64,000 bases of DNA from Sphingomonas asaccharolytica NBRC 15499 (GTDB lineage: Bacteria; Pseudomonadota; Alphaproteobacteria; Sphingomonadales; Sphingomonadaceae), in NCBI RefSeq assembly GCF_001598355.1, contig NZ_BCYU01000014.1, positions 1 to 64,000 on the forward strand, given 5' to 3'. Under the pieces are notes generated by a model, which did not search any database, was not told the origin of the DNA, and saw only the letters and a program-made list of their open reading frames with translations. Position numbers and translations under genes: made by a program. Below are positions 1-64,000 of the stretch, piece after piece (position 1 is the first letter of the stretch; the number at the start of each line of letters is the position of its first letter).

Positions 1-824
1 CGGCGCGACGGCAGCCGTGGGACGACGACCTCGCGCGCACGGCCCAGCCGGACGCGGACGGCGGCGCGCGCCAGGCGGCGCAACGGCCGCACGATCGTCC
101 GCGCCAGGAACAGCGACAGGAAGATTGATACCAGGGTGACGATCGCCAGCACGACTCCCAGCCGGAAACGTTCCAGCCGCACCGTCTGGGTCACGTCGCG
201 GGCATTGACCGTCGTCATCACGACCTCGCCGTCGCCAAGACCCGCCGCTGCAGTGATGACGGGCGTACGATCCGGCGCACGCCATACTGTTGCCGGCGCG
301 ACTTGAGCGGTGCGGGCTGTGCGCACGTCGGGCCATTCGCTGCCGGCCTTGCGCTCGCGATATAGCGGCGCGCGCGGGGCGTTGACCACGGTGTCGATGA
401 TCGCATCCAAAAAGCGCGCCGCTTGCAGGCCCCAACCTTCCTTATTCGGGTCGACCAGCACGAAATTGCGCAGGCCCATCGCGCGGGTATCGGCGATCGG
501 CATACCGTCGGCGGCGAACAGCCGGATGCGCGTGTCGGTATCGCGGGCGAGGCGTAGCGCCAGGTCGTTGCGGTGATCGGCTGGCGTCGACACCATCGCC
601 GCCGCGATCAGCCGCACTTCGCGGCTCGCCTGAGCGGTGCGGTTGTCGAGGATCCGCGTCCGATACGAATCGAGGTAGAAGAACCCGCCCGCGAGCAGCG
701 CCAGCGCGAAGATATTGAGCGCGAGAATGCGCGCGGTGAGCGAAATCCGACCCGACCATTTCAGTGTCAGGTCACGGCCTTCACCCTCCGCCTCATTCCT
801 CCGAGAAGCGGTAGCCGGCGCCAT
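1..824 (-). CDS. chvG: ChvG-type sensor histidine kinase (N-terminal part, cut by window edge)
   Basis: The reading frame is open from the window edge to about 824. It encodes a short cytoplasmic tail, a first membrane helix (about residues 33-51), a periplasmic sensor domain of about 170 residues, a second helix (about 222-241) and the start of a HAMP linker ([15 protein letters not shown]). The kinase core lies outside the window. ChvG/ExoS senses envelope or acid stress and phosphorylates ChvI. The best start is the ATG at 824-822, which overlaps the end of chvI in another frame. No ATG occurs in frame closer to the chvI stop, so the start is uncertain. Its place directly after ChvI supports the pairing. 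Confidence 0.85.
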
Positions 825-1500
825 AGAGCGTTTCGATCGCATCGAATTCGGCATCGACCTCGCGGAACTTGCGCCGGACGCGCTTGATGTGACTGTCGAT
901 CGTGCGGTCGTCGACATAGATGTCGTCCTGATAGGCCGCATCCATCAGCTGATTGCGCGTCTTGACCACGCCCGGCCGCTGCGCAAGCGCCTCGAGGATC
1001 AGGAATTCGGTCACGGTCAACGTCACATTGTCGCCAGCCCAGGTCACGCGGTGCCGCGCCGGGTCCATCTGCAGCCGGCCGCGGTCGATCGCGGTTTCGG
1101 CCGGCGGCTCGTCGCTGCCGGGACTGGCGTGGCTCAGTTCGGTGCGGCGCAGGATCGCGCGGATGCGGGCGATCAACAGGCGCTGGCTGAACGGCTTGGC
1201 GATATAATCGTCCGCGCCCATTGCGAGGCCCAGCGCCTCGTCGAGCTCGTCATCCTTGCTGGTCAGGAAGATGACCGGGATCTGGTTCTTCTCGCGCAGC
1301 CGCCGCAACAGCTCCAGCCCGTCCATCCGCGGCATCTTCACGTCGAAGATCGCCAGGTCCGGCGGATTGTCGACCAGCGCCTTCAACGCGGTCTCGCCGT
1401 CCGAATAGACCCGCGTCAGAAAACCCTCGGCCTGCAGCGCGATCGACACCGAGGTCAGGATGTTGCGATCGTCATCGACGAGCGCGATGGTGGCCGTCAT
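793..1500 (-). CDS. chvI: ChvI-type response regulator (OmpR/PhoB class)
   Basis: This 235-aa response regulator is the partner of the adjacent ChvG kinase. The receiver domain (about 1-120) has the acidic pair D9/D10, the phospho-acceptor D53 in [11 protein letters not shown]80 and K102. A winged-helix DNA-binding domain follows (about 140-235, ending GAGYRFSEE). The frame runs further upstream, but the ATG at 1500 begins the conserved receiver strand ([10 protein letters not shown]), so I place the start there. It is transcribed away from pckA, an arrangement also known in rhizobia, where ChvG-ChvI sits beside pckA. Family assignment is firm; the regulon in this organism is inferred. Confidence 0.93.
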
Positions 1501-1576
1501 CGTCCGGGCATATCCGATATCATGGTCCAGCAACGCCTAGGCGAAACCTTTGCGCCGGTAAACCATTGGCCCATTT

Positions 1577-1609
1577 GACGGGCGCATGGCGCGGCTCTAT
1601 GCGCCCGTC
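1577..1609. promoter_or_regulatory. 11-bp inverted repeat between chvI and pckA
   Basis: The arms GACGGGCGCAT (1577-1587) and ATGCGCCCGTC (1599-1609) are perfectly complementary around an 11-nt loop. The repeat lies 60-92 bases upstream of the pckA start, in the divergent spacer. It could be an operator, part of the pckA leader RNA, or a terminator without a T-run. Confidence 0.5.
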
Positions 1610-1620
1610 TTATCGAGGAT

Positions 1621-1632
1621 GCATACGTATGC
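1621..1632. promoter_or_regulatory. 12-bp perfect palindrome upstream of pckA
   Basis: GCATACGTATGC is a perfect palindrome 36 bases before the pckA ATG. Its length and symmetry fit a dimeric regulator operator. No specific regulator can be named from sequence alone. Confidence 0.45.
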
Positions 1633-1668
1633 GGGATCAACCCGCAACGTTCTATATTCGGAGGAAGA

Positions 1669-3279
1669 ATGATCGATCGAGTCCCGACGCAGGGGCTGGA
1701 CGCGCAGAATATCGCCACTGCCGCCAAGCTTTACTGGAATCTCGAAACGGCTCCGCTCGTCGAGCAGGCCATCGCACGCGGAGAAGGTCATCTCGCCGCA
1801 GACGGACCGCTGGTAGTCGCCACCGGTCGCCACACCGGACGCTCGGCGCAGGATAAGTTCATCGTCCGCGATGCCGAAACCGAGTCGACCGTGTGGTGGG
1901 GCAAGACCAACAAGGCGATGAGCCCTGACGCGTTCGCCGCGCTCAAGGCGGATTTCCTCGCCGAACTGGCGAACCGGGATACGTTGTTCGTCCAGGATCT
2001 GTACGGCGGATCGCAGCCGTCGAACCGCGTCAACGTGCGCGTCATCACGCAATATGCCTGGCACAGTCTGTTCATCCGCACGATGCTGGTCCGTCCGGCG
2101 GCGCACGAACTCGCCGGCTTTTCCGCCGATTATACGATCATCGATTTGCCGAGCTTCCGCGCCGATCCCGAGCGCCATGGCTGCCGCACGGAAACGGTGA
2201 TCGCGGTCAATTTCAGCGAGAAACTGATCCTGATCGGCGGCACCGAATATGCCGGCGAGATGAAGAAGTCGGTGTTCGGGCTGTTGAACTATTTGCTGCC
2301 GGTCAAGGGCATCATGCCGATGCATTGTTCGGCCAATATCGGACCGGAAGGCGGCTCGGCGGTGTTTTTCGGCCTGTCGGGCACGGGCAAGACGACCTTG
2401 TCCGCGGACGCCAGCCGCACGCTGATCGGCGACGACGAGCATGGCTGGTCGGACGATGCCGTGTTCAATTTCGAAGGCGGTTGCTACGCCAAGATGATAC
2501 GGCTGTCGGCCGAAGCCGAGCCGGAAATCTACGCCACCACGAAACGCTTCGGCACGGTGCTCGAGAATGTCGTGATGGATCCGGAGACGCGGATCCTCGA
2601 CCTCGACGACAACAGCCTCGCCGAGAATTCGCGCGGCGCGTACCCGATCGACTTCATCCCCAATGCCTCGGCTGCCAACATGGGGCCGGTGCCGCGCAAC
2701 ATCGTAATGCTGACTGCCGACGCGTTCGGCGTGTTGCCGCCGATCGCCAAGCTCACGCCGGACCAGGCGATGTACCACTTCCTGTCGGGTTACACCGCCA
2801 AGGTTGCGGGCACCGAGATCGGCGTGACCGAGCCAGAAGCGACCTTCTCGACCTGTTTCGGCGCGCCGTTCATGCCGCGCCACCCATCGGTCTACGGCAA
2901 TCTGCTCAAGGAGCGGATCGCCAAGGGGGGCGTCGATTGCTGGCTGGTCAATACGGGCTGGACCGGCGGCAAATACGGCGTCGGCAAGCGCATGCCGATC
3001 AAGGCGACGCGCGCATTGCTCAACGCCGCGCTCGATGGCAGCTTGAACGACGCCGAGTTCCGCACCGATCCCAATTTCGGTTTCCAGGTGCCGGTCGCGG
3101 TACCGGGAGTCGACAGCGCGATCCTCGATCCGCGCGAGACCTGGGCGAACAAGGCCGAGTACGACGCGACGGCGGCGAAGTTGGTCGATCTGTTCGTCGA
3201 GAATTTTGCGCAATTTGCGGATCATGTCGACGAAGGGGTGCGACAATCCGCGCCCCGAACTCCCGCCACCGCAGAATAG
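1669..3279 (+). CDS. pckA: Phosphoenolpyruvate carboxykinase (ATP)
   Basis: This enzyme converts oxaloacetate and ATP to phosphoenolpyruvate, CO2 and ADP, the first committed step of gluconeogenesis, in the cytoplasm. The 536-aa length is typical of the ATP-dependent class. It has the kinase P-loop [11 protein letters not shown] at about residues 235-245 and the following metal-binding GDDEHGW segment. A strong Shine-Dalgarno (GGAGGAAG) precedes the ATG. The gene is divergent from chvI, with a spacer holding two symmetric elements (1577-1609 and 1621-1632) that may control it. Expected to be induced on organic acids; that is inference from the enzyme's role. Confidence 0.97.
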
Positions 3280-3291
3280 GGCTCGGCATTC

Positions 3292-3320
3292 GGTCGGGCC
3301 TCCCCAAAGGAAGCCCGACC
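3292..3320 (+). promoter_or_regulatory. Hairpin enclosing the Shine-Dalgarno of the next gene
   Basis: GGTCGGGC (3292-3299) pairs with GCCCGACC (3313-3320). The 13-base loop contains AAAGGAA, and the ATG at 3322 follows directly. It could be a pckA terminator lacking a T-run or a fold that affects translation of the downstream gene. Confidence 0.4.
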
Positions 3321-3321
3321 A

Positions 3322-3762
3322 ATGACCGACCATGAGATCCGATTCTTTGTCGATGATGCCGCCGTCCGCCATGTGGGGAAGGGCCTGCTCGCGCGCACGC
3401 TTCCCAAAGCCGAATGGACGCATGAGGCGCATCTCGCCGCCTGCCTTTGGTTGCTGACCGAGCGGCCCGATATCCTTGTCGAGCGCGACCTGCCCGCGAT
3501 CATCTCCGACTATAACGAAGCAGTCGGCGGGGTGAATGACGCCATGCAGGGCTATCATCATACAATCACGCTGACATATGTTGCCGCGATACGCGGCTTC
3601 CTCGCGGCAATTTGCGACGACCTGCCATTGGCGGAAAAGGTCAATGCGCTCCTCGCTGCACCCGAAGGGCGGCGCGATTGGGCGCTCACACTCTATTCGC
3701 GCGACCGCTTGTTCTCGGTGCAGGCCCGGCTCGGCTATCTGCCGCCCGATCTGGCTTCCTGA
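3322..3762 (+). CDS. Conserved hypothetical protein, 146 aa
   Basis: I do not recognise a characterised family. The protein is soluble, with no signal peptide or membrane helix, and probably mostly helical. The N-terminal half carries an HEAHLA segment (near residue 34), and a HH pair follows in QGYHHTITL, so metal binding is possible but unproven. The ATG is preceded by AAAGGA in the loop of a hairpin. It lies 42 bases after pckA on the same strand and may be read with it. Base composition matches the neighbours. Confidence 0.7.
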   Translation: MTDHEIRFFVDDAAVRHVGKGLLARTLPKAEWTHEAHLAACLWLLTERPDILVERDLPAIISDYNEAVGGVNDAMQGYHHTITLTYVAAIRGFLAAICDDLPLAEKVNALLAAPEGRRDWALTLYSRDRLFSVQARLGYLPPDLAS

Positions 3763-3833
3763 CCAGACCGCAACCGCGTATCTGACGGAGAGCTGGAGTC
3801 GTTTCGCCTCCGGTCCCAGTGAAAGGAATTCCC

Positions 3834-4163
3834 ATGTCGTTGCTCGATGGCATTCTCTCGCAAGTCAGCGGAAACGCCGACGTCCAGAACCTCGCCGCCA
3901 AGGTCGGGATCACGCCCGAGCAGGCCGAGAGCGCAATCATGGCGCTGGCCAAGTCGCACACCGACCCAGGTGACACAGTTGAGGGCGCGGCGGCATCGAC
4001 CGGCCTGGGCTCTGACGTGCTGAGCCAGATCGTCGGCCATATCGGCGGCGAAGGCTCGCTCGGTCAGTTCGCGACGCTGATCAACGGCGCGGAGAATTCG
4101 GGTATTCTTGGTCAGCTCGGCGGCTTTGCCTCTGGTCTGTTCGGCGGCGGCAACAAGGCCTGA
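3834..4163 (+). CDS. Small YidB/DUF937-like protein, 109 aa
   Basis: The start is set at the ATG at 3834, with AAAGGA six bases upstream, rather than the in-frame GTG at 3819. The protein begins MSLLDGILSQVSG, has a helical middle part, and ends in a glycine-rich tail (GGFASGLFGGGNKA). The layout resembles DUF937/YidB proteins, which have no settled function. No cysteine, signal peptide or membrane span is visible. A T-rich hairpin follows its stop codon. Confidence 0.75.
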   Translation: MSLLDGILSQVSGNADVQNLAAKVGITPEQAESAIMALAKSHTDPGDTVEGAAASTGLGSDVLSQIVGHIGGEGSLGQFATLINGAENSGILGQLGGFASGLFGGGNKA

Positions 4164-4171
4164 TCGTTCGC

Positions 4172-4192
4172 CCTGAGCTTTTTTTGCTCAGG
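4172..4192. terminator. Convergent terminator-like hairpin
   Basis: CCTGAGC (4172-4178) and GCTCAGG (4186-4192) pair around a loop of seven T. It lies between two converging genes and overlaps the nfeD stop codon. The T-run is in the loop rather than after the stem, so termination efficiency is uncertain. Confidence 0.5.
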
Positions 4193-4637
4193 CGAGCTCG
4201 ACCGACAAGACGCTCCCGGTGGCGCCCGTGATCCGCACGAGCGCCCCGGCGGGCGCATCGGGTCCCGTTGCGCTCCAGGCGCCATCACCCACTTTGACAC
4301 GGCCTTCGCCGGCGACGATCGCCTCGCACACCTCGACGGTCTTGCCGATCAGTTTGGCGGTGCGGTCGTTCAATCCGTGCGAAGGGCTGGCCAAGCGGTC
4401 GCGATGATACCATCGCCGGCCGATCGCGACGGCCGCCGCGCTGAACGCCGCGAACAACAAGGCCTGTACGATCCAGCCCAGTCCCGGGATCGCCAGCACG
4501 ACGAACCCTGTCAGCGCCGCGCCGGCGGCGATGAAGATCATGAAGAACCCCGGCGCGATCAGTTCCGCGATCGCCAGCGCCAGTGCGGCGGCGAGCCACA
4601 AGGCGCCCAGACTCCACTCCAATCCGAACAGCGTCAT
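4188..4637 (-). CDS. NfeD family membrane protein (short form)
   Basis: This 149-aa protein has two or three hydrophobic segments in its first 75 residues and a C-terminal soluble beta-rich OB-fold-like domain (about 90-149, ending ITGATGSVLSVELA). That is the layout of the short NfeD type without the ClpP-like protease domain. It sits nine bases downstream of the SPFH gene on the same strand. NfeD and stomatin-like proteins are a known partner pair in membrane quality control or microdomain organisation. Pairing here is inferred from the operon. Confidence 0.88.
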   Translation of the reverse strand: MTLFGLEWSLGALWLAAALALAIAELIAPGFFMIFIAAGAALTGFVVLAIPGLGWIVQALLFAAFSAAAVAIGRRWYHRDRLASPSHGLNDRTAKLIGKTVEVCEAIVAGEGRVKVGDGAWSATGPDAPAGALVRITGATGSVLSVELA

Positions 4638-4646
4638 GATGATATC

Positions 4647-5627
4647 CTATCGTGTCCGCGGCACCGAAACATTGCCCGGTGAGCCGCCGTCTCCGCCCAG
4701 CGCGTCGCGCGCCAATTCGCCGATGCCGCCCAACGTGCCCATCAATTGCGTCGCTTCGACCGGGAACAGGATCGTCTTGGCATTGGGTGAAGTCGCGAAC
4801 AGCCCGATCGCCTCGACATATTTCTGCGCGATGAAATAGTTGATCGCTTGGGTGCTGCCACCCTCGATCGCGTCCGACACCATCTTGGTCGCGGTGGCTT
4901 CGGCCTGGGCGGAGCGCTCGCGCGCCTCGGCGTCGCGGAACGCGGCTTCCTTGCGGCCCTCGGCCTCCAGGATCTGCGCCTGCTTCTGACCCTCCGCGCG
5001 GTTGATCTCGTTCTGCCGCGCTGCTTCGGATTCGAGGATGGTCGCGCGCTTTTCGCGCTCTGCCTTCATCTGGCGAGTCATGGCGTTGACGATGTCGGCG
5101 GGCGGGCGGATGTCCTTCAGCTCGACACGGGTAATCTTGACGCCCCAGGCTTCGGTCGCGTGATCAACCACCGACAGTAGGCGGGCGTTGATCTCGTCGC
5201 GCTTGGACAGCAATTCGTCGAGGTCCATCGAGCCCATCACGGTGCGCAAATTGGTCGTCGCTAGCTGCATGATCGCGACATAGAGGTCGCTGACTTCATA
5301 CGCGGCCTTCGCCGCGTCGAGCACCTGGAAGAATACCACCCCGTCGACCGCGACCATGGCATTGTCCTTGGTGATGATCTCCTGGCCCGGAATATCGAGC
5401 ACCTGCTCCATCATGTTCACGCGGCGGCCAATGCGGTCGAACATCGGCGTGATGAAGGTCAGGCCGGGTTGGGCGACATAGGTGAACTTGCCAAAGCGCT
5501 CGACGGTATATTGATAGCCTTGCCGTACGACCTTGATCGCGCTGAGAATGTAAATCAGTACGACGACCGCGACCAGCAATCCGATAATGGCACCCATCAG
5601 CGCTCCCCCAAATGCCCCTTCGGCCAA
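4647..5627 (-). CDS. SPFH/band 7 domain protein (paraslipin, QmcA-like)
   Basis: A single N-terminal membrane anchor (about residues 12-32) is followed by an SPFH domain (KVVRQGYQYTVERFGKF onward) and a coiled-coil rich in E, A and R (about 180-260). The 326-aa length fits prokaryotic stomatins of the QmcA type, which oligomerise at the inner membrane. An alternative start at the second methionine would shorten the protein by ten residues. It is the first gene of the pair with nfeD and is divergent from guaB. Confidence 0.92.
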   Translation of the reverse strand: MAEGAFGGALMGAIIGLLVAVVVLIYILSAIKVVRQGYQYTVERFGKFTYVAQPGLTFITPMFDRIGRRVNMMEQVLDIPGQEIITKDNAMVAVDGVVFFQVLDAAKAAYEVSDLYVAIMQLATTNLRTVMGSMDLDELLSKRDEINARLLSVVDHATEAWGVKITRVELKDIRPPADIVNAMTRQMKAEREKRATILESEAARQNEINRAEGQKQAQILEAEGRKEAAFRDAEARERSAQAEATATKMVSDAIEGGSTQAINYFIAQKYVEAIGLFATSPNAKTILFPVEATQLMGTLGGIGELARDALGGDGGSPGNVSVPRTR

Positions 5628-5703
5628 CCGCCGAACTCGTTGCGATAGTAGCAGATCGTGGGCGCCAATATAGCGAAATGCGACTAGCTCTCCGCGCCCC
5701 TAG

Positions 5704-8405
<2,702 letters not shown>

Positions 8406-8437
8406 CCGGTGGCATTGTGCCCCGTGTGGAGACGATC

Positions 8438-8950
8438 ATGCGTTTTTCGCCCGTAGCGCTCGCAATCGCCTTGGCGGGATTGAGCGTTTCGACATCCTTG
8501 CAAGGCCAGCGCGCCGATGCGCAAATCGACCCGCGGTCGATGGCATTGCTGATGCAAGGTCGCGCGGCGGCCGCATCGGGGAACCTCAATGGCGCCACCG
8601 ACCTGATCGAGACCGCGCTGGCGGTCGACCCGCGCAATCGCGCCGCGTTCCTGGAACTCGCGACGGTCGCGACGCGCCAGGGTCTGCCGGGCAAGGCGAT
8701 CCGCTTGTACCGCGAGGCGCTGACGATCGAGCCCAATGATGTGACCGCATTGCGTGGTCAGGGCGAGGCGCTCGTCGCCAAGGGTGCGATGGAAGCCGCG
8801 CGCGAGAATCTGACGCGGATCAAGACATTGTGCGGGAAGAAGCCGTGCCCGGACGCGACGACATTGGCCTCGGCGATTGCCAAGGGCCCGCCGCCGAGCG
8901 TGGAGGTGGCGACCAAGGTGCCGGACAAGCCGGACGCGGAGAAGAAGTAG
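8438..8950 (+). CDS. Exported TPR-repeat protein, 170 aa
   Basis: The ATG at 8438 gives a signal peptide (RFSPVALAIALAGLSVSTS, then cleavage near residues 22-28). Two to three tetratricopeptide-like helical hairpins follow (AAASGNLNGATDLIETALAVDPRN onward), then a short lysine- and proline-rich tail. Two cysteines (LCGKKPC) could form a disulfide in the periplasm. No enzymatic motif is visible. It follows the rRNA methylase on the same strand and probably shares its transcript. The role is likely protein-protein contact in the envelope. Confidence 0.8.
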   Translation: MRFSPVALAIALAGLSVSTSLQGQRADAQIDPRSMALLMQGRAAAASGNLNGATDLIETALAVDPRNRAAFLELATVATRQGLPGKAIRLYREALTIEPNDVTALRGQGEALVAKGAMEAARENLTRIKTLCGKKPCPDATTLASAIAKGPPPSVEVATKVPDKPDAEKK

Positions 8951-8963
8951 GGCATCGCTAAAG

Positions 8964-8987
8964 CCCTCTTCCGCAAGCCGGAGAGGG
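8964..8987. terminator. Hairpin between converging genes
   Basis: CCCTCT (8964-8969) pairs with AGAGGG (8982-8987) around a CG-rich interior (CCGCAAGC). It lies in the 46-base gap between the TPR gene and rsmA. No long T-run follows. The shape resembles the hairpin at 19690-19711. Confidence 0.5.
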
Positions 8988-8996
8988 ATTTCGCGT

Positions 8997-9815
8997 TCAG
9001 GAGAGGCGTCGCGCGAGCGCGACGAATTCCGCGACCGATACCGTTTCTGCCCGGCGTGCTGGGTCAATGCCGACCTGTTCGAGCGCCTCCAATGCGCCCG
9101 ACACGCCCTTCAGGCTCTGCCGCAACATCTTTCGACGCTGGCCGAATGCCGCCGCGGTCAGGCGTTCGAGCTTGACGAACGCGACGCCGTCAGGCTGCTC
9201 GCCAGGTACGATATGCACCACCGCCGACATCACCTTGGGTGGCGGCGTGAAGGCCGAGCGATGGACGTTCATCGCTATCCGCGCAGACGACCGCCACTGC
9301 GCGAGTACGGCAAGCCGGCCGTAGGCGTCGCTGTCGGTGGCGGCGACGATGCGTTCGGCAACCTCGCGCTGGAACATCAGCGTCAGGCTTTGCCACCATG
9401 GCTGCCAATCGGCGGACAGCCAGCGGACGAGCAAGGCGGTGCCGACATTATAGGGCAGGTTGGAAACGATGTGCGGCCGACCCGCGAACAGCGCCGGCGC
9501 GTCGACCTCGAGCGCATCGCCCTCGATCACCCTGAGCTTGCCCGGATAAGCGGCTTCGAGTTCGGCCAATGCTGGCAGGCAGCGCCGGTCGCGTTCGATC
9601 GCCGTGACGCGGGCTCCGGCGGCGAGCAGTGCGCGGGTCAGGCCGCCGGGACCGGGGCCGACTTCGAGTATTTCGGCATCGGTCAGGTCGCCGGGGATCG
9701 CCGCGATCCGCGCGAGCAACTGGCCGTCGAACAGGAAGTTCTGGCCGAGTGCCTTCGATGCCGACAGGCCATGGCGCGCGATGACCTCGCGCAGCGGCGG
9801 AAGATCGGAGGTCAC
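8997..9815 (-). CDS. rsmA: 16S rRNA dimethyladenosine transferase KsgA/RsmA
   Basis: RsmA dimethylates two adjacent adenosines near the 3' end of 16S rRNA, a late small-subunit maturation step. The 272-aa protein shows the N-terminal [10 protein letters not shown] segment, SAM motif [10 protein letters not shown] (51-59), the acidic ribose-binding E in TAIERD, and the catalytic NLPY motif (119-122). It overlaps pdxA by four bases (ATGA) and is last in the operon lptD-surA-pdxA-rsmA, an order conserved in many proteobacteria. Confidence 0.97.
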
Positions 9816-10819
9816 GCCGCGACGAGCGCGTCGGCGCGGCGCTGGGCGGCTTCGGCGGCGAGGCGTAGAGCGGCGATCATCGCGCCCGGTTCGGCGCGGT
9901 TTTGGCCGGCAATGCCGAATGCCGTGCCGTGATCGGGCGACGCGCGGACGATGGGCAAGCCAAGTGTGATGTTGACGCCTTCGTCGAAATGCAGCGTCTT
10001 GAGCGGCACCAGCGCCTGATCGTGATAGCAGCAGATCGCCGCATCATAGGTTGCGCGCGCGCGCGCGTGGAACATCGTATCGGCCGCCATCGGGCCGGTC
10101 GCGTCGATTCCCTGCGCCACCAGCGCTTCGACCGCCGGGACGATCAGGTCGATCTCTTCGCGGCCGATCGCGCCTTGTTCGCCGGCATGCGGGTTGAGGC
10201 CGGCAAAGGCCAATCTTGGGCTGGCGATGCCGAAGTCGCGCACCAGCGCCCGGGCAGTGACCAGTGCCTTTGCCACGAGCAGCCCGGTGGTGATCAGGCC
10301 AGGCACCTCGCTGAGCGGGACATGGGTCGTCACCGGCACCACGCGCAAGGTAGGGCCGGCGAGCATCATCACGGTCGTGCTGGCGGCGACGCCGACACGC
10401 TCGGCGACGAATTCGGTCTGGCCGGGATGGGTGAAGCCGATCTGATAGAGTTGTGCCTTCGATACCGGGCCCGTGACCAGCGCACCGGCGGCGCCCGATC
10501 GCGTCAGTCCGGTTGCCAGTTCAAGCGAATGCAGCGCACAGCGCGCACCCTCCAGGTCCGGGCGGCCGGGAACGATCTCTCCGCCGTCTTCCACGCTGAG
10601 CACGGGCAAAGCGTCGTCGAATGCGGCAAAGGCGCCGCTGGGCGAATCGATATGCGCGACCGGGCCGTCCCAGACGCGGGCGATCGCGCGTACGTCGCCG
10701 ACCGCGAAAAACGGCAGCAACCGCTCCTCGCGCCGGCGCGCCCAAGCCTTGGCAATGATCTCCGGACCGACCCCGGCCGGGTCGCCCATCGCGACTGCCA
10801 GCGGGGGGAGGGAAGTCAT
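9812..10819 (-). CDS. pdxA: 4-hydroxythreonine-4-phosphate dehydrogenase
   Basis: PdxA oxidises and decarboxylates 4-phosphohydroxythreonine for pyridoxal phosphate synthesis. The protein begins with the family segment [14 protein letters not shown] and carries the conserved TGPVSK motif, the [10 protein letters not shown] loop, and two further metal/substrate histidine regions (GLNPHAGE and [11 protein letters not shown]). The ATG at 10819 is preferred over a TTG at 10831 because it lies just before the conserved strand and eight bases after the surA stop. Length (335 aa) is normal. Confidence 0.96.
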
Positions 10820-10827
10820 CTCAATGC

Positions 10828-12180
10828 TCAACGGTACTCGACGATGGCATCGCGCCTGAGGTCGCGCAGGATCTTCTGCGCGCGCTTGTTCACGCGTTCT
10901 TGCTCCATCTGATATTGCAGATCGGCTGCGTTGGGCAGGTTAGGAGCCTTGGCATCGTCGCGCCCGCACAGCACGAGGACGCTGACGCCTTCGGACGGCG
11001 ACCCGAACGGTGGCGTCGCCTGACCGATTTGCATGCCCAGGACCATCTGCTGCAAGGCCTGCGGCAAATCGCGCACAGTCAGCGAATCGTTGTCGACGAT
11101 TTCCGCGCCCATGCCCGCCGCCGCTTGGTTGGCGGCGCCGCAGCCATTGATTGCCTGGGTCGCCTTGGCGAACTCGGCAGCGCGGCCCTGCGCCTGTTCC
11201 TGGGTCGTACCAGCCGGGAAGGTGATCTTGATCTGCTTCAGGCTGAGCTTGGCCGCGAGCGGATCGATCCCGAGCACCTGCCGCTTTTCCTGGAGGAACA
11301 GGATATCAAAACCGCCCGGAAGCTCGATCGGACCGGCAAGTTGTCCGGGCTGCATCTGCGACGCCGCGGTTGCGATTTCTGCGGGCAGCATCGCCGCCCG
11401 AACCCAGCCGAGATCGCCCCCGCTCGGACCCGTCGTGGTTTCGGACTGCGTCTGGGCGAAATATCGGAACGTCTGTTTGCCATCCTTCATCTGCTGCATC
11501 ATGTTCTGCATGTTGGCGACGACGGCCTGCGGATTGGTCCCCGCGTTCTTGTAGATTTCGTAGAGGTGATATTCCTCCGTACCCTTGTCCTTGGTCATGC
11601 GGTCGAGGATCGATTGCACTTCCTCTTCGCTGACGTTCACGCGCGGTTCGACCGTGCGGCGCAGATAGCGCTGCCAGGCGAGCTCGCCTTCGATCTGCTT
11701 GCGCACCGAGCGTTCCGACGATCCGATCGAGCGCAGGAAGGCGGCGAACTTCTCCGGCGGCTGGTTGAAATTCTTGGCGACGCGGCCGAGCGCCTGGTCG
11801 ATCTCCGCCGACGTGACCGTGATGTCGCTCGTCTTGGCTTCCTGGATCTGCAGCACTTCGTCGATCAGGCCGCGCAGCACCATCAGCCGCAGCTGGTCGC
11901 GCTCCTGGTCGTTGAGCTGATACTGATTGGCGGCGATGATCAGCGCCATCCGCTGGTCGACATCGGTGCCGGTGATCACCACGCCGTTGACGATGGCGGT
12001 CGGCTTGCGGACGTTGGGATCGAGCTTGCCGAAGATCTGGAGGTTCTCCGGAATATCCAGGCCGGTCTGCGGCACACTGCTGTCGGGCACGGTCTGGGCG
12101 ATCGAGGCACCGCTCGCCGCCATCATCGCGCCGGCACCAAGCGCAAGCGCGATGCGCGCCGAAGTCGAGAAAATTTTCAC
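10828..12180 (-). CDS. surA: Periplasmic chaperone/peptidyl-prolyl isomerase SurA
   Basis: SurA escorts unfolded outer-membrane proteins, including LptD, across the periplasm to the BAM complex. With the GTG start at 12180 the 450-aa protein has a signal peptide (KIFSTSARIALALGAGAMM, cleavage near ASA/SIAQ), a SurA N-terminal helical domain (about 50-180) and one clear parvulin domain (about 203-300, with GGDLGWV). The frame stays open upstream to 12477 and an ATG occurs at 12246. Those extra codons run into the repeat element, so I reject them. Unusually, a 327-bp element separates it from lptD. Confidence 0.92.
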   Translation of the reverse strand: MKIFSTSARIALALGAGAMMAASGASIAQTVPDSSVPQTGLDIPENLQIFGKLDPNVRKPTAIVNGVVITGTDVDQRMALIIAANQYQLNDQERDQLRLMVLRGLIDEVLQIQEAKTSDITVTSAEIDQALGRVAKNFNQPPEKFAAFLRSIGSSERSVRKQIEGELAWQRYLRRTVEPRVNVSEEEVQSILDRMTKDKGTEEYHLYEIYKNAGTNPQAVVANMQNMMQQMKDGKQTFRYFAQTQSETTTGPSGGDLGWVRAAMLPAEIATAASQMQPGQLAGPIELPGGFDILFLQEKRQVLGIDPLAAKLSLKQIKITFPAGTTQEQAQGRAAEFAKATQAINGCGAANQAAAGMGAEIVDNDSLTVRDLPQALQQMVLGMQIGQATPPFGSPSEGVSVLVLCGRDDAKAPNLPNAADLQYQMEQERVNKRAQKILRDLRRDAIVEYR

Positions 12181-12260
12181 CTGAAAGAAACCCCATGAAC
12201 AACCGGGCGCACCCGACAAACCGTTTACGCCTGCCCGATTTCGCATGAACGCATGCTTAC
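12181..12260 (-). other. surA 5' leader downstream of the repeat element
   Basis: This 80-base spacer lies between the structured element and the surA GTG. A GGGG stretch about ten bases before the GTG is the best ribosome-binding candidate. I see no clear promoter. Confidence 0.4.
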
Positions 12261-12587
12261 GGCGCATAGCCATAACCGGCAATACCCTGGACGGAGCGGA
12301 TTTTGGTGCAGGGCTAGGAACGAGGAGGGAGCGATGCATTATGCATCGTGACCGACGAGCGACGATGAACAGGTCGCCGTGTCCCCCGGACACGGCTAAA
12401 ACTGCCGGGGGCAGTTTTACCTGTTCATCATGCGCCAAAATCCGCCCGCCGCTTCGCGGTTGCGCTGGGAGGCGCACCGGCGTCGTCGCTTGCTTGCGCG
12501 TAGCTATCAGCTACGCGACTGCGCCGCGCTCCTAGCCAGCACGCCTCCCAGCGCAATCCAGGGCGTTGCCGGTTATGGCTATGCGCC
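12261..12587. repeat. 327-bp nested inverted-repeat element between lptD and surA
   Basis: The termini are 31-bp inverted repeats, 12261-12291 and 12557-12587, with two mismatches. Inside them: a 15-bp stem 12296-12310/12431-12445 (one mismatch); an 8-bp stem 12332-12339/12341-12348; an 11-bp stem 12364-12374/12419-12429 enclosing two 9-bp hairpins (12376-12396 and 12398-12418); a small hairpin 12449-12459; a 15-bp stem 12460-12474/12542-12556; and within that a 9-bp hairpin 12497-12517. Almost the whole element pairs. No convincing protein is encoded. It begins at the base after the lptD stop codon. It could be a MITE-like mobile repeat or a large structured RNA in the operon transcript. Confidence 0.85.
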
Positions 12588-14873
12588 TTATCGACCCAAA
12601 TTCTTGAATGCCAGCGTCAACAGGAAGCTGTTACCCGCCTTGGCGTCGCCAGTATTTTGATAGTCGCGGCGCCAAGTGAGGCCGAGGCGGAGGCAATCGT
12701 CCTCATATTGCACCCCCAGCCGATGACGGATCGGGTCGAAGCCGTCGGCGTTCAGCAGCTGCGGATCCTCGTTCTTGTCGGTCAGGTCGATCGTTGCCGA
12801 CCCGAAGATCGACCAGAAGCGCGCGAACCCGACCCGTCCGCCGACGCGAAGCTCCTCGCTGTCGCGCAAATCCTCGAGCGTCGGGCTGATGTTGCGATTG
12901 AGGCGGAGGTATCCGACCAGCAAATAGGTGCGCTTGTTGCCCACCGTGGCATCTATCTCGTTGCGGCGGATCGCGAAATTGTCCTTGTCCAGCCGGTAGC
13001 GGTGGACGATCGAGACGAAGTCGCGAACGCGAACTTCGGTGCGCCCGACGATATCCGACCAGCGATCGGTGAGGCCGGTACCGTCCGGGAAGATGGTCGG
13101 CTGGGTCGACAGGCGATAGCTCTGGCCGATCGTCGCGCTGATCGCGATCCCCGGCAGATCGAGCGCATAGTCGACGCCATAAGTGAAGCGCGTCGAATCT
13201 TCCCAGCGGTCGTAGCCGGGGAAACGATTGAGCGCGAAGAGATTGGAATCCTCGAGGTCGACCGCGCGGGCATCTTCGTTGGGAACGAGCAGGTTGGCGG
13301 TGGGCGGCGAGGCGACGATCTGAAAGCGCGGCGTCACCCGCTGCGTGCCGCCCATGAATTGGCCGATCAGCGGCCATTTCACGTCGAGCGCGAGCGCCGC
13401 GATCCCGCGCGTATGGAAACCACTGGCGCCCCGATAGCTGATGACCGAAGTCGCGACGGTATCGCTGGCGTTGTAAGCATCGCCGCGCAGATAGGCGGTC
13501 AGCGTCACTTCCTGCCCCCAAGGAGTGATCCGGCGCAAATCCCATTGCGCGCTGACAAAGGCGCGCTGGGTATCCTGACCGGCCGTCCGCGCGATGCTGA
13601 GCGTATTGACTTGCAGGTTGATGCGCCCGCCCAGGACGTCGTCGATCCGGCGGCGATAGTCGAATTCCGGCAAGGCAATCGGCTGCAGTCCCTGCCGGTC
13701 AGTGATGATATTCTGCCCACTTTGCGTGGTCGAGAGCCGAAGCGTTTGCACCGCCCAACCGTTGATCGCGAAATAGCTGTTGGCGTCGATTCGTTCGACA
13801 CTGAAGGTCGAGCGCAGCCGGTCGTCGTTGGAAATCTCGTAGCGGCGCAGGAAGGTTCTGTCGGTGGTCAGGCGCAGCGAGCCTGACACCGACCAATGGG
13901 GATCGAGCTGGTATCGCGCAACGCCGTCCAGATATCCGCGGAAAGCGGTTTCGGTCGTTATCGGGGCCGACGACGTCGCGAGCAGATCGCTCTGCGGCGA
14001 CACCGTGGCGTAACCGGTAACCTTGAACGCGCCCTTGGTCGACAATTGCTCATATTCGGCCTGGATCATCGGCGCGACGCTGGTGAACAGGCGCGGTGTG
14101 ATGGTCAGGCCCTTATTGTCGGCGAGCCGGAAATAATAAGGAACGCCGACCTCGAACCCGTTGGTGCGGCTATAGCGGATATCCGGGCTGAGAATCCCGC
14201 TTTGCGCACCGTTGCCGACTGGCGTCGACAATTTGGGCAGCGGAACGGTGGCGAAGCCGAACAGGTTGAAGCGCGCGCCAGTGAAATAGATGCGCTCGCG
14301 ATCGGGGCGATAGACGACCTTGACCGCGGTGACCTTCCACGACGGTTCCTTGGGACACCCGCCGGAATCGGTCACCGAACAGGGTGTATAAGCGGCCTGG
14401 CGCAAGGTGACGACGCCGCTCTCGCTACGCTCGCCCTTGACCGCGGCCAGCCGCCCGCCCTGTTCGAGCACAACGAGCATATTGTCGACGACGCCGTCCT
14501 TGAGCGTATCGGTCAGGTCGATCTTGTCGCCATAGGCGGTGTCGCCCTGGGGATTGGTGACCGCGATGTTGCCGATCGCCGTCACCTTGCCCGTCTTGCG
14601 GTTCCAGACCACCTTGTCGGCGCGCAATTTGTCGCCCGTGCGGTACATGCGGACGTCGCCGGTCGCCGTTACGATCTCCGTGTCGGTATCGTATTGTAGC
14701 GTGGTGGCCGAGAACTGAACTTGATCGGGATCCGTTGCCGCCGGCGTATCGGGCGCCGGCGGTGGCAACTCGACCGGGCGATCCTGAAGATCCTGCGCGC
14801 AAGCCGGTGTGGCGGCCGTAAGCGCGAGAAGAATCGCCGAGCCGGCCAGAAATGCGGAACGCGTGACGATCAC
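12588..14873 (-). CDS. lptD: LPS-assembly outer membrane protein LptD
   Basis: LptD forms the outer-membrane barrel that inserts lipopolysaccharide in classical Gram-negatives. A signal peptide (TRSAFLAGSAILLALTAAT, cleavage after CAQ or nearby) is followed by an OstA/jelly-roll domain (about residues 50-150) and a long beta-barrel ending FKNLGR. A cysteine pair, PCSVTDSGGC, lies in the periplasmic part. I chose the GTG at 14873, preceded by AAAAAGGG, over an upstream ATG at 14927. Sphingomonads are known to carry glycosphingolipids instead of LPS, so the cargo here is an open question. Confidence 0.94.
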   Translation of the reverse strand: MIVTRSAFLAGSAILLALTAATPACAQDLQDRPVELPPPAPDTPAATDPDQVQFSATTLQYDTDTEIVTATGDVRMYRTGDKLRADKVVWNRKTGKVTAIGNIAVTNPQGDTAYGDKIDLTDTLKDGVVDNMLVVLEQGGRLAAVKGERSESGVVTLRQAAYTPCSVTDSGGCPKEPSWKVTAVKVVYRPDRERIYFTGARFNLFGFATVPLPKLSTPVGNGAQSGILSPDIRYSRTNGFEVGVPYYFRLADNKGLTITPRLFTSVAPMIQAEYEQLSTKGAFKVTGYATVSPQSDLLATSSAPITTETAFRGYLDGVARYQLDPHWSVSGSLRLTTDRTFLRRYEISNDDRLRSTFSVERIDANSYFAINGWAVQTLRLSTTQSGQNIITDRQGLQPIALPEFDYRRRIDDVLGGRINLQVNTLSIARTAGQDTQRAFVSAQWDLRRITPWGQEVTLTAYLRGDAYNASDTVATSVISYRGASGFHTRGIAALALDVKWPLIGQFMGGTQRVTPRFQIVASPPTANLLVPNEDARAVDLEDSNLFALNRFPGYDRWEDSTRFTYGVDYALDLPGIAISATIGQSYRLSTQPTIFPDGTGLTDRWSDIVGRTEVRVRDFVSIVHRYRLDKDNFAIRRNEIDATVGNKRTYLLVGYLRLNRNISPTLEDLRDSEELRVGGRVGFARFWSIFGSATIDLTDKNEDPQLLNADGFDPIRHRLGVQYEDDCLRLGLTWRRDYQNTGDAKAGNSFLLTLAFKNLGR

Positions 14874-15035
14874 CAAACACCCTTTTTCCGGCGACGGTCC
14901 CTGACTGCCGGGCCGCCGGTATCGCATCCATGTCGCCGATCCGCAATCGCCGGCGCCCGCCTTTGCAGCCAGCGCAATAGCGGCCTAGAGAGGCGCGTCC
15001 AGCACGCATTTCGTGTTTTTGATTGAGGTTATTCC

Positions 15036-16493
15036 ATGAAGATCGAGTTCGCCGCCACGCCGCCTATCGCCGATGCACTGGTTATCCCGGTGCAAAAGAA
15101 CGGGCTCGACACGGCGATTGGCGGTCGTACTGGTCAGGAAGTGCTTGCCGCGGCGGCGGCAGCAGCGCGTTTCGAAGGCGAAGCGGGCTCGATTGCCGAA
15201 GCGTTTGTCGGTGCCAATGGCGCGGTGAACCGCATCCTGTTGCTCGGGGTCGGCGACGGCAACGAGACGGATTGGGAGCGCGCGGGGGGCGCGGTCACCG
15301 CGCGATTGCTGACCAATGCGATCAGCGCGGCGATCGATCTCGGCGCGGTCCAGCCGAGCCCGGCAGCGGTCGGACGGTTCGCCGGCGCGCTCGCCCAACG
15401 TGCGTGGCGGATCGATACCTATCGCACCAAACTGCCTGAAAAGCAGAAGCCGACCTTCGTCGAGGCTACCATCGTCGGCGCCCCAGACGGCACTGAGGCG
15501 GCGTGGCAGCATAACCTTGCCGTCACTGGCGGCCTCGACCTCACGCGCACGCTCGTCGCCGAGCCGCCCAACGTCGTCTATCCGGAAACCTTCGTCGAGC
15601 GCGTGCTGGCGAGCGTCGAAGGCCTGGGTCTCGAAGTCACCGTGCTCGGTCCCGACGAGATGGCCAAGCTCGGCATGGGCGCGTTGCTCGGCGTAGCGCA
15701 AGGCTCGGCGAGGGAAGGGCGCCTGCTGGCGCTCAAATGGAGCGGCAAGGGCGCGGGCGATCCCGATCTCGCCTTGGTCGGCAAGGGTGTGACCTTCGAT
15801 ACCGGCGGCATTTCGCTGAAGCCCGGCCCCGGCATGGAAGACATGAAGTGGGACATGGGCGGCGCCGGCGCGGTGGTCGGCGCGATGAAGGCGCTGGCCT
15901 CGCGAAAGGCCAAGGCGAACGTCATCGGGGTATGCGGCCTGGTCGAGAATATGCCCGACGGTAACGCGATCCGGCCCGGCGACATCCTGACCTCGATGTC
16001 CGGACAGACGATCGAGGTGCTCAATACCGACGCCGAAGGGCGCCTGGTGCTGTGCGATTGCGTCACCTGGGTGCAGCGCACGCATCATCCCAAGGCGATC
16101 GTCGATCTCGCCACCCTGACCGGGGCGATGATCATCAGCCTTGGCAACGAACATGGCGGCGTCTTCGCCAATGACGACACGCTCGCCGACCAATTGCTTG
16201 CCGCCGGCCGCGCCTCGGGCGACCTGTTGTGGCGCTTCCCGATGAGCGACGCGTACAACAAGCTGATCGACTCGCCAATCGCCGACATGAAGAATGTCGG
16301 TCCGCGCGGCGCCGGATCGATCACCGCCGCGCAATTCATCGGACGCTTCGTCGAGACTGGCGTCAAATGGGCGCATCTCGACATTGCCGGCATGGTCTGG
16401 GCCGACAAAGCGGGCAACACCTATGACAAGGGCGCGACCGGCTACGGCGTGCGCCTGCTCGACCGCTTCGTCGCCGACAATTACGAGAGCTGA
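15036..16493 (+). CDS. pepA: Leucyl aminopeptidase (M17 family)
   Basis: PepA is a cytoplasmic hexameric zinc/manganese aminopeptidase removing N-terminal residues from peptides. The 485-aa protein has an N-terminal macro-like domain and the C-terminal catalytic domain, with KGVTFDTGG at about residues 250-258 and the signature NTDAEGRLVL at 330-339. The GAGG Shine-Dalgarno precedes the ATG. In enterobacteria pepA is followed by holC, as here. PepA can also bind DNA in some bacteria; nothing here shows that role. Confidence 0.96.
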   Translation: MKIEFAATPPIADALVIPVQKNGLDTAIGGRTGQEVLAAAAAAARFEGEAGSIAEAFVGANGAVNRILLLGVGDGNETDWERAGGAVTARLLTNAISAAIDLGAVQPSPAAVGRFAGALAQRAWRIDTYRTKLPEKQKPTFVEATIVGAPDGTEAAWQHNLAVTGGLDLTRTLVAEPPNVVYPETFVERVLASVEGLGLEVTVLGPDEMAKLGMGALLGVAQGSAREGRLLALKWSGKGAGDPDLALVGKGVTFDTGGISLKPGPGMEDMKWDMGGAGAVVGAMKALASRKAKANVIGVCGLVENMPDGNAIRPGDILTSMSGQTIEVLNTDAEGRLVLCDCVTWVQRTHHPKAIVDLATLTGAMIISLGNEHGGVFANDDTLADQLLAAGRASGDLLWRFPMSDAYNKLIDSPIADMKNVGPRGAGSITAAQFIGRFVETGVKWAHLDIAGMVWADKAGNTYDKGATGYGVRLLDRFVADNYES

Positions 16494-16506
16494 ACGCCGG
16501 TCCGAC

Positions 16507-16947
16507 ATGCAAGTCGATTTCTATCACCTCACCGTCACCCCGCTCGACCGCGCCTTGCCCAGCATCGCCCAGCGCGTGGTGGCGGGTGGGGGGCGGTTAC
16601 TGGTGGTCAGCGACGACGCGGCCCAGCGCACCGCGATCGACCGCCTGCTCTGGACGTTCGCCGCCGACAGCTTCCTGCCGCACGGCCAGGCCGGCAGCGA
16701 GGACGACGCAGCCCAGCCGGTGCTGATCGGCGAGGCGCCCGTTCCCGCCAACGCCGCACGCAACATCGCGCTGATCGACGGGCGGTGGCGCGACGAAGCG
16801 CTCGATTTCGACCGGGCGTTCCACTTCTTCGACGGCGAACGCATCGTCGAGGCACGCGAGGCGTGGAAATCGCTCGCGACGCGCGACGGCGTAGAGCGCA
16901 ATTACTGGAAGCAGGACGATAACGGGCGCTGGTCGAAAGCGGCCTGA
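16507..16947 (+). CDS. holC: DNA polymerase III chi subunit
   Basis: HolC links the clamp-loader complex to single-stranded DNA-binding protein at the replication fork. The 146-aa protein begins QVDFYHLT, the usual HolC N-terminus, and shows the alternating alpha/beta pattern of the family, with [21 protein letters not shown] in the middle cut here into its key part RAFHFFDGE. The start at 16507 lies 13 bases after pepA, so the two probably form one operon. Alphaproteobacterial HolC proteins are divergent but this one is recognisable. Confidence 0.9.
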
Positions 16948-17048
16948 GCTCGATCCCCATCCGAACGGGCGGGTTGCATCCCCGGCGCTCCCCGCCTAGG
17001 GAGCCGCCAGTTTTCCACAGCCCCAAAATAGAGGAGCGAGCGACCGCC

Positions 17049-17471
17049 ATGGCCGCCAACCGCACGTTTTCGATCATCAAGCCCGATGCCACCCGCCGCA
17101 ACATCACCGGTGCGGTCACCAAGATGCTGGAGGAAGCGGGTCTCCGCGTCGTCGCGTCGAAGCGCATCCATATGAGCCGCGAGCAGGCCGAAGGCTTCTA
17201 TGCCGTCCACAAGGAGCGCCCGTTCTTCGGCGACCTGGTCGATTTCATGATCTCCGGACCGGTGGTGGTACAGGTGCTGGAAGGCGAGAACGCCGTGCAG
17301 CGTAACCGCGACATCATGGGCGCGACCAATCCCGAGAACGCAGCGCCGGGTACGATCCGCAAGGAACTGGCCGAATCGATCGAGGCGAATACCGTCCATG
17401 GATCGGATTCGGACGAGAATGCGGCGATCGAGATCGCGTTCTTCTTCACTCCCGACGAACTTGTCGGCTGA
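17049..17471 (+). CDS. ndk: Nucleoside diphosphate kinase
   Basis: Ndk transfers the gamma phosphate between nucleoside triphosphates and diphosphates through a phospho-histidine. The 140-aa protein is full length, begins [10 protein letters not shown], and carries the active-site segment NTVHGSDS with His117. The ATG at 17049 begins the conserved N-terminus; the frame upstream is open but not conserved in character. About 100 bases separate it from holC, including a GCTCCC/GGGAGC inverted repeat, so it may have its own promoter. Confidence 0.97.
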
Positions 17472-17482
17472 TACCGGCGTCA

Positions 17483-18022
17483 ATGGCATTGTCGGCGGGC
17501 GCCGACTGGCGATTGAAGCGAGCGACCGCGGCGGATGCCGCGGCGCTGTCGCTCGTCGCCTCGGCCTGCTTTCTCGAAACGTTTGCCGGGCTCCTCGAGG
17601 GGCCCGACATCGTCGCGCATTGCGCGAAGGCCAATCATCAGGACGCGTTTCGCGATTGGGCCGAGGCGAGCGAAACTCGCGTCGTCGTCGCTGAGATTGC
17701 GAATGGCGCGGCGCCAATCGGCTATTCGGTACTGACCACGCCTAATATGCCTGCGGTCGAAACCCGCCCGGCGGACATCGAGCTCCGTCGCATTTATACG
17801 CTGTCACGTGTCCACGGCACCGGCTTGGGATCCGCGCTGATGGCACAGGCGCTGCTCGACGCGCGGGCAATGGGCCGCGAGCGCATGCTGCTCGGGGTCT
17901 ATGCCGGCAACGAGCGGGCGCGGGCCTTCTACGAGAAGCAGGGGTTCGCAAAGGTTGGCGAACGGCAGTATCAGGTCGGCGCTACGTTGTGCGATGACGT
18001 GATCTACGCGCTGCAGCTATGA
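17483..18022 (+). CDS. GNAT-family N-acetyltransferase
   Basis: This 179-aa protein has the GNAT fold: an N-terminal LKRATAADAAAL strand-helix, the central beta strands, the acetyl-CoA loop RVHGTGLGSALM (motif A, Q/RxxGxG type) and the C-terminal NERARAFYEKQGF segment (motif B). The substrate cannot be read from sequence; small molecules or protein N-termini are both possible. It follows ndk by 11 bases on the same strand and converges with the next gene. Confidence 0.9.
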   Translation: MALSAGADWRLKRATAADAAALSLVASACFLETFAGLLEGPDIVAHCAKANHQDAFRDWAEASETRVVVAEIANGAAPIGYSVLTTPNMPAVETRPADIELRRIYTLSRVHGTGLGSALMAQALLDARAMGRERMLLGVYAGNERARAFYEKQGFAKVGERQYQVGATLCDDVIYALQL

Positions 18023-18054
18023 TTGGGTAACGTCGGACCGGGTGGCGGCAATCG

Positions 18055-18672
18055 TCACTTGGCCGGCTTTTCCCTCGCCCATAGCGCATCGAGCCGCGCC
18101 GGACTCCCGCCGCGCTCGGCTAGGCTGGCGCCTTCGAGCTCGAGCTTGCGGCCGCCGAGCAGGCGCCCGGCGGTCTTCCAGCGAACTTGATAGATCGCCC
18201 GGTCGCTCTTCTTCGTGTCCCCGTCCCACCAGGTTGCGGTGATCAACACGGGCAGGCGGCCCTGGCGATCATCCGCGCCTTTGTCGGTGACCTTGAGCAA
18301 GGCGCGTTCGAACCAACTCGCGTCGATCTGCGGGCTGGACAATCCGGTCTGCGCGTCGACTCCCAATGCCGGCGGAAAAGCGACATCGATCTCTTGGATA
18401 CGGTGATCGGGATCGTTGAGCGTCAGCACCGTGTTGCCGTCGCGGGACGCTGTGAAGGCGACGAGCGATTTCTCGTTGCTCTCGGTCGCGCGTTCGGCCT
18501 GATCGGCCTTGCGGTCGGACCAGCTCATCCACAACCCGCCAGCGGAGACCAGCAAGGCGGCGATGCCGACCCATTCCGCCAGCGAAATCCAGCGTCGCCG
18601 GATCGCTGCCTTTTCGGCGCGTTCAGCGGGAGTCTCGACGGCAGGCGCGGGTGGGGGAGCAGAGTCGTTCAT
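18055..18672 (-). CDS. Membrane-anchored hypothetical protein, 205 aa
   Basis: A proline/alanine-rich N-terminus is followed by one membrane helix (EWVGIAALLVSAGGLWMSW, about residues 33-51) and a soluble, probably periplasmic or cytoplasmic, domain of about 150 residues. No known motif is recognised. The C-terminal part is rich in basic residues. It overlaps the MmcQ/YjbR-like gene by four bases and is the last gene of the purM-purN string. Function unknown. Confidence 0.75.
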   Translation of the reverse strand: MNDSAPPPAPAVETPAERAEKAAIRRRWISLAEWVGIAALLVSAGGLWMSWSDRKADQAERATESNEKSLVAFTASRDGNTVLTLNDPDHRIQEIDVAFPPALGVDAQTGLSSPQIDASWFERALLKVTDKGADDRQGRLPVLITATWWDGDTKKSDRAIYQVRWKTAGRLLGGRKLELEGASLAERGGSPARLDALWAREKPAK

Positions 18673-19046
18673 CGTCCACCGGCCTCCAGCAACCGGCGCG
18701 GAGCAACCATTTCCCAGCTCATCGCGATCCTGTCCTCAACGCGTTGCCAATCGGTCGTATCGCCGTTCAATTCCATTCCGACCCAGCCTGACGGACCGAG
18801 ATAGGGTGGTATGTGATAAAAATTGGGGTCCATCTCGACGAGCATCGCCTGTTCCTCGCGCCCGCTGGTCTTGACCAGGACAGCGGTGTGCCCGTCGCCG
18901 TGATGGTTGTGCCAGAAATAGGCGTAGACCTTGCCCTTCTCGATAAAAAAGGCCGGCGATCCGTGCGACAGCTTCTCGGCTGCTTCTGGGAAAGTCATGC
19001 AGATCTCGCGGATCCGCTTCAGGTCGGTGTCGGGATCGGGACTCAT
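18669..19046 (-). CDS. MmcQ/YjbR family protein
   Basis: This 125-aa protein has the compact CyaY-like alpha-beta fold of the MmcQ/YjbR family: the FPEAAEKLSHGSPAFF start, the central YAYFWHNHH, and PYLGPSGWVGMEL near the end. Members are thought to bind DNA or act in regulation, but the function is not settled. It overlaps both purN (ATGA) and the downstream gene, so translation is likely coupled in the purM-purN operon. Confidence 0.88.
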   Translation of the reverse strand: MSPDPDTDLKRIREICMTFPEAAEKLSHGSPAFFIEKGKVYAYFWHNHHGDGHTAVLVKTSGREEQAMLVEMDPNFYHIPPYLGPSGWVGMELNGDTTDWQRVEDRIAMSWEMVAPRRLLEAGGR

Positions 19047-19597
19047 CGCGCCGCGAAATCTGCCAGAACCTGCGGGTAAAGGCGATGCTCTTCCGCCAGG
19101 ACTCGCGCTGCCAGCGTGTCGGAATCGTCATCGGCCAGGATCGGCACCCGCGCCTGGCCGAGCACCTCACCCGCATCGAGTTCCTCGGTCACGATATGCA
19201 CCGAGCATCCCGCTTCTTCGTCGCCCGCCGCGATCGCACGCGCATGGGTGTCGAGACCCTTGTACTTGGGCAGCAGCGACGGATGGATGTTGATGATGCG
19301 CCCACGCCATTCGGCGACGAACTCGTCCGACAGCAGCCGCATATACCCGGCGAGCGCGACGATCTCGGCGCCGGCTTCACGGAGGGCCGCGGAAATCGCC
19401 GCTTCATAGGCAAGCTTGCCGATCCCCTTGGGCGACAGCGCGAAGGTAGGGATACCGTGCTCGCGCGCCCAGATCAGGCCCGGCGCCTCGGGCTTGTCCG
19501 ACGCGACCACCACGACTTCGTAGGCGTCGGTCGCATGCCCGACGATTGCCTGCATGTTCGACCCGCGACCCGAGATGAGGATGCCGATTTTTTTCAT
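19043..19597 (-). CDS. purN: Phosphoribosylglycinamide formyltransferase
   Basis: PurN formylates GAR with 10-formyltetrahydrofolate in purine synthesis. The 184-aa protein has the N-terminal phosphate loop SGRGSNMQ and the catalytic triad residues Asn103 and His105 in INIHPSLLP, with Asp141 in ELDAGEV. It follows purM after a spacer of 126 bases that contains GC-rich inverted repeats, so expression of the two may be uncoupled. Confidence 0.96.
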   Translation of the reverse strand: MKKIGILISGRGSNMQAIVGHATDAYEVVVVASDKPEAPGLIWAREHGIPTFALSPKGIGKLAYEAAISAALREAGAEIVALAGYMRLLSDEFVAEWRGRIINIHPSLLPKYKGLDTHARAIAAGDEEAGCSVHIVTEELDAGEVLGQARVPILADDDSDTLAARVLAEEHRLYPQVLADFAAR

Positions 19598-19689
19598 GAC
19601 GCGTTCCCCTTCCGTTTACGGGAGGAGCTAGGGGAGGGGAGGTTCGGTTGAGCAGGCATTTGAGAGGTTTCCAACAGGCCGTCCCCCAA

Positions 19690-19711
19690 CCCCTCCCGCA
19701 AGCGGGAGGGG
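19690..19711. repeat. GC-rich hairpin in the purM-purN spacer
   Basis: CCCCTCCCGC (19690-19699) and GCGGGAGGGG (19702-19711) form a 10-bp stem with a two-base loop. A related half-match (ACGGGAGGAG) occurs about 80 bases away in the same spacer. This looks like a small extragenic palindromic unit that might act as attenuator or mRNA stabiliser. Confidence 0.55.
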
Positions 19712-19723
19712 GGAAACGGCGCC

Positions 19724-20830
19724 TCACGCATTGTGCGTCGCCGTCCAGTTATCGCGCGCGCTCCAGGTGCCGGCCGAACCCTCCACGGTGCAACCGCGCG
19801 GCCCGGCCTCGATCGCGCCGATCGTCAGCACTGTTTCACCGGCAGCCGTTAGTGCGGCCGTCACCGCTTCGACGTCGTTCGCGGCAACCACGACCGCCAT
19901 CCCGACTCCGCAATTGAAGGTGCGCGCCATTTCCTCGGGTTCGATCGCGCCCTGCGCCTGCAGGAACGCCATCAGCCGCGGCTGCTCCCAGCCATCGGCA
20001 TTAATCCGGGCATGCGCGCCATCAGGCAGCACGCGCGGGATATTCTCGAGCAGGCCACCACCGGTGATATGCGCCAATCCCTTGATCCGGCCTTCCGCAA
20101 TGAGCGGTAACAGGCTCTTCACGTATATGCGCGTCGGGGCCATCAGCGCATCGATCAACAACGTGTCGGCGTCGAACAGGGCAGGGCGGTCGAGCTTCCA
20201 GCCGCGGTCGGCGGCTAATCGCCTGACCAGCGAATAACCGTTGGAATGTACGCCTGACGACGCGAGCCCGAGAGACACATCTCCGGCCGCTATGTCCTTG
20301 CCGGTCAGCACGTGGTCGCGCTCGACCGCGCCGACGCAGAAGCCGGCGAGGTCGTAATCGCCATCTGCATACATGCCCGGCATTTCGGCAGTCTCGCCGC
20401 CGATGAGCGCGCAGCCGGCGATACGGCAGCCCTCGGCAATGCCTGCGACCACGCGCTCGGCAACCGCGTTGTCGAGCTTTCCGGTTGCGTAATAATCGAG
20501 GAAGAACAAAGGCTCGGCACCCTGCACGATCAAATCGTTGGCACACATTGCGACCAGATCGATGCCGACGCCGTCATGGCGCCCGCTGTCGATCGCGAGT
20601 TTCAGCTTGGTGCCGACCCCGTCATTGGCCGCCACCAGTAGCGGATCCTTGAACCCGGCGGCCCTAAGGTCGAAGAACCCGCCGAATCCCCCGAGATCGG
20701 CGTCGGCGCCGGGTCGGCGCGTTGCCTTGGCCAGCGGTCCGATCGCGCGAACCAGCGCGTTGCCGGCGGCGATCGAGACGCCGGCATCGGCGTAAGTGTA
20801 GGGGCTGTTTTGGCGCTGATCTTCGCTCAT
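19724..20830 (-). CDS. purM: Phosphoribosylformylglycinamidine cyclo-ligase
   Basis: PurM closes FGAM to AIR using ATP. The 368-aa protein begins [10 protein letters not shown] and shows the PurM-superfamily motifs [12 protein letters not shown], the metal-binding [17 protein letters not shown] cut here to its core [13 protein letters not shown], and [11 protein letters not shown]. The ATG at 20830 matches the usual start; the upstream open frame runs into the divergent gene and is rejected. It is first in the string purM-purN-MmcQ and divergent from the DUF2066-like gene with a 63-base spacer. Confidence 0.97.
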
Positions 20831-20893
20831 GTGATGCCGCGTAGCGACAACACGCTTGGATTTCCACGTCTGCTTCGCCAAAAGGGCGCCGAC

Positions 20894-22162
20894 ATGCGCC
20901 GCAGCCGTTTCTTCCACGCCTCCGCCCTCGCCGCGGCCCTTGCTCTTGCCGGGGCCGCCGGGATGGTCGCCGCACAGGACGACGGCGGCGACAAGATCGA
21001 CATGAATCAGCCGATCGACGCGTCGGGCAGCTATCAGGTCGATAATGTCGACGTCGACGTCAACGGGCCAGACGCCGAGTCCGCGCGGATCGCCGGCTGG
21101 AGACTTGCCCAGCGCAAAGCCTATCAAATGCTGTCGCAGAAATACGGTGGCGGCGGTGGTGTGCCCGCCGACAGCGTGCTCGATTCGATGGTGACGGGCA
21201 TCGTCATCCAGAACGAGCAGATCGGTCCCAATCGCTATATCGCCAAGCTGGGCGTGTTGTTCAGCCGCGCGCGGCTAGGCGGATTGATGGGCGCGGTTGG
21301 TGACATTTCGCGGTCCGCCCCGATGTTGTTGATCCCGATCCAATGGTCGGGTGGTAGCGCGGTCGCGTTCGAGCAGAAGACTGCCTGGGCGGACGCCTGG
21401 CAACGATTCCGGGCCGGAGACAGCTCGGTCGATTATGTTCGCCCGACTGGCGTCGGCGCCGATTCGCTGTTGGTTAACGAGGGCCAGGCGAGCCGGCGCG
21501 ATCGCGGCTGGTGGCGCAGCGTGCTCGACCAATATGCCGCCGCCGACGTCCTGGTACCCTCGGTCACGCTCTATCGCCAATGGCCGGGCGGGCCCGTCGT
21601 CGGCGTGTTCGAGGCGCGCCACGGCCCCGACAACGACCTGCTGGCGCGATTCGCGTTGCGCGTCGACAGCGAAGCCGGCGTACCCGCACTGCTCGACGCC
21701 GGCGTGAACCGGATCGACACGATCTATCAGGACGGATTGCGCAACGGCGCGCTTGGGGTCGACCCCAGCCTGGCCTATATTCCGCCGCCCCAGGCGACGC
21801 CGACGGCAACTCCGACGCCGACCGATACGCCGACGGGCGAGGCGACGACCGCCGACGCGACGGCGCCGATCGCAGGAGGCGCTGCTGTTACCGTGCAGTT
21901 TGACACGCCGAGCGCTGCATCAGTCTCTGCGATCGAGGGCGCGGTTCGCGGTGTGCCCGGCGTCAGCGGCGCCAACACCACCAGCATGGCGATCGGCGGA
22001 GTGTCGGTGATGCGGCTCAATTATAGCGGCGATCCGGCGGCGCTGGCGACGGCGCTCGAAGCGCGCGGTTTCCAGGTCGGCCGTAGCGGCGCGACGCTCA
22101 GGATCCGGCGGCCTTCTCTGCCGCCGCCATCGGTCCCGTCGGAAGACCGACCGACCGGATGA
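20894..22162 (+). CDS. DUF2066-like exported protein
   Basis: The ATG at 20894 gives a signal peptide ending near GMVAAQDD. The next part (about residues 35-270) contains the [10 protein letters not shown] segment and strand-rich stretches, resembling DUF2066 proteins. A threonine/proline-rich linker (about 295-325) then leads to a small alpha-beta domain at the C-terminus. In Pseudomonas and related gammaproteobacteria a DUF2066 gene lies between purM and hda, as here, which supports the assignment. Function is unknown. It overlaps hda by four bases. Confidence 0.72.
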
Positions 22163-22803
22163 GCCAGCAATTCGGCCTGCCGCTGGCTTGGCCGCCCGGA
22201 CCGGGCGATGACGAGTTCCTCGTCACTCCGTCCAACGCGCACGCCTTTCACCAGCTCGAACATTGGGGCACGTGGCCGGTGATGACGGCCTTACTGGTCG
22301 GTCCGCGCAAATCCGGGCGCAGCCTGCTGGCGCGCGTCTTCGCCAGCCGCAGCGGCGGCAGGATCGTCGATGACGCCGATCTGCGGCCCGAAAAGGAGCT
22401 GTTCCACGCCTGGAACGACGCCCAAGCCGCGCGCCGCCCGCAATTATTCGTCGCCAATGCGGCGCCGCCGGCGTGGAAAGTCGGCATCGCCGATCTGCGC
22501 TCGCGCCTCGCGGCCAGCCCGATTGCGGAGATTGGCGCCCCCGACGATGCGCTGATGCAGGCGCTGCTCGAACGCCAATTCCTGCGTCGTGGGCTCGATG
22601 CGCGGCCCGATCTGATCCAGTGGTTGATCGCGCGGCTCGAACGCAGCTTCATTGCGGTGGAACGTGTCGTCGACGTGCTCGATCAGGAGGTGCTCGAACG
22701 CCGCAAACGCTTGTCGATCCCACTGGCAAGGGCCACACTGGCCGAGGCGGGAATCATCGCCCGGTCGTCCGCGGCCGACAACGCCGAACAAGGTGAACAA
22801 TGA
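22159..22803 (+). CDS. hda: DnaA regulatory protein Hda
   Basis: Hda stimulates ATP hydrolysis by DnaA together with the beta clamp, preventing re-initiation. The 214-aa protein starts with a clamp-binding peptide of the QxxLPL type (QQFGLPLAW). A small AAA-like domain follows, with the degenerate Walker A GPRKSGRSLL, the Walker B-like RIVDDAD, and a C-terminal lid (SFIAVERVVDVLDQ). It has no DnaA domain IV, as expected. It is followed by ppk with an ATGA overlap. Confidence 0.92.
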   Translation: MSQQFGLPLAWPPGPGDDEFLVTPSNAHAFHQLEHWGTWPVMTALLVGPRKSGRSLLARVFASRSGGRIVDDADLRPEKELFHAWNDAQAARRPQLFVANAAPPAWKVGIADLRSRLAASPIAEIGAPDDALMQALLERQFLRRGLDARPDLIQWLIARLERSFIAVERVVDVLDQEVLERRKRLSIPLARATLAEAGIIARSSAADNAEQGEQ

Positions 22804-24971
22804 CTCGCCCCGCCCATATCGCGCGCCTCGCCAATGACGACGATCCGTTCGAAAGCGGGGAGAGTGGCGAACGCTATTTCAACCGCGAACTGTCGTGGCT
22901 CGCATTCAACCGCCGCGTGCTCGAAGAAGCGTGCAATACCGCGCACCCGCTGCTCGAACGCGTGCGCTTCCTGTCGATCTCGGGCTCCAACCTCGACGAA
23001 TTCTTCATGGTCCGCGTCGCCGGGCTGATGGGGCAGCAAAAGCAGGAGGTCGAGCGCCGCTCGCCCGATGGCCTGACCACGCGCGAGCAACTCGCCGTGA
23101 TCGTCGCCGGCGCGGATTCGCTGGTCGAGGATCAGCGCAACGTCTGGCGCGACATGCGGCGCGAGCTCGCAGAGGCCGGGATTCACGTGCTCGGCTCGCG
23201 CCAGATCGACGAGGCGGTGACGGCGGACGAGGCGGCGTGGCTCGAAAATCATTTTCGCGAGCAGATTTTCCCGATCCTGACGCCACAGGCGCTCGATCCC
23301 GCGCATCCGTTTCCGTTCATGCCCAATAAAGGGTTGGCGGTGATCTTCGACCTGACGCGCGCGTCGGACGGCGAGATGATCCGCGAATTGGTCATGCTGC
23401 CCGCGGCGATGGCGCGGTTCGTCCGGTTGCCCGGCGAGCCGGCGCGCTATGTCGCGGTCGAATCGCTGGTGAAACGTTTTTCGACGTTGATCTTCCCCGG
23501 TTACGCCGTGAACGGCGCTGCCGAATTCCGCGTCCTGCGCGACAGCGATATCGAGATCGAGGAGGAGGCGGAGGACCTGGTCCGCTACTTCGCAAATGCG
23601 ATCAAGCGGCGGCGGCGCGGCCGGGTGATCCGGCTTGAACTCGAATCGGGCATGCCCGAGGCGTTGGGCGTGGTGCTGCGCGAGGAGCTGGCGGGGAGCG
23701 ATGCCTTCGTCACCGAAAGCGGCGCGTTCCTGGGCGTCCACGACCTCGAGGCGATCATCGACGAGAACCGGCCAGACTTGAAGTTCGTGCCGTACAGCCC
23801 GCGCTTTCCGGAGCGCATCCGCGAATTCGGCGGCGATTGTTTCGCGGCGATCAAGGCCAAGGATATCGTCGTCCACCACCCCTATGAGACGTTCGAGGTG
23901 GTGATCGAATTCCTCAAGCAAGCGGCGGCCGATCCCGACGTCGTCGCGATCAAGCAGACGCTCTATCGCGCCGGCAAGCAGTCGGCAGTGATCAACGCAC
24001 TGATCGCGGCGGCCGAATCGGGGAAATCGGTGACCGCGGTGGTCGAGTTGAAGGCGCGATTCGACGAGGAGCAGAATCTGCTCTGGGCCTCCGCGCTCGA
24101 ACGCGCCGGCGTCCAGGTCGTCTATGGCTTTTTCGACTGGAAGACTCACGCCAAGGTCTCGATGGTGGTGCGGCGCGAAGGTGGCGAGTACCGCACCTAC
24201 TGTCATTTCGGGACGGGCAATTATCATCCCGTCACCGCGCGCATTTACACCGATCTCAGCTTCTTCACCGCCGATCGGGAGCTCGGCCGTGACGCCGCGC
24301 AAATCTTCAATTACGTCACCGGCTATGTCGAACCGGTGTTGAGCCAGATCGGCATTTCGCCGCGTGACATGCGCACGCGGCTGACCGCGTTGATCGATGG
24401 CGAGATCGCCAACGCCAATGAAGGCCGGCCCGGCGCGATCTGGGCCAAGATGAACTCGGTGGTCGATCCTGCGATCATCGAGAAATTATACGAAGCGTCG
24501 AATGCCGGCGTCGAGATCGACCTGATCATTCGGGGTATCTGCTGTCTGCGACCCGGTGTGCCGGGCATGTCGGAGAATATCCGGGTCAAGTCGGTGATCG
24601 GGCGTTTTCTAGAGCACAGCCGCATCTGGTGCTTCGGCAATGGCAAAGCGCTGCCCAATGACGGCGCCAAGATCTTCATCTCCTCGGCCGACTGGATGCC
24701 GCGCAATTTCGACCGTCGGGTCGAATATATGCTGCCGATCCTCAACCCGACCGTGCACGACCAGATTCTCGACCAGGTAATGGTCGCGAACCTGATCGAC
24801 ACCGAACAGAGCTGGGTTCTGCACGCCGACGGCACCTATGACCGAATCGAGCCGGGGCCACGGCCGTTCAACCTCCATCGCTACTTCATGACCAATCCGT
24901 CGCTATCGGGCCGCGGCGCCGCACTCGAGGGCGGGGCGGTCCCGAAACTCTCGCTGACGCGGCGGCGTTAG
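22800..24971 (+). CDS. ppk: Polyphosphate kinase 1
   Basis: PPK1 reversibly polymerises ATP gamma-phosphate into polyphosphate. The 723-aa protein has the N-terminal helical domain (RYFNRELSWLAFNRRVLEEA shortened here to RELSWLAFNRRV), a head domain, and two PLD-like catalytic domains. The phospho-histidine segment RTYCHFGTGNYHP places the catalytic histidine near residue 469. The second active-site segment is SSADWMPRNFDRRVE. It overlaps hda by four bases and is followed by ppx after seven bases. Confidence 0.97.
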   Translation: MTRPAHIARLANDDDPFESGESGERYFNRELSWLAFNRRVLEEACNTAHPLLERVRFLSISGSNLDEFFMVRVAGLMGQQKQEVERRSPDGLTTREQLAVIVAGADSLVEDQRNVWRDMRRELAEAGIHVLGSRQIDEAVTADEAAWLENHFREQIFPILTPQALDPAHPFPFMPNKGLAVIFDLTRASDGEMIRELVMLPAAMARFVRLPGEPARYVAVESLVKRFSTLIFPGYAVNGAAEFRVLRDSDIEIEEEAEDLVRYFANAIKRRRRGRVIRLELESGMPEALGVVLREELAGSDAFVTESGAFLGVHDLEAIIDENRPDLKFVPYSPRFPERIREFGGDCFAAIKAKDIVVHHPYETFEVVIEFLKQAAADPDVVAIKQTLYRAGKQSAVINALIAAAESGKSVTAVVELKARFDEEQNLLWASALERAGVQVVYGFFDWKTHAKVSMVVRREGGEYRTYCHFGTGNYHPVTARIYTDLSFFTADRELGRDAAQIFNYVTGYVEPVLSQIGISPRDMRTRLTALIDGEIANANEGRPGAIWAKMNSVVDPAIIEKLYEASNAGVEIDLIIRGICCLRPGVPGMSENIRVKSVIGRFLEHSRIWCFGNGKALPNDGAKIFISSADWMPRNFDRRVEYMLPILNPTVHDQILDQVMVANLIDTEQSWVLHADGTYDRIEPGPRPFNLHRYFMTNPSLSGRGAALEGGAVPKLSLTRRR

Positions 24972-24978
24972 CGACGCG

Positions 24979-26475
24979 ATGGCGACCCTTCTTTTCCGCA
25001 AACCCAAGGCCGAGCCGGTTGCGGGGCAGCCCCGCACGGGCATCATCGACATCGGATCGAATTCGATCCGCCTGGTCGTCTATCAAGGGCCGTCACGGCT
25101 TCCCGCGCCGTTGTTCAACGAGAAGGTCATGGCAGGGCTGGGGCGGGGGCTCGGTGAAACCGGGCAATTGGCCCCACAGGGGTTGGAACTCGCGATCGAA
25201 GCGCTCGAACGCTTTTCTGCGCTGGCCCGTGAGATGGAAGTCGAAAGTCTGAGGACGGTCGCCACGGCCGCCGTACGCGACGCTTCCAATGGACACATCT
25301 TGCTCGATGCCGCGGCGCGGATCGGGCTTCCCGTCGAATTGCTGTCGGGCGAACAGGAAGCAACCGCGGCCGGGATGGGCGTGCTGTCCGCCATTCCCGA
25401 CGCCGATGGGATTGTCGGCGACCTTGGCGGTGGCAGCCTTGAGCTCGTGCGCGTCAAGAAGGGCGAAATTCGCGATCGGGCATCGTTTCCGCTGGGCGTG
25501 CTCAGGATCGCCGCGTTGCGGGCCAAGGGCAAGGGCGCGATCGATCGCCGCGTCGCCAAGTTGGTCGATCAGGCCGGGTGGTCGAGCAAGGGCAAAGGCC
25601 TGCCGCTCTACCTGGTCGGCGGGTCGTGGCGCAGCCTCGCGCGGCTCGACATGAACCTGCGGCGCTATCCACTGCCCGTCATCCAGCATTATGCCATGTC
25701 GCCCGCCACGATCGGCCGGCTGGTGCGCAGCGTCAGCCACAGCGGCAAGGGGACGCTCAAAGCCGTACCGGGAATCTCGTCGCAGCGCGCGCCGATGCTC
25801 AACGACGCGGCGGCGTTGCTCGCCGCGCTGCTCCGCCATCTCAAGAGCGATCGCACGATCGTCTCCAGCTTCGGGCTACGCGAAGGATTGCTCTACGAAG
25901 CGCTCGATGCCGAAACGCGGCTGCAGGATCCGCTGATCGTCGCTACGCGCGAGGAGGGACGGCGGCTCGGCCGTTTTGCCGAACATGGCGACTTGCTCGA
26001 TCGCTGGATCTCGCCGTTGTTCCAGGACGCGCCGGCGATGGAGCGGTTACGCCGCGCCGCCTGCCTGCTCGCCGATGTCGGTTGGCACGCCAATCCCGAA
26101 TTCCGCGCCGAACGCGGCGTCGAGATCGCGCTCCACGGCAATTGGGTCGCGGTCGATGGGCGCGGCCGTGCGCTGATCGCGCAGGCGTTATGGACCTCGC
26201 TCGGCGGCGGCGCCGGCACGCCCGAACCGCTCAATGTGCTGGCGCCGATGCAAGACCTCAGACGTGCCGCGCAATGGGGATTGGCGATGCGCCTGGGACA
26301 GCGCCTGTCGGGCGGTGTCGCCGGGCCGTTGGAGCGTTCGAAACTGGGCGAGGACGGATCGGCGCTGATCTTGCATCTGGCACCCGACGATATCGCGCTT
26401 TACGGCGAGGCCGTGCAGAAGCGCCACGCCGCGCTCGCCGCCATATGCGACCGGACGCCGCTTCTCACGAGTTAG
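24979..26475 (+). CDS. ppx: Ppx/GppA-family exopolyphosphatase
   Basis: Ppx/GppA enzymes cleave terminal phosphate from polyphosphate or the 5' phosphate of pppGpp. The ASKHA-fold core shows IIDIGSNSIRLVVY and the second phosphate motif GDLGGGSLELV, with the glutamate/GEQEA segment between. The C-terminal HD-like part (about 330-498) is also present. It follows ppk by seven bases, so synthesis and breakdown of polyphosphate are co-encoded. Its stop codon overlaps that of the converging gene. Specificity for polyphosphate is inferred from context. Confidence 0.93.
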   Translation: MATLLFRKPKAEPVAGQPRTGIIDIGSNSIRLVVYQGPSRLPAPLFNEKVMAGLGRGLGETGQLAPQGLELAIEALERFSALAREMEVESLRTVATAAVRDASNGHILLDAAARIGLPVELLSGEQEATAAGMGVLSAIPDADGIVGDLGGGSLELVRVKKGEIRDRASFPLGVLRIAALRAKGKGAIDRRVAKLVDQAGWSSKGKGLPLYLVGGSWRSLARLDMNLRRYPLPVIQHYAMSPATIGRLVRSVSHSGKGTLKAVPGISSQRAPMLNDAAALLAALLRHLKSDRTIVSSFGLREGLLYEALDAETRLQDPLIVATREEGRRLGRFAEHGDLLDRWISPLFQDAPAMERLRRAACLLADVGWHANPEFRAERGVEIALHGNWVAVDGRGRALIAQALWTSLGGGAGTPEPLNVLAPMQDLRRAAQWGLAMRLGQRLSGGVAGPLERSKLGEDGSALILHLAPDDIALYGEAVQKRHAALAAICDRTPLLTS

Positions 26476-28148
26476 GCCAACGGAGGCGTCAATTCCGCTT
26501 TGCCGCCGCGCCACTCCCGCAGCGCGGCCGACCGATCTGCCGCCGCCGCATCCCTCATGCCCAGCGCCTCCTCGGCATCGGCGCGAATGGAGAGCGCGAC
26601 CGGGTCGTTCGATCGCCGCGCCAGGACGCGCGTCGCCTGCTTGAGCGCCGCGCGTGGCTTGCCCTGCGCGAGCAGCGCTGCCGCGTAGCTGCGGCGCACC
26701 GGATACCACCAGGCCGGCGGATCACTCAATGTCCTCATCAATCGCGCTTCGTCGAGCTTGGCGGCGGCGAGATAGGCACGTGCAGCGAGATCGGGCCGTT
26801 TATCGATCATCGCCGCGCGTCCATCGAGCACGAGCTGCGCGATCCGCACGAGTTGCCGCGATTGGTTGGCCAGGTCGTCGGGCTTGATCGGCAACGGCGG
26901 CAGGCTGATCTTGGCGCGTTCGGTGCGAACGCCCGCAGCATTGCCGAGGCGGGCCTGCGCTTCGCCGCGCGCGTAGAGCCAATATTGCCGGATATAGGCC
27001 TGTTTCTCGCCGGGATCGGGCAGTGCCAGCATCCGGGCTGGATCGGCGAAGCGGCCTTCGGCGAAATAAGCGGTGCCGACGCCCATCTGGAGGAACAGAT
27101 TGTCGGGATCGGGCAGGCTGGCGCTCGCCGCGATCAGCGGGTCGCTGAGCGCCAGTGCCGCTTTGCCGTCGCCCGAGATCAGCGCGCCGCCGACGCCGTA
27201 CTGCACGTTATGCCCGTGATAGGGCAGCATCCAGACCTGGCCCGGCTTGACCAGGCCCGCGATCCGCGCGTCGCTTTGGCCGAGGTCGACCGCGGCGACA
27301 TTGGCGTCGGCGGCGTCCTGATAGCGGCCGACCCAATAGAAAGTATGCGACGGCATGTGGATCAAATGGCTCGACGTCGGCGCCAACCTGCCGAGCTTGT
27401 CGGCATAAGGTTCGGCGCGCTTGGGGAAGCCGCTCATCTCGGTCGCGTGGATGTAGAAATGGATCGCGGGCGTGTAGTCCGGACTGCGTTTGAGCACGCC
27501 CTCGAGCAGAGTCACCGCGCGCGGCAGGTTGGCGGTGCCGCTGGTCAACGCCGTCGGAATCATCCACGCATCGGCGGCGATCGTCGCGATCTCGTCGTCC
27601 TGCGGATAGCGTAAAGTGAGCGCATCCATCGCTTTCGCGAAAGCGAGGTCTCCGGCGCCCTTGCCGCCGCCATCCACATAGCGAAGCTTGAGCGCGGCGA
27701 TCAGATCGCGCTCGCGCTGCGGCGATTGCGGCGTCAGCAGCTTCTCGGCCGTAAGCACCTTGGCGAGCGCCGCTTTCTCTTGCTCGGCGCCGATCGGGAA
27801 GTTGATCGTCGGTCCGTCGCTCCACGCCGCGCCCCATTGGCACATCGCGCATTTGGCATCGAGCTTGGCCGCCTCGGCGAAGGCGGCGCTGGCGGCGCCA
27901 TGGGCAAAGGCATGGGCGAGTTGCATGCCGTTATCGAAGAACGCCTGGGCGCGCGGATTGCCGGTCGTGATCGGGAAACCGCCATTGCCGTAGCCGGGAT
28001 AGAGTTGCGGTGTCGTACCCACCGGCAGATCGTCTCCACAAATCGATATGCTGGCGAGCAGGTCGGCGGCGCTCGGCCGCATCGTCGCTTCGCCGACGGA
28101 TGCCGGGATCAGCGCGAGCAGCGGTAAGGCCAGAAGCGAGAGGCGCAT
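26472..28148 (-). CDS. Exported TPR protein with CxxC and histidine-rich core
   Basis: The ATG at 28148 gives a signal peptide (RLSLLALPLLALIPASVGE). The 558-aa protein contains TPR-like helical pairs along its length. A CAMC pair lies in KCAMCQWGAAW, and conserved-looking histidines occur in HFYIHATEM and HLIHMPSHTF. Such proteins are annotated only as tetratricopeptide-repeat proteins; the CxxC and histidines suggest metal or heme handling, but there is no CxxCH heme site. The stop shares two bases with the ppx stop. Function unknown. Confidence 0.82.
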   Translation of the reverse strand: MRLSLLALPLLALIPASVGEATMRPSAADLLASISICGDDLPVGTTPQLYPGYGNGGFPITTGNPRAQAFFDNGMQLAHAFAHGAASAAFAEAAKLDAKCAMCQWGAAWSDGPTINFPIGAEQEKAALAKVLTAEKLLTPQSPQRERDLIAALKLRYVDGGGKGAGDLAFAKAMDALTLRYPQDDEIATIAADAWMIPTALTSGTANLPRAVTLLEGVLKRSPDYTPAIHFYIHATEMSGFPKRAEPYADKLGRLAPTSSHLIHMPSHTFYWVGRYQDAADANVAAVDLGQSDARIAGLVKPGQVWMLPYHGHNVQYGVGGALISGDGKAALALSDPLIAASASLPDPDNLFLQMGVGTAYFAEGRFADPARMLALPDPGEKQAYIRQYWLYARGEAQARLGNAAGVRTERAKISLPPLPIKPDDLANQSRQLVRIAQLVLDGRAAMIDKRPDLAARAYLAAAKLDEARLMRTLSDPPAWWYPVRRSYAAALLAQGKPRAALKQATRVLARRSNDPVALSIRADAEEALGMRDAAAADRSAALREWRGGKAELTPPLA

Positions 28149-28247
28149 CGTCCATTTCCCCAATCGGAACGCCTTCACATCATATCGCTGTTCGCTGCCG
28201 CACACCATCGGCTTGAGTAGCGCACGAGGCTCGCCTAAGTCGCGGCC

Positions 28248-30896
28248 ATGACCTCGACCAACGACATCCGCCGCAGCTTTCTCGACTACTTCGCCGCCAA
28301 CGGCCACACCGCCGTGCAATCGGCGCCGCTAGTGCCGCAGAACGACCCGACGCTGATGTTCGTCAATGCCGGGATGGTGCCGTTCAAGAACGTGTTCACC
28401 GGTCTGGAATCGCGGCCTTATTCGACCGCGACGTCGAGCCAGAAATGCGTCCGCGCCGGCGGCAAGCACAACGATCTCGACAATGTCGGCTATACCGCGC
28501 GCCACCACACCTTTTTCGAGATGCTCGGCAATTTCTCGTTCGGCGATTATTTCAAGGAACGCGCGATCACGCTCGCCTGGGGGTTGCTGACCAAGGAATG
28601 GGGGATCGATCCTAACCGGCTGACCGTCACCGTCTATCATACCGACGACGAAGCGTTCGATCTGTGGAAGAAGATCGCCGGCCTGCCCGAAGAGCGGATC
28701 ATCCGCATCGCGACCAAGGATAATTTCTGGGCGATGGGCGACAATGGCCCGTGCGGCCCGTGCTCGGAAATCTTCTTCGATCATGGCGACCATATTCCGG
28801 GCGGCCCGCCGGGATCTCCTGACGAGGATGGTGACCGTTTCGTCGAGATCTGGAATCTGGTGTTCATGCAGTTCGAGCAGGAAGCCAATGAGATCGTCGG
28901 CAACCTGCCCAAGCCGTCGATCGACACCGGCATGGGGCTCGAGCGCGTCGCCGCGGTGCTGCAGGGCGTTCACGACAATTACGACACCGACACATTCAAG
29001 GCGCTGATCGCGGCGTCCGAGGCGTTGACCCACACCAAAGCGGTCGGCGAGCAACAGGCGAGCCATCGCGTGATTGCCGACCATCTGCGCTCGTCGGGCT
29101 TCCTGGTCGCCGATGGCGTGCTGCCGGCGAACGAAGGCCGCGGCTATGTCCTCCGGCGCATCATGCGCCGCGCGATGCGGCACGCGCATTTGCTAGGCGC
29201 CAAGGATCCGTTGATGCACCGGCTGGTGCCGGCGCTGGTTGCCGAAATGGGCGCTGCCTATCCCGAACTGGTGCGCGCGCAGCCACTGATCGAAGCGACG
29301 CTGCAGCAGGAAGAGAAGCAATTCCGCCGCACGCTCGACAAGGGGCTCAAGCTGCTCGACGAGGCGACCGCTGGGATGGCGCTGGGCTCGACCTTGGCTG
29401 GCGAGACCGCGTTCAAGCTCTACGACACGTTCGGCTTTCCCTATGACCTGACCGAGGATGCGTTGCGTGCTCAGGGCCTGCAGGTCGATCGCGAAGGCTT
29501 CGACGCCGCGATGGCCGAGCAGAAGCGTGCCGCGCGCGCCGCCTGGAAGGGATCGGGCGAAAAAGCGTCGGACGAACTCTGGTACGATCTGGTCGAGGAA
29601 AAGGGCGGCACCGAATTCATCGGCTACACGGTGGAAGAAGGCGAGGGCGAGGTCGTTGCGCTGATCAAGGACGGCGTGCGGGTCGACAAGGCGGTCGCCG
29701 GCGACGATGTCGACATCGTGCTCAACCAGACGCCGTTCTATGCGGAGAGCGGCGGCCAGGTCGGCGACGCCGGGCTCGCGACCAACGACAAAGGGCTGAA
29801 GGGCCGCGTGTTCGACACGCAAAAGCATCTCGGCCGGCTCTGGACGCACCGCACCAAGATCGACGCGGGCGAACTCGCGATCGGCGACGCCATTCACCTC
29901 GTGGTCGATGGCGAACGCCGCAATGCGATCCGCGCCAATCATTCGGCGACGCATTTGCTCCACGCAGCGTTACGCGAGCGGCTCGGCACACATGTCGCGC
30001 AAAAGGGCTCGCTGGTCGCGCCCGAGCGGCTGCGTTTCGACTTCTCGCAGCCGACCGCGATCGATCCGGCCCGGCTGGCCGAGGTCGAGGCCGATGTGAA
30101 TGCCTATATCCGCCAGAACGACGCCGTCTCGACGCGGCTGATGACTCCCGAGGAAGCCATCGAGGAAGGCGCAATGGCGCTGTTCGGCGAGAAATATGGC
30201 GACGAGGTTCGCGTCGTGTCGATGGGCCGCGCGCCCGACGGCAAGTCGATCTACAGCCTCGAACTGTGCGGCGGCACGCATGTCAACGCGACCGGCGACA
30301 TCGGCCTGTTCAAGCTGGTGAGCGAAGGCGCGGTGGCGTCGGGCGTTCGCCGCGTCGAGGCACTGACCGGTGAAGCCGCGCGCGCCTATCTTGCCAGCCG
30401 CGACGAAAAGCTGCGCGAAACCGCCGCCGTGCTCAAAGCGACGCCCGACGAAGTGCCGGCGCGCGTCGCGGCGCTGGTCGAGGATCGCCGCCGGCTCGAG
30501 CGCGAACTGGCCGAAGCGAAGAAGGCGCTGGCGCTGGGCGGCGGGGGCGGCGCTGCCCCGGCCGGGCCCGAACAGGTGAACGGCATCAGCTTTGTTGGCC
30601 AGGTGGTCGAGGGGTTGGAGGCCAAGGGTCTGCGCGGTGCGGTCGACGAGACCAAGGCGCGGATCGGGTCGGGTGTCGCGGTGCTGGTCGCGGTCAATGA
30701 CGGCCGCGCCTCGATCGCGGTCGGCGTGACCGACGATCTGATCGGCCGCTTCAATGCCGTCGACCTGCTGCGCAAGGCGGTCGAGGTGCTTGGCGGGCAG
30801 GGCGGTGGCGGCCGCCCCGACATGGCGCAAGGCGGTGGTCCTGATGGCAGCAAGGGCGACGAGGCGGTCGCGGCGGTGAAGGCCGCGCTCGCCTGA
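28248..30896 (+). CDS. alaS: Alanyl-tRNA synthetase
   Basis: AlaS charges tRNA-Ala and edits mischarged serine and glycine. The 882-aa protein is full length. The class II catalytic core starts [13 protein letters not shown] and includes [13 protein letters not shown]. The editing domain has the metal ligands in NHSATHLLH (near residue 565) and [11 protein letters not shown] (near 674). A C-terminal glycine-rich DHHA1-like domain closes the protein ([11 protein letters not shown]). It is divergent from the TPR gene and likely has its own promoter in the 99-base spacer. Confidence 0.98.
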
Positions 30897-30903
30897 GCCT
30901 GTC

Positions 30904-32661
30904 CTACGGCATTTCCGCTTTCCTCGCGCGCCGCAGCCGCGGCTCGCGATCGATCCCGGCTTCTTCCTTGATCGACTTGCGCAATTCGTCGCGCTTTTCG
31001 TGGATCGAGGCGATCACCGGACCCATCGCCACGCCGAGCTCGACCAGTACCGCTTCGGATAGCTGGAGCGAGCTCTCGAGCGTCTCGGGCACGGCATCGG
31101 TGACGCCCGCCCGATAGAGTTCCGCGGCATGCGACGCATCGCGGGCGCGGGCAACGATCGTCAGGCCCGGCACCCAGCCGCGCACGCGCTTCGTCAGGTG
31201 CGCCGTTAGCACCGGGTCGTCCATCGTCAGCACCAACGCCTTGGCGCGGCCAAGATTGAGCCGGTCGACCAATTCGCTGCGCGATACGTCGCCGAACAGC
31301 ACCGAATAGCCGTCGCGGCGCGCCGCGCTGACCGCGTCGATATCGGCCTCGACCGCGATATAGGGCTGATTATGCTCGCGCAGCATGTCGGCGACCATCC
31401 GCCCGACGCGCCCGAAGCCGATCACGACCGTTCCTGGGCCCTCTTCGGCAAGCTGGAGGTCGGGGGTCAGCCGTTCGCGTGCCTCCAGCCGGCGAGCGAC
31501 CAGCCGGCCCATTTCGGCCAGTGCCGGGGTGACCGTCAGGCCGAGCGCGGTGACCGTCTGCCAGAAAGCGGCGTCCTGTTGCGCGATCAACCCGGCGCCC
31601 GCGGCCGTCCCGAGGACGATCAGCGTGGTTTCCGACGGGCTCGACATCACCAGGCTGGTTTCCGCAGCGACGCCATTGCGTGCCTTGGACAGCTTGAGGA
31701 GGGCGAAGGTGACGATCGACTTGGCCGCGACTACGCCGAGCAACGCCAGCACGAAATCGCCCCAATGATCGATCAACGTGTCGAGGCTGAGGCTCATGCC
31801 GACGGTGATCAGGAACACGCCCAGTGCGAGCCCCTTGAACGGCGCGGTGATGACCTCGACCTCGCTGTGATATTCAGTCTCGGCGATCAGCACGCCCGCG
31901 AGCAACGCCCCGACGATCGGGGACAGGCCCGCGGCGGTCGTGGCGAGGCTGGCGACGATCACCACCAGCAGGGAAATGGCGAGGAACAGCTCCGGGCTCT
32001 TGGTGCGCGCGGCCTGGGCGAACAGCCGCGGCAGGACGAAGCGGCCGACCAGGAAGATCGCCGCGATCGCGACAGCTCCCCAGATGAGGACGCTGACGAT
32101 ATTCCCGCCGCGCCCGCCCATTGCGCCGAGCCCGAAGATGATCGGCACCAGCGCGAGATCCTCGAACAACAGCATCGCGAAGGCGATCCGACCGACCGGG
32201 CTCGTCGTTCCGGCGATCGGCAGCACTAACGCAGTCGAGGAGAGCGCCAGCGCCAGGCCGAGACCCAGACCGGCTCCCCAGGGATTTCCGGTGACCAGCA
32301 GCGCCACACCGATCACCGCGGCGCAACCCAGCAATTCGGCGGCGCCAATCCCGAACACCGCTCCCCGCATCGACCACAGTCTTTTCAACGACAGTTCGAG
32401 GCCGATCGAAAACAGCAACAGAGTGATGCCGAATTCGGCGAACGGCTCGATCGCGTGCGGATCGGAGATGGTGATGTGATAGAGCCAGGGATGCTGCCCG
32501 ACCAATGCGCCCAGGCCGGCGGGCCCGACCAGCATGCCGACCAGGATGAACCCGATCACCGGACTGACCTTGAACCGCGCGAATGCCGGGATCACGATGC
32601 CGGCGGCACCGAGAATCACCAGCGCGTCGCTGAACCCTTTGTTGTCGAGACCAATTGCCAT
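30904..32661 (-). CDS. CPA2-type cation:proton antiporter with RCK domain (KefB/YbaL-like)
   Basis: About twelve hydrophobic segments fill residues 10-390, typical of the Na+/H+ exchanger superfamily CPA2. A TrkA-N/RCK Rossmann domain (VVIGFGRVGRMVADML, about 420-540) binds NAD(H) or nucleotides to gate transport. The 585-aa length fits the KefB/KefC/YbaL group. The tail is basic (RRARKAEMP). Ion choice, potassium or sodium, cannot be decided from sequence. It converges with alaS and is divergent, by 38 bases, from the FAD enzyme. Confidence 0.93.
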   Translation of the reverse strand: MAIGLDNKGFSDALVILGAAGIVIPAFARFKVSPVIGFILVGMLVGPAGLGALVGQHPWLYHITISDPHAIEPFAEFGITLLLFSIGLELSLKRLWSMRGAVFGIGAAELLGCAAVIGVALLVTGNPWGAGLGLGLALALSSTALVLPIAGTTSPVGRIAFAMLLFEDLALVPIIFGLGAMGGRGGNIVSVLIWGAVAIAAIFLVGRFVLPRLFAQAARTKSPELFLAISLLVVIVASLATTAAGLSPIVGALLAGVLIAETEYHSEVEVITAPFKGLALGVFLITVGMSLSLDTLIDHWGDFVLALLGVVAAKSIVTFALLKLSKARNGVAAETSLVMSSPSETTLIVLGTAAGAGLIAQQDAAFWQTVTALGLTVTPALAEMGRLVARRLEARERLTPDLQLAEEGPGTVVIGFGRVGRMVADMLREHNQPYIAVEADIDAVSAARRDGYSVLFGDVSRSELVDRLNLGRAKALVLTMDDPVLTAHLTKRVRGWVPGLTIVARARDASHAAELYRAGVTDAVPETLESSLQLSEAVLVELGVAMGPVIASIHEKRDELRKSIKEEAGIDREPRLRRARKAEMP

Positions 32662-32699
32662 GACGGCATCAAAGCAGGCCGAAGGGAGTTTGTCAGGTC

Positions 32700-33899
32700 A
32701 TGACTGAAGCGGATATCTGCATTATCGGCGGCGGGCCGGCCGGCATGGTGGCCGGGTTGCTGTTCGCGCGCGCCGGGCTGAAGACGATCGTGCTGGAGAA
32801 GCACAAAGACTTCCTGCGCGATTTCCGGGGCGATACGGTCCATCCATCGACCCTGCGGATCTTCAGTGAACTCGGCCTGCTCGACGAATTGCTCCAGCGC
32901 CCGCATCAGAAGATCGAGCGGCTGAGTGCGCGGATTGCCGGTCGCGACATGCAGATCGTCGACCTGTGCCATCTCCATGTCCCGGCACCCTATGTCGCCC
33001 TGATGCCGCAATGGGATTTCCTCGATTTCGTCGCCGATGCCGCCCGATGTTACCCGACCTTCGAACTTCTCCAGAGCTGCGAAGGCGCCGGCTTGATCGA
33101 GGAAGACGGGCACGTTCGTGGGGTCAGGACAAGCGAAGTCGAGGAAATCCGCGCGCGGTTAACGATCGCCGCGGACGGCCGCGATTCGCGGCACCGCGAC
33201 GGCTTGCCTATGACCGTGATCGGCGCGCCGATGGACGTCTTCTGGTTCCGCATTCCCAAGGTCGCCAAGCCGGATAACGACACGATGGGCGTGTTCGACA
33301 CCGGCACCCTGTTCGTCCTGATCGACCGCGGCGATTATTATCAATGCGCCTTTGTCTTTCCCAAAGGGGGCGCCGAGAAGATCAGGGGCGAGGGGCTCGA
33401 CGCCTTCCGCGCCCGCGTCCGCGCAGTCGGGCCGGAAACCGCGACCGTCGATCAGGGCGTGACGAGCTGGGATGACGTCAAATTGCTCACCGTGACGGTC
33501 GACCGTCTGGACAAATGGGATCGCCCGGGCTTGCTCGTGATCGGCGATGCCGCGCACGCAATGTCGCCGATCGGCGGCGTCGGGATCAACCTGGCGGTGC
33601 AGGATGCAGTTGCCACGGCGAACATCCTGGCTGCGGCGATGGCGGCAGGCGACGACCCCGACCCGCTGCTGTACAAGGTGTACGACCGTCGCATCCGCGC
33701 GGTCAAACTGACCCAGGGAATGCAGCGAATGGTGCAGGACACGATCATCGCACCGCTGCTTGCCAGCACCGAACCGCTTGATAGTCCGCCGCTGGCGGCA
33801 ACGCTGCTCGATCGTATTCCGCTACTGCGGCGCATTCCCGCGCAGATCATCGGCATGGGCTTCCGGCCCGAACATGTCCGCTCGCCGGAGGCGACGTAG
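32700..33899 (+). CDS. FAD-dependent monooxygenase/oxidoreductase (PHBH fold)
   Basis: The N-terminus has the dinucleotide-binding GGGPAGMVAGLLFARAG, and the second FAD motif GDAAHAMSPIGGVGINL lies near residues 280-297. Between them is the DG motif (AADGRDSRHR). This is the p-hydroxybenzoate hydroxylase-like group A flavoprotein fold. The 399-aa length is normal. Substrates in this group are aromatic or quinone-like; none can be named. The promoter must lie in the 38-base spacer or inside the antiporter gene. Confidence 0.9.
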   Translation: MTEADICIIGGGPAGMVAGLLFARAGLKTIVLEKHKDFLRDFRGDTVHPSTLRIFSELGLLDELLQRPHQKIERLSARIAGRDMQIVDLCHLHVPAPYVALMPQWDFLDFVADAARCYPTFELLQSCEGAGLIEEDGHVRGVRTSEVEEIRARLTIAADGRDSRHRDGLPMTVIGAPMDVFWFRIPKVAKPDNDTMGVFDTGTLFVLIDRGDYYQCAFVFPKGGAEKIRGEGLDAFRARVRAVGPETATVDQGVTSWDDVKLLTVTVDRLDKWDRPGLLVIGDAAHAMSPIGGVGINLAVQDAVATANILAAAMAAGDDPDPLLYKVYDRRIRAVKLTQGMQRMVQDTIIAPLLASTEPLDSPPLAATLLDRIPLLRRIPAQIIGMGFRPEHVRSPEAT

Positions 33900-33932
33900 C
33901 AGGGGACAACTCGCCCCCGCCTGTCGCCCGCC

Positions 33933-34970
33933 TCAAAACAGCTGCGACGAATCCAGCGTGTACTGCTCCTTGATCGCATCGGCGGAGCGCTTGCGGCCGC
34001 TTTCCGACATCGCGATCAGGCCATGTTTGGTGAGCGGCCCGTTCGGATCCCACATCGACGCATACATATCGAGAAAGGCCTGGAGCTCGGGCTTCGGCTT
34101 CAGATGCTTCTTCTTGACGTAGAGGTACAATGTCCGGACGCCGGGATATTTGCCGCTGGCGATGTCGGCATAGTCGGGGGTGACACCGTCGATCGGCACG
34201 CCGCGCAACCGGCTCGCATTCTGTTCGAGGTAGGAATAGCCGAACAGGCCTAGGGCGTTCGGATTGCTTTCCAGGCCCTTGACGATGAGGCTGTCGTTCT
34301 CGCCTTGCACCACATAGGGGCCGTCGCCGCGGATCTGGCGGCACACGCGATCGAACTCGGCGGGGTCGCCCGAGGTCTGCAACGCCTTGGCGGCCGGCAC
34401 CGCTTCGAAACAGCCAGGCTGCAGAAGCAGTTCGACGAACGCGTCGCGGGTGCCGCTGGTGGTCGGCGGGCCCAGCACCTGGATCGGGATCGCCGGCAGC
34501 TTCGGATCGACGTCCTTCCAGGTCTTGGTGGTGTTCGGCTTGCCCATCGGATTTGCCGCTAGCGCGAGGTAGATTTGCTTGCGGCTCAGTTGGATCTTGG
34601 GGCCCTGGTTCGATTCGGCGAGTGCCAAGCCGTCGAGGCCGATCGCGACCTCGATGATGTCGCCCACGCCGTTCTTCTGGCAGCGCTCGAATTCGACGCG
34701 CTTCATCCGACGCGAGGCGTCGGCGATATCGAAGGAATCGGGGCCGGCGCTCTCGCAGAAGCGCATGATGCCCGGTTGCGTCCCGGTCGAATCGACGATC
34801 GGCGCGCGGCGCCCGCTTTTCGCCTGGACGAAGGCATCAGACACCGCCTTGGTGAATGGATAGACCGTCGAGGACCCCGCCGACCGGATCGGGTCGGACT
34901 CGCTGCCACAGGACGCCAGGGCGAGGGCCGGCAAGGCCGCGAGGGTCAGAAAACCAAATCGACCGAGCAT
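33933..34970 (-). CDS. PstS-like phosphate-binding lipoprotein
   Basis: The ATG at 34970, preceded by GGGGGAG, gives a lipoprotein signal ending in LASC, so the mature protein would be lipid-anchored. The body has the PBP-like phosphate-binding fold with SAGSSTVYPFTKAVSD near the N-terminus, as in PstS/SphX. The 345-aa length fits. No pstCAB or phoU genes lie beside it. It may feed a distant transporter or act as a phosphate sensor. The frame upstream of 34970 is not conserved in character. Confidence 0.88.
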   Translation of the reverse strand: MLGRFGFLTLAALPALALASCGSESDPIRSAGSSTVYPFTKAVSDAFVQAKSGRRAPIVDSTGTQPGIMRFCESAGPDSFDIADASRRMKRVEFERCQKNGVGDIIEVAIGLDGLALAESNQGPKIQLSRKQIYLALAANPMGKPNTTKTWKDVDPKLPAIPIQVLGPPTTSGTRDAFVELLLQPGCFEAVPAAKALQTSGDPAEFDRVCRQIRGDGPYVVQGENDSLIVKGLESNPNALGLFGYSYLEQNASRLRGVPIDGVTPDYADIASGKYPGVRTLYLYVKKKHLKPKPELQAFLDMYASMWDPNGPLTKHGLIAMSESGRKRSADAIKEQYTLDSSQLF

Positions 34971-35122
34971 CGTCAATCTCCCCCAGCCGGCTAACCGACG
35001 CCTGGTAAACGTGGGTTCCGATGTCGCGTCCTGCGCCTCGGGCATGACCAGCGTGTGACATGCCGTGTCGGGCGATTAGGCTGGCTGGGTGGCTCGGGTC
35101 GGCAGCAAGGCGACGCCAAAGC

Positions 35123-35154
35123 AAAAACCGGGCCGCCACCGCTGGCGACCCGGT
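35123..35154 (-). terminator. Rho-independent terminator of icd
   Basis: On the minus strand ACCGGG pairs with CCCGGT and CGCCA with TGGCG around a GCGG loop, followed by five T. It lies 51 bases past the icd stop, reading in the icd direction. Confidence 0.88.
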
Positions 35155-35204
35155 GTCGTTAAGCTCGTACCGATGCGCGAGCGCGTCCGGCGAACCGCGT
35201 TACC

Positions 35205-36425
35205 TCAGGCCCAGGTTGCCATCCGCGTTTCAAGATTTTCACGGACCGCCTCAAAAAATTGCTCGGTGGTCATCCACGCCTGATCGGGGCCGATCAGCAG
35301 CGCCAGATCCTTGGTCATCTTGCCGCTCTCGACGGTTTCGATGCAGACCTTTTCCAGTTCCTCGGCGAAGCGCGTCACGTCGGGCGTCTCGTCGAACTTG
35401 CCGCGATATTTGAGGCCACCGGTCCAGGCGAAGATCGACGCGATCGGGTTGGTCGAGGTCGCCTTGCCTTGCTGATGCTGGCGATAGTGGCGCGTGACGG
35501 TGCCGTGCGCGGCTTCGGCTTCGACGGTCTTGCCGTCGGGTGAGAGCAGGACCGAAGTCATCAGGCCGAGCGAGCCGAAGCCCTGCGCGACCTGGTCCGA
35601 CTGGACGTCGCCGTCGTAATTCTTGCAGGCCCAGACGAACTCGCCCGACCATTTGAGCGCGCTCGCGACCATGTCGTCGATCAGGCGATGCTCGTAGGTA
35701 ATGTTCGCTTCCTTGAACTTGTCGGCGAACTCGGCCTCGAACACTTCCTGGAACAGGTCCTTGAAACGGCCGTCATAGGCCTTGAGGATGGTGTTCTTGG
35801 TCGACAGATAGACCGGCCATTTCAGGTTGAGGCCGTAATGCATCGAGGCGCGAGCGAAGTCGCGGATCGAATCGTCGAGATTGTACATGCCCATCGCGAC
35901 GCCCGACGAGGGGAATTGGAACACTTCCTCCTCGATCTTGTCGCCATTGTCGCCGACCCAGGTCATGGTCAGCTTGCCCGGGCCGGGGACGCGGAAGTCG
36001 GTGGCGCGATACTGGTCACCAAAGGCGTGGCGGCCGACCACGATCGGCTTGGTCCAGCCTGGGATCAGGCGCGGGACGTTGGAAATGACGATAGGCTCGC
36101 GGAAGACGACGCCGCCCAGGATGTTGCGGATCGTGCCGTTGGGCGACTTCCACATCTTCTTGAGGCTGAATTCCTCGACGCGCTGCTCGTCGGGGGTGAT
36201 CGTCGCGCACTTCACGCCGACGCCGTATTTCTGGATAGCCTTGGCACTGTCGACGGTGACCTTGTCGTCGGTCGCGTCGCGATGCTCGATGCCGAGATCG
36301 TAATAATCGAGGTCGATGTCGAGATATGGCTTGATCAGGCGCTCACGGATCCATTCCCAGATGATCCGTGTCATTTCGTCGCCGTCGATCTCCACGACGG
36401 GCGTCTTCACCTTGATCTTCGCCAT
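35205..36425 (-). CDS. icd: NADP-dependent isocitrate dehydrogenase
   Basis: Icd decarboxylates isocitrate to 2-oxoglutarate in the TCA cycle. The 406-aa protein begins [19 protein letters not shown], the start of the eukaryote-like (type II) homodimeric class, and includes the substrate-serine region (KSPNGTIRN) and the NADP-binding [12 protein letters not shown]. The ATG at 36425 is the usual start; the open frame above it is rejected. A Rho-independent terminator follows. The gene is divergent from psd. Confidence 0.97.
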
Positions 36426-36568
36426 ATCCGCTTTCCTGATGGGGTTTGGTCGCGCCTCTAGGGTGAAGCGGGGAGGGGGGTCAAGCGTCGTGCCTGCGAG
36501 GCTAGTCGAGGAGAGCGATCCGTTTCCCGCGCATTGTACCGCACAGGCAACACGGTTAGACGACGCGC

Positions 36569-37288
36569 ATGCCTTCACTCGATCCGCCGGAAATCGGCAC
36601 GACCACCGTCAAGTGGCGCTTTCCGGCAATGCACCCGGAAGGGCGGCGCTATGTGATCATCGCCGCCGTCGCGACCTTGCTGTCGTTGCTCATCTGGAAA
36701 GTCCTGTTCTGGCCGCTCGCGTTCCTGACGCTGGGCGTGGCCGCGTTCTTCCGCGATCCGATCCGGGTCACGCCGCGTGACGACAGCCTAGTGATCGCAC
36801 CCGCCGACGGGCTGGTGACGATGATCCAGCCAGTGGTGCCGCCCGCCGAGCTCGATATCCTGGGCACGGCGCCGTTGATCCGCGTCTCGATCTTCATGAG
36901 CGTGTTCGACGTCCATGTGAACCGCACGCCGATCCAGGGGATCATCCGCCGCGTGGTTTACATCTCCGGCAAGTTCCTCAACGCCGACCTCGACAAGGCG
37001 AGCGAAGAGAATGAGCGCCAGCACCTCGTCGTCGAAGGCAAGGACGGGCGGCTGATCGGCTTCACCCAGATCGCCGGACTCGTCGCGCGCCGCATCGTTG
37101 CCTTCGTCAAGGAGGGCGACATGGTCGCTCCCGGCCAGCGCATCGGGCTGATCCGTTTCGGTAGCCGGGTCGACGTGTTCCTGCCTGCCGATACTGCCTG
37201 CCAGGTTATCCTGGGGCAGCGCACCATCGCGGGTGAGACGATCATCGGCCGGATCGGTGGCGAGATCATGAGCGGCGTCACCCAGTGA
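36569..37288 (+). CDS. psd: Phosphatidylserine decarboxylase
   Basis: Psd converts phosphatidylserine to phosphatidylethanolamine. The 239-aa length is that of the small archaeal/alphaproteobacterial type. Two hydrophobic segments lie near residues 25-55. The self-cleavage site that yields the pyruvoyl group is in RFGSRVDVF (near residue 208), where the serine is expected to become the pyruvoyl. It is translationally coupled to pssA through a GTGA overlap, so the two steps of PE synthesis share one transcript. Confidence 0.94.
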
Positions 37289-38097
37289 GAGAGCCGCGCC
37301 CGCGACGGCTGCGACGGCCGGCCACGGGCCTGCCGCTGCGGACGATCACGCCGAACGCACTGACCGCGCTGGCGCTGAGTTCGGGGCTGACCGGCGTGCG
37401 TTTCGCGATCGGCGGAGACTGGCAGATGGCAGTGGTGATGATTCTCGCCGCCAGCGTGCTTGACGGCGTCGACGGACAGGTCGCGCGCATGCTGAGGGGC
37501 ACCAGTCGGTTCGGAGCGGAACTCGATTCGCTCAGCGACGCGATCTCGTTCGGGGTCGCACCGGCGCTGATCCTCTATCTCTGGTCGCTGACCGACGCGC
37601 CGCGCTTCGGTTGGATTTGCGCTTTGCTCTTCGCGGTGTTCTGTGCCCTCCGCCTCGCGCGGTTCAACGCACAGATCGACGCCACCGAACAACCGCGCAA
37701 GGCAGCGGGCTTCCTGACCGGCATTCCCGCGCCGGCGGCCGCCATCAGCGCGATGCTGCCGCTCTATCTGTGGTTCATTACCGAGGGGAAGGAGCCCTGG
37801 CTCCGCTCGCCCTGGCTGGTGGCGCCATGGATGGCATTTATAGCGTTCCTGATGATCTCAAGCATCGCGACCTATGGCTGGTCCTCGCTCAGGCTGCGTC
37901 GCAACATCCGCTTTGAGGCTTTGGCGGTGATCGTCGCGATTGGTGCGACATTGGTTTCCGCGCCGTGGCCGACGTTAGCCGGCCTCTGCGTCATCTATCT
38001 CGCGCTGATTCCGTTCAGTGCCGCAAGCTACCGCCGAATCAGGCTGCAGCGCGCCAATATGTCGGTTGCGCCGAAACCGACCGCACCGTCACCCTGA
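37285..38097 (+). CDS. pssA: CDP-diacylglycerol-serine O-phosphatidyltransferase
   Basis: PssA joins CDP-diacylglycerol and serine to make phosphatidylserine, feeding Psd. The CDP-alcohol phosphotransferase motif DG..AR........G...D...D is present as [13 protein letters not shown] followed by ELDSLSD. Six to eight hydrophobic segments fill the 270-aa protein. It starts with GTG overlapping the psd stop (GTGA). Its last 59 bases overlap the 3' end of a small gene on the other strand. Confidence 0.95.
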
Positions 38098-38266
38098 TCG
38101 TCGTCGCGGCATGACGCGGCGGCAGTGGCGGAACGACCGACCCCTGACCCTTGCCGGCAAGCGCGGCCTGGATGCTGGGCAATGCCGGGATGACGGTCGA
38201 ATAAATCGACGCGCTCGCCGCGACCAGCGCACCGGCGAACATCAGGATAGCAACGAGCGTGAACAT
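38039..38266 (-). CDS. Small single-span membrane protein, 75 aa
   Basis: The ATG at 38266 has a good Shine-Dalgarno (AAGGGGAAG, seven bases upstream). The product has one N-terminal membrane helix (FTLVAILMFAGALVAASAS) and a short tail with proline, arginine and threonine. Its 3' end overlaps pssA on the opposite strand. A GTTC-N7-GTTC LexA-type box lies 91 bases upstream, so it may be DNA-damage inducible. No homologue with known function is recognised. Small SOS membrane proteins in Caulobacter (SidA, DidA) block division, but similarity to them is only in type. Confidence 0.6.
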   Translation of the reverse strand: MFTLVAILMFAGALVAASASIYSTVIPALPSIQAALAGKGQGSVVPPLPPRHAATTIRVTVRSVSAQPTYWRAAA

Positions 38267-38614
38267 TGCGACTTCCCCTTTGGTCGGATCGCGATCCGTG
38301 CTGAACCAACCATCGGGCGATTCAGATGTTCCGCGTCCTGTGGATGATCGCTGTATGTTCTGTTGATGTTCCCGCCGTCAAGCGGAAAAGTGGAACATAG
38401 CATGAATATCGCGGCAAGCGACCGATGTCAGTCCGACGAGCGGGCGCTTGAGCCACTTGCCTTTCCCGGGACTTTGGACTAGGGGCCGCGCCTCAAACCC
38501 GCATGGGAAGCATCATAACCCGGTGCCGGACCTGCCCCTGCCATGATTGGCGCGGGGATTACCAGGATTTCGGTTTCCCGCTTCCCAGAGGAACAACCGG
38601 AAGGAGTTATCCCT
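38267..38614. other. 348-base intergenic region before rpsB
   Basis: It holds a LexA-type box (38357-38371) and, on the plus strand, a 26-codon frame (38402-38482) with no good ribosome-binding site that I do not call. The strong Shine-Dalgarno AAGGAG for rpsB lies at 38601-38606. Promoters for rpsB and for the small divergent gene must be here; I cannot place their -35/-10 boxes with confidence. Confidence 0.6.
38357..38371. promoter_or_regulatory. LexA (SOS) box, alphaproteobacterial type
   Basis: GTTC-TGTTGAT-GTTC matches the alphaproteobacterial LexA consensus GTTC-N7-GTTC exactly. It is 91 bases from the start of the 75-aa membrane protein gene (minus strand) and 244 bases from rpsB. 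A second, imperfect reverse-orientation copy (GAAC-N7-GAAT) lies at 38393-38407. Confidence 0.6.
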
Positions 38615-39496
38615 ATGGCGGCACCTGTCGTCACCATGCAGCAATTGCTCGAAACGGGCGCACATTTCGGCCACCAGACTCACCGCTGGAACCCGAAGAT
38701 GAAGCCGTATCTGTTCGGCGACCGCAACGGCGTCCACATCATCGACCTGTCGCAGACCGTGCCGCTGTTCGCGCGCGCGCTAGAATTCGTCAGCTCGTCG
38801 GTCGCCGGTGGCGGCAAGGTCCTGTTCGTCGGCACCAAGCGCCAGGCGCAGGAGCCGATCGCCGACGCCGCGCGTCGCGCCGGCCAGCATTTCGTCAACC
38901 ATCGCTGGCTGGGCGGCATGCTCACCAACTGGAAGACGATCTCCAACTCGATCAAGCGCCTCAAGAGCCTCGAAGAGCAGCTTTCGGGCGACACGCACGG
39001 CCTGACCAAGAAGGAAGTGCTCCAGCTCACCCGCGAGAAGGACAAGCTCGAGCTCTCGCTCGGCGGCATTCGCGACATGGGCGGCGTGCCCGACGTGATG
39101 TTCGTGATCGACGCCAACAAGGAAGAGCTGGCGATCAAGGAAGCCAACACGCTGGGTATCCCGGTCGTCGCGATCCTCGATTCGAACGTCTCGCCCGACG
39201 GCATCGCGTTCCCGGTTCCGGCCAACGATGACGCCGCCCGCGCGATCCGCCTTTATTGCGAGGCGATCGCCATCGCCGCGACTCGCGGCGGCCAGCAGCG
39301 CCAGGCCAATGCCGGTGTCGACCTGGGTGCCCAGGTCGAAGCGCCGGTCGAGGAAGCGCTGACCGTCGAACCGGCCGCAGCCGAACCGGTCGCCGCTGCT
39401 CCAGTCGAGGAAGCCCTCAACGCCGAGCCGGTCGTCTCCGACGCGGCGCAGCAGGCCGACATGGCCGCCGAGGGCGAGCGTCAGATCGACGCCTGA
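38615..39496 (+). CDS. rpsB: 30S ribosomal protein S2
   Basis: S2 binds S1 on the small subunit. The 293-aa protein starts [20 protein letters not shown]; the core, including GTKRQAQ and the [14 protein letters not shown] segment, ends near residue 230. The start ATG at 38615 has AAGGAG nine bases upstream. It carries a C-terminal extension of about 60 residues rich in A, E, P and V that repeats the unit APVEEAL twice. It heads the cluster rpsB-tsf-pyrH-frr; a hairpin separates it from tsf. Confidence 0.97.
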
Positions 39497-39515
39497 GCCG
39501 TCGCCTAACCGTCAT

Positions 39516-39553
39516 GCGGGCGGGGTAGGGCGACAACGCCCCGCCTCGCCCGC
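39516..39553 (+). promoter_or_regulatory. Strong hairpin between rpsB and tsf
   Basis: GCGGGCGGGGTAGGGCG (39516-39532) pairs with CGCCCCGCCTCGCCCGC (39537-39553) with one mismatch and two G-U pairs, around an ACAA loop. No T-run follows, so it is more likely an attenuator or an mRNA-stabilising or processing site than a full terminator. Confidence 0.6.
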
Positions 39554-39583
39554 AACTACATTCTGACTAGAAGGATCGAAGAC

Positions 39584-40516
39584 ATGGCCGACATCACGGC
39601 AGCAATGGTCAAGGACCTGCGCGAGAAAAGCGGCGCGGGCATGATGGACTGCAAGAAGGCGCTCGGCGAAGCCGGCGGCGACATGGACGCCGCGCTGGAC
39701 TGGCTGCGCACCAAGGGCCTTGCAGCCGCCGCCAAGAAATCGAGCCGCACCGCGGCCGAGGGCCTGGTCGGTGTCGAGGTTTCGGGCACCAAGGGTGCCG
39801 CCGTCGAAGTCAATTCGGAAACCGACTTTGTCGCCAAGAACGATCAGTTCCAGACCTTCGTCCGCGACGTGACCTCGGTCGCGCTCGAGCTGGGCGACGA
39901 TATCGCGACGATCAAGGCAGCCTCGCTCGGCGGCAAGACCGTCGAGGAAGTGCTGACCAACAATATCGCGACGATCGGCGAGAATCAGACGCTGCGCCGC
40001 GCCAGGAAGCTCGAAGTGTCGAAGGGCGCAGTCGTGCCTTACGTTCACAACGCGCAGGCGCCCGGCCTGGGCAAGATCGGCGTGCTCGTCGCGCTCGAGA
40101 GCGAGGCTCCGGCCGACAAGCTCGAGGCGCTCGGCAAGCAGCTGGCGATGCACATCGCGGCGGCGTTCCCGCTGGCGCTCAACGAGGAAGACCTCGATCC
40201 GGCAGTGATCGAGCGCGAGCGCGCGATCGCTCAGGAAAAGGCGTCGGAGAGTGGTAAGCCGGCCGAGATAGTCGCCAAGATGGTCGACGGCGCGATCGCC
40301 AAATACCGCAAGGAGAATGCCCTGGTCAGCCAGCTGTTCGTGATGGACGGCAAGACCAGGATCTCCGACGTGGTCGCCGCGGCCGCCAAGGAGGCCGGTT
40401 CGCCGATCGCGCTGACGGACTATGTCCGTTTCCAGCTCGGCGAAGGCATCGAGAAGGAAGAATCGGACTTCGCGGCGGAAGTCGCGGCGGCGTCGGGCGT
40501 GCCCCAGCCGGCCTAA
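39584..40516 (+). CDS. tsf: Elongation factor Ts
   Basis: EF-Ts reloads EF-Tu with GTP. The 310-aa protein has the N-terminal UBA-like domain with [18 protein letters not shown], and the EF-Tu contact segment TDFVAKND near residue 80, then two core subdomains. The AAGGATCGAAGAC spacer provides the ribosome site. It follows rpsB as in most bacteria. A terminator-like hairpin at 40533-40567 follows it. Confidence 0.98.
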
Positions 40517-40532
40517 GCCGACGTTTCGACGG

Positions 40533-40567
40533 AAAAGGGGGCTGCGTCGCGAGGCGCGGCCCTTTTT
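40533..40567 (+). terminator. Terminator after tsf
   Basis: AAAAGGG plus GGCTGCG pairs with CGCGGCC plus CTTTTT, ending in a five-T run. It lies 17 bases past the tsf stop, before pyrH, which may therefore have its own promoter or depend on readthrough. Confidence 0.75.
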
Positions 40568-40641
40568 CGTATCCGCTAACCGCTTGGCTTCGGGGCGCAG
40601 CGCCCCTAAGGTCCGCGCCACTTCACGACCCGAAGGTATAG

Positions 40642-41364
40642 ATGTCCAGCCCCGCTTATAAACGTATCCTCCTGAAACTCTCGGGCGAGGTCCTGATGGG
40701 TGAGGGGGGGCTGGCGATTGATCCCGAGGTGACGGCGCGCGTCGCCGGCGAGATCAAGGACGCCAAGGACGCGGGGCACGAATTGTGCGTCGTGGTCGGC
40801 GGCGGCAATATCTTCCGCGGATTGTCGGCGGCAGCGAAGGGCATCGAGCGGGCGACCGCCGACTATATGGGCATGCTGGCGACGGTGATGAACGCGCTCG
40901 CGGTGCAGAATGCGCTCGAACAGGTCGGCGTCGATACTCGGGTGCAATCGGCGATCCCGATGCAGTCGGTGTGCGAGCCGTTCATCCGCCGCCGCGCGAT
41001 GCGTCATCTCGAAAAAGGCCGGGTGGTGATCTTCGCCGCCGGCGTAGGCTCGCCGTTCTTCACGACCGACAGTGGTGCGGCGTTGCGGGCTGCTGAAATG
41101 AATTGCGACGCGCTGTTCAAAGGCACGTCGGTCGATGGCGTCTATAATGCCGATCCCAAGAAGGATTCGGCGGCAAAGCGTTATGAAACCGTGAGTTACG
41201 ACACGGTGCTCGCAGACAATCTCAAGGTCATGGACGCCAGCGCGATCGCCTTGTGCCGCGACAACAATATTCCGATCGTGGTGTTCAACATCCGCGAGCC
41301 GGGCAATCTTGCCTCGGTGCTGCGCGGTGAGGGCATCTCGACGGTGGTACAGAAGGAAGGATGA
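40642..41364 (+). CDS. pyrH: UMP kinase
   Basis: PyrH phosphorylates UMP to UDP and is the bacterial hexameric type. The 240-aa protein starts [16 protein letters not shown], with the GGGNIFRG nucleotide loop, the [17 protein letters not shown] region, and the [13 protein letters not shown] segment. It is followed, after three bases, by frr. Length is typical. No unusual features. Confidence 0.98.
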
Positions 41365-41367
41365 TAC

Positions 41368-41925
41368 ATGGCCGCCTATGACAAGGCCGATATCGAACGC
41401 CGCATGGCGGGCGCGGTCGAAGCACTGAAGCACGATCTTGGCGGTTTGCGCACCGGTCGCGCGTCGACCGCGTTGCTCGATCCGGTGACGGTCGAGGTGT
41501 ACGGCGCCAATATGCCACTCAATCAGGTCGCGACTGTTTCCGCGCCCGAGCCGCGGATGCTGTCGGTCCAGGTGTGGGACAAATCGAACATCGGTCCGGT
41601 CGAGAAGGCGATCCGCTCGGCTGGCCTCGGTCTCAACCCGATCAACGACGGCAATACGCTGCGCCTGCCGATCCCCGATCTGACTGAAGAGCGCCGCAAG
41701 GAACTCGCCAAGCTGGCCGGTCAATATGCCGAAAAGGCGCGAATCGCTGCGCGCAACGTCCGTCGCGACGGGATGGATTCGCTCAAGACCGACGAGAAGA
41801 AGGGCGTCTATTCGGAAGACGAGCGCAAGCGGCACGAGAACGATGTGCAGAAGGTGACCGACAGCACGATCGCCGACATCGACGCGGTGGCCACGGCCAA
41901 GGAAAAGGAAATCCTGAGCCAGTGA
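41368..41925 (+). CDS. frr: Ribosome recycling factor
   Basis: Frr splits the post-termination ribosome together with EF-G. The 185-aa protein has the L-shaped two-domain sequence, with LRTGRAST in domain I and the conserved [19 protein letters not shown] region, and a C-terminal helix rich in charged residues ([16 protein letters not shown]). It overlaps uppS by GTGA. Confidence 0.98.
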
Positions 41926-42665
41926 AGCCGGTGGCCGCCACCGACATGGCGCCTGCCGCTTCCAACGCGGTATTGCCGCGCCACGTCGCCATCATCATGG
42001 ATGGCAATGGACGCTGGGCGAAGAAGCGTCACTTGCCGCGTATCGCGGGGCATCGCCAAGGCGTCGAGGCGGTTCGCAAGGTAACCCGCGCCGCTCGCGC
42101 GATGGGGATCGAGGCGATGACGCTCTACGCGTTCTCGTCGGAGAACTGGCGGCGTCCCGAGGAGGAAGTCGGCGATCTGATGGGATTGCTGCGGCATTTC
42201 ATCCGCAGCGACCTCGACGAATTGGTCCGCGAGAATGTGCGGTTGAGGGTAATCGGCGATTATCGCCGTTTTTCCCCGGATCTGGTCGCGATGATCGACG
42301 ATGCGGCCGGACGGACCGCTGGCAACACCGGTCCCCTGCTGGCGATCGCGCTCAATTACGGATCGCAGGCTGAACTGGCCGGCGTCGCCCAGGAACTGGC
42401 GCGCCGTGTCCGCGACGGGGCCATGGCGATCGAGGATATCGATACGCAGGCGATCGAGAGTCTGCTCGACACGCACGATCTGCCACCGCTCGATTTGTTG
42501 ATCCGCACCTCCGGCGAGCAGCGGCTGTCGAACTTCCTGCTATGGCAGGCGGCCTATGCCGAATTGCTGTTCGTCGACACGCTCTGGCCCGATTTCAATG
42601 CCGACACCTTGAGCGAGGCGGTTGCCGCTTTCGGGCAGCGGCAACGTCGTTTCGGAGGCTTGTGA
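41922..42665 (+). CDS. uppS: Undecaprenyl diphosphate synthase
   Basis: UppS condenses eight isopentenyl units onto farnesyl diphosphate to make the C55 lipid carrier for cell wall glycans. The catalytic aspartate D27 lies in [14 protein letters not shown], followed by [22 protein letters not shown] and [14 protein letters not shown] complete the family motifs. The start is a GTG that overlaps the frr stop. It overlaps cdsA in the same way. Confidence 0.97.
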
Positions 42666-43477
42666 GCGACCGTCCCGCGCACCCCCCGAAGCGCCCTCCC
42701 GAATTGCTGATCCGCGCTGCAGTGGGCCTCGGCCTGATGGCGCTGGCGCTCGCAGCGGTGGTGCTCGGCGGATGGATATTCTGGCTGTTGGTGGCGGCGA
42801 TGGCGATGGTGATGATCGCTGAATGGGCCGAGCTGGTCGACGCCACGGCTCGCGACAAGCGCGGCGCGATGCTGACACTGGTCGTCCCGCTGACCGTGAT
42901 GTCGCCCGCCGCCTGGGGGCCGGGCTGGTTCGCTTTGGGAATTGTCGGGGCGGCGGCGGTGTTCGTCGCCGCGGTTTTCAAGCCGCGCGCGCTGGGGCTG
43001 GGCATGGTCTATGTCGGCGTGCCGGTCCTGGCCTTGCTGGTCATTCGCGAAAACCGCGAGTTCGGGCTGATCTACACGTTGTGGACGCTGGCGTTGGTCT
43101 GGATGTGCGACATCGGGGCCTATTTCTCCGGCAAATATATCGGCGGCCCGAAACTCGCGCCGACGATCAGCCCCAACAAGACGTGGGCTGGGCTGATCGG
43201 CGGGATCGCACTGGCGACGGCGTTCGGCTGGTTCCTCCATTGGCAATATGGCCTGGCGGTGCGGCTGGCGCTGGCGACTCCGTTTCTGGCGTTTCTCGCT
43301 CAAGGCGGCGACCTGTTCGAGAGTTGGCTCAAGCGCCGCGCCGGGAGAAAGGACAGCGGGGCGTTGTTCCCAGGACATGGCGGCGTGCTCGACCGGCTCG
43401 ACGGGCTGGTACCGGTGGCGCCGGTTGCCGCCTTCCTGGTCGTCATCGTTCCTCTGCTGTACGTGTGGCGCCCATGA
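42662..43477 (+). CDS. cdsA: Phosphatidate cytidylyltransferase
   Basis: CdsA makes CDP-diacylglycerol, the precursor of PssA in this window. The 271-aa protein has seven to eight membrane helices and the full family signature near the C-terminus: SWLKRRAGRKDSGALFPGHG then GVLDRLDG. The GTG start overlaps uppS by four bases, and dxr starts within four bases of its end. An upstream in-frame open reading stretch is not the real start. Confidence 0.96.
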   Translation: MSDRPAHPPKRPPELLIRAAVGLGLMALALAAVVLGGWIFWLLVAAMAMVMIAEWAELVDATARDKRGAMLTLVVPLTVMSPAAWGPGWFALGIVGAAAVFVAAVFKPRALGLGMVYVGVPVLALLVIRENREFGLIYTLWTLALVWMCDIGAYFSGKYIGGPKLAPTISPNKTWAGLIGGIALATAFGWFLHWQYGLAVRLALATPFLAFLAQGGDLFESWLKRRAGRKDSGALFPGHGGVLDRLDGLVPVAPVAAFLVVIVPLLYVWRP

Positions 43478-44631
43478 AGACCGTCACCATTCTAGGTGCG
43501 ACCGGATCGGTCGGCACATCCACGCTCGACCTGATCGAGCGGGAGCCGGATCGTTTCAGCGTACGGGCGCTGACCGCCAATTGCGACGTCGAGCGCCTTG
43601 CGGCCGCTGCGCGGCGAACGCGCGCCGAATTGGCAGTGGTCGCAGACGAGAGCTGCCTGCCGGCGTTGCGCGAGGCGTTGCGCGGCACCGACACCGATGC
43701 CGCTGGCGGCGCGCAAGCCGTGTGCGATGCGGCGCGGTCGGGGGCTGACCTCACCGTCGGGGCGATCGTCGGGTGCGCCGGGCTGCGTCCGGTGATGGCG
43801 GCGGTTGAGCGAGGCGGCACCGTGGTGCTCGCCAACAAGGAACCGCTGGTTTCGGCAGGAGAATTGGTGGTCAACGCCGCGCGGCGTTTCGGCGCGACGC
43901 TGCTGCCCGCTGATTCCGAGCACAATGCGATCTTTCAATGTTTCGATCCGGCCCAGGTGAAACACGTTCGCCGCATCATCCTGACCGCGAGCGGAGGACC
44001 GTTTCGCGACTGGAGCCTGGAACGCATGCGCGACGTCACACCACAGCAGGCGGTGGCGCATCCCAATTGGACGATGGGCGCCAAGATCTCGGTCGATTCG
44101 GCGACGATGATGAACAAGGGTCTCGAACTGATCGAGGCGGCGCGGCTGTTCCCGGTCGATCCGGACCGCATCGAAATCATCGTGCATCGCCAGTCGCTGG
44201 TCCATTCGCTGGTCGAATATGCCGACGGATCGGTCTTGGCGCAGCTGGGACCGGCCGATATGCGCACGCCGATCGCTTATTGCCTCGCCTGGCCCGAACG
44301 GATGGCGACGCCGATGGCGCCGCTCGATCTGGTCGCGGTCGGCAGGCTCGATTTCGAAGCGCCCGACGATCAGCGTTTTCCCGCGCTGGCCCTGGCGCGG
44401 CGCGCGTTGACCGCAGGCGGTGCACGCCCGGCGATCCTCAACGCCGCCAATGAGGTGGCAGTGGCGGCTTTTCTGGCCGGGAAAATAGGGTTCCTCGAAA
44501 TTGCCGCAATCGTCGCCGATACGCTTGACCGCTACGACCCGCCTGCGCCCGAGACACTGGACGACGTACTGGCTATAGACGATGAAGCGCGTACCATCGC
44601 GGGCGAGCGTGTAGAGGATTGCGTGACCTGA
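43474..44631 (+). CDS. dxr: 1-deoxy-D-xylulose-5-phosphate reductoisomerase
   Basis: Dxr makes methylerythritol 4-phosphate, the committed step of the MEP isoprenoid pathway that supplies UppS. The protein starts TVTILGATGSVGTSTLDLI (NADPH site), and has the NKEPLVSAGELV and LPADSEHNAIFQ metal/substrate loops and TASGGPFRDW. The ATG at 43474 is the family start; a much longer open frame upstream belongs to cdsA. Length is 385 aa. Confidence 0.97.
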   Translation: MKTVTILGATGSVGTSTLDLIEREPDRFSVRALTANCDVERLAAAARRTRAELAVVADESCLPALREALRGTDTDAAGGAQAVCDAARSGADLTVGAIVGCAGLRPVMAAVERGGTVVLANKEPLVSAGELVVNAARRFGATLLPADSEHNAIFQCFDPAQVKHVRRIILTASGGPFRDWSLERMRDVTPQQAVAHPNWTMGAKISVDSATMMNKGLELIEAARLFPVDPDRIEIIVHRQSLVHSLVEYADGSVLAQLGPADMRTPIAYCLAWPERMATPMAPLDLVAVGRLDFEAPDDQRFPALALARRALTAGGARPAILNAANEVAVAAFLAGKIGFLEIAAIVADTLDRYDPPAPETLDDVLAIDDEARTIAGERVEDCVT

Positions 44632-45761
44632 TGCAGAGCCCCGGCCCGTTCTTCTATCTGATCGCCTTCCCGTTGATGCTGGGGCCTTTGGTCTTCATTC
44701 ACGAGCTTGGCCATTACCTCGCGGCGCGTTGGTGCGGGATCAAGTCAGAGGTGTTCTCGATTGGTTTCGGCAGTGAGGTCTGGGGCCGCACCGACCGGCA
44801 TGGCACGCGATGGAAGCTGAGCTGGATTCCGCTTGGCGGCTATGTTCGCTTCGCGGGTGATATGAATCCGGCGAGTCAGCCCGACCCGACTTGGCTCGCC
44901 TTGCCGGCCGACGAACGTCAGCGAACCTTCCAGGCCAAGCCATTATGGCAGCGGGCAATCGTCGTCCTCGCCGGTCCGGCTGCCAATTTTCTGCTCGCCT
45001 TCCTGATCCTGCTCGGATTCACGCTGGCCTACGGCACCGATCGCACGCCGTCGACGGTGGGCGGAATCGAGCCGAAGACCGCGGCTTCGGCGGCGGGTTT
45101 GCAGACCGGCGATCGTATCACCGCGATCAGCGGGCGCCCGATGGCGACGTTCGAGGATCTGGTGATGTACGTCCAGCTCCGCGCTGGCGAACGCGCCCAT
45201 ATCGAGTTCGAACGTGGCGGTGTAGCCATGGCGCGCGACGTCGTTATCGGTATCGACCATCGCAAGGACAAGTTCGGCAATCAGGCCGATGTCGGTCTGC
45301 TCGGTATTAGGCCGCCCAAACCCGTATTCGAGCGGGTTGGCGTGTTGGAAGCACCGGGTATCGCGTTAGAGCAGGTCAGCGCCATCGTCCGCCAGACGGG
45401 TGACGGGCTAGGCCAGCTGATTACCGGACGTCGTCCCATCAAAGACATGTCTGGCGTGGTCGGCATGGCGAAAATCTCGGGAGAGCAGCTGTCGTTGGGC
45501 TGGGATTATTTCGTTTGGCTGGTCGCGCTTATCTCCATTAATTTGGGGTTCATCAACCTCTTGCCAGTTCCCATGCTCGACGGAGGGCATTTGCTGTTCT
45601 ACGCGATCGAGGCTGTGCGGCGGCGTCCGGTGACGCCGGCGATCCAGGAATGGGCTTTTCGCGGCGGGCTGGCGGCGATCCTGTGCTTGTTTCTGGTCGT
45701 GACGTTCAACGATCTGGGCAAGGTGGGCTTGTGGCAGCATCTCGCCGGGTTGATCGGCTGA
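44631..45761 (+). CDS. rseP: Site-2 protease RseP (M50 family)
   Basis: RseP cleaves anti-sigma factors and signal-peptide remnants within the inner membrane. Zinc ligands lie in HELGH (24-28) in the first membrane helix and the third ligand in PVPMLDGGH near the C-terminus. One PDZ domain lies between them (about 120-200). The ATG at 44631 overlaps the dxr stop as TGATG. Length is 376 aa. It is followed by bamA, as in most proteobacteria. Confidence 0.96.
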   Translation: MQSPGPFFYLIAFPLMLGPLVFIHELGHYLAARWCGIKSEVFSIGFGSEVWGRTDRHGTRWKLSWIPLGGYVRFAGDMNPASQPDPTWLALPADERQRTFQAKPLWQRAIVVLAGPAANFLLAFLILLGFTLAYGTDRTPSTVGGIEPKTAASAAGLQTGDRITAISGRPMATFEDLVMYVQLRAGERAHIEFERGGVAMARDVVIGIDHRKDKFGNQADVGLLGIRPPKPVFERVGVLEAPGIALEQVSAIVRQTGDGLGQLITGRRPIKDMSGVVGMAKISGEQLSLGWDYFVWLVALISINLGFINLLPVPMLDGGHLLFYAIEAVRRRPVTPAIQEWAFRGGLAAILCLFLVVTFNDLGKVGLWQHLAGLIG

Positions 45762-45826
45762 AGCGGTTAGGGCAGGGCGGGCGCGCCCGTAAATCACGCG
45801 ACGGCAATGTCTCCGGCTGGGGTGGA

Positions 45827-48652
45827 ATGGTGAAAGTTATCAATACGTCGAAGTTCGGAACGCGCGCCGTGACGGTGTTGCTCGCGGGAACGATGCTCTC
45901 GGGGGTTCCGGTGGCAGCTGCCGCCCAAACCGCCGCTGCGCCCGCCGCTCCCACACCCGCCGCTGCGGCACCGCAGACTGCGCCTGCCACGCCGCAGACC
46001 GCGTCCGCCGCTCCGACCTCGCCGGCGGTGGCGCCGCAGCGCGTCATCCGCTCGCTCCGTGTCGAAGGCTCGCAGCGGATCGAGCCCGAGACGGTCATGT
46101 CCTACACCAAACTGCGTGTCGGCCAGGCCTATACCAATGAGACGCTCGATCAGGCGCTGCGTGACTTGCTCGCCAGTGACCTCTTCGCTGACGTATCGAT
46201 AGCCGGCGTCGAAACCGGCGAGATCGCGATCCGCGTACGCGAGAATCCGATCATCAACCGCGTGATCCTGGAGGGTAACAAGACCCTCAAGTCCGACAAG
46301 ATCACCAAGGAAATCAAGCTCGCGCCGCGCCAGATCTTCACCCGCACCGCGGTGCGCCAGGACGTCGCGCGGATCGTCGAGCTCTATCGTCGTCAGGGCC
46401 GCTTCGCCGCGCGGATCGAGCCCAAGATGGTCAGCCTGGACCAGAACCGCGTCGACGTCGTGTTCGAGATCGACGAAGGACCCAAGAGCAAGGTCCGCGC
46501 GATCAACATCATCGGCAACAACGTCTTTTCCGATGGCAAGCTGCGCGAGCAGATGGTCACCAAGCAGGCGCGCCTGACCCGGTTCATGTCGTCCAACACG
46601 TCCTACGACCAGGATCGTCTGGCCTATGACCAGCAGAAGCTGCGCCAATTCTATCTGACCCAGGGCTATGCCGATTTCCGCGTGACCTCGGCGGTCGCCG
46701 AGCTGACCCCGGACAAGAAGAATTTTATCATCACTTATGTGGTGGAAGAAGGGCCGCGCTATAAGTTCGGGAACGTCACCGTCGATAGCGATATCCGCGA
46801 TTTCGACAACAACAAGCTGGCGGCGGGCCTCGGGATCAACAAGGGCGATTGGTACAATGCCAAGCGCGTCGAGGATTCGGTCGATCGCCTGAACGAGACC
46901 GCCGGCCTGTTCGGCTATGCGTTCACCGACGTGAACCCGGAGTTCAACCGCGACCCCGACAAGCTGACTATGTCGATCAACTTCCACATCGCGGAAGCCA
47001 AAAGGTCCTACATCGAAAAGATCGACATCACCGGCAACCGCAACACCCAGGACAAGGTCGTTCGCCGCGAGATCCGCCTGGCGGAAGGCGATGCGTTCAA
47101 CAGCTTCCAGGTCAAGCGCTCGCAGGATCGCATCAACAGCCTGGGATTCTTCCAGGACAAGTTCGAGATCAAGCAGGAACAGGGCTCCGCGCCCGACCGC
47201 GTCGTGCTCAACGCGAATGTCGAGGAAAAGGCGACCGGAGAATTGTCGCTGTCGGCGGGCTATTCGAGCCTCGAACGGTTCATCATCCAGGCCGGCATCA
47301 CGCAGCGCAATTTCCGCGGCAAGGGCCAGGAGCTGCGCGCCAATGTCGACTATTCGGTTTATTCGAAGTCGGTGTCGCTCGGCTTCACCGAGCCGTATCT
47401 TTTCAACAAGAACGTCGCCGTCGGCGTCGACATCTTCCGCCGCGACTATAACTCGTTCAACTATCTCGGCGACCAGCGCCAAACGACTTATTCGCAGGTC
47501 TCGACCGGCTTTCAGGTCCGCACCGGCGTGCCGATCACCGAATATTGGTCGCTGTCGGCGCGCTACGGCCTGACCTATGACGAGGTCGGACTCGACAGGG
47601 GCACCTATTACACCGACAAGAACTTCGACGGCATCCGCGGGAATAGCAGCAACGATACTTGCGATCCGTTGCAGGCAGGACGCTATTTGTGCGATGCGAT
47701 CGGCAATCGCCTATCGTCCGTCCTCGGCTATTCCTTGGTATATGACAGCCTCAACAGCCGTCTGAGGCCGACCGCGGGCAAGCGCCTGGTGCTGAGCCAG
47801 GATTTCGCCGGGCTGGGCGGCGACGTGCGGTATGTCCGCTCACGCATCGAAGCGTCGAAATACGTAAACCTTGGCCATAACTGGATTTTCTCGATCAGTG
47901 GCGAGGCCGGCTACATCGCCAGCCTGGAAAAGAGCCGCGGCGGCGGCATCGACAAGGTTCGCATCACCGATCGGTTCTATCTCGGCGAGCCGCAGATCCG
48001 TGGCTTCGACATTCGCGGCGTCGGCCCGCGTGTCCGGCGTACCAATTACATCAACACGACTGACGCGAACGGCGTCGTCACCGCGCAGACGCTCGATCCC
48101 GACAAGAAGAATTATATCGACGACGCCTTGGGCGGTCGGGCCTATTATCTCGTGAGGTTCGAGCTTCAGCCTCCGCTTTCGGGCGGCATTCGCGAGCTGG
48201 GGCTTCGTCCGTCGATCTTCCTCGACGTGGGTGCCGTTTGGGGCGTCACCAAACCGACTCTGACGACTTTCCCGTCGCACATCGACCCGGTTACCAAGAA
48301 GACGATCTACGACCCGATCGTAACGCCGATCAAAGACAGTTCCGGCCGGCAACTTTATTATTATGTTGACCCCACCACCAGTGTGCAAACCCAGACACTC
48401 TGCGCGACTGGCATTCCTGACGCGAGCGGCAATTGCGTCGGCAGCGCGGCCAACAATGCGCTGACCAGTTCTACTCCGGCGTTCGATGAGCAGTTCCTCG
48501 GCGACACGCCGCGGCCGCGCGTGTCGATCGGCTTCGGGGTCAACTGGAATTCGCCGTTCGGGCCGCTTCGCATCGACATCGCCAAGGCGCTTTTGCATTC
48601 CAAGGGCGACGATACCAAACTCATCACATTCAACGTAGGGACTCAATTCTGA
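45827..48652 (+). CDS. bamA: Outer membrane protein assembly factor BamA
   Basis: BamA is the central pore of the outer-membrane protein insertase. A signal peptide (about 1-31, ending AAAAQ) is followed by an unusually long alanine/proline/glutamine-rich linker of about 40 residues. POTRA domains (beginning VIRSLRVEGSQRIEPETV) and a 16-strand barrel with GEPQIRGFDIRGVGPR then follow. The last residue is F, as expected for the beta-signal (ITFNVGTQF). The protein is 941 aa. The start at 45827 or the GTG just after it cannot be separated. Confidence 0.96.
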   Translation: MVKVINTSKFGTRAVTVLLAGTMLSGVPVAAAAQTAAAPAAPTPAAAAPQTAPATPQTASAAPTSPAVAPQRVIRSLRVEGSQRIEPETVMSYTKLRVGQAYTNETLDQALRDLLASDLFADVSIAGVETGEIAIRVRENPIINRVILEGNKTLKSDKITKEIKLAPRQIFTRTAVRQDVARIVELYRRQGRFAARIEPKMVSLDQNRVDVVFEIDEGPKSKVRAINIIGNNVFSDGKLREQMVTKQARLTRFMSSNTSYDQDRLAYDQQKLRQFYLTQGYADFRVTSAVAELTPDKKNFIITYVVEEGPRYKFGNVTVDSDIRDFDNNKLAAGLGINKGDWYNAKRVEDSVDRLNETAGLFGYAFTDVNPEFNRDPDKLTMSINFHIAEAKRSYIEKIDITGNRNTQDKVVRREIRLAEGDAFNSFQVKRSQDRINSLGFFQDKFEIKQEQGSAPDRVVLNANVEEKATGELSLSAGYSSLERFIIQAGITQRNFRGKGQELRANVDYSVYSKSVSLGFTEPYLFNKNVAVGVDIFRRDYNSFNYLGDQRQTTYSQVSTGFQVRTGVPITEYWSLSARYGLTYDEVGLDRGTYYTDKNFDGIRGNSSNDTCDPLQAGRYLCDAIGNRLSSVLGYSLVYDSLNSRLRPTAGKRLVLSQDFAGLGGDVRYVRSRIEASKYVNLGHNWIFSISGEAGYIASLEKSRGGGIDKVRITDRFYLGEPQIRGFDIRGVGPRVRRTNYINTTDANGVVTAQTLDPDKKNYIDDALGGRAYYLVRFELQPPLSGGIRELGLRPSIFLDVGAVWGVTKPTLTTFPSHIDPVTKKTIYDPIVTPIKDSSGRQLYYYVDPTTSVQTQTLCATGIPDASGNCVGSAANNALTSSTPAFDEQFLGDTPRPRVSIGFGVNWNSPFGPLRIDIAKALLHSKGDDTKLITFNVGTQF

Positions 48653-49332
48653 TGAATAGCATGACCAAATATCTCGGCATCGGCGCGGTCGCGCTGACGA
48701 CCGGCCTGGCGCTGGCGCCCGCCGCCTCGGCGCAGTCCGTCGCCGTCGCCGACCCGCAGACGGCGATCCTGAAGACGGCCGCGTTCACCACGGCGATCGG
48801 CCAGATCAAGACCACCTACAAGACCGGTCTCGATCAGGCGGAGGCGATCCGCAAGGAGCTCGCGCCGCTGGAGCAAGCGTTCGACGCCAACAAGGATGGA
48901 CAGCTCGACGATTCCGAGCTCGCCAAGCTGCGCGCCTCGCCCAATTTCGCTTCGATCCAGCAGAAGGAGCAGCAGGCATCGACGGCGGAAATGCCGGCCC
49001 TGCGTGCTCGCGCTTATGCGATCGAGCAGATCTCGGCCAAGTTCCAGCAGGCCTATGCCACGGTCAAGACCACCAAGCGCGTCAGCCTGGTGATCCGCCC
49101 GGAAGCAGCGCTCGACTTCGACGCCAATGCCGACATCACCGACGACATCACCGCCGAGCTCAATAAGCTGGTGACGACCGTCAGCATCACCCCGCCGGCC
49201 AATTGGCAGCCGGGTGGCAACCCCGCCGGTGCCCCGGCGGCACCGCGCGGCAATCCGCCGGCGGGCGTTCCCGGTAGCGCACTAACGCCGGCACCGGCAC
49301 CGTCGACCGGCAAGAAGCCGTCCGGACGGTGA
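48652..49332 (+). CDS. OmpH/Skp family periplasmic chaperone with EF-hand-like loop
   Basis: A signal peptide ([22 protein letters not shown]) is followed by a coiled-coil-rich chaperone of the Skp/OmpH type. Its middle contains [12 protein letters not shown], a canonical 12-residue EF-hand loop, inside a sequence that is otherwise Skp-like. The C-terminus keeps the [12 protein letters not shown] segment usual in Skp, then adds a proline/glycine/alanine-rich tail of about 45 residues. It overlaps bamA by TGATG and fabZ by GTGA. Calcium binding is a prediction only. Confidence 0.88.
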
Positions 49333-49811
49333 GCGAAGAGGCGACGGCAGCCGCTTCCATCGGTCCGCTCGATATCGGGCGGGTGATGGCGGCGCTGCCG
49401 CACCGCTACCCAATGCTGCTGGTCGACCGTGTCGAGGAATTGATCCTCGACCGGTCGATCGTCGCGATCAAGGCGGTGACGATCAACGAAGGCTTCTTCC
49501 AGGGTCATTTCCCTGGCCGCCCGATCATGCCGGGCGTGCTGATCGTCGAGGCGCTGGCGCAAGCCGCCGGCGTGCTGGCGGTCGAGAGCTTGGGCCTCGC
49601 GGGGTCGGGCAAGCTGGTCTATTTCATGGCGATCGACGAAGCCAAGTTCCGCAAGCCGGTCGAACCCGGCGTGCTGCTCCGGCTCGAAGTCGATTTCGTC
49701 CAGAAGCGCTCATCGGTGTGCAAATTCGCCGGCCGCGCGCTGATCGACGGGCAATTGGCCGCGCAGGCGAACTTTACGGCCATGATCGCCGATCCGCCAG
49801 CGGCAGCCTGA
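49329..49811 (+). CDS. fabZ: (3R)-hydroxyacyl-ACP dehydratase
   Basis: FabZ dehydrates beta-hydroxyacyl-ACP in fatty acid elongation. The 160-aa protein has [13 protein letters not shown] and the active-site [13 protein letters not shown] with His60, with Glu74 in the next helix. The GTG start overlaps the skp stop. In most Gram-negatives lpxD lies between skp and fabZ, and lpxA and lpxB follow; here all three are absent from this position. Confidence 0.97.
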
Positions 49812-49942
49812 CGCGTCGGTGCCGGCGCCCCGGCGCCGTTCAGGACATTTTCCGAGATAGTTGCGTCGCGCGGCACCCTCTGCTAGGCGCCGCGGCTTCG
49901 CTGCCGGTCGGAAACCGGTGGCTTTCAAAAGGATTTCGCGAC

Positions 49943-50173
49943 GTGAAGAAAGACGCTCATCCCGATTACCACATGATCAAGGTCCAGATGACCGACGGCA
50001 CCGTGTACGAAACGCGTTCCACCTGGGGCAAGGAAGGCGACACGATGACGCTCGAAATCGATCCCTTGTCGCACCCGGCCTGGACCGGTGGCCGCGGCCA
50101 GATGCTCGATGCGGGCGGTCAGGTGGCGCGCTTCAACAAGCGTTTCGGCGGGCTGTCGCTCACCAAGAAGTAA
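49943..50173 (+). CDS. rpmE: 50S ribosomal protein L31
   Basis: The GTG at 49943 has AAAAGGA upstream and gives a 76-aa L31 protein ([16 protein letters not shown], then [19 protein letters not shown]). It has no cysteine, so it is the zinc-independent form. The C-terminus is [13 protein letters not shown]. The hairpin at 50207-50233 follows. Confidence 0.93.
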
Positions 50174-50206
50174 GCCGCACCGCTTCGGCGACTGCGCGAC
50201 GTTTGC

Positions 50207-50233
50207 CGCCGCGTTCCCCATGGGAGCGCGGCG
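50207..50233 (+). terminator. Hairpin after rpmE
   Basis: CGCCGCG (50207-50213) pairs with CGCGGCG (50227-50233), with an inner CCC/GGG pairing. No T-run follows, so it is a weak terminator candidate. Confidence 0.5.
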
Positions 50234-50256
50234 TTGGCGTGTCGGAGATGCTGTCC

Positions 50257-50271
50257 TTAACGCTGTCTTAG
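50257..50271 (+). promoter_or_regulatory. CtrA-like half-site pair before the PilZ gene
   Basis: TTAA-CGCTGTC-TTAG matches the CtrA consensus TTAA-N7-TTAA at seven of eight positions and lies 26 bases before the PilZ gene ATG. Chance matches are possible in this composition. Confidence 0.35.
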
Positions 50272-50296
50272 GCATCGCGTGCCTAGGCTTTGCGCC

Positions 50297-50632
50297 ATGG
50301 AAGCCAGGCAGATCAATATTTCGGCGGAATTCGAACCTGCGGTGATGAACCGCCGACGGTCGCCGCGCGCGCCCGTGTCGCTCGATGCCAAGCTGGGTAG
50401 GGGCGGCCTCGACCGGACATTGTGCCGCGTGACCGATTTGTCGCCCGAAGGTGCGCGCATCTCGACCTATTCGGCGCTCAAGAAGGACAGCGTGATCTGG
50501 CTGACCCTGCCTGGTGCCGGACAGATCGCGGCGACGGTCCGCTGGGCCGATGATTTCCAGGCCGGCTGCTTGTTCCACCGCACATTGCCCGACCATTTGT
50601 ACGAAGCGCTGGTCGAGGTGGGAGCTGCCTGA
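50297..50632 (+). CDS. PilZ-domain protein, 111 aa
   Basis: A single PilZ domain with the cyclic-di-GMP motif: NRRRSPRAPVSL (RxxxR type) and DLSPEGARI (DxSxxG type). The protein is all domain, so it would act as a small adaptor or sensor of c-di-GMP levels. The ATG at 50297 is preferred over an in-frame GTG at 50279. A CtrA-like site lies upstream. Partner unknown. Confidence 0.88.
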   Translation: MEARQINISAEFEPAVMNRRRSPRAPVSLDAKLGRGGLDRTLCRVTDLSPEGARISTYSALKKDSVIWLTLPGAGQIAATVRWADDFQAGCLFHRTLPDHLYEALVEVGAA

Positions 50633-50953
50633 TCATCCCTGGGCCGCGGCGCTGCGCTCCCTGCTATGGCCGGCGACCGGAATCTGCTAACGAGCCGCCC
50701 AGATATTCGCGTGCGTCGCAAACCAGGCATCTCCCTTTATTAATCCCCCGCCCGCAAACCGACGGTGATGTGCAGCTATGGCGCGTATGCCGGGATCGGA
50801 CTGTTAGTCGGTGGGGCTGGGCCTGACCCAGATGCCGGTCGGCCAGGTCGTCGCGGTTACGTCAACCGCTGACAAAGGCCGCGTCCAACTTCGCCGGGCC
50901 GCCAGCGCAACGGCGAATGAACCTTTGAATGCCTTCGCGCGATTCAAGCGGCG
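50633..50953. other. 321-base intergenic region before the AsmA gene
   Basis: No gene, RNA or strong hairpin stands out. It must hold the promoter of the AsmA gene, since the PilZ gene ends at 50632, but I cannot locate -35/-10 boxes with confidence. The ribosome-binding site before 50954 is weak. Confidence 0.6.
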
Positions 50954-53083
50954 ATGGATACGATTGCGGCCGCTTCCAAGGACGTTACCGACGCAAAGCC
51001 GGCGGCGGGCTTTTTTGGCAGTCGCGCCTGGCGGATCGTCCGCAACAGTCTGGTCGGCGCGCTCACAACGCTCCTCATTATCTGGCTGGTCCTGTTCATC
51101 ACGAAGGGCCGGTTCCTGAAACGGCCTTTCGAGAGCGTCACCACCAGGATGGCTGGCCGCGATGTCAAAGTGGAAGGAGACTTCCAGCTCTATTTCGCAC
51201 CGCTGAAGATCAAATTCTATGCGGAGGGTCTGAGCGTCGCCAATCCGAAATGGGCGACCAAGGCCAATCTGTTCCAGGCGCAAAAGATCGATATGCGTAT
51301 TGCGCCGTTGAGCCTGCTGTTCGGCAAACGGCGAGTCTACTGGCTCGACCTGACTGGCGGTTCGGCCGACCTCGAATGGAATGCCGGGCATAACACCAAC
51401 ACCTGGACGTTTGCCGACACGGGCGGCAAGCCTTTCGAACTGCCACGGATCGACCGCGCGACGGTCGTGGGTACAAAGGTGCGGTATGCCGATCCGCGGA
51501 TGCGGCTGCTCGCCGACCTGGGGATCGATCCGATCGCCGCCACCAACAAGGAGATCGGCAAGGCGGTCGAGCTGCACGGGACAGGACAAATTCGCGACAC
51601 GCCGTTTCGTCTTGTCGCGCAATTGATGTCGCCCGACGCGACGCTCGATCGCGGCGAGAACAAGCTGGTCGCGCGGGCTTGGGCCGCGGGCAACGTGATC
51701 GACGTGGCAGGGACATTGCCGTCGGCGACCGATATCGAGAACGTGCCGCTACGCGTACGCGCGCGCGGCAGCAACCTGGCCGAACTGCTCGGCATTATCG
51801 GCGTCGTCCTACCCAATACCCGCGATTATTCGCTGCGCGCGCAACTGGTGAAGGACGGCCCCGATTATCGCTTCACGCACATGGCCGGCCGGTTCGGCGA
51901 CAGCGACCTCGCCGGGCGGCTGACGATCGTCACTGGCGAGCGGCTTCGGCTCGATTCGGTATTGGCCACGCGCGAACTCGACATCGTCGATGCCGCTCCG
52001 TTCATCGGCTACAATCCCGACATCGTCGCGGCGAAGGGCGCGGTGGCCGCTGCCGCGGCAACTGGCGCCGCGCCCCAGCGCGTGCTGCCCGACGCCGCGT
52101 TGCCGGTCGCCGAGTTGCAGCGTTTCGATGCCGGGCTGCGCTGGACGATCCAGGATATCAAGTCGCGCAACCTGCCAATCGCCCATGTCGACCTGACGCT
52201 GGCGCTCGATCGCGGCCGGCTGGCGCTGTCTCCGCTGAGCTTTGCGATGGCGCGGGGCAACGTGGCATCGGACCTGATTTTCGATACGCGATCGCGGCCG
52301 GCGCTCGACAGTTACGACATTCGTCTGTCGCCCACGCCGATGGGCCGGCTGCTCGCCGGTTATGGCGTAGACGAGTCAGGCACGAGCGGCACGATAAAGG
52401 GCCGCATCCAATTGAAGGGGCGCGGCGACACGATCCACGATTCGCTCGCCTCGGCGAGCGGTCGCGTCGCGTTTATCATACCGGGGGGCAGCTTCTGGAC
52501 GCGCAACGCCCAGCTGTCGGAGCTCGACATCGGCACATTCGTCCAGAAGATGTTCGAGCACAAATTGAAAGAGCCGGTGCAGATCAATTGCGGGCTGATA
52601 GCCTTCACCGTGCGCGACGGGGTAGCCGCCGCGGACCCGATCATCATCGACACGAAGAAGAATGTCATCCTCGGCCGTGGCGGGCTGAGCTTCAAGAATG
52701 AGGGCGTCGACCTCGCGTTTCGCGCCGACGGCAAGCAATTCTCGCTGTTCTCGGCCCAGTCGCCGGTCGGCCTCAACGGGTATTTCGCCAAGCCGCGCAT
52801 CGAGGTGATCAGCCCGGAGTTGCTCGCTCGCGCTGGTGGGGGTGTCGGATTGGCGGCCGTCGCGAGTCCGCTCGCCGCCATTCTCGCTTTTATCGATGTC
52901 GGCGACGCGAAAAGCGCCGCGTGCGGGCCGATCCTGGCCGGCGCTCATGCCCAGGCGATGCGGACGACGAAGGGCAAGCCGCGCGACGACGTCGGCAACG
53001 GCACCACCGCCAAATCGGAGAGCGGGAAGGAGTCGGTCGCCGATCGCAAGAAACAAAAGAAGAAGTTTCTCGGAATCTTCTGA
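50954..53083 (+). CDS. AsmA family protein
   Basis: The 709-aa protein has an N-terminal cytoplasmic tail, one membrane helix (SLVGALTTLLIIWLVLFI, about residues 32-49), and a long periplasmic part with AsmA features at both ends, including MAGRDVKVEGDFQLYF, ILGRGGLSFKNEGVDL and the LNGYFAKPRIEV segment. AsmA-like proteins (YhdP, TamB, AsmA) bridge the envelope and are linked to lipid transport. The exact cargo is unknown. The C-terminus is lysine-rich (KKQKKKFLGIF). Confidence 0.88.
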   Translation: MDTIAAASKDVTDAKPAAGFFGSRAWRIVRNSLVGALTTLLIIWLVLFITKGRFLKRPFESVTTRMAGRDVKVEGDFQLYFAPLKIKFYAEGLSVANPKWATKANLFQAQKIDMRIAPLSLLFGKRRVYWLDLTGGSADLEWNAGHNTNTWTFADTGGKPFELPRIDRATVVGTKVRYADPRMRLLADLGIDPIAATNKEIGKAVELHGTGQIRDTPFRLVAQLMSPDATLDRGENKLVARAWAAGNVIDVAGTLPSATDIENVPLRVRARGSNLAELLGIIGVVLPNTRDYSLRAQLVKDGPDYRFTHMAGRFGDSDLAGRLTIVTGERLRLDSVLATRELDIVDAAPFIGYNPDIVAAKGAVAAAAATGAAPQRVLPDAALPVAELQRFDAGLRWTIQDIKSRNLPIAHVDLTLALDRGRLALSPLSFAMARGNVASDLIFDTRSRPALDSYDIRLSPTPMGRLLAGYGVDESGTSGTIKGRIQLKGRGDTIHDSLASASGRVAFIIPGGSFWTRNAQLSELDIGTFVQKMFEHKLKEPVQINCGLIAFTVRDGVAAADPIIIDTKKNVILGRGGLSFKNEGVDLAFRADGKQFSLFSAQSPVGLNGYFAKPRIEVISPELLARAGGGVGLAAVASPLAAILAFIDVGDAKSAACGPILAGAHAQAMRTTKGKPRDDVGNGTTAKSESGKESVADRKKQKKKFLGIF

Positions 53084-53225
53084 CCGCAAGGACGCCGGTG
53101 AGGGCAGAGCGGCGACTGGAGACGGCGCGCGGCCATCCAGGATACTGCCGCGGCTTCACCCGTTTGCGTCGAATTTGATGATCAATCGTTCACGCACGCA
53201 TTGAAGCTTGCCGGAGGAGAGACGC

Positions 53226-53414
53226 ATGGGTGGCGACCTGAACGCGGATGGCGAAGACACGCATGCCGAGCGCGCCGAAGTGCATTTTCTGGCCGCGCTG
53301 GCCGACGAATTGATGCGCGGGCTACTGCTGGCCGGCGTCTTGTCGCAAGCGCAGTTGAACGAGATCGAGGCAGCGGTCGCCGCGCGCGTGGGGTCTCAGC
53401 CCCGGGCGTGGTGA
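53226..53414 (+). CDS. Small hypothetical protein, 62 aa
   Basis: The ATG at 53226 is preceded by a strong GGAGGA site nine bases upstream, which is the main evidence. The product is acidic, with a central amphipathic helix (HFLAALADELMRGLLLAGV) and no cysteine or signal peptide. No family is recognised. It lies alone, 142 bases after the AsmA gene. Confidence 0.55.
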   Translation: MGGDLNADGEDTHAERAEVHFLAALADELMRGLLLAGVLSQAQLNEIEAAVAARVGSQPRAW

Positions 53415-53566
53415 CGGCGACGGTCGCCGATGCGCTCCTGTCGACCGGCTGGGCCGATTACAGGATCTCACTGCCAGAAGCAGGAGCGCTTCCGGCCTGA
53501 ATTGTCCAGGAAGCTCCCGCTTAATCTGGATCCAAATGGATCAGCAGCGCGCACCGGAGCGTCCCG

Positions 53567-53656
<90 letters not shown>

Positions 53657-53751
53657 GCGCGCGAGCAGCGCTTTGCGCAACGGCGGCGATTTGTGCAAGT
53701 CGTGCGACGATGGGATTTCACCTTTGCCGCGCGCTGTGGCACGGTCTGCCG

Positions 53752-54804
53752 ATGCGCGGACGGGGTATGATGGGACGAATGGCGGCGGCGATCACGCTGA
53801 CCGCCGGGTTGTGGGTGACAACGGGGTCGGCGAACGCACAGGACGATGCGGCGTTTCAGGCCTATCTGCAAAGCGTGCGCAGCCGCGCGCTTGCCCAGGG
53901 CGTGAAACCGTCGAGTGCCGATTCGGTCTTGGCCGGGCTCACCTTCAATCAACGCGTGATCGATCTCGATCATGCCCAGCCGGGAGGCAATCCGGCCAAT
54001 CCGACCAATAGCGCGTCGCCGCCGTTCGCGCCGTACCTTCGCAGCCATGTCGACGCCGCCCGAATCGGGCAGGGCAGGGCGAAGTACCTGGCCGAACGCG
54101 CGCATCTGCGCAGCATCGAGAGCGAAACCGGTGTCCCCGAATCGATCATGGTCGCGATCTGGGGACATGAGACCAATTACGGCCGGATCATGGGCAATTT
54201 CGACCTGCCGCGGGCCTTGGCGACTCTGGCCTATGATGGCCGTCGCCGCTCGCTGTTCGAAGGTGAATTGATCGCGTCGATGAAAATGGTCGATCGCGGC
54301 GTTTCGCGCAGCCAGCTCGTCGGCAGCTGGGCGGGCGCGATGGGCGGGCCGCAATTCCTGCCGTCGGTCTATCTCCGCATGGCGCGCGATGGCGATGGCG
54401 ATGGCCGCGCCGACATCTGGAACAGCGACGCCGACACGCTCGCCTCGATCGGCAATTATTTCTACAATGCCGGATGGCGGCGTGGGCAGCCCTGGGGCCT
54501 TGCCGTCTCGGTACCCGCGACGTTCGATCGCTCGGGCGTGACCAACAAGCTGATCTCGCCGCGCTGCCCCAAAGTGTTCGCTCGACAAAGCGGCTGGCGG
54601 TCGATCGCCGAATGGCGCGCGCTGGGGATCGTGCCACAGTTGAAGGCGTGGCCGGCGGGCAATGTGCAGGCGACGCTGATCGAGCCGGACGGACCCGGCA
54701 AGACCGCCTATCTGCTGACCGGCAATTATCGGGTTATCCTCGATTACAATTGTTCGAATTTTTATGCGTTGAGCGTGGGGCTGCTGGCGGATGCGGTTGA
54801 GTAA
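53752..54804 (+). CDS. Lytic murein transglycosylase (MltB-like)
   Basis: A signal peptide ending near GSANAQ leads to an MltB/SLT-like catalytic domain. The catalytic glutamate E140 lies in AIWGHETNYG. The PQFLPSVY segment and the calcium-like DGDGDGRADIW are typical of MltB-family enzymes. With the ATG at 53752 the protein is 350 aa. It cleaves glycan strands to anhydro-muropeptides. It overlaps rlpA by 14 bases, so the two murein enzymes are probably co-translated. Confidence 0.93.
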   Translation: MRGRGMMGRMAAAITLTAGLWVTTGSANAQDDAAFQAYLQSVRSRALAQGVKPSSADSVLAGLTFNQRVIDLDHAQPGGNPANPTNSASPPFAPYLRSHVDAARIGQGRAKYLAERAHLRSIESETGVPESIMVAIWGHETNYGRIMGNFDLPRALATLAYDGRRRSLFEGELIASMKMVDRGVSRSQLVGSWAGAMGGPQFLPSVYLRMARDGDGDGRADIWNSDADTLASIGNYFYNAGWRRGQPWGLAVSVPATFDRSGVTNKLISPRCPKVFARQSGWRSIAEWRALGIVPQLKAWPAGNVQATLIEPDGPGKTAYLLTGNYRVILDYNCSNFYALSVGLLADAVE

Positions 54805-55828
54805 CGGGGCGTTCGGGGCCGGGCTGGGGGCATGCCTGGTCCTGGCGGGGTGCGTAGGAAGCGGCGGGTCTGGTGACGGACCACGCTTGTCTGATCCGAC
54901 CTATGGCAGCGCGCCGCGAGGCGGTTATCCACAGACCTATCCACCATCTAGTCCACAAGAGGCGCCGCAGCCGACGCCGCTCGCTTCGGCCGGCGCGCCC
55001 GATGTCGTGCCGCCGGCAGGCCGACCCGCGCCGCTCTCTGCCGACGAAGCCGATGCCGGGCCGCCCTCATCGGATGGTCCGCGCGCCACCTCGGGCCGCG
55101 GCGAGTCGCGCTACGACGAAGTCGGCTATGCCACCTGGTACGGCGATGAGCTGGCGGGCGGGCGCACGGCATCGGGCGTTCCGTTCGATCCCAAGGGATT
55201 CACTGCGGCGCATCGCACGCTGCCGCTCGGCTCCTATGCCGAGATAACCGCGCTCGACACGGGCCGCACGATCCTGGTCCAGATCAACGATCGCGGGCCG
55301 CGGCAGACCAATTTGCTGATAGACCTCTCTCAAGGTGCGGCGCGGACGCTAGGCATAACCGGACGCGAGGCAGTGCGCGTCCGCGCGGTCACCGTCAGTC
55401 CGTCCGATCTCGCCGCGTTGCGCGCGGGCGAACCGGGGGCGCCGCGACTGGATACGCCGCCGTCATTGCTTGCTGGGCTCCGCCAGCGGCTGAGCGGCGC
55501 TCCAGGTCCCATTGCCGGGCCACCGAAGATCCAGCCGCGCCCGCCGCTTGTCCGCATCCCGCCCGAGCCTCAAGCAGCCAAGCCGCCGATTAAGAAGCCG
55601 ATTCCGACCGGCCCGATCGCCGGTGGATTCTACGTTCAGGTGGCAGCCTTTTCGAGCCAGCCCCGCGCCACAGCACTCGCCAGGAGCCTGGGCGGACAGG
55701 CTGTGCCTGCCGGCCAGGTATGGCGCGTGCGGATGGGACCCTATTCGACGAAAAATCAGGCCAGCCAGGCACGTGACGCAGCGGCGGCGCGCGGCTATGG
55801 CGATGCCCGTGTGGTCCGCCAGGACTGA
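54791..55828 (+). CDS. rlpA: RlpA-type septal lytic transglycosylase with SPOR domain
   Basis: A lipoprotein signal ends in LAGC21, so the protein is membrane-anchored. A proline-rich linker is followed by the double-psi beta-barrel domain (GYATWYGDELAGGRTASG to RVRAVTVSP, about residues 113-205) and a C-terminal SPOR domain (FYVQVAAFSSQPRATALA, about 275-345) that binds denuded septal glycan. It overlaps the MltB-like gene and is followed by dacC, giving a three-gene peptidoglycan remodelling string. Confidence 0.94.
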   Translation: MRLSNGAFGAGLGACLVLAGCVGSGGSGDGPRLSDPTYGSAPRGGYPQTYPPSSPQEAPQPTPLASAGAPDVVPPAGRPAPLSADEADAGPPSSDGPRATSGRGESRYDEVGYATWYGDELAGGRTASGVPFDPKGFTAAHRTLPLGSYAEITALDTGRTILVQINDRGPRQTNLLIDLSQGAARTLGITGREAVRVRAVTVSPSDLAALRAGEPGAPRLDTPPSLLAGLRQRLSGAPGPIAGPPKIQPRPPLVRIPPEPQAAKPPIKKPIPTGPIAGGFYVQVAAFSSQPRATALARSLGGQAVPAGQVWRVRMGPYSTKNQASQARDAAAARGYGDARVVRQD

Positions 55829-55864
55829 TCTTACCACTGCTTTAGCGTACGGACTGTTGTCACC

Positions 55865-57040
55865 ATGACCTTTATGCCCAAGATGATCCACCTGAGCGCA
55901 GCGTCCGCTCTGGTCCTGGCCGCCATGCCGGCCACTGCCGCCGCGCCGACCTTCGATACTCCCGCGCCCGTCGCCTATATGGTCGACCTGTCGTCGAACG
56001 CGACGCTCTATGCCAAGGACATCGATCACCGCATGCCGCCGGCATCGCTGGCGAAGATGATGACGGTCTATGTCGTGTTCGACATGCTCAAGAAGGGCCA
56101 GATCAAGGCCGATCAGCAATATACGATGAGCCCGGAGACCTGGAAGAAGTGGCACAGCCAGGGATCGACGATGTTCCTGAAAGCCGATGAGAGCGTCAGC
56201 GTCGACAATCTGCTCAAGGGCATCGTCACCTTGTCGGGCAATGACGCCTGCGTCGTGCTGGCAGAAGGCATATCGGGTACCGAACAGGCGTTCACCGATC
56301 GGATGAACGACGCGGCGAAGAAATTGGGCCTGACCAACAGCCATTTCGGCACGTCGAACGGCTGGCCGGACAATGGCGTAACCTACGTCACCGCGCGCGA
56401 CCTCGCCAAGCTGGCAGAGGCTACGATTCGCGACTTCCCGGATCTCTATAAGCGCTATTACGCGCTGCCGAATTTCACCTGGGGCACCCAGATGAACGGA
56501 ACGGCGATCGATCAGGCCAATCGCGATCCGTTGCTGGGCGTCGTCGCAGGTGCCGATGGGCTGAAGACCGGCCATACCGAAGAAGCCGGCTATAGCTTCG
56601 TCGGATCCGCGATCCAGAACGGCCGTCGCCTGGTGATGGTGGTCGCCGGGTTCACCGGCTTCAACCAGCGCAAGGAAGAATCGGTCAAGTTCATGAAATG
56701 GGGATTCGGCGCCTGGCAGTCGCATCCCATCGTCGCCAAGGGCAAGCAGATCGCCACCGCCGAGGTCCAGCTGGGATCGTCGAGCAGTGTCGGGCTGGTC
56801 GCGGCCGACAATCTGGCGATGACGGTGCCGTCGGGCACTACCCCCAATACCAACGCCAAGGTCGTCTATGACGGCCCGCTCAAGGCGCCGATCAAGGCGG
56901 GGGACCATGTCGCCGACCTGATCGTGACCTCGCCCGGCATGCCCGATCAGCGCTTCCCGCTGGTCGCCGACAAGGATGTCGGCCAGGCCGGGTTCTTCGG
57001 TCGCGCCTGGACCGGGCTCATGCAGTTGTTCGGCGGCTGA
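55865..57040 (+). CDS. D-alanyl-D-alanine carboxypeptidase (S11 family)
   Basis: This penicillin-binding DD-carboxypeptidase trims the terminal D-Ala of stem peptides. The three active-site motifs are present: SLAK with Ser61 and Lys64, SGN at 123-125, and KTG at 234-236. A signal peptide (IHLSAASALVLAAMPATAA) and a C-terminal beta domain with an amphipathic end (RAWTGLMQLFGG) match the DacA/DacC type. Length is 391 aa. Confidence 0.95.
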   Translation: MTFMPKMIHLSAASALVLAAMPATAAAPTFDTPAPVAYMVDLSSNATLYAKDIDHRMPPASLAKMMTVYVVFDMLKKGQIKADQQYTMSPETWKKWHSQGSTMFLKADESVSVDNLLKGIVTLSGNDACVVLAEGISGTEQAFTDRMNDAAKKLGLTNSHFGTSNGWPDNGVTYVTARDLAKLAEATIRDFPDLYKRYYALPNFTWGTQMNGTAIDQANRDPLLGVVAGADGLKTGHTEEAGYSFVGSAIQNGRRLVMVVAGFTGFNQRKEESVKFMKWGFGAWQSHPIVAKGKQIATAEVQLGSSSSVGLVAADNLAMTVPSGTTPNTNAKVVYDGPLKAPIKAGDHVADLIVTSPGMPDQRFPLVADKDVGQAGFFGRAWTGLMQLFGG

Positions 57041-57047
57041 CGCAAAA

Positions 57048-57677
57048 ATGGCGCACGGCAAGTTCCTCTCGATCGAGGGCGGCGAGGGCGCGGGCAAGTC
57101 GACCCAGGTCCGACGGCTGGCGGATGAGCTGCGTGCCCGCGGCCTCGACGTCATCGTCACGCGCGAGCCAGGCGGCAGCGAAGGCGGCGAGGCAATCCGC
57201 GACCTGTTGATGCAGGGCGAGGTCAAGCGCTGGAGCTCGCATACTGAGGCGTTGCTATTCGCCGCGGCGCGCGCCGACCATGTCGAAAAGGTGATCCAAC
57301 CGGCGCTCGGTATCGGCACTTGGGTGATCAGCGATCGCTTCATCGATTCATCGCGCGCTTATCAAGGCGTGGCCGGCGGCATCGACGACGCGGCTGTGCT
57401 CGCGCTGCACGGCTTCGGATCGCGTGGGCTGCTGCCCGACCGCACCTTAGTGCTCGAGGTTCCGCCGGAGATCGGGGCGGAACGCGCCGCGGCGCGCGAT
57501 GGCGCGGCTGCTGATCGCTTCGCCGCGCGCGCGCGGGCCTTTCATGACGATGTCGCAGCGGCGTTCCGGCGCTTCGCGGCGGCCGAGCCCGACCGCGTGC
57601 GATTGATCGATGCGGGGGGCGACGTGGATAGTGTAGCGGCGGACGTGATCGAGGCGGTCGCCGACCTGCTGCCATGA
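57048..57677 (+). CDS. tmk: Thymidylate kinase
   Basis: Tmk phosphorylates dTMP to dTDP. The P-loop GGEGAGKST lies at residues 11-19, the DR(Y/F) substrate motif is VISDRFIDSSRAYQG, and the early REPGG motif is present. The start ATG is 57048; the frame above it is the end of the carboxypeptidase. Length is 209 aa. It overlaps holB by ATGA, a common pairing. Confidence 0.97.
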   Translation: MAHGKFLSIEGGEGAGKSTQVRRLADELRARGLDVIVTREPGGSEGGEAIRDLLMQGEVKRWSSHTEALLFAAARADHVEKVIQPALGIGTWVISDRFIDSSRAYQGVAGGIDDAAVLALHGFGSRGLLPDRTLVLEVPPEIGAERAAARDGAAADRFAARARAFHDDVAAAFRRFAAAEPDRVRLIDAGGDVDSVAADVIEAVADLLP

Positions 57678-58660
57678 CGTCACTCTATGGTAACCTTGCG
57701 GCGCGGCAGGCTTTTTCCGCCGCGATCGATAGCGGGTCGCTGCATCATGGCTGGATTTTCGCCGGCCCAGAAGGGGTGGGCAAAGCACAGTTCGCGATGC
57801 TGGCGGCGCGCCGGCTCCTGGCCGAGCCGGGACAGCCGGACGATTTCGAAATTCCGCCCGGTGATCGTACGCAGCAATTGATCGATGCGGGGTCGCATCC
57901 CGATCTCAAGCTGCTCCAACGGTTGCCGCGCGACGAGAAGAAGCCGGAGCAGGGCCTGGCCCGCAGCATTCGCGTCGACCAGGTCCGCGAGCTCGACCAT
58001 TTCCTCGGCGTGAAACCGACTTATTCGGATCGTCGCGTGGTAGTGATCGATACCGCCGACGATCTCGAGCGGCCCGGTGCGTCGAACGCCTTGCTCAAGA
58101 ATCTGGAAGAACCGCCCGCCGGCACGATCTTTCTCCTAGTCAGCCACGCGCCCGGTCGCTTGCTGCCGACCATCCGTTCGCGCTGTCGGATGCTGCGATT
58201 CGAAGCCCTGAACGACGCCGACATGCGCGCGGCGCTCAACGATACCGGTGTTGCAGCCAAGGAAATCGACGAACTGATCCGCGTGGGGCAGGGGTCCCCG
58301 GCGCGCGCGTTGGCCATGGCCGGCCTCGATATCGCCGGGCTCGACAGGGCGCTGGCAGACATGGCGACGGGTGACGCGAGCAACGCGATCCGCGCCGAAC
58401 TTGCCCGGGCGCTGTCGCTCAAGGCGGCGCAGGAGCGTTACGAAGCCTTTCTCGAGCGCGCGCCGAGCTTTATCGCCGCGGCCGCACGGACCCGGTCGGG
58501 CGAGGCATTGCGAACCGCGCTCGATGCCCATGACGCCGCGCGCAACCTGGCCGCCAGCGCGCTTGGCCTGTCGCTCGACGCGCAGGGAACGGTATTCGAG
58601 ATGGCCGGGATCGTCGCTCGGCTGGCGCCAGCCGCGCCGCTGGCCGCTTCCCGCCGCTGA
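57674..58660 (+). CDS. holB: DNA polymerase III delta' subunit
   Basis: HolB is the clamp-loader subunit that acts as the stator. The 328-aa protein has a degenerate nucleotide site (FAGPEGVGKAQF), the sensor-like segment VVVIDTADDLERPGASNALLK cut here to its core IDTADDLERPGASNALLK, and the C-terminal helical collar domain. No zinc cysteine cluster is present. It overlaps tmk by four bases. Confidence 0.94.
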   Translation: MTSLYGNLAARQAFSAAIDSGSLHHGWIFAGPEGVGKAQFAMLAARRLLAEPGQPDDFEIPPGDRTQQLIDAGSHPDLKLLQRLPRDEKKPEQGLARSIRVDQVRELDHFLGVKPTYSDRRVVVIDTADDLERPGASNALLKNLEEPPAGTIFLLVSHAPGRLLPTIRSRCRMLRFEALNDADMRAALNDTGVAAKEIDELIRVGQGSPARALAMAGLDIAGLDRALADMATGDASNAIRAELARALSLKAAQERYEAFLERAPSFIAAAARTRSGEALRTALDAHDAARNLAASALGLSLDAQGTVFEMAGIVARLAPAAPLAASRR

Positions 58661-58721
58661 TAACTGCCGCCCATGCGGCGGGAGGTTCCATCCGCGCGGG
58701 ACCTGCACTAGAGGGCAGGGC

Positions 58722-60263
58722 ATGGCCGAACCCTATTATATCACGACCGCAATCAGCTACCCCAATGGCCGCCCGCATATCGGCCATGCTTATGAAGCGA
58801 TCGCCGCCGATGCGATCGCGCGTTATCATCGTCAGGCCGGGCGCGATGTGCGGTTCCAGACCGGGACCGACGAACACGGCCTTAAGATGGTCCAGACCGC
58901 GCGTGACCGCGGCGTCGAAACGCGGGCGCTTGCCGATGAGATGTCCGGACATTTCAAGGCGATGGATGACCGTCTTAACATATCATACGATCGCTTCATC
59001 CGTACCGTCGAACCCGACCATCACGCCGCCAGCCGGGCGATCTGGGAGGCGATGGCCGCTGCCGGCGACCTGTATCTCGATCGCTATGAGGGCTGGTATT
59101 CGGTCCGCGACGAGGCCTTCTATGACGAAAAGGAGCTGGTCGAGGGGGAAGGAGGCGAAAAACTGTCGCCCCAGGGCACGCCGGTCGAATGGACCGCGGA
59201 GGAAACCTGGTTCTTCCGGCTGAGCAAATACCAGCAGCCGTTGCTCGATTTCTACGCCGCCAATCCGAGCTTCATTCAGCCCGACGCTCGGCGCAATGAG
59301 ATGATCGCGTTCGTGGCAGGCGGGTTGACCGATTTGTCCGCCTCGCGCACCAGCTTCGATTGGGGCGTCAAGGTGCCGGGCAGCGACGGCCATGTCATGT
59401 ACGTCTGGGTCGACGCGCTTACCAATTACCTGACCGGCATCGGTTATCCCGATCTGGACGGGCCGCTTGGCAAATACTGGCCCGCCGATCTGCATCTGAT
59501 CGGCAAGGATATCGTTAGATTTCATGCGATTTACTGGCCGGCCTTCCTGATGAGCGCGAACATCGCTTTGCCCAAACAGGTCTTCGGCCATGGCTTCCTG
59601 CTCAATCGCGGGGAGAAGATGTCGAAGAGCGTCGGCAACGTGACCGACCCGATAGAGCTTGCCGACCGCTTCGGGGTCGATCCGCTGCGCTATTTCCTGT
59701 TGCGCGAAGTCAGCTTCGGGCAGGATGGCAGTTATTCGGAAGAAGCGATCGTCACGCGCTGCAACGCCGATTTAGCCAACAATCTCGGCAATCTCGCGCA
59801 ACGCTGTCTGTCGATCATCGCCAAGAATTGCGACGGACGCGTTCCCGAGCCCGGCGCGGCGACCGCGGCAGAGGAAGCGCTGGTCGAGAGCGTGAAAGCT
59901 GCCGAGGCGGGCATGCATGCCGCGATGAGAGACCTTGCGATCCACGCCGCGCTCGACGCGATCTGGTCGGCCGCGCGCGACGCCAACCAATATTTCGCCG
60001 ACCAGGCACCGTGGAGCGTGCGCAAGATCGACCCTGCGCGCGCCGACACCATCCTCTATTATGCCGCCGAAGCCGTGCGGCAGATCGCGATCATGGCGCG
60101 CTGGGCGATCCCGGAAAGCGCCGACAAGTTGCTCGATCTGCTGGGGCAGGGGGCGGACGTCCGCAATTTCGACGCGCTCAACCGGCCGATCGAGGCGGGA
60201 ACCACGCTGCCGGCGCCGACCGGGGTGTTTCCGCGGCTCGAAATGGCGGTGGACGCGGCATGA
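58722..60263 (+). CDS. metG: Methionyl-tRNA synthetase
   Basis: MetG charges tRNA-Met. The HIGH motif (PHIGHAYEA, residues 19-22) and KMSKS (299-303) are both present. The 513-aa protein lacks the zinc-knuckle cysteines and the C-terminal dimerisation domain, so it is the short type. The ATG at 58722 is the family start (EPYYITTAISYPNG). It follows holB and is coupled to tatD by an overlap of four bases. Confidence 0.96.
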   Translation: MAEPYYITTAISYPNGRPHIGHAYEAIAADAIARYHRQAGRDVRFQTGTDEHGLKMVQTARDRGVETRALADEMSGHFKAMDDRLNISYDRFIRTVEPDHHAASRAIWEAMAAAGDLYLDRYEGWYSVRDEAFYDEKELVEGEGGEKLSPQGTPVEWTAEETWFFRLSKYQQPLLDFYAANPSFIQPDARRNEMIAFVAGGLTDLSASRTSFDWGVKVPGSDGHVMYVWVDALTNYLTGIGYPDLDGPLGKYWPADLHLIGKDIVRFHAIYWPAFLMSANIALPKQVFGHGFLLNRGEKMSKSVGNVTDPIELADRFGVDPLRYFLLREVSFGQDGSYSEEAIVTRCNADLANNLGNLAQRCLSIIAKNCDGRVPEPGAATAAEEALVESVKAAEAGMHAAMRDLAIHAALDAIWSAARDANQYFADQAPWSVRKIDPARADTILYYAAEAVRQIAIMARWAIPESADKLLDLLGQGADVRNFDALNRPIEAGTTLPAPTGVFPRLEMAVDAA

Positions 60264-61039
60264 GGCTCGCCGACAGCCATTGCCACCTCAATTACAAGGG
60301 CCTGGCCGAGCACCAGACCGACGTCCTGCAACGTGCGCGCGACAGCGGCGTCGTGGCGATGCTCAACATCTCGACTCGCGAGCGCGAATGGGATGACGTC
60401 GTCGGCGTTGCCGAGCGCGAGCCGGACGTCTGGGCGACCATCGGCGTCCACCCGCATGAGGCCGACCAGCATCCAGATGTCGATACCGCCAAGCTGATCG
60501 AGCGCGCGGCGCACCCGCGGGTCGTCGGGATCGGCGAGAGCGGGCTCGATTATTATTACGATCATTCGGATCGCGAGCGTCAGCGCGCCAGCTTCCGCGC
60601 GCACATCGCAGCGTGCCGCGAAACCCAACTGCCGCTGGTCGTCCATACCCGCGACGCCGAGGAGGATACCGCCCAGATCTTGCGCGAGGAAATGGAGCAG
60701 GGGGCTTATCCCGGCGTCATCCACTGCTTCACCGCTAGTAGCGATTTCGCCGACAAGGCCTTGGAACTTGGCTTTTATATCTCCATTTCGGGCATCGTGA
60801 CCTTCAAGAGCGCCAAGGACCTGCAGGAAACGGCGGCGCGACTGCCGCGTGAGCGCTTGCTGATCGAAACCGATGCGCCGTTCCTCGCTCCCGTCCCGCA
60901 TCGCGGCAAGACGGGCGAACCCGCTTTTGTCGCCGATACCTGTCGCTTCCTGGCGCAATTGCGCGGCGAGGATGCCGACGAACTGGCCGAGGCGACCCGC
61001 GCCAATTTCCACCGTTTGTTCGCCAAGACGCTGGCATGA
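60260..61039 (+). CDS. TatD family metal-dependent hydrolase
   Basis: The 259-aa TIM-barrel protein has the metal ligands H7 and H9 in DSHCHLN, GIGESGLDYYY, and VVHTRDA, and HCFTASSDF. TatD proteins are Mg-dependent DNases/hydrolases. It lies between metG and an MBL hydrolase, both overlapping by four bases, as in many alphaproteobacteria. Physiological substrate is not settled. Confidence 0.94.
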   Translation: MRLADSHCHLNYKGLAEHQTDVLQRARDSGVVAMLNISTREREWDDVVGVAEREPDVWATIGVHPHEADQHPDVDTAKLIERAAHPRVVGIGESGLDYYYDHSDRERQRASFRAHIAACRETQLPLVVHTRDAEEDTAQILREEMEQGAYPGVIHCFTASSDFADKALELGFYISISGIVTFKSAKDLQETAARLPRERLLIETDAPFLAPVPHRGKTGEPAFVADTCRFLAQLRGEDADELAEATRANFHRLFAKTLA

Positions 61040-61806
61040 AGGTCCACATCCTCGGCTCGGGAACGTCGTCGGGGGTGCCGCGGATCGGCAATGACTGGGG
61101 TGCCTGCGATCCGACCGAGCCCCGGAACCGCCGTCGCCGCGTGTCGATCCTGGTCGAAACGGCGACGACACGCATCCTGGTCGATACCGGGCCCGATTTG
61201 CGCGAACAATTGCTGTCTGCAGATGTCGATCGCGTCGATGCGGTCATCTGGACCCATGACCATGCCGATCACACGCACGGCATCGACGATCTGCGCCAGC
61301 TGTTCCACGCTGCCGGACGGCCGGTGCGCGGCCTCGCGCGACCGTCGACGGGTACGGTCCTGACCGAGCGCTTCAGCTACGTCTTTGCCGGCCGGGATGG
61401 TTATCCGTCGACCGTGACGCTCGAGCCGCTGCCCAACCGGCTGACGATCGGCGACCTGTCGATCTCAGTCACCGATCAGCCGCACGGCTCCATCCAGTCG
61501 GCGGGACTGCGCTTCGAAGCCGATGGCGGCGCGATCGGATATGCCACCGATTTCAACGTTATGACCGACGGTATGCGTAGCTTGTATCAGGATCTCGACC
61601 TGTGGATCGTCGACGCGCTCCGACGCCATCCGCACCCGAGCCATCCGAACCTCGCCGAAGCACTGGCCTGGATCGAGGAACTCCGCCCGAAACGGGCCGC
61701 ACTGACGCATCTCGATCAGTCGATGGATTATGCGACCTTGCTCGCCGAACTCCCGAATAACGTCGAACCGGCGTATGACGGGCTCGAAGTCGAGGTGGCG
61801 CGATGA
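61036..61806 (+). CDS. MBL-fold metal hydrolase (PhnP-like)
   Basis: The 256-aa metallo-beta-lactamase fold protein has the HxHxDH motif in WTHDHADHTHGIDD, a GSGTSSGVPRIG start, a GYATDFNVM segment, and the late histidine in ALTHLDQSM. It matches the PhnP/YcbJ-like cyclic phosphodiesterase group in pattern. It sits between tatD and an aspartic protease with overlapping stops. Substrate unknown. Confidence 0.92.
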   Translation: MKVHILGSGTSSGVPRIGNDWGACDPTEPRNRRRRVSILVETATTRILVDTGPDLREQLLSADVDRVDAVIWTHDHADHTHGIDDLRQLFHAAGRPVRGLARPSTGTVLTERFSYVFAGRDGYPSTVTLEPLPNRLTIGDLSISVTDQPHGSIQSAGLRFEADGGAIGYATDFNVMTDGMRSLYQDLDLWIVDALRRHPHPSHPNLAEALAWIEELRPKRAALTHLDQSMDYATLLAELPNNVEPAYDGLEVEVAR

Positions 61807-62405
61807 GCGATACGACCGGAAACGTGATTTTCTACGTGCTGCTGCTCGTGCTGCCGCTGTCGGCGCTGTTCGCGCGCCGCATGCCGTTGGGCCGCGTCGC
61901 CGTCATGGCGCTGGCCTGGATCGGCATCTTCGCCACCGGGTTGGTAGTGGTCGCGATCGTCAACCAGAACCAATGGCTGATCTCCGGCACACGCGCGCTG
62001 TTCTACGGGCCCGATCAGTCGGTTGTCGGCAGCGAAGTGCGCATCCCGATGGCCGATGACGGCCATTTCTGGGCGCGCGCGACGATCAACGGTGTCGAGT
62101 GCGTCATGCTGGTCGATAGCGGCGCAACCGTGACCGCGCTGTCCATGACGACCGCGGCGGCGGCGAAGATCGATCTCGACGGCATGGCGCCACCGGCGGT
62201 CGTGTCGACCGCCAACGGAACGGTGACCGGCAAGTCGGCAAGCATCGCGTCGCTCAAGGTGGGCGGAATCACCGCGACCGATTTGCCGACGATCGTCGCG
62301 CCCGAATTCGGCGATCAGGACGTGCTGGGAATGAATTTCCTGTCGCGGCTCAAATCCTGGCGGGTGGAGGGGAAAACGCTGATCCTCACCCCAAACCCCA
62401 AGTGA
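61803..62405 (+). CDS. Retropepsin-like aspartic protease, membrane-anchored
   Basis: Two N-terminal membrane helices (about residues 8-25 and 33-55) lead to a single retropepsin-like domain with the DSG motif in MLVDSGATVTALS and the later FGDQDVLGMNFLSR loop, as in TIGR02281-type clan AA proteases. A functional enzyme of this fold would need a dimer. It overlaps the MBL hydrolase gene. Target unknown. Confidence 0.9.
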   Translation: MSDTTGNVIFYVLLLVLPLSALFARRMPLGRVAVMALAWIGIFATGLVVVAIVNQNQWLISGTRALFYGPDQSVVGSEVRIPMADDGHFWARATINGVECVMLVDSGATVTALSMTTAAAAKIDLDGMAPPAVVSTANGTVTGKSASIASLKVGGITATDLPTIVAPEFGDQDVLGMNFLSRLKSWRVEGKTLILTPNPK

Positions 62406-62430
62406 GTTTTACATAATGTATATTATCGAT
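62406..62430 (+). promoter_or_regulatory. AT-rich spacer before mazG
   Basis: TTTTACATAATGTATATTAT stands out in a GC-rich region. It could contain a -10 element for mazG, whose start is 36 bases downstream. Confidence 0.3.
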
Positions 62431-62465
62431 CTCGAGGATGGCCGAGCGGGGGGCTCCCCCTTCGC

Positions 62466-63230
62466 ATGAGCGGCGTCGATATCGAGCGTCTGGTGGCGAT
62501 CATGGCGCGGCTGCGCGACCCGGTAAGCGGCTGCGAATGGGACACGGTCCAGACATTCGCGACGATCGCGCCGTACACGATCGAGGAAGCCTATGAAGTC
62601 GCCGACGCGATCGAGCGCGCCGACATGGCCGACCTCAAGGACGAACTCGGCGATCTGCTGCTCCAGGTCGTGTTCCACGCGCGCATGGCCGAGGAAGCCG
62701 GCGATTTCGTGCTCAACGACGTCGTCGCGGCGATCTGCGACAAGATGGAGCGCCGGCATCCGCATATCTTTGGCGACGCTGCCGAGGGTGGCCATTACCT
62801 CTGGGAACAAATCAAGGCCGCGGAGCGGGGGGCCAAGGGCGCCGAAAGCGCGCTCGACGGCGTCGCGATCGGCCTCCCCGCTTTGCTCCGCGCCGAAAAG
62901 CTCCAGAAGCGCGCCGCGCGCACCGGTTTCGACTGGCCCGATGCCAGCGGACCACGTGCCAAGATCGACGAGGAACTGGCGGAAGTCGAAACTGCCGCTA
63001 GCGACGCCGAGCGTGAGGAAGAAGTCGGCGATCTGTTGTTCGCGGTCGTTAATTGGGCGCGAAAGCTCGACATCGATCCGGAAGCCGCATTACGCGCCGC
63101 TAACGCCAAATTCGAACGCCGATTCAGGGCGATGGAAGCCGCCGATGCCAAGTTTTCCGAACGCAGCCTCGATGAGCAGGAAGCGCTCTGGCAAGACGCC
63201 AAGGTCGGCGAACGCTCAGGAGCGGTATGA
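62466..63230 (+). CDS. mazG: Nucleoside triphosphate pyrophosphohydrolase MazG
   Basis: MazG hydrolyses NTPs to NMP and PPi, limiting damaged nucleotides and alarmone build-up. The 254-aa protein has two MazG-like helical domains; the first includes CEWDTVQTF, EEAYEVADAIE and DELGDLLLQVVFHA, the second DEELAEVETAASD and EEVGDLLFAVVN. The start ATG is at 62466. It overlaps the next gene by four bases. Confidence 0.95.
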   Translation: MSGVDIERLVAIMARLRDPVSGCEWDTVQTFATIAPYTIEEAYEVADAIERADMADLKDELGDLLLQVVFHARMAEEAGDFVLNDVVAAICDKMERRHPHIFGDAAEGGHYLWEQIKAAERGAKGAESALDGVAIGLPALLRAEKLQKRAARTGFDWPDASGPRAKIDEELAEVETAASDAEREEEVGDLLFAVVNWARKLDIDPEAALRAANAKFERRFRAMEAADAKFSERSLDEQEALWQDAKVGERSGAV

Positions 63231-63571
63231 AGCACTTCCTGTTCGTCTGCAGCCAGAACCGGCTACGCAGTCCTACCGCTGAGCATATTTTCGCTAATCA
63301 TCCCGGAATCGAGGTGAGTTCGGCCGGGACCAACAACGACGCCGAAAATCCGCTGACAGCCGAATTGGTGGAATGGGCCGATACGATCTTCGTGATGGAG
63401 CGCGCGCATCGCAACAAGCTGCAAAAGCGCTTCCGTTCTTCGATCGGCGCGCGACGGATCGTGTGTCTCAATATTCCGGACGATTACGAGTTCATGGATC
63501 CGGTGCTGATCAGCCTGCTTAAGGCAAGAATGACGCGCCACCTACCGATGAGCGTGACCGAAGACGACTAG
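63227..63571 (+). CDS. Low-molecular-weight tyrosine phosphatase-like protein
   Basis: The 114-aa protein begins KHFLFVCSQNRLRSPTAEH, with a CX5R phosphate loop (CSQNRLR) like that of low-molecular-weight tyrosine phosphatases and arsenate reductases. A conserved WADTIFVME segment follows. It is shorter than classical enzymes and the usual C-terminal DP motif is only loosely matched (MDPVLI), so activity is uncertain. Its stop overlaps the converging hflX stop. Confidence 0.88.
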   Translation: MKHFLFVCSQNRLRSPTAEHIFANHPGIEVSSAGTNNDAENPLTAELVEWADTIFVMERAHRNKLQKRFRSSIGARRIVCLNIPDDYEFMDPVLISLLKARMTRHLPMSVTEDD

Positions 63572-64000
63572 TCACGCTGCTGGAATCGCTCAAAATCCCG
63601 AGGCGCCATGCGCACGTCGTAGGTGGCATGATCACCATCGACTTCCTGCCCCAGCACTTCGCCATGCTGGTGGAGCCACGCCGCCCCCGCCCCGTCGGCG
63701 GCGTCGAGCGTGATCGAATAGCGGCGATGCCCAACGGTCAGCATCACCGCCACCTCGCGCTTCAGCTCTTCCACCCCTTCCCCGCTCATCGCCGAGATCG
63801 CGACGACATCGTCTCGGCGCGCGGCGTCGGCCAGCGCATCCTCGCGGTCGTCGCCGTCGAGCAGGTCGATCTTGTTCCATGCCTCGAAGCGCGGTGTCGT
63901 GTCTGCGATGCCGATTTCGCGCAGCACATCCTCGACATCGGCGCGTTGCGCTTCGGTATCGGGATGCGCGAAGTCGCGGACATGGATCAGCAGGTCAGCC
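63568..64000 (-). CDS. hflX: GTPase HflX (C-terminal part, cut by window edge)
   Basis: The visible part, about 143 residues, contains the ADLLIHVRDFAHPDT segment, the G4 motif NKID (AWNKIDLLDG), and the C-terminal domain ending DFERFQQRD. HflX splits stalled ribosomes. The G1-G3 motifs lie outside the window. The gene reads out of the window end, converging with the phosphatase-like gene. Confidence 0.93.
   Translation of the reverse strand, partial: ADLLIHVRDFAHPDTEAQRADVEDVLREIGIADTTPRFEAWNKIDLLDGDDREDALADAARRDDVVAISAMSGEGVEELKREVAVMLTVGHRRYSITLDAADGAGAAWLHQHGEVLGQEVDGDHATYDVRMAPRDFERFQQRD

Follow-up and report, generated by a model that had tools for sequence, protein, structure and literature searches.

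The window (the whole 64,000-nt stretch of DNA analysed here) carries lptD and surA, neighbours in one operon on the minus strand, and between them lies a palindromic element of 329 bp, a 65-nt inner module included (Table 1). Both gene names rest on NCBIfam matches below the model cut-offs and on the assignment made in an earlier, sequence-only reading of this DNA; the neighbouring pdxA, ksgA/rsmA and leucyl aminopeptidase genes match NCBIfam models above cut-off. That reading had bounded the element at 12261-12587, starting right after the lptD TAA and stopping 80 bases before surA. The element proved real, with its ends corrected to lie between two TA dinucleotides: its edge overlaps the stop of lptD, a TAA at 12590-12588 on the minus strand, and the surA start, a GTG at 12180, is 79 nt away. 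The match to a covariance model of the family (see below) spans 12259-12589. No gene was called across the element by a home-made codon scorer, in agreement with the earlier view that it encodes no protein. The sole RNA gene found in the window was a tRNA-Ser (TGA) at 53567-53656 on the minus strand.

An inverted-repeat search recovered the terminal inverted repeats and the stems that had been listed from the letters, and the element folds almost wholly, as had been claimed. The minimum free energy of 12255-12595 was -134.1 kcal/mol as DNA (shuffle mean -71.3, z -15.9) and -218.2 kcal/mol as RNA (shuffle mean -137.7, z -13.9), and 0 of 100 shuffles folded as well in either case. The 11-bp stem holding two 9-bp hairpins exists too, as a separate and optional three-way-junction module rather than a fixed part of the fold. 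The 5' loop of the window copy is complementary to the 3' loop except for one A.C.

Table 1. Parts of the element at the lptD-surA junction and its two host genes (window positions)
Feature	Position	Strand	Basis or remark
Mobile element, whole	12260..12588	+ (strand of better model match)	copies and ends
TA target duplication, left	12258..12259	.	sequence; single TA in empty site of L244/L245
Outer stem, left arm (sequence-variable terminal repeat)	12260..12291	+	inverted repeat; alignment A1 columns 2-34
Left arm stem, 5' side (approximate)	12292..12313	+	RNA fold, A1 structure
Conserved 5' loop, AGGAAC in window, AGGAGC in family	12316..12321	+	A1 alignment
Left tip hairpin	12331..12349	+	fold, inverted-repeat search, A1
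Nested 65-nt three-way-junction module with CCC and GGG loops, optional	12364..12429	+	missing in most copies read
Left arm stem, 3' side (approximate)	12430..12448	+	fold, A1
Central mini-hairpin CCGCTTCGCGG	12449..12459	+	both loop orientations found in family
Right arm stem, 5' side	12460..12481	+	inverted repeat, A1
Right tip hairpin	12497..12517	+	inverted repeat
Conserved 3' loop GCTCCT	12528..12533	+	A1 alignment
Right arm stem, 3' side	12535..12556	+	inverted repeat, A1
Outer stem, right arm	12557..12588	+	inverted repeat, A1
TA target duplication, right	12589..12590	.	with 12588 forms lptD stop TAA, minus strand
lptD, host gene upstream in operon	12588..14927	-	ORF; NCBIfam LptD models below cut-offs
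surA, host gene downstream in operon	10828..12180	-	ORF; NCBIfam SurA model below cut-off

The BLASTN search that had been proposed as a check found further copies in the window's own genome, one of which (C34, 89%) shares the inner module and several of which lack it, and matches in 20 of 61 related genomes (own included). The element is therefore not a local accident of this spacer: it is one copy of a dispersed family. We aligned 38 near-complete copies (alignment A1; copies at contig ends, partial and short copies were left out) and built a covariance model (R1) from them. With the own genome counted at each rank, R1 matched 78 of 151 genomes of the genus, leaving 73 without a match, 39 of 196 genomes and 18 of 63 genera of the order, and 16 of 289 genomes and 15 of 223 genera of the class, the last being less secure. 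Some matches in the order and class are partial or near E 1e-5 to 1e-7, and match numbers per genome cover the candidates scored, in which one place may count on both strands. At nine class-level loci the better strand scored 112-146 bits, and the opposite strand of the palindrome also reached 67-124 bits in seven of them; most bits thus come from pairing and not from letters, which makes the class-level matches weaker evidence than their E-values suggest. The motif AGGAG was at its expected place in six of these nine copies, the others reading GGGAG (L393), AGGAA (L388) and AGGCG (L392). In named genomes, 66 stretches contain the exact core pattern; they come from Sphingomonas, Sphingosinicella, Allosphingosinicella, Hephaestia and Sphingopyxis, and from a few records whose names stop at a higher rank. 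Plasmids and phages gave no match to one copy used as query, nor viral contigs to the core pattern. Genome G097, with 13 model matches, holds a near-identical pair of copies at two separate positions, L278 and L281 (262 of 269 columns alike); this pair suggests recent movement. Contigs end in or at copies in the window's own genome, G000 (end of C14, start of C62), and in G028 (C3, C9, C10, C11). Assemblies thus break at the element, and draft copy numbers are probably too low.

The family was compared across 165 distinct copies from 172 loci, drawn from alignments of the best 150 of 175 and the best 150 of 159 matches, keeping the best strand only and at least 240 nt and removing one duplicate; these copies are related, so cells in the pair counts below are not independent. 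The family has one cloverleaf (pair list from RNAalifold): an outer stem of about 30 bp, a left arm with a tip hairpin, a central mini-hairpin, and a right arm with a tip hairpin. Full copies typically have AGGGTC and GACCCT at their ends. Terminal inverted repeats are present, with a sequence that is not conserved between copies and is variable in the outer 25 bp. Copies from other orders, too, preserve the total length and the lengths of the stems. Length was 265-274 nt in 150 copies, the other 15 (281-387 nt) having inserts: a three-way module of 59-63 nt near 105-112 or 160-166, a 39-nt hairpin near 99, or 12 nt near 94. Most other copies read lack the three-way module at the window's place, and other copies hold it elsewhere in the element; in L087 it is not part of a large element, and weaker BLASTN matches to a free-standing module lie in L062, L076, L080 and L083. 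The stems of the module vary with complementarity kept. The 39-nt hairpin sits at the same internal position in six copies (L328, L340, L313, L343, L284, L286) and is similar across species. Shorter relatives of 168-192 nt, left out of the 165-copy set, match the model end to end (L070, L170, L171, L176, L063:2712-2899, L114) and are apparently without part of an arm. The central triloop was G-N-A or its complement T-N-C in 98 of the 125 copies readable there; d(GCGNAGC) hairpins are unusually stable in DNA. Short length, no protein, dispersed copies, a target duplication and terminal inverted repeats are the traits of MITE-like repeats, whose usual A+T-richness is missing here (G+C of matches 0.56-0.74).

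Comparison of lptD-surA spacers revealed the target. The gap between the stop of lptD and the projected start of surA measured 407 nt in the window and 49-249 nt in 29 other loci; together with the window's own locus, these are the best 30 of 61 genomes. The two closest lptD relatives among these best 30, L244 (lptD 80%) and L245 (79%), have spacers of 85 and 80 nt, neither with the element. The L245 spacer begins TAAGCAACGGTTCATCCGATATCGGGCAGGCG, the window after the element reads TAAGCATGCGTTCATGCGAAATCGGGCAGGCG on the same strand, and this downstream flank matches the L245 spacer from its TAA onward. The element therefore interrupts the lptD stop codon at its TA, and this TA is doubled. This was the one clean empty site in all; the joined flanks of L096 and L281 gave none, matches outside their own genomes covering one flank, or both apart. 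Among the 165 copies, TA flanked the left end in 108, the right in 105, both in 64 and neither in 16, leaving 101 without TA on at least one side; TA makes up 1.4% of dinucleotides in these loci. The consensus is Y-TA-element-TA-R, the preceding base being mostly a pyrimidine and the following one a purine, so the copies display the TA duplication and preferred CTAG/YTAR target of IS630-type elements. CTAG is the target recorded for IS630 (Tenzen and Ohtsubo 1991, as cited in PMC2170065).

The base after TA was G in 157 of 165 copies, so a stop codon hit at its TA is restored as TAG; the window copy has A on its lptD side and hence TAA. Of 154 neighbouring gene ends, 62 coincide exactly with the edge of the element (59 TAG, 3 TAA), and 11 copies have a convergent gene on either side, each ending at the element. 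Such counts could mean a domesticated terminator or regulatory palindrome with a host function at gene ends. This we regard as highly improbable: the distribution is patchy (the 73 genomes of the genus without a match), 43 of 165 copies lie between divergent genes, base counts in the flanks reveal no T-run, and the closest lptD-surA relatives among the best 30 of 61 genomes do without the element. Use of stop codons was modestly above background (51 of 165 copies vs 56 of 273 YTAR sites that are non-coding or in stops). For the right-hand neighbour of L096, six of nine homologues end at the same residue or one before (L376 with TAG) and three run on; the six indicate that its stop is natural. 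Gene calls, made with the same codon scorer, by which a split gene could look like two, placed no copy inside a gene.

The covariance check advised at the outset gave abundant compensatory changes, with double changes in 67 of 100 pairs of A1, yet here they do not imply RNA. A large structured RNA processed from the operon mRNA had been the other reading of the window. Extended to the family, it would be a small RNA, or an element that processes or stabilises mRNA, selected as a transcript and dispersed by chance. The very stable fold, the covarying pairs, internal loops that are GA-rich by eye, and the conserved loop letters all speak for it. Since the stems of an RNA usually evolve by way of G.U, the functional strand should show more G.U than A.C. 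Pairs of A1 found on both strands had GT 81 and AC 66. In the 165 copies, counts were GT 49 and AC 67 in the outer stem, 76 and 22 in its innermost pairs (one column supplying 59 of the GT), 140 and 29 in the left arm, and 26 and 108 in the right arm. The arms lean in opposite directions (Fisher p 8e-30), a strand-symmetric pattern in which neither strand behaves as RNA throughout. Against DNA stand the sum over these four helix groups (GT 291 vs AC 226, much of it in few columns) and the sense strand between same-strand genes (GT 133 vs AC 102). The nine class-level copies had GT 13 and AC 12, and 312 of their 558 cells held a Watson-Crick pair other than the Sphingomonas consensus. Watson-Crick pairing is thus kept without the consistent G.U preference of a functional strand.

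The way in which changes accumulate also separates the two levels. Between the closest disjoint pairs of copies (55 pairs) we counted 300 double, 152 single and 7 other changes; double changes comprised 127 transversions and 173 transitions, single ones 40 and 99 (Fisher p 0.008), a difference that goes against selection on a transcript. L094 and L096 differ by 8 double and 0 single changes, L341 and L342 by 0 double and 7 single; in the strong helices, L338/L339 had nearly doubles only, in runs (pairs 4-9), and L109/L110 only singles. Central loops occur in both orientations (TTC 31/GAA 19, TGC 13/GCA 6, AAA 7/TTT 3, TCC 6/GGA 4), and the right tip was inverted in 2 of 165 copies (L285, L071), the left tip in none. 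Homogenised arms with inverted spacers are described as a mark of polymerase template switching (PMC8604942; PMC8794818), and the inverted loops and block-wise double changes accordingly point to DNA template switching.

The complementarity of AGGAGC and GCTCCT, with few double changes, is a further point on the side of RNA. After five alignment rows were shifted by hand, the double changes between these loops were confined to single copies (62-297, 64-295, 119-254, 120-253, 121-251), and 65-294 was unpaired in 15 of 38; a pairing of the two loops is only suggestive. Orientation relative to same-strand genes was even (46 vs 42). In Rfam 15 no family reached its gathering score in the window, and six other loci searched at E 0.5 gave two microRNA matches, far below gathering score. 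We conclude that stem complementarity is kept at the DNA level rather than the RNA level, and consider it very unlikely that the family is an RNA selected as a transcript.

Dispersed copies, an empty site with a TA duplication and a near-identical pair elsewhere all favour the alternative that the sequence-only reading had raised, a non-autonomous mobile DNA element, to which we assign a probability of about three in four. An enzyme supplied in trans would cut at TA and would know the element by its conserved inner loops, its folded shape or both, not by its terminal repeats, which vary; recognition of shape is suggested by lengths that are kept while stem letters are free, also in other orders. 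In an active lineage, DNA template switching would overwrite one arm with the sequence of the other, or else copies with mispaired arms would be unable to move. Double changes would hence arise en bloc and small loops would invert, and copies that stay put would decay by single mutations. A more far-reaching version, in which a class-wide mobile family depends on an enzyme that reads shape and not sequence, is tentative and to our minds falls short of even odds. The terminal repeats, free in sequence and fixed in length, would there be kept complementary because the element must fold, as a single strand or a cruciform, to move, and the inner loops AGGAGC and GCTCCT would dock the arms.

The family could instead be an ordinary MITE moved by an IS630/Tc1-mariner-type enzyme, its arm complementarity being a by-product of template switching with no role in movement. 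The TA duplication in Y-TA-R fits, as do the homogenised arms and inverted spacers documented for template switching, and some resident copies differ by single changes only. However, IS630/Tc1-mariner-type enzymes are expected to need conserved terminal repeats, and the outer 25 bp vary here; mutation alone would not preserve the total and stem lengths, which hold in other orders too. For each of four transposase families we searched 5-10 genomes. DDE_3 (PF13358) had no match in 5 of the 10 genomes searched, all five with several copies, and the genome of the near-identical pair, G097, had none to PF13358, PF01609, PF01797 or PF13586. In the window's own genome DDE_3 matched once, in a sequence broken by an internal stop, and Y1_Tnp twice. 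Five DDE_3 loci were examined for their ends, and the one readable pair (L355) was unrelated to the element. Taken together, we judge an ordinary MITE to be unlikely. Copy-bearing genomes mostly did not show the Y1 transposase of REP/RAYT systems: PF01797 was found in 2 of 9 genomes, the own genome G000 and the element-free G010, and in none of G097, G143, G167, G030, G028 and G084. Clusters of flanking proteins had at most 4 members, with no evident transposase among the 25 clusters listed (first 100 residues, one member each).

The element belongs with the small palindromic mobile repeats (ERIC, Correia, RUP, YPAL) and differs from them in size, G+C, taxonomic reach, fixed cloverleaf and variable terminal repeats. 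Correia/NEMIS terminal repeats are conserved in sequence and belong to one genus, whereas the element has variable ones and is found in many genera of its order and probably its class. REPs are tied to Y1 enzymes, for which seven of the nine genomes tested here had no match, and at 20-40 bp they are far shorter than the usual 265-274 bp of the element. Integron attC sites have sequence-variable stems and a conserved folded shape that is read as DNA; variable stems and a conserved shape are common to both, although attC sites are cut by the integron integrase without TA duplication and reading of the element's shape is our inference. As described in PMC2229807, ERIC/IRU (RU-1) of enterobacteria is likewise a small non-coding mobile repeat with TA ends and a target duplication, but has 127 bp and a 7-bp terminal repeat, where the element has a cloverleaf with a variable 30-bp outer stem. 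The same source gives Correia/NEMIS of Neisseria TA ends and a target duplication, with 24-bp terminal repeats and short and long forms that differ by an internal 50-bp sequence, a likeness to the optional module here. It also describes YPAL as a small palindromic mobile repeat that is not A+T-rich, unlike the usual MITE-like repeats, and RUP of Streptococcus pneumoniae as non-autonomous, with a TA target and a proposed IS630-type mobilisation. RUP shares its ends with IS630-Spn1; among the five DDE_3 loci here, one of them readable, no insertion sequence had ends matching the element. BOX of the pneumococcus and GTAG-REPs often supply a neighbour's stop codon, as the element does (PMC3049150; PMC3733652), but BOX is built of boxA, boxB and boxC modules. 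In the literature searched, judged by titles and abstract openings and with subscription journals mostly outside it, we found no description of this family, and a word search of two repeat surveys (PMC3733652, PMC2267715) showed that they do not name sphingomonads.

The family is common in a well-sequenced order, yet matched no Rfam family at gathering score. It covaries as strongly as a textbook RNA, yet wobble pairs, transversions and inverted loops, when tested, point to DNA; the family thus warns against inferring a functional RNA from compensatory changes alone. If a mobilising enzyme does read its shape, this would be a new mode of recognition for a transposable element.

The lptD stop codon is occupied in another species as well. 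In L315 (G118:C7, 1265-1530) an element lies at the same stop codon in the opposite orientation, with the end letters ACGG..CCTT common to both. Since the lptD of L315 is 69% identical to that of the window and two closer relatives are without the element, an independent insertion is likelier than an inversion. In L258 (G026) and L259 (G030), lptD ends in TAG and is followed by a different long, G+C-rich inverted repeat; the junction at the end of lptD may attract several palindromes.
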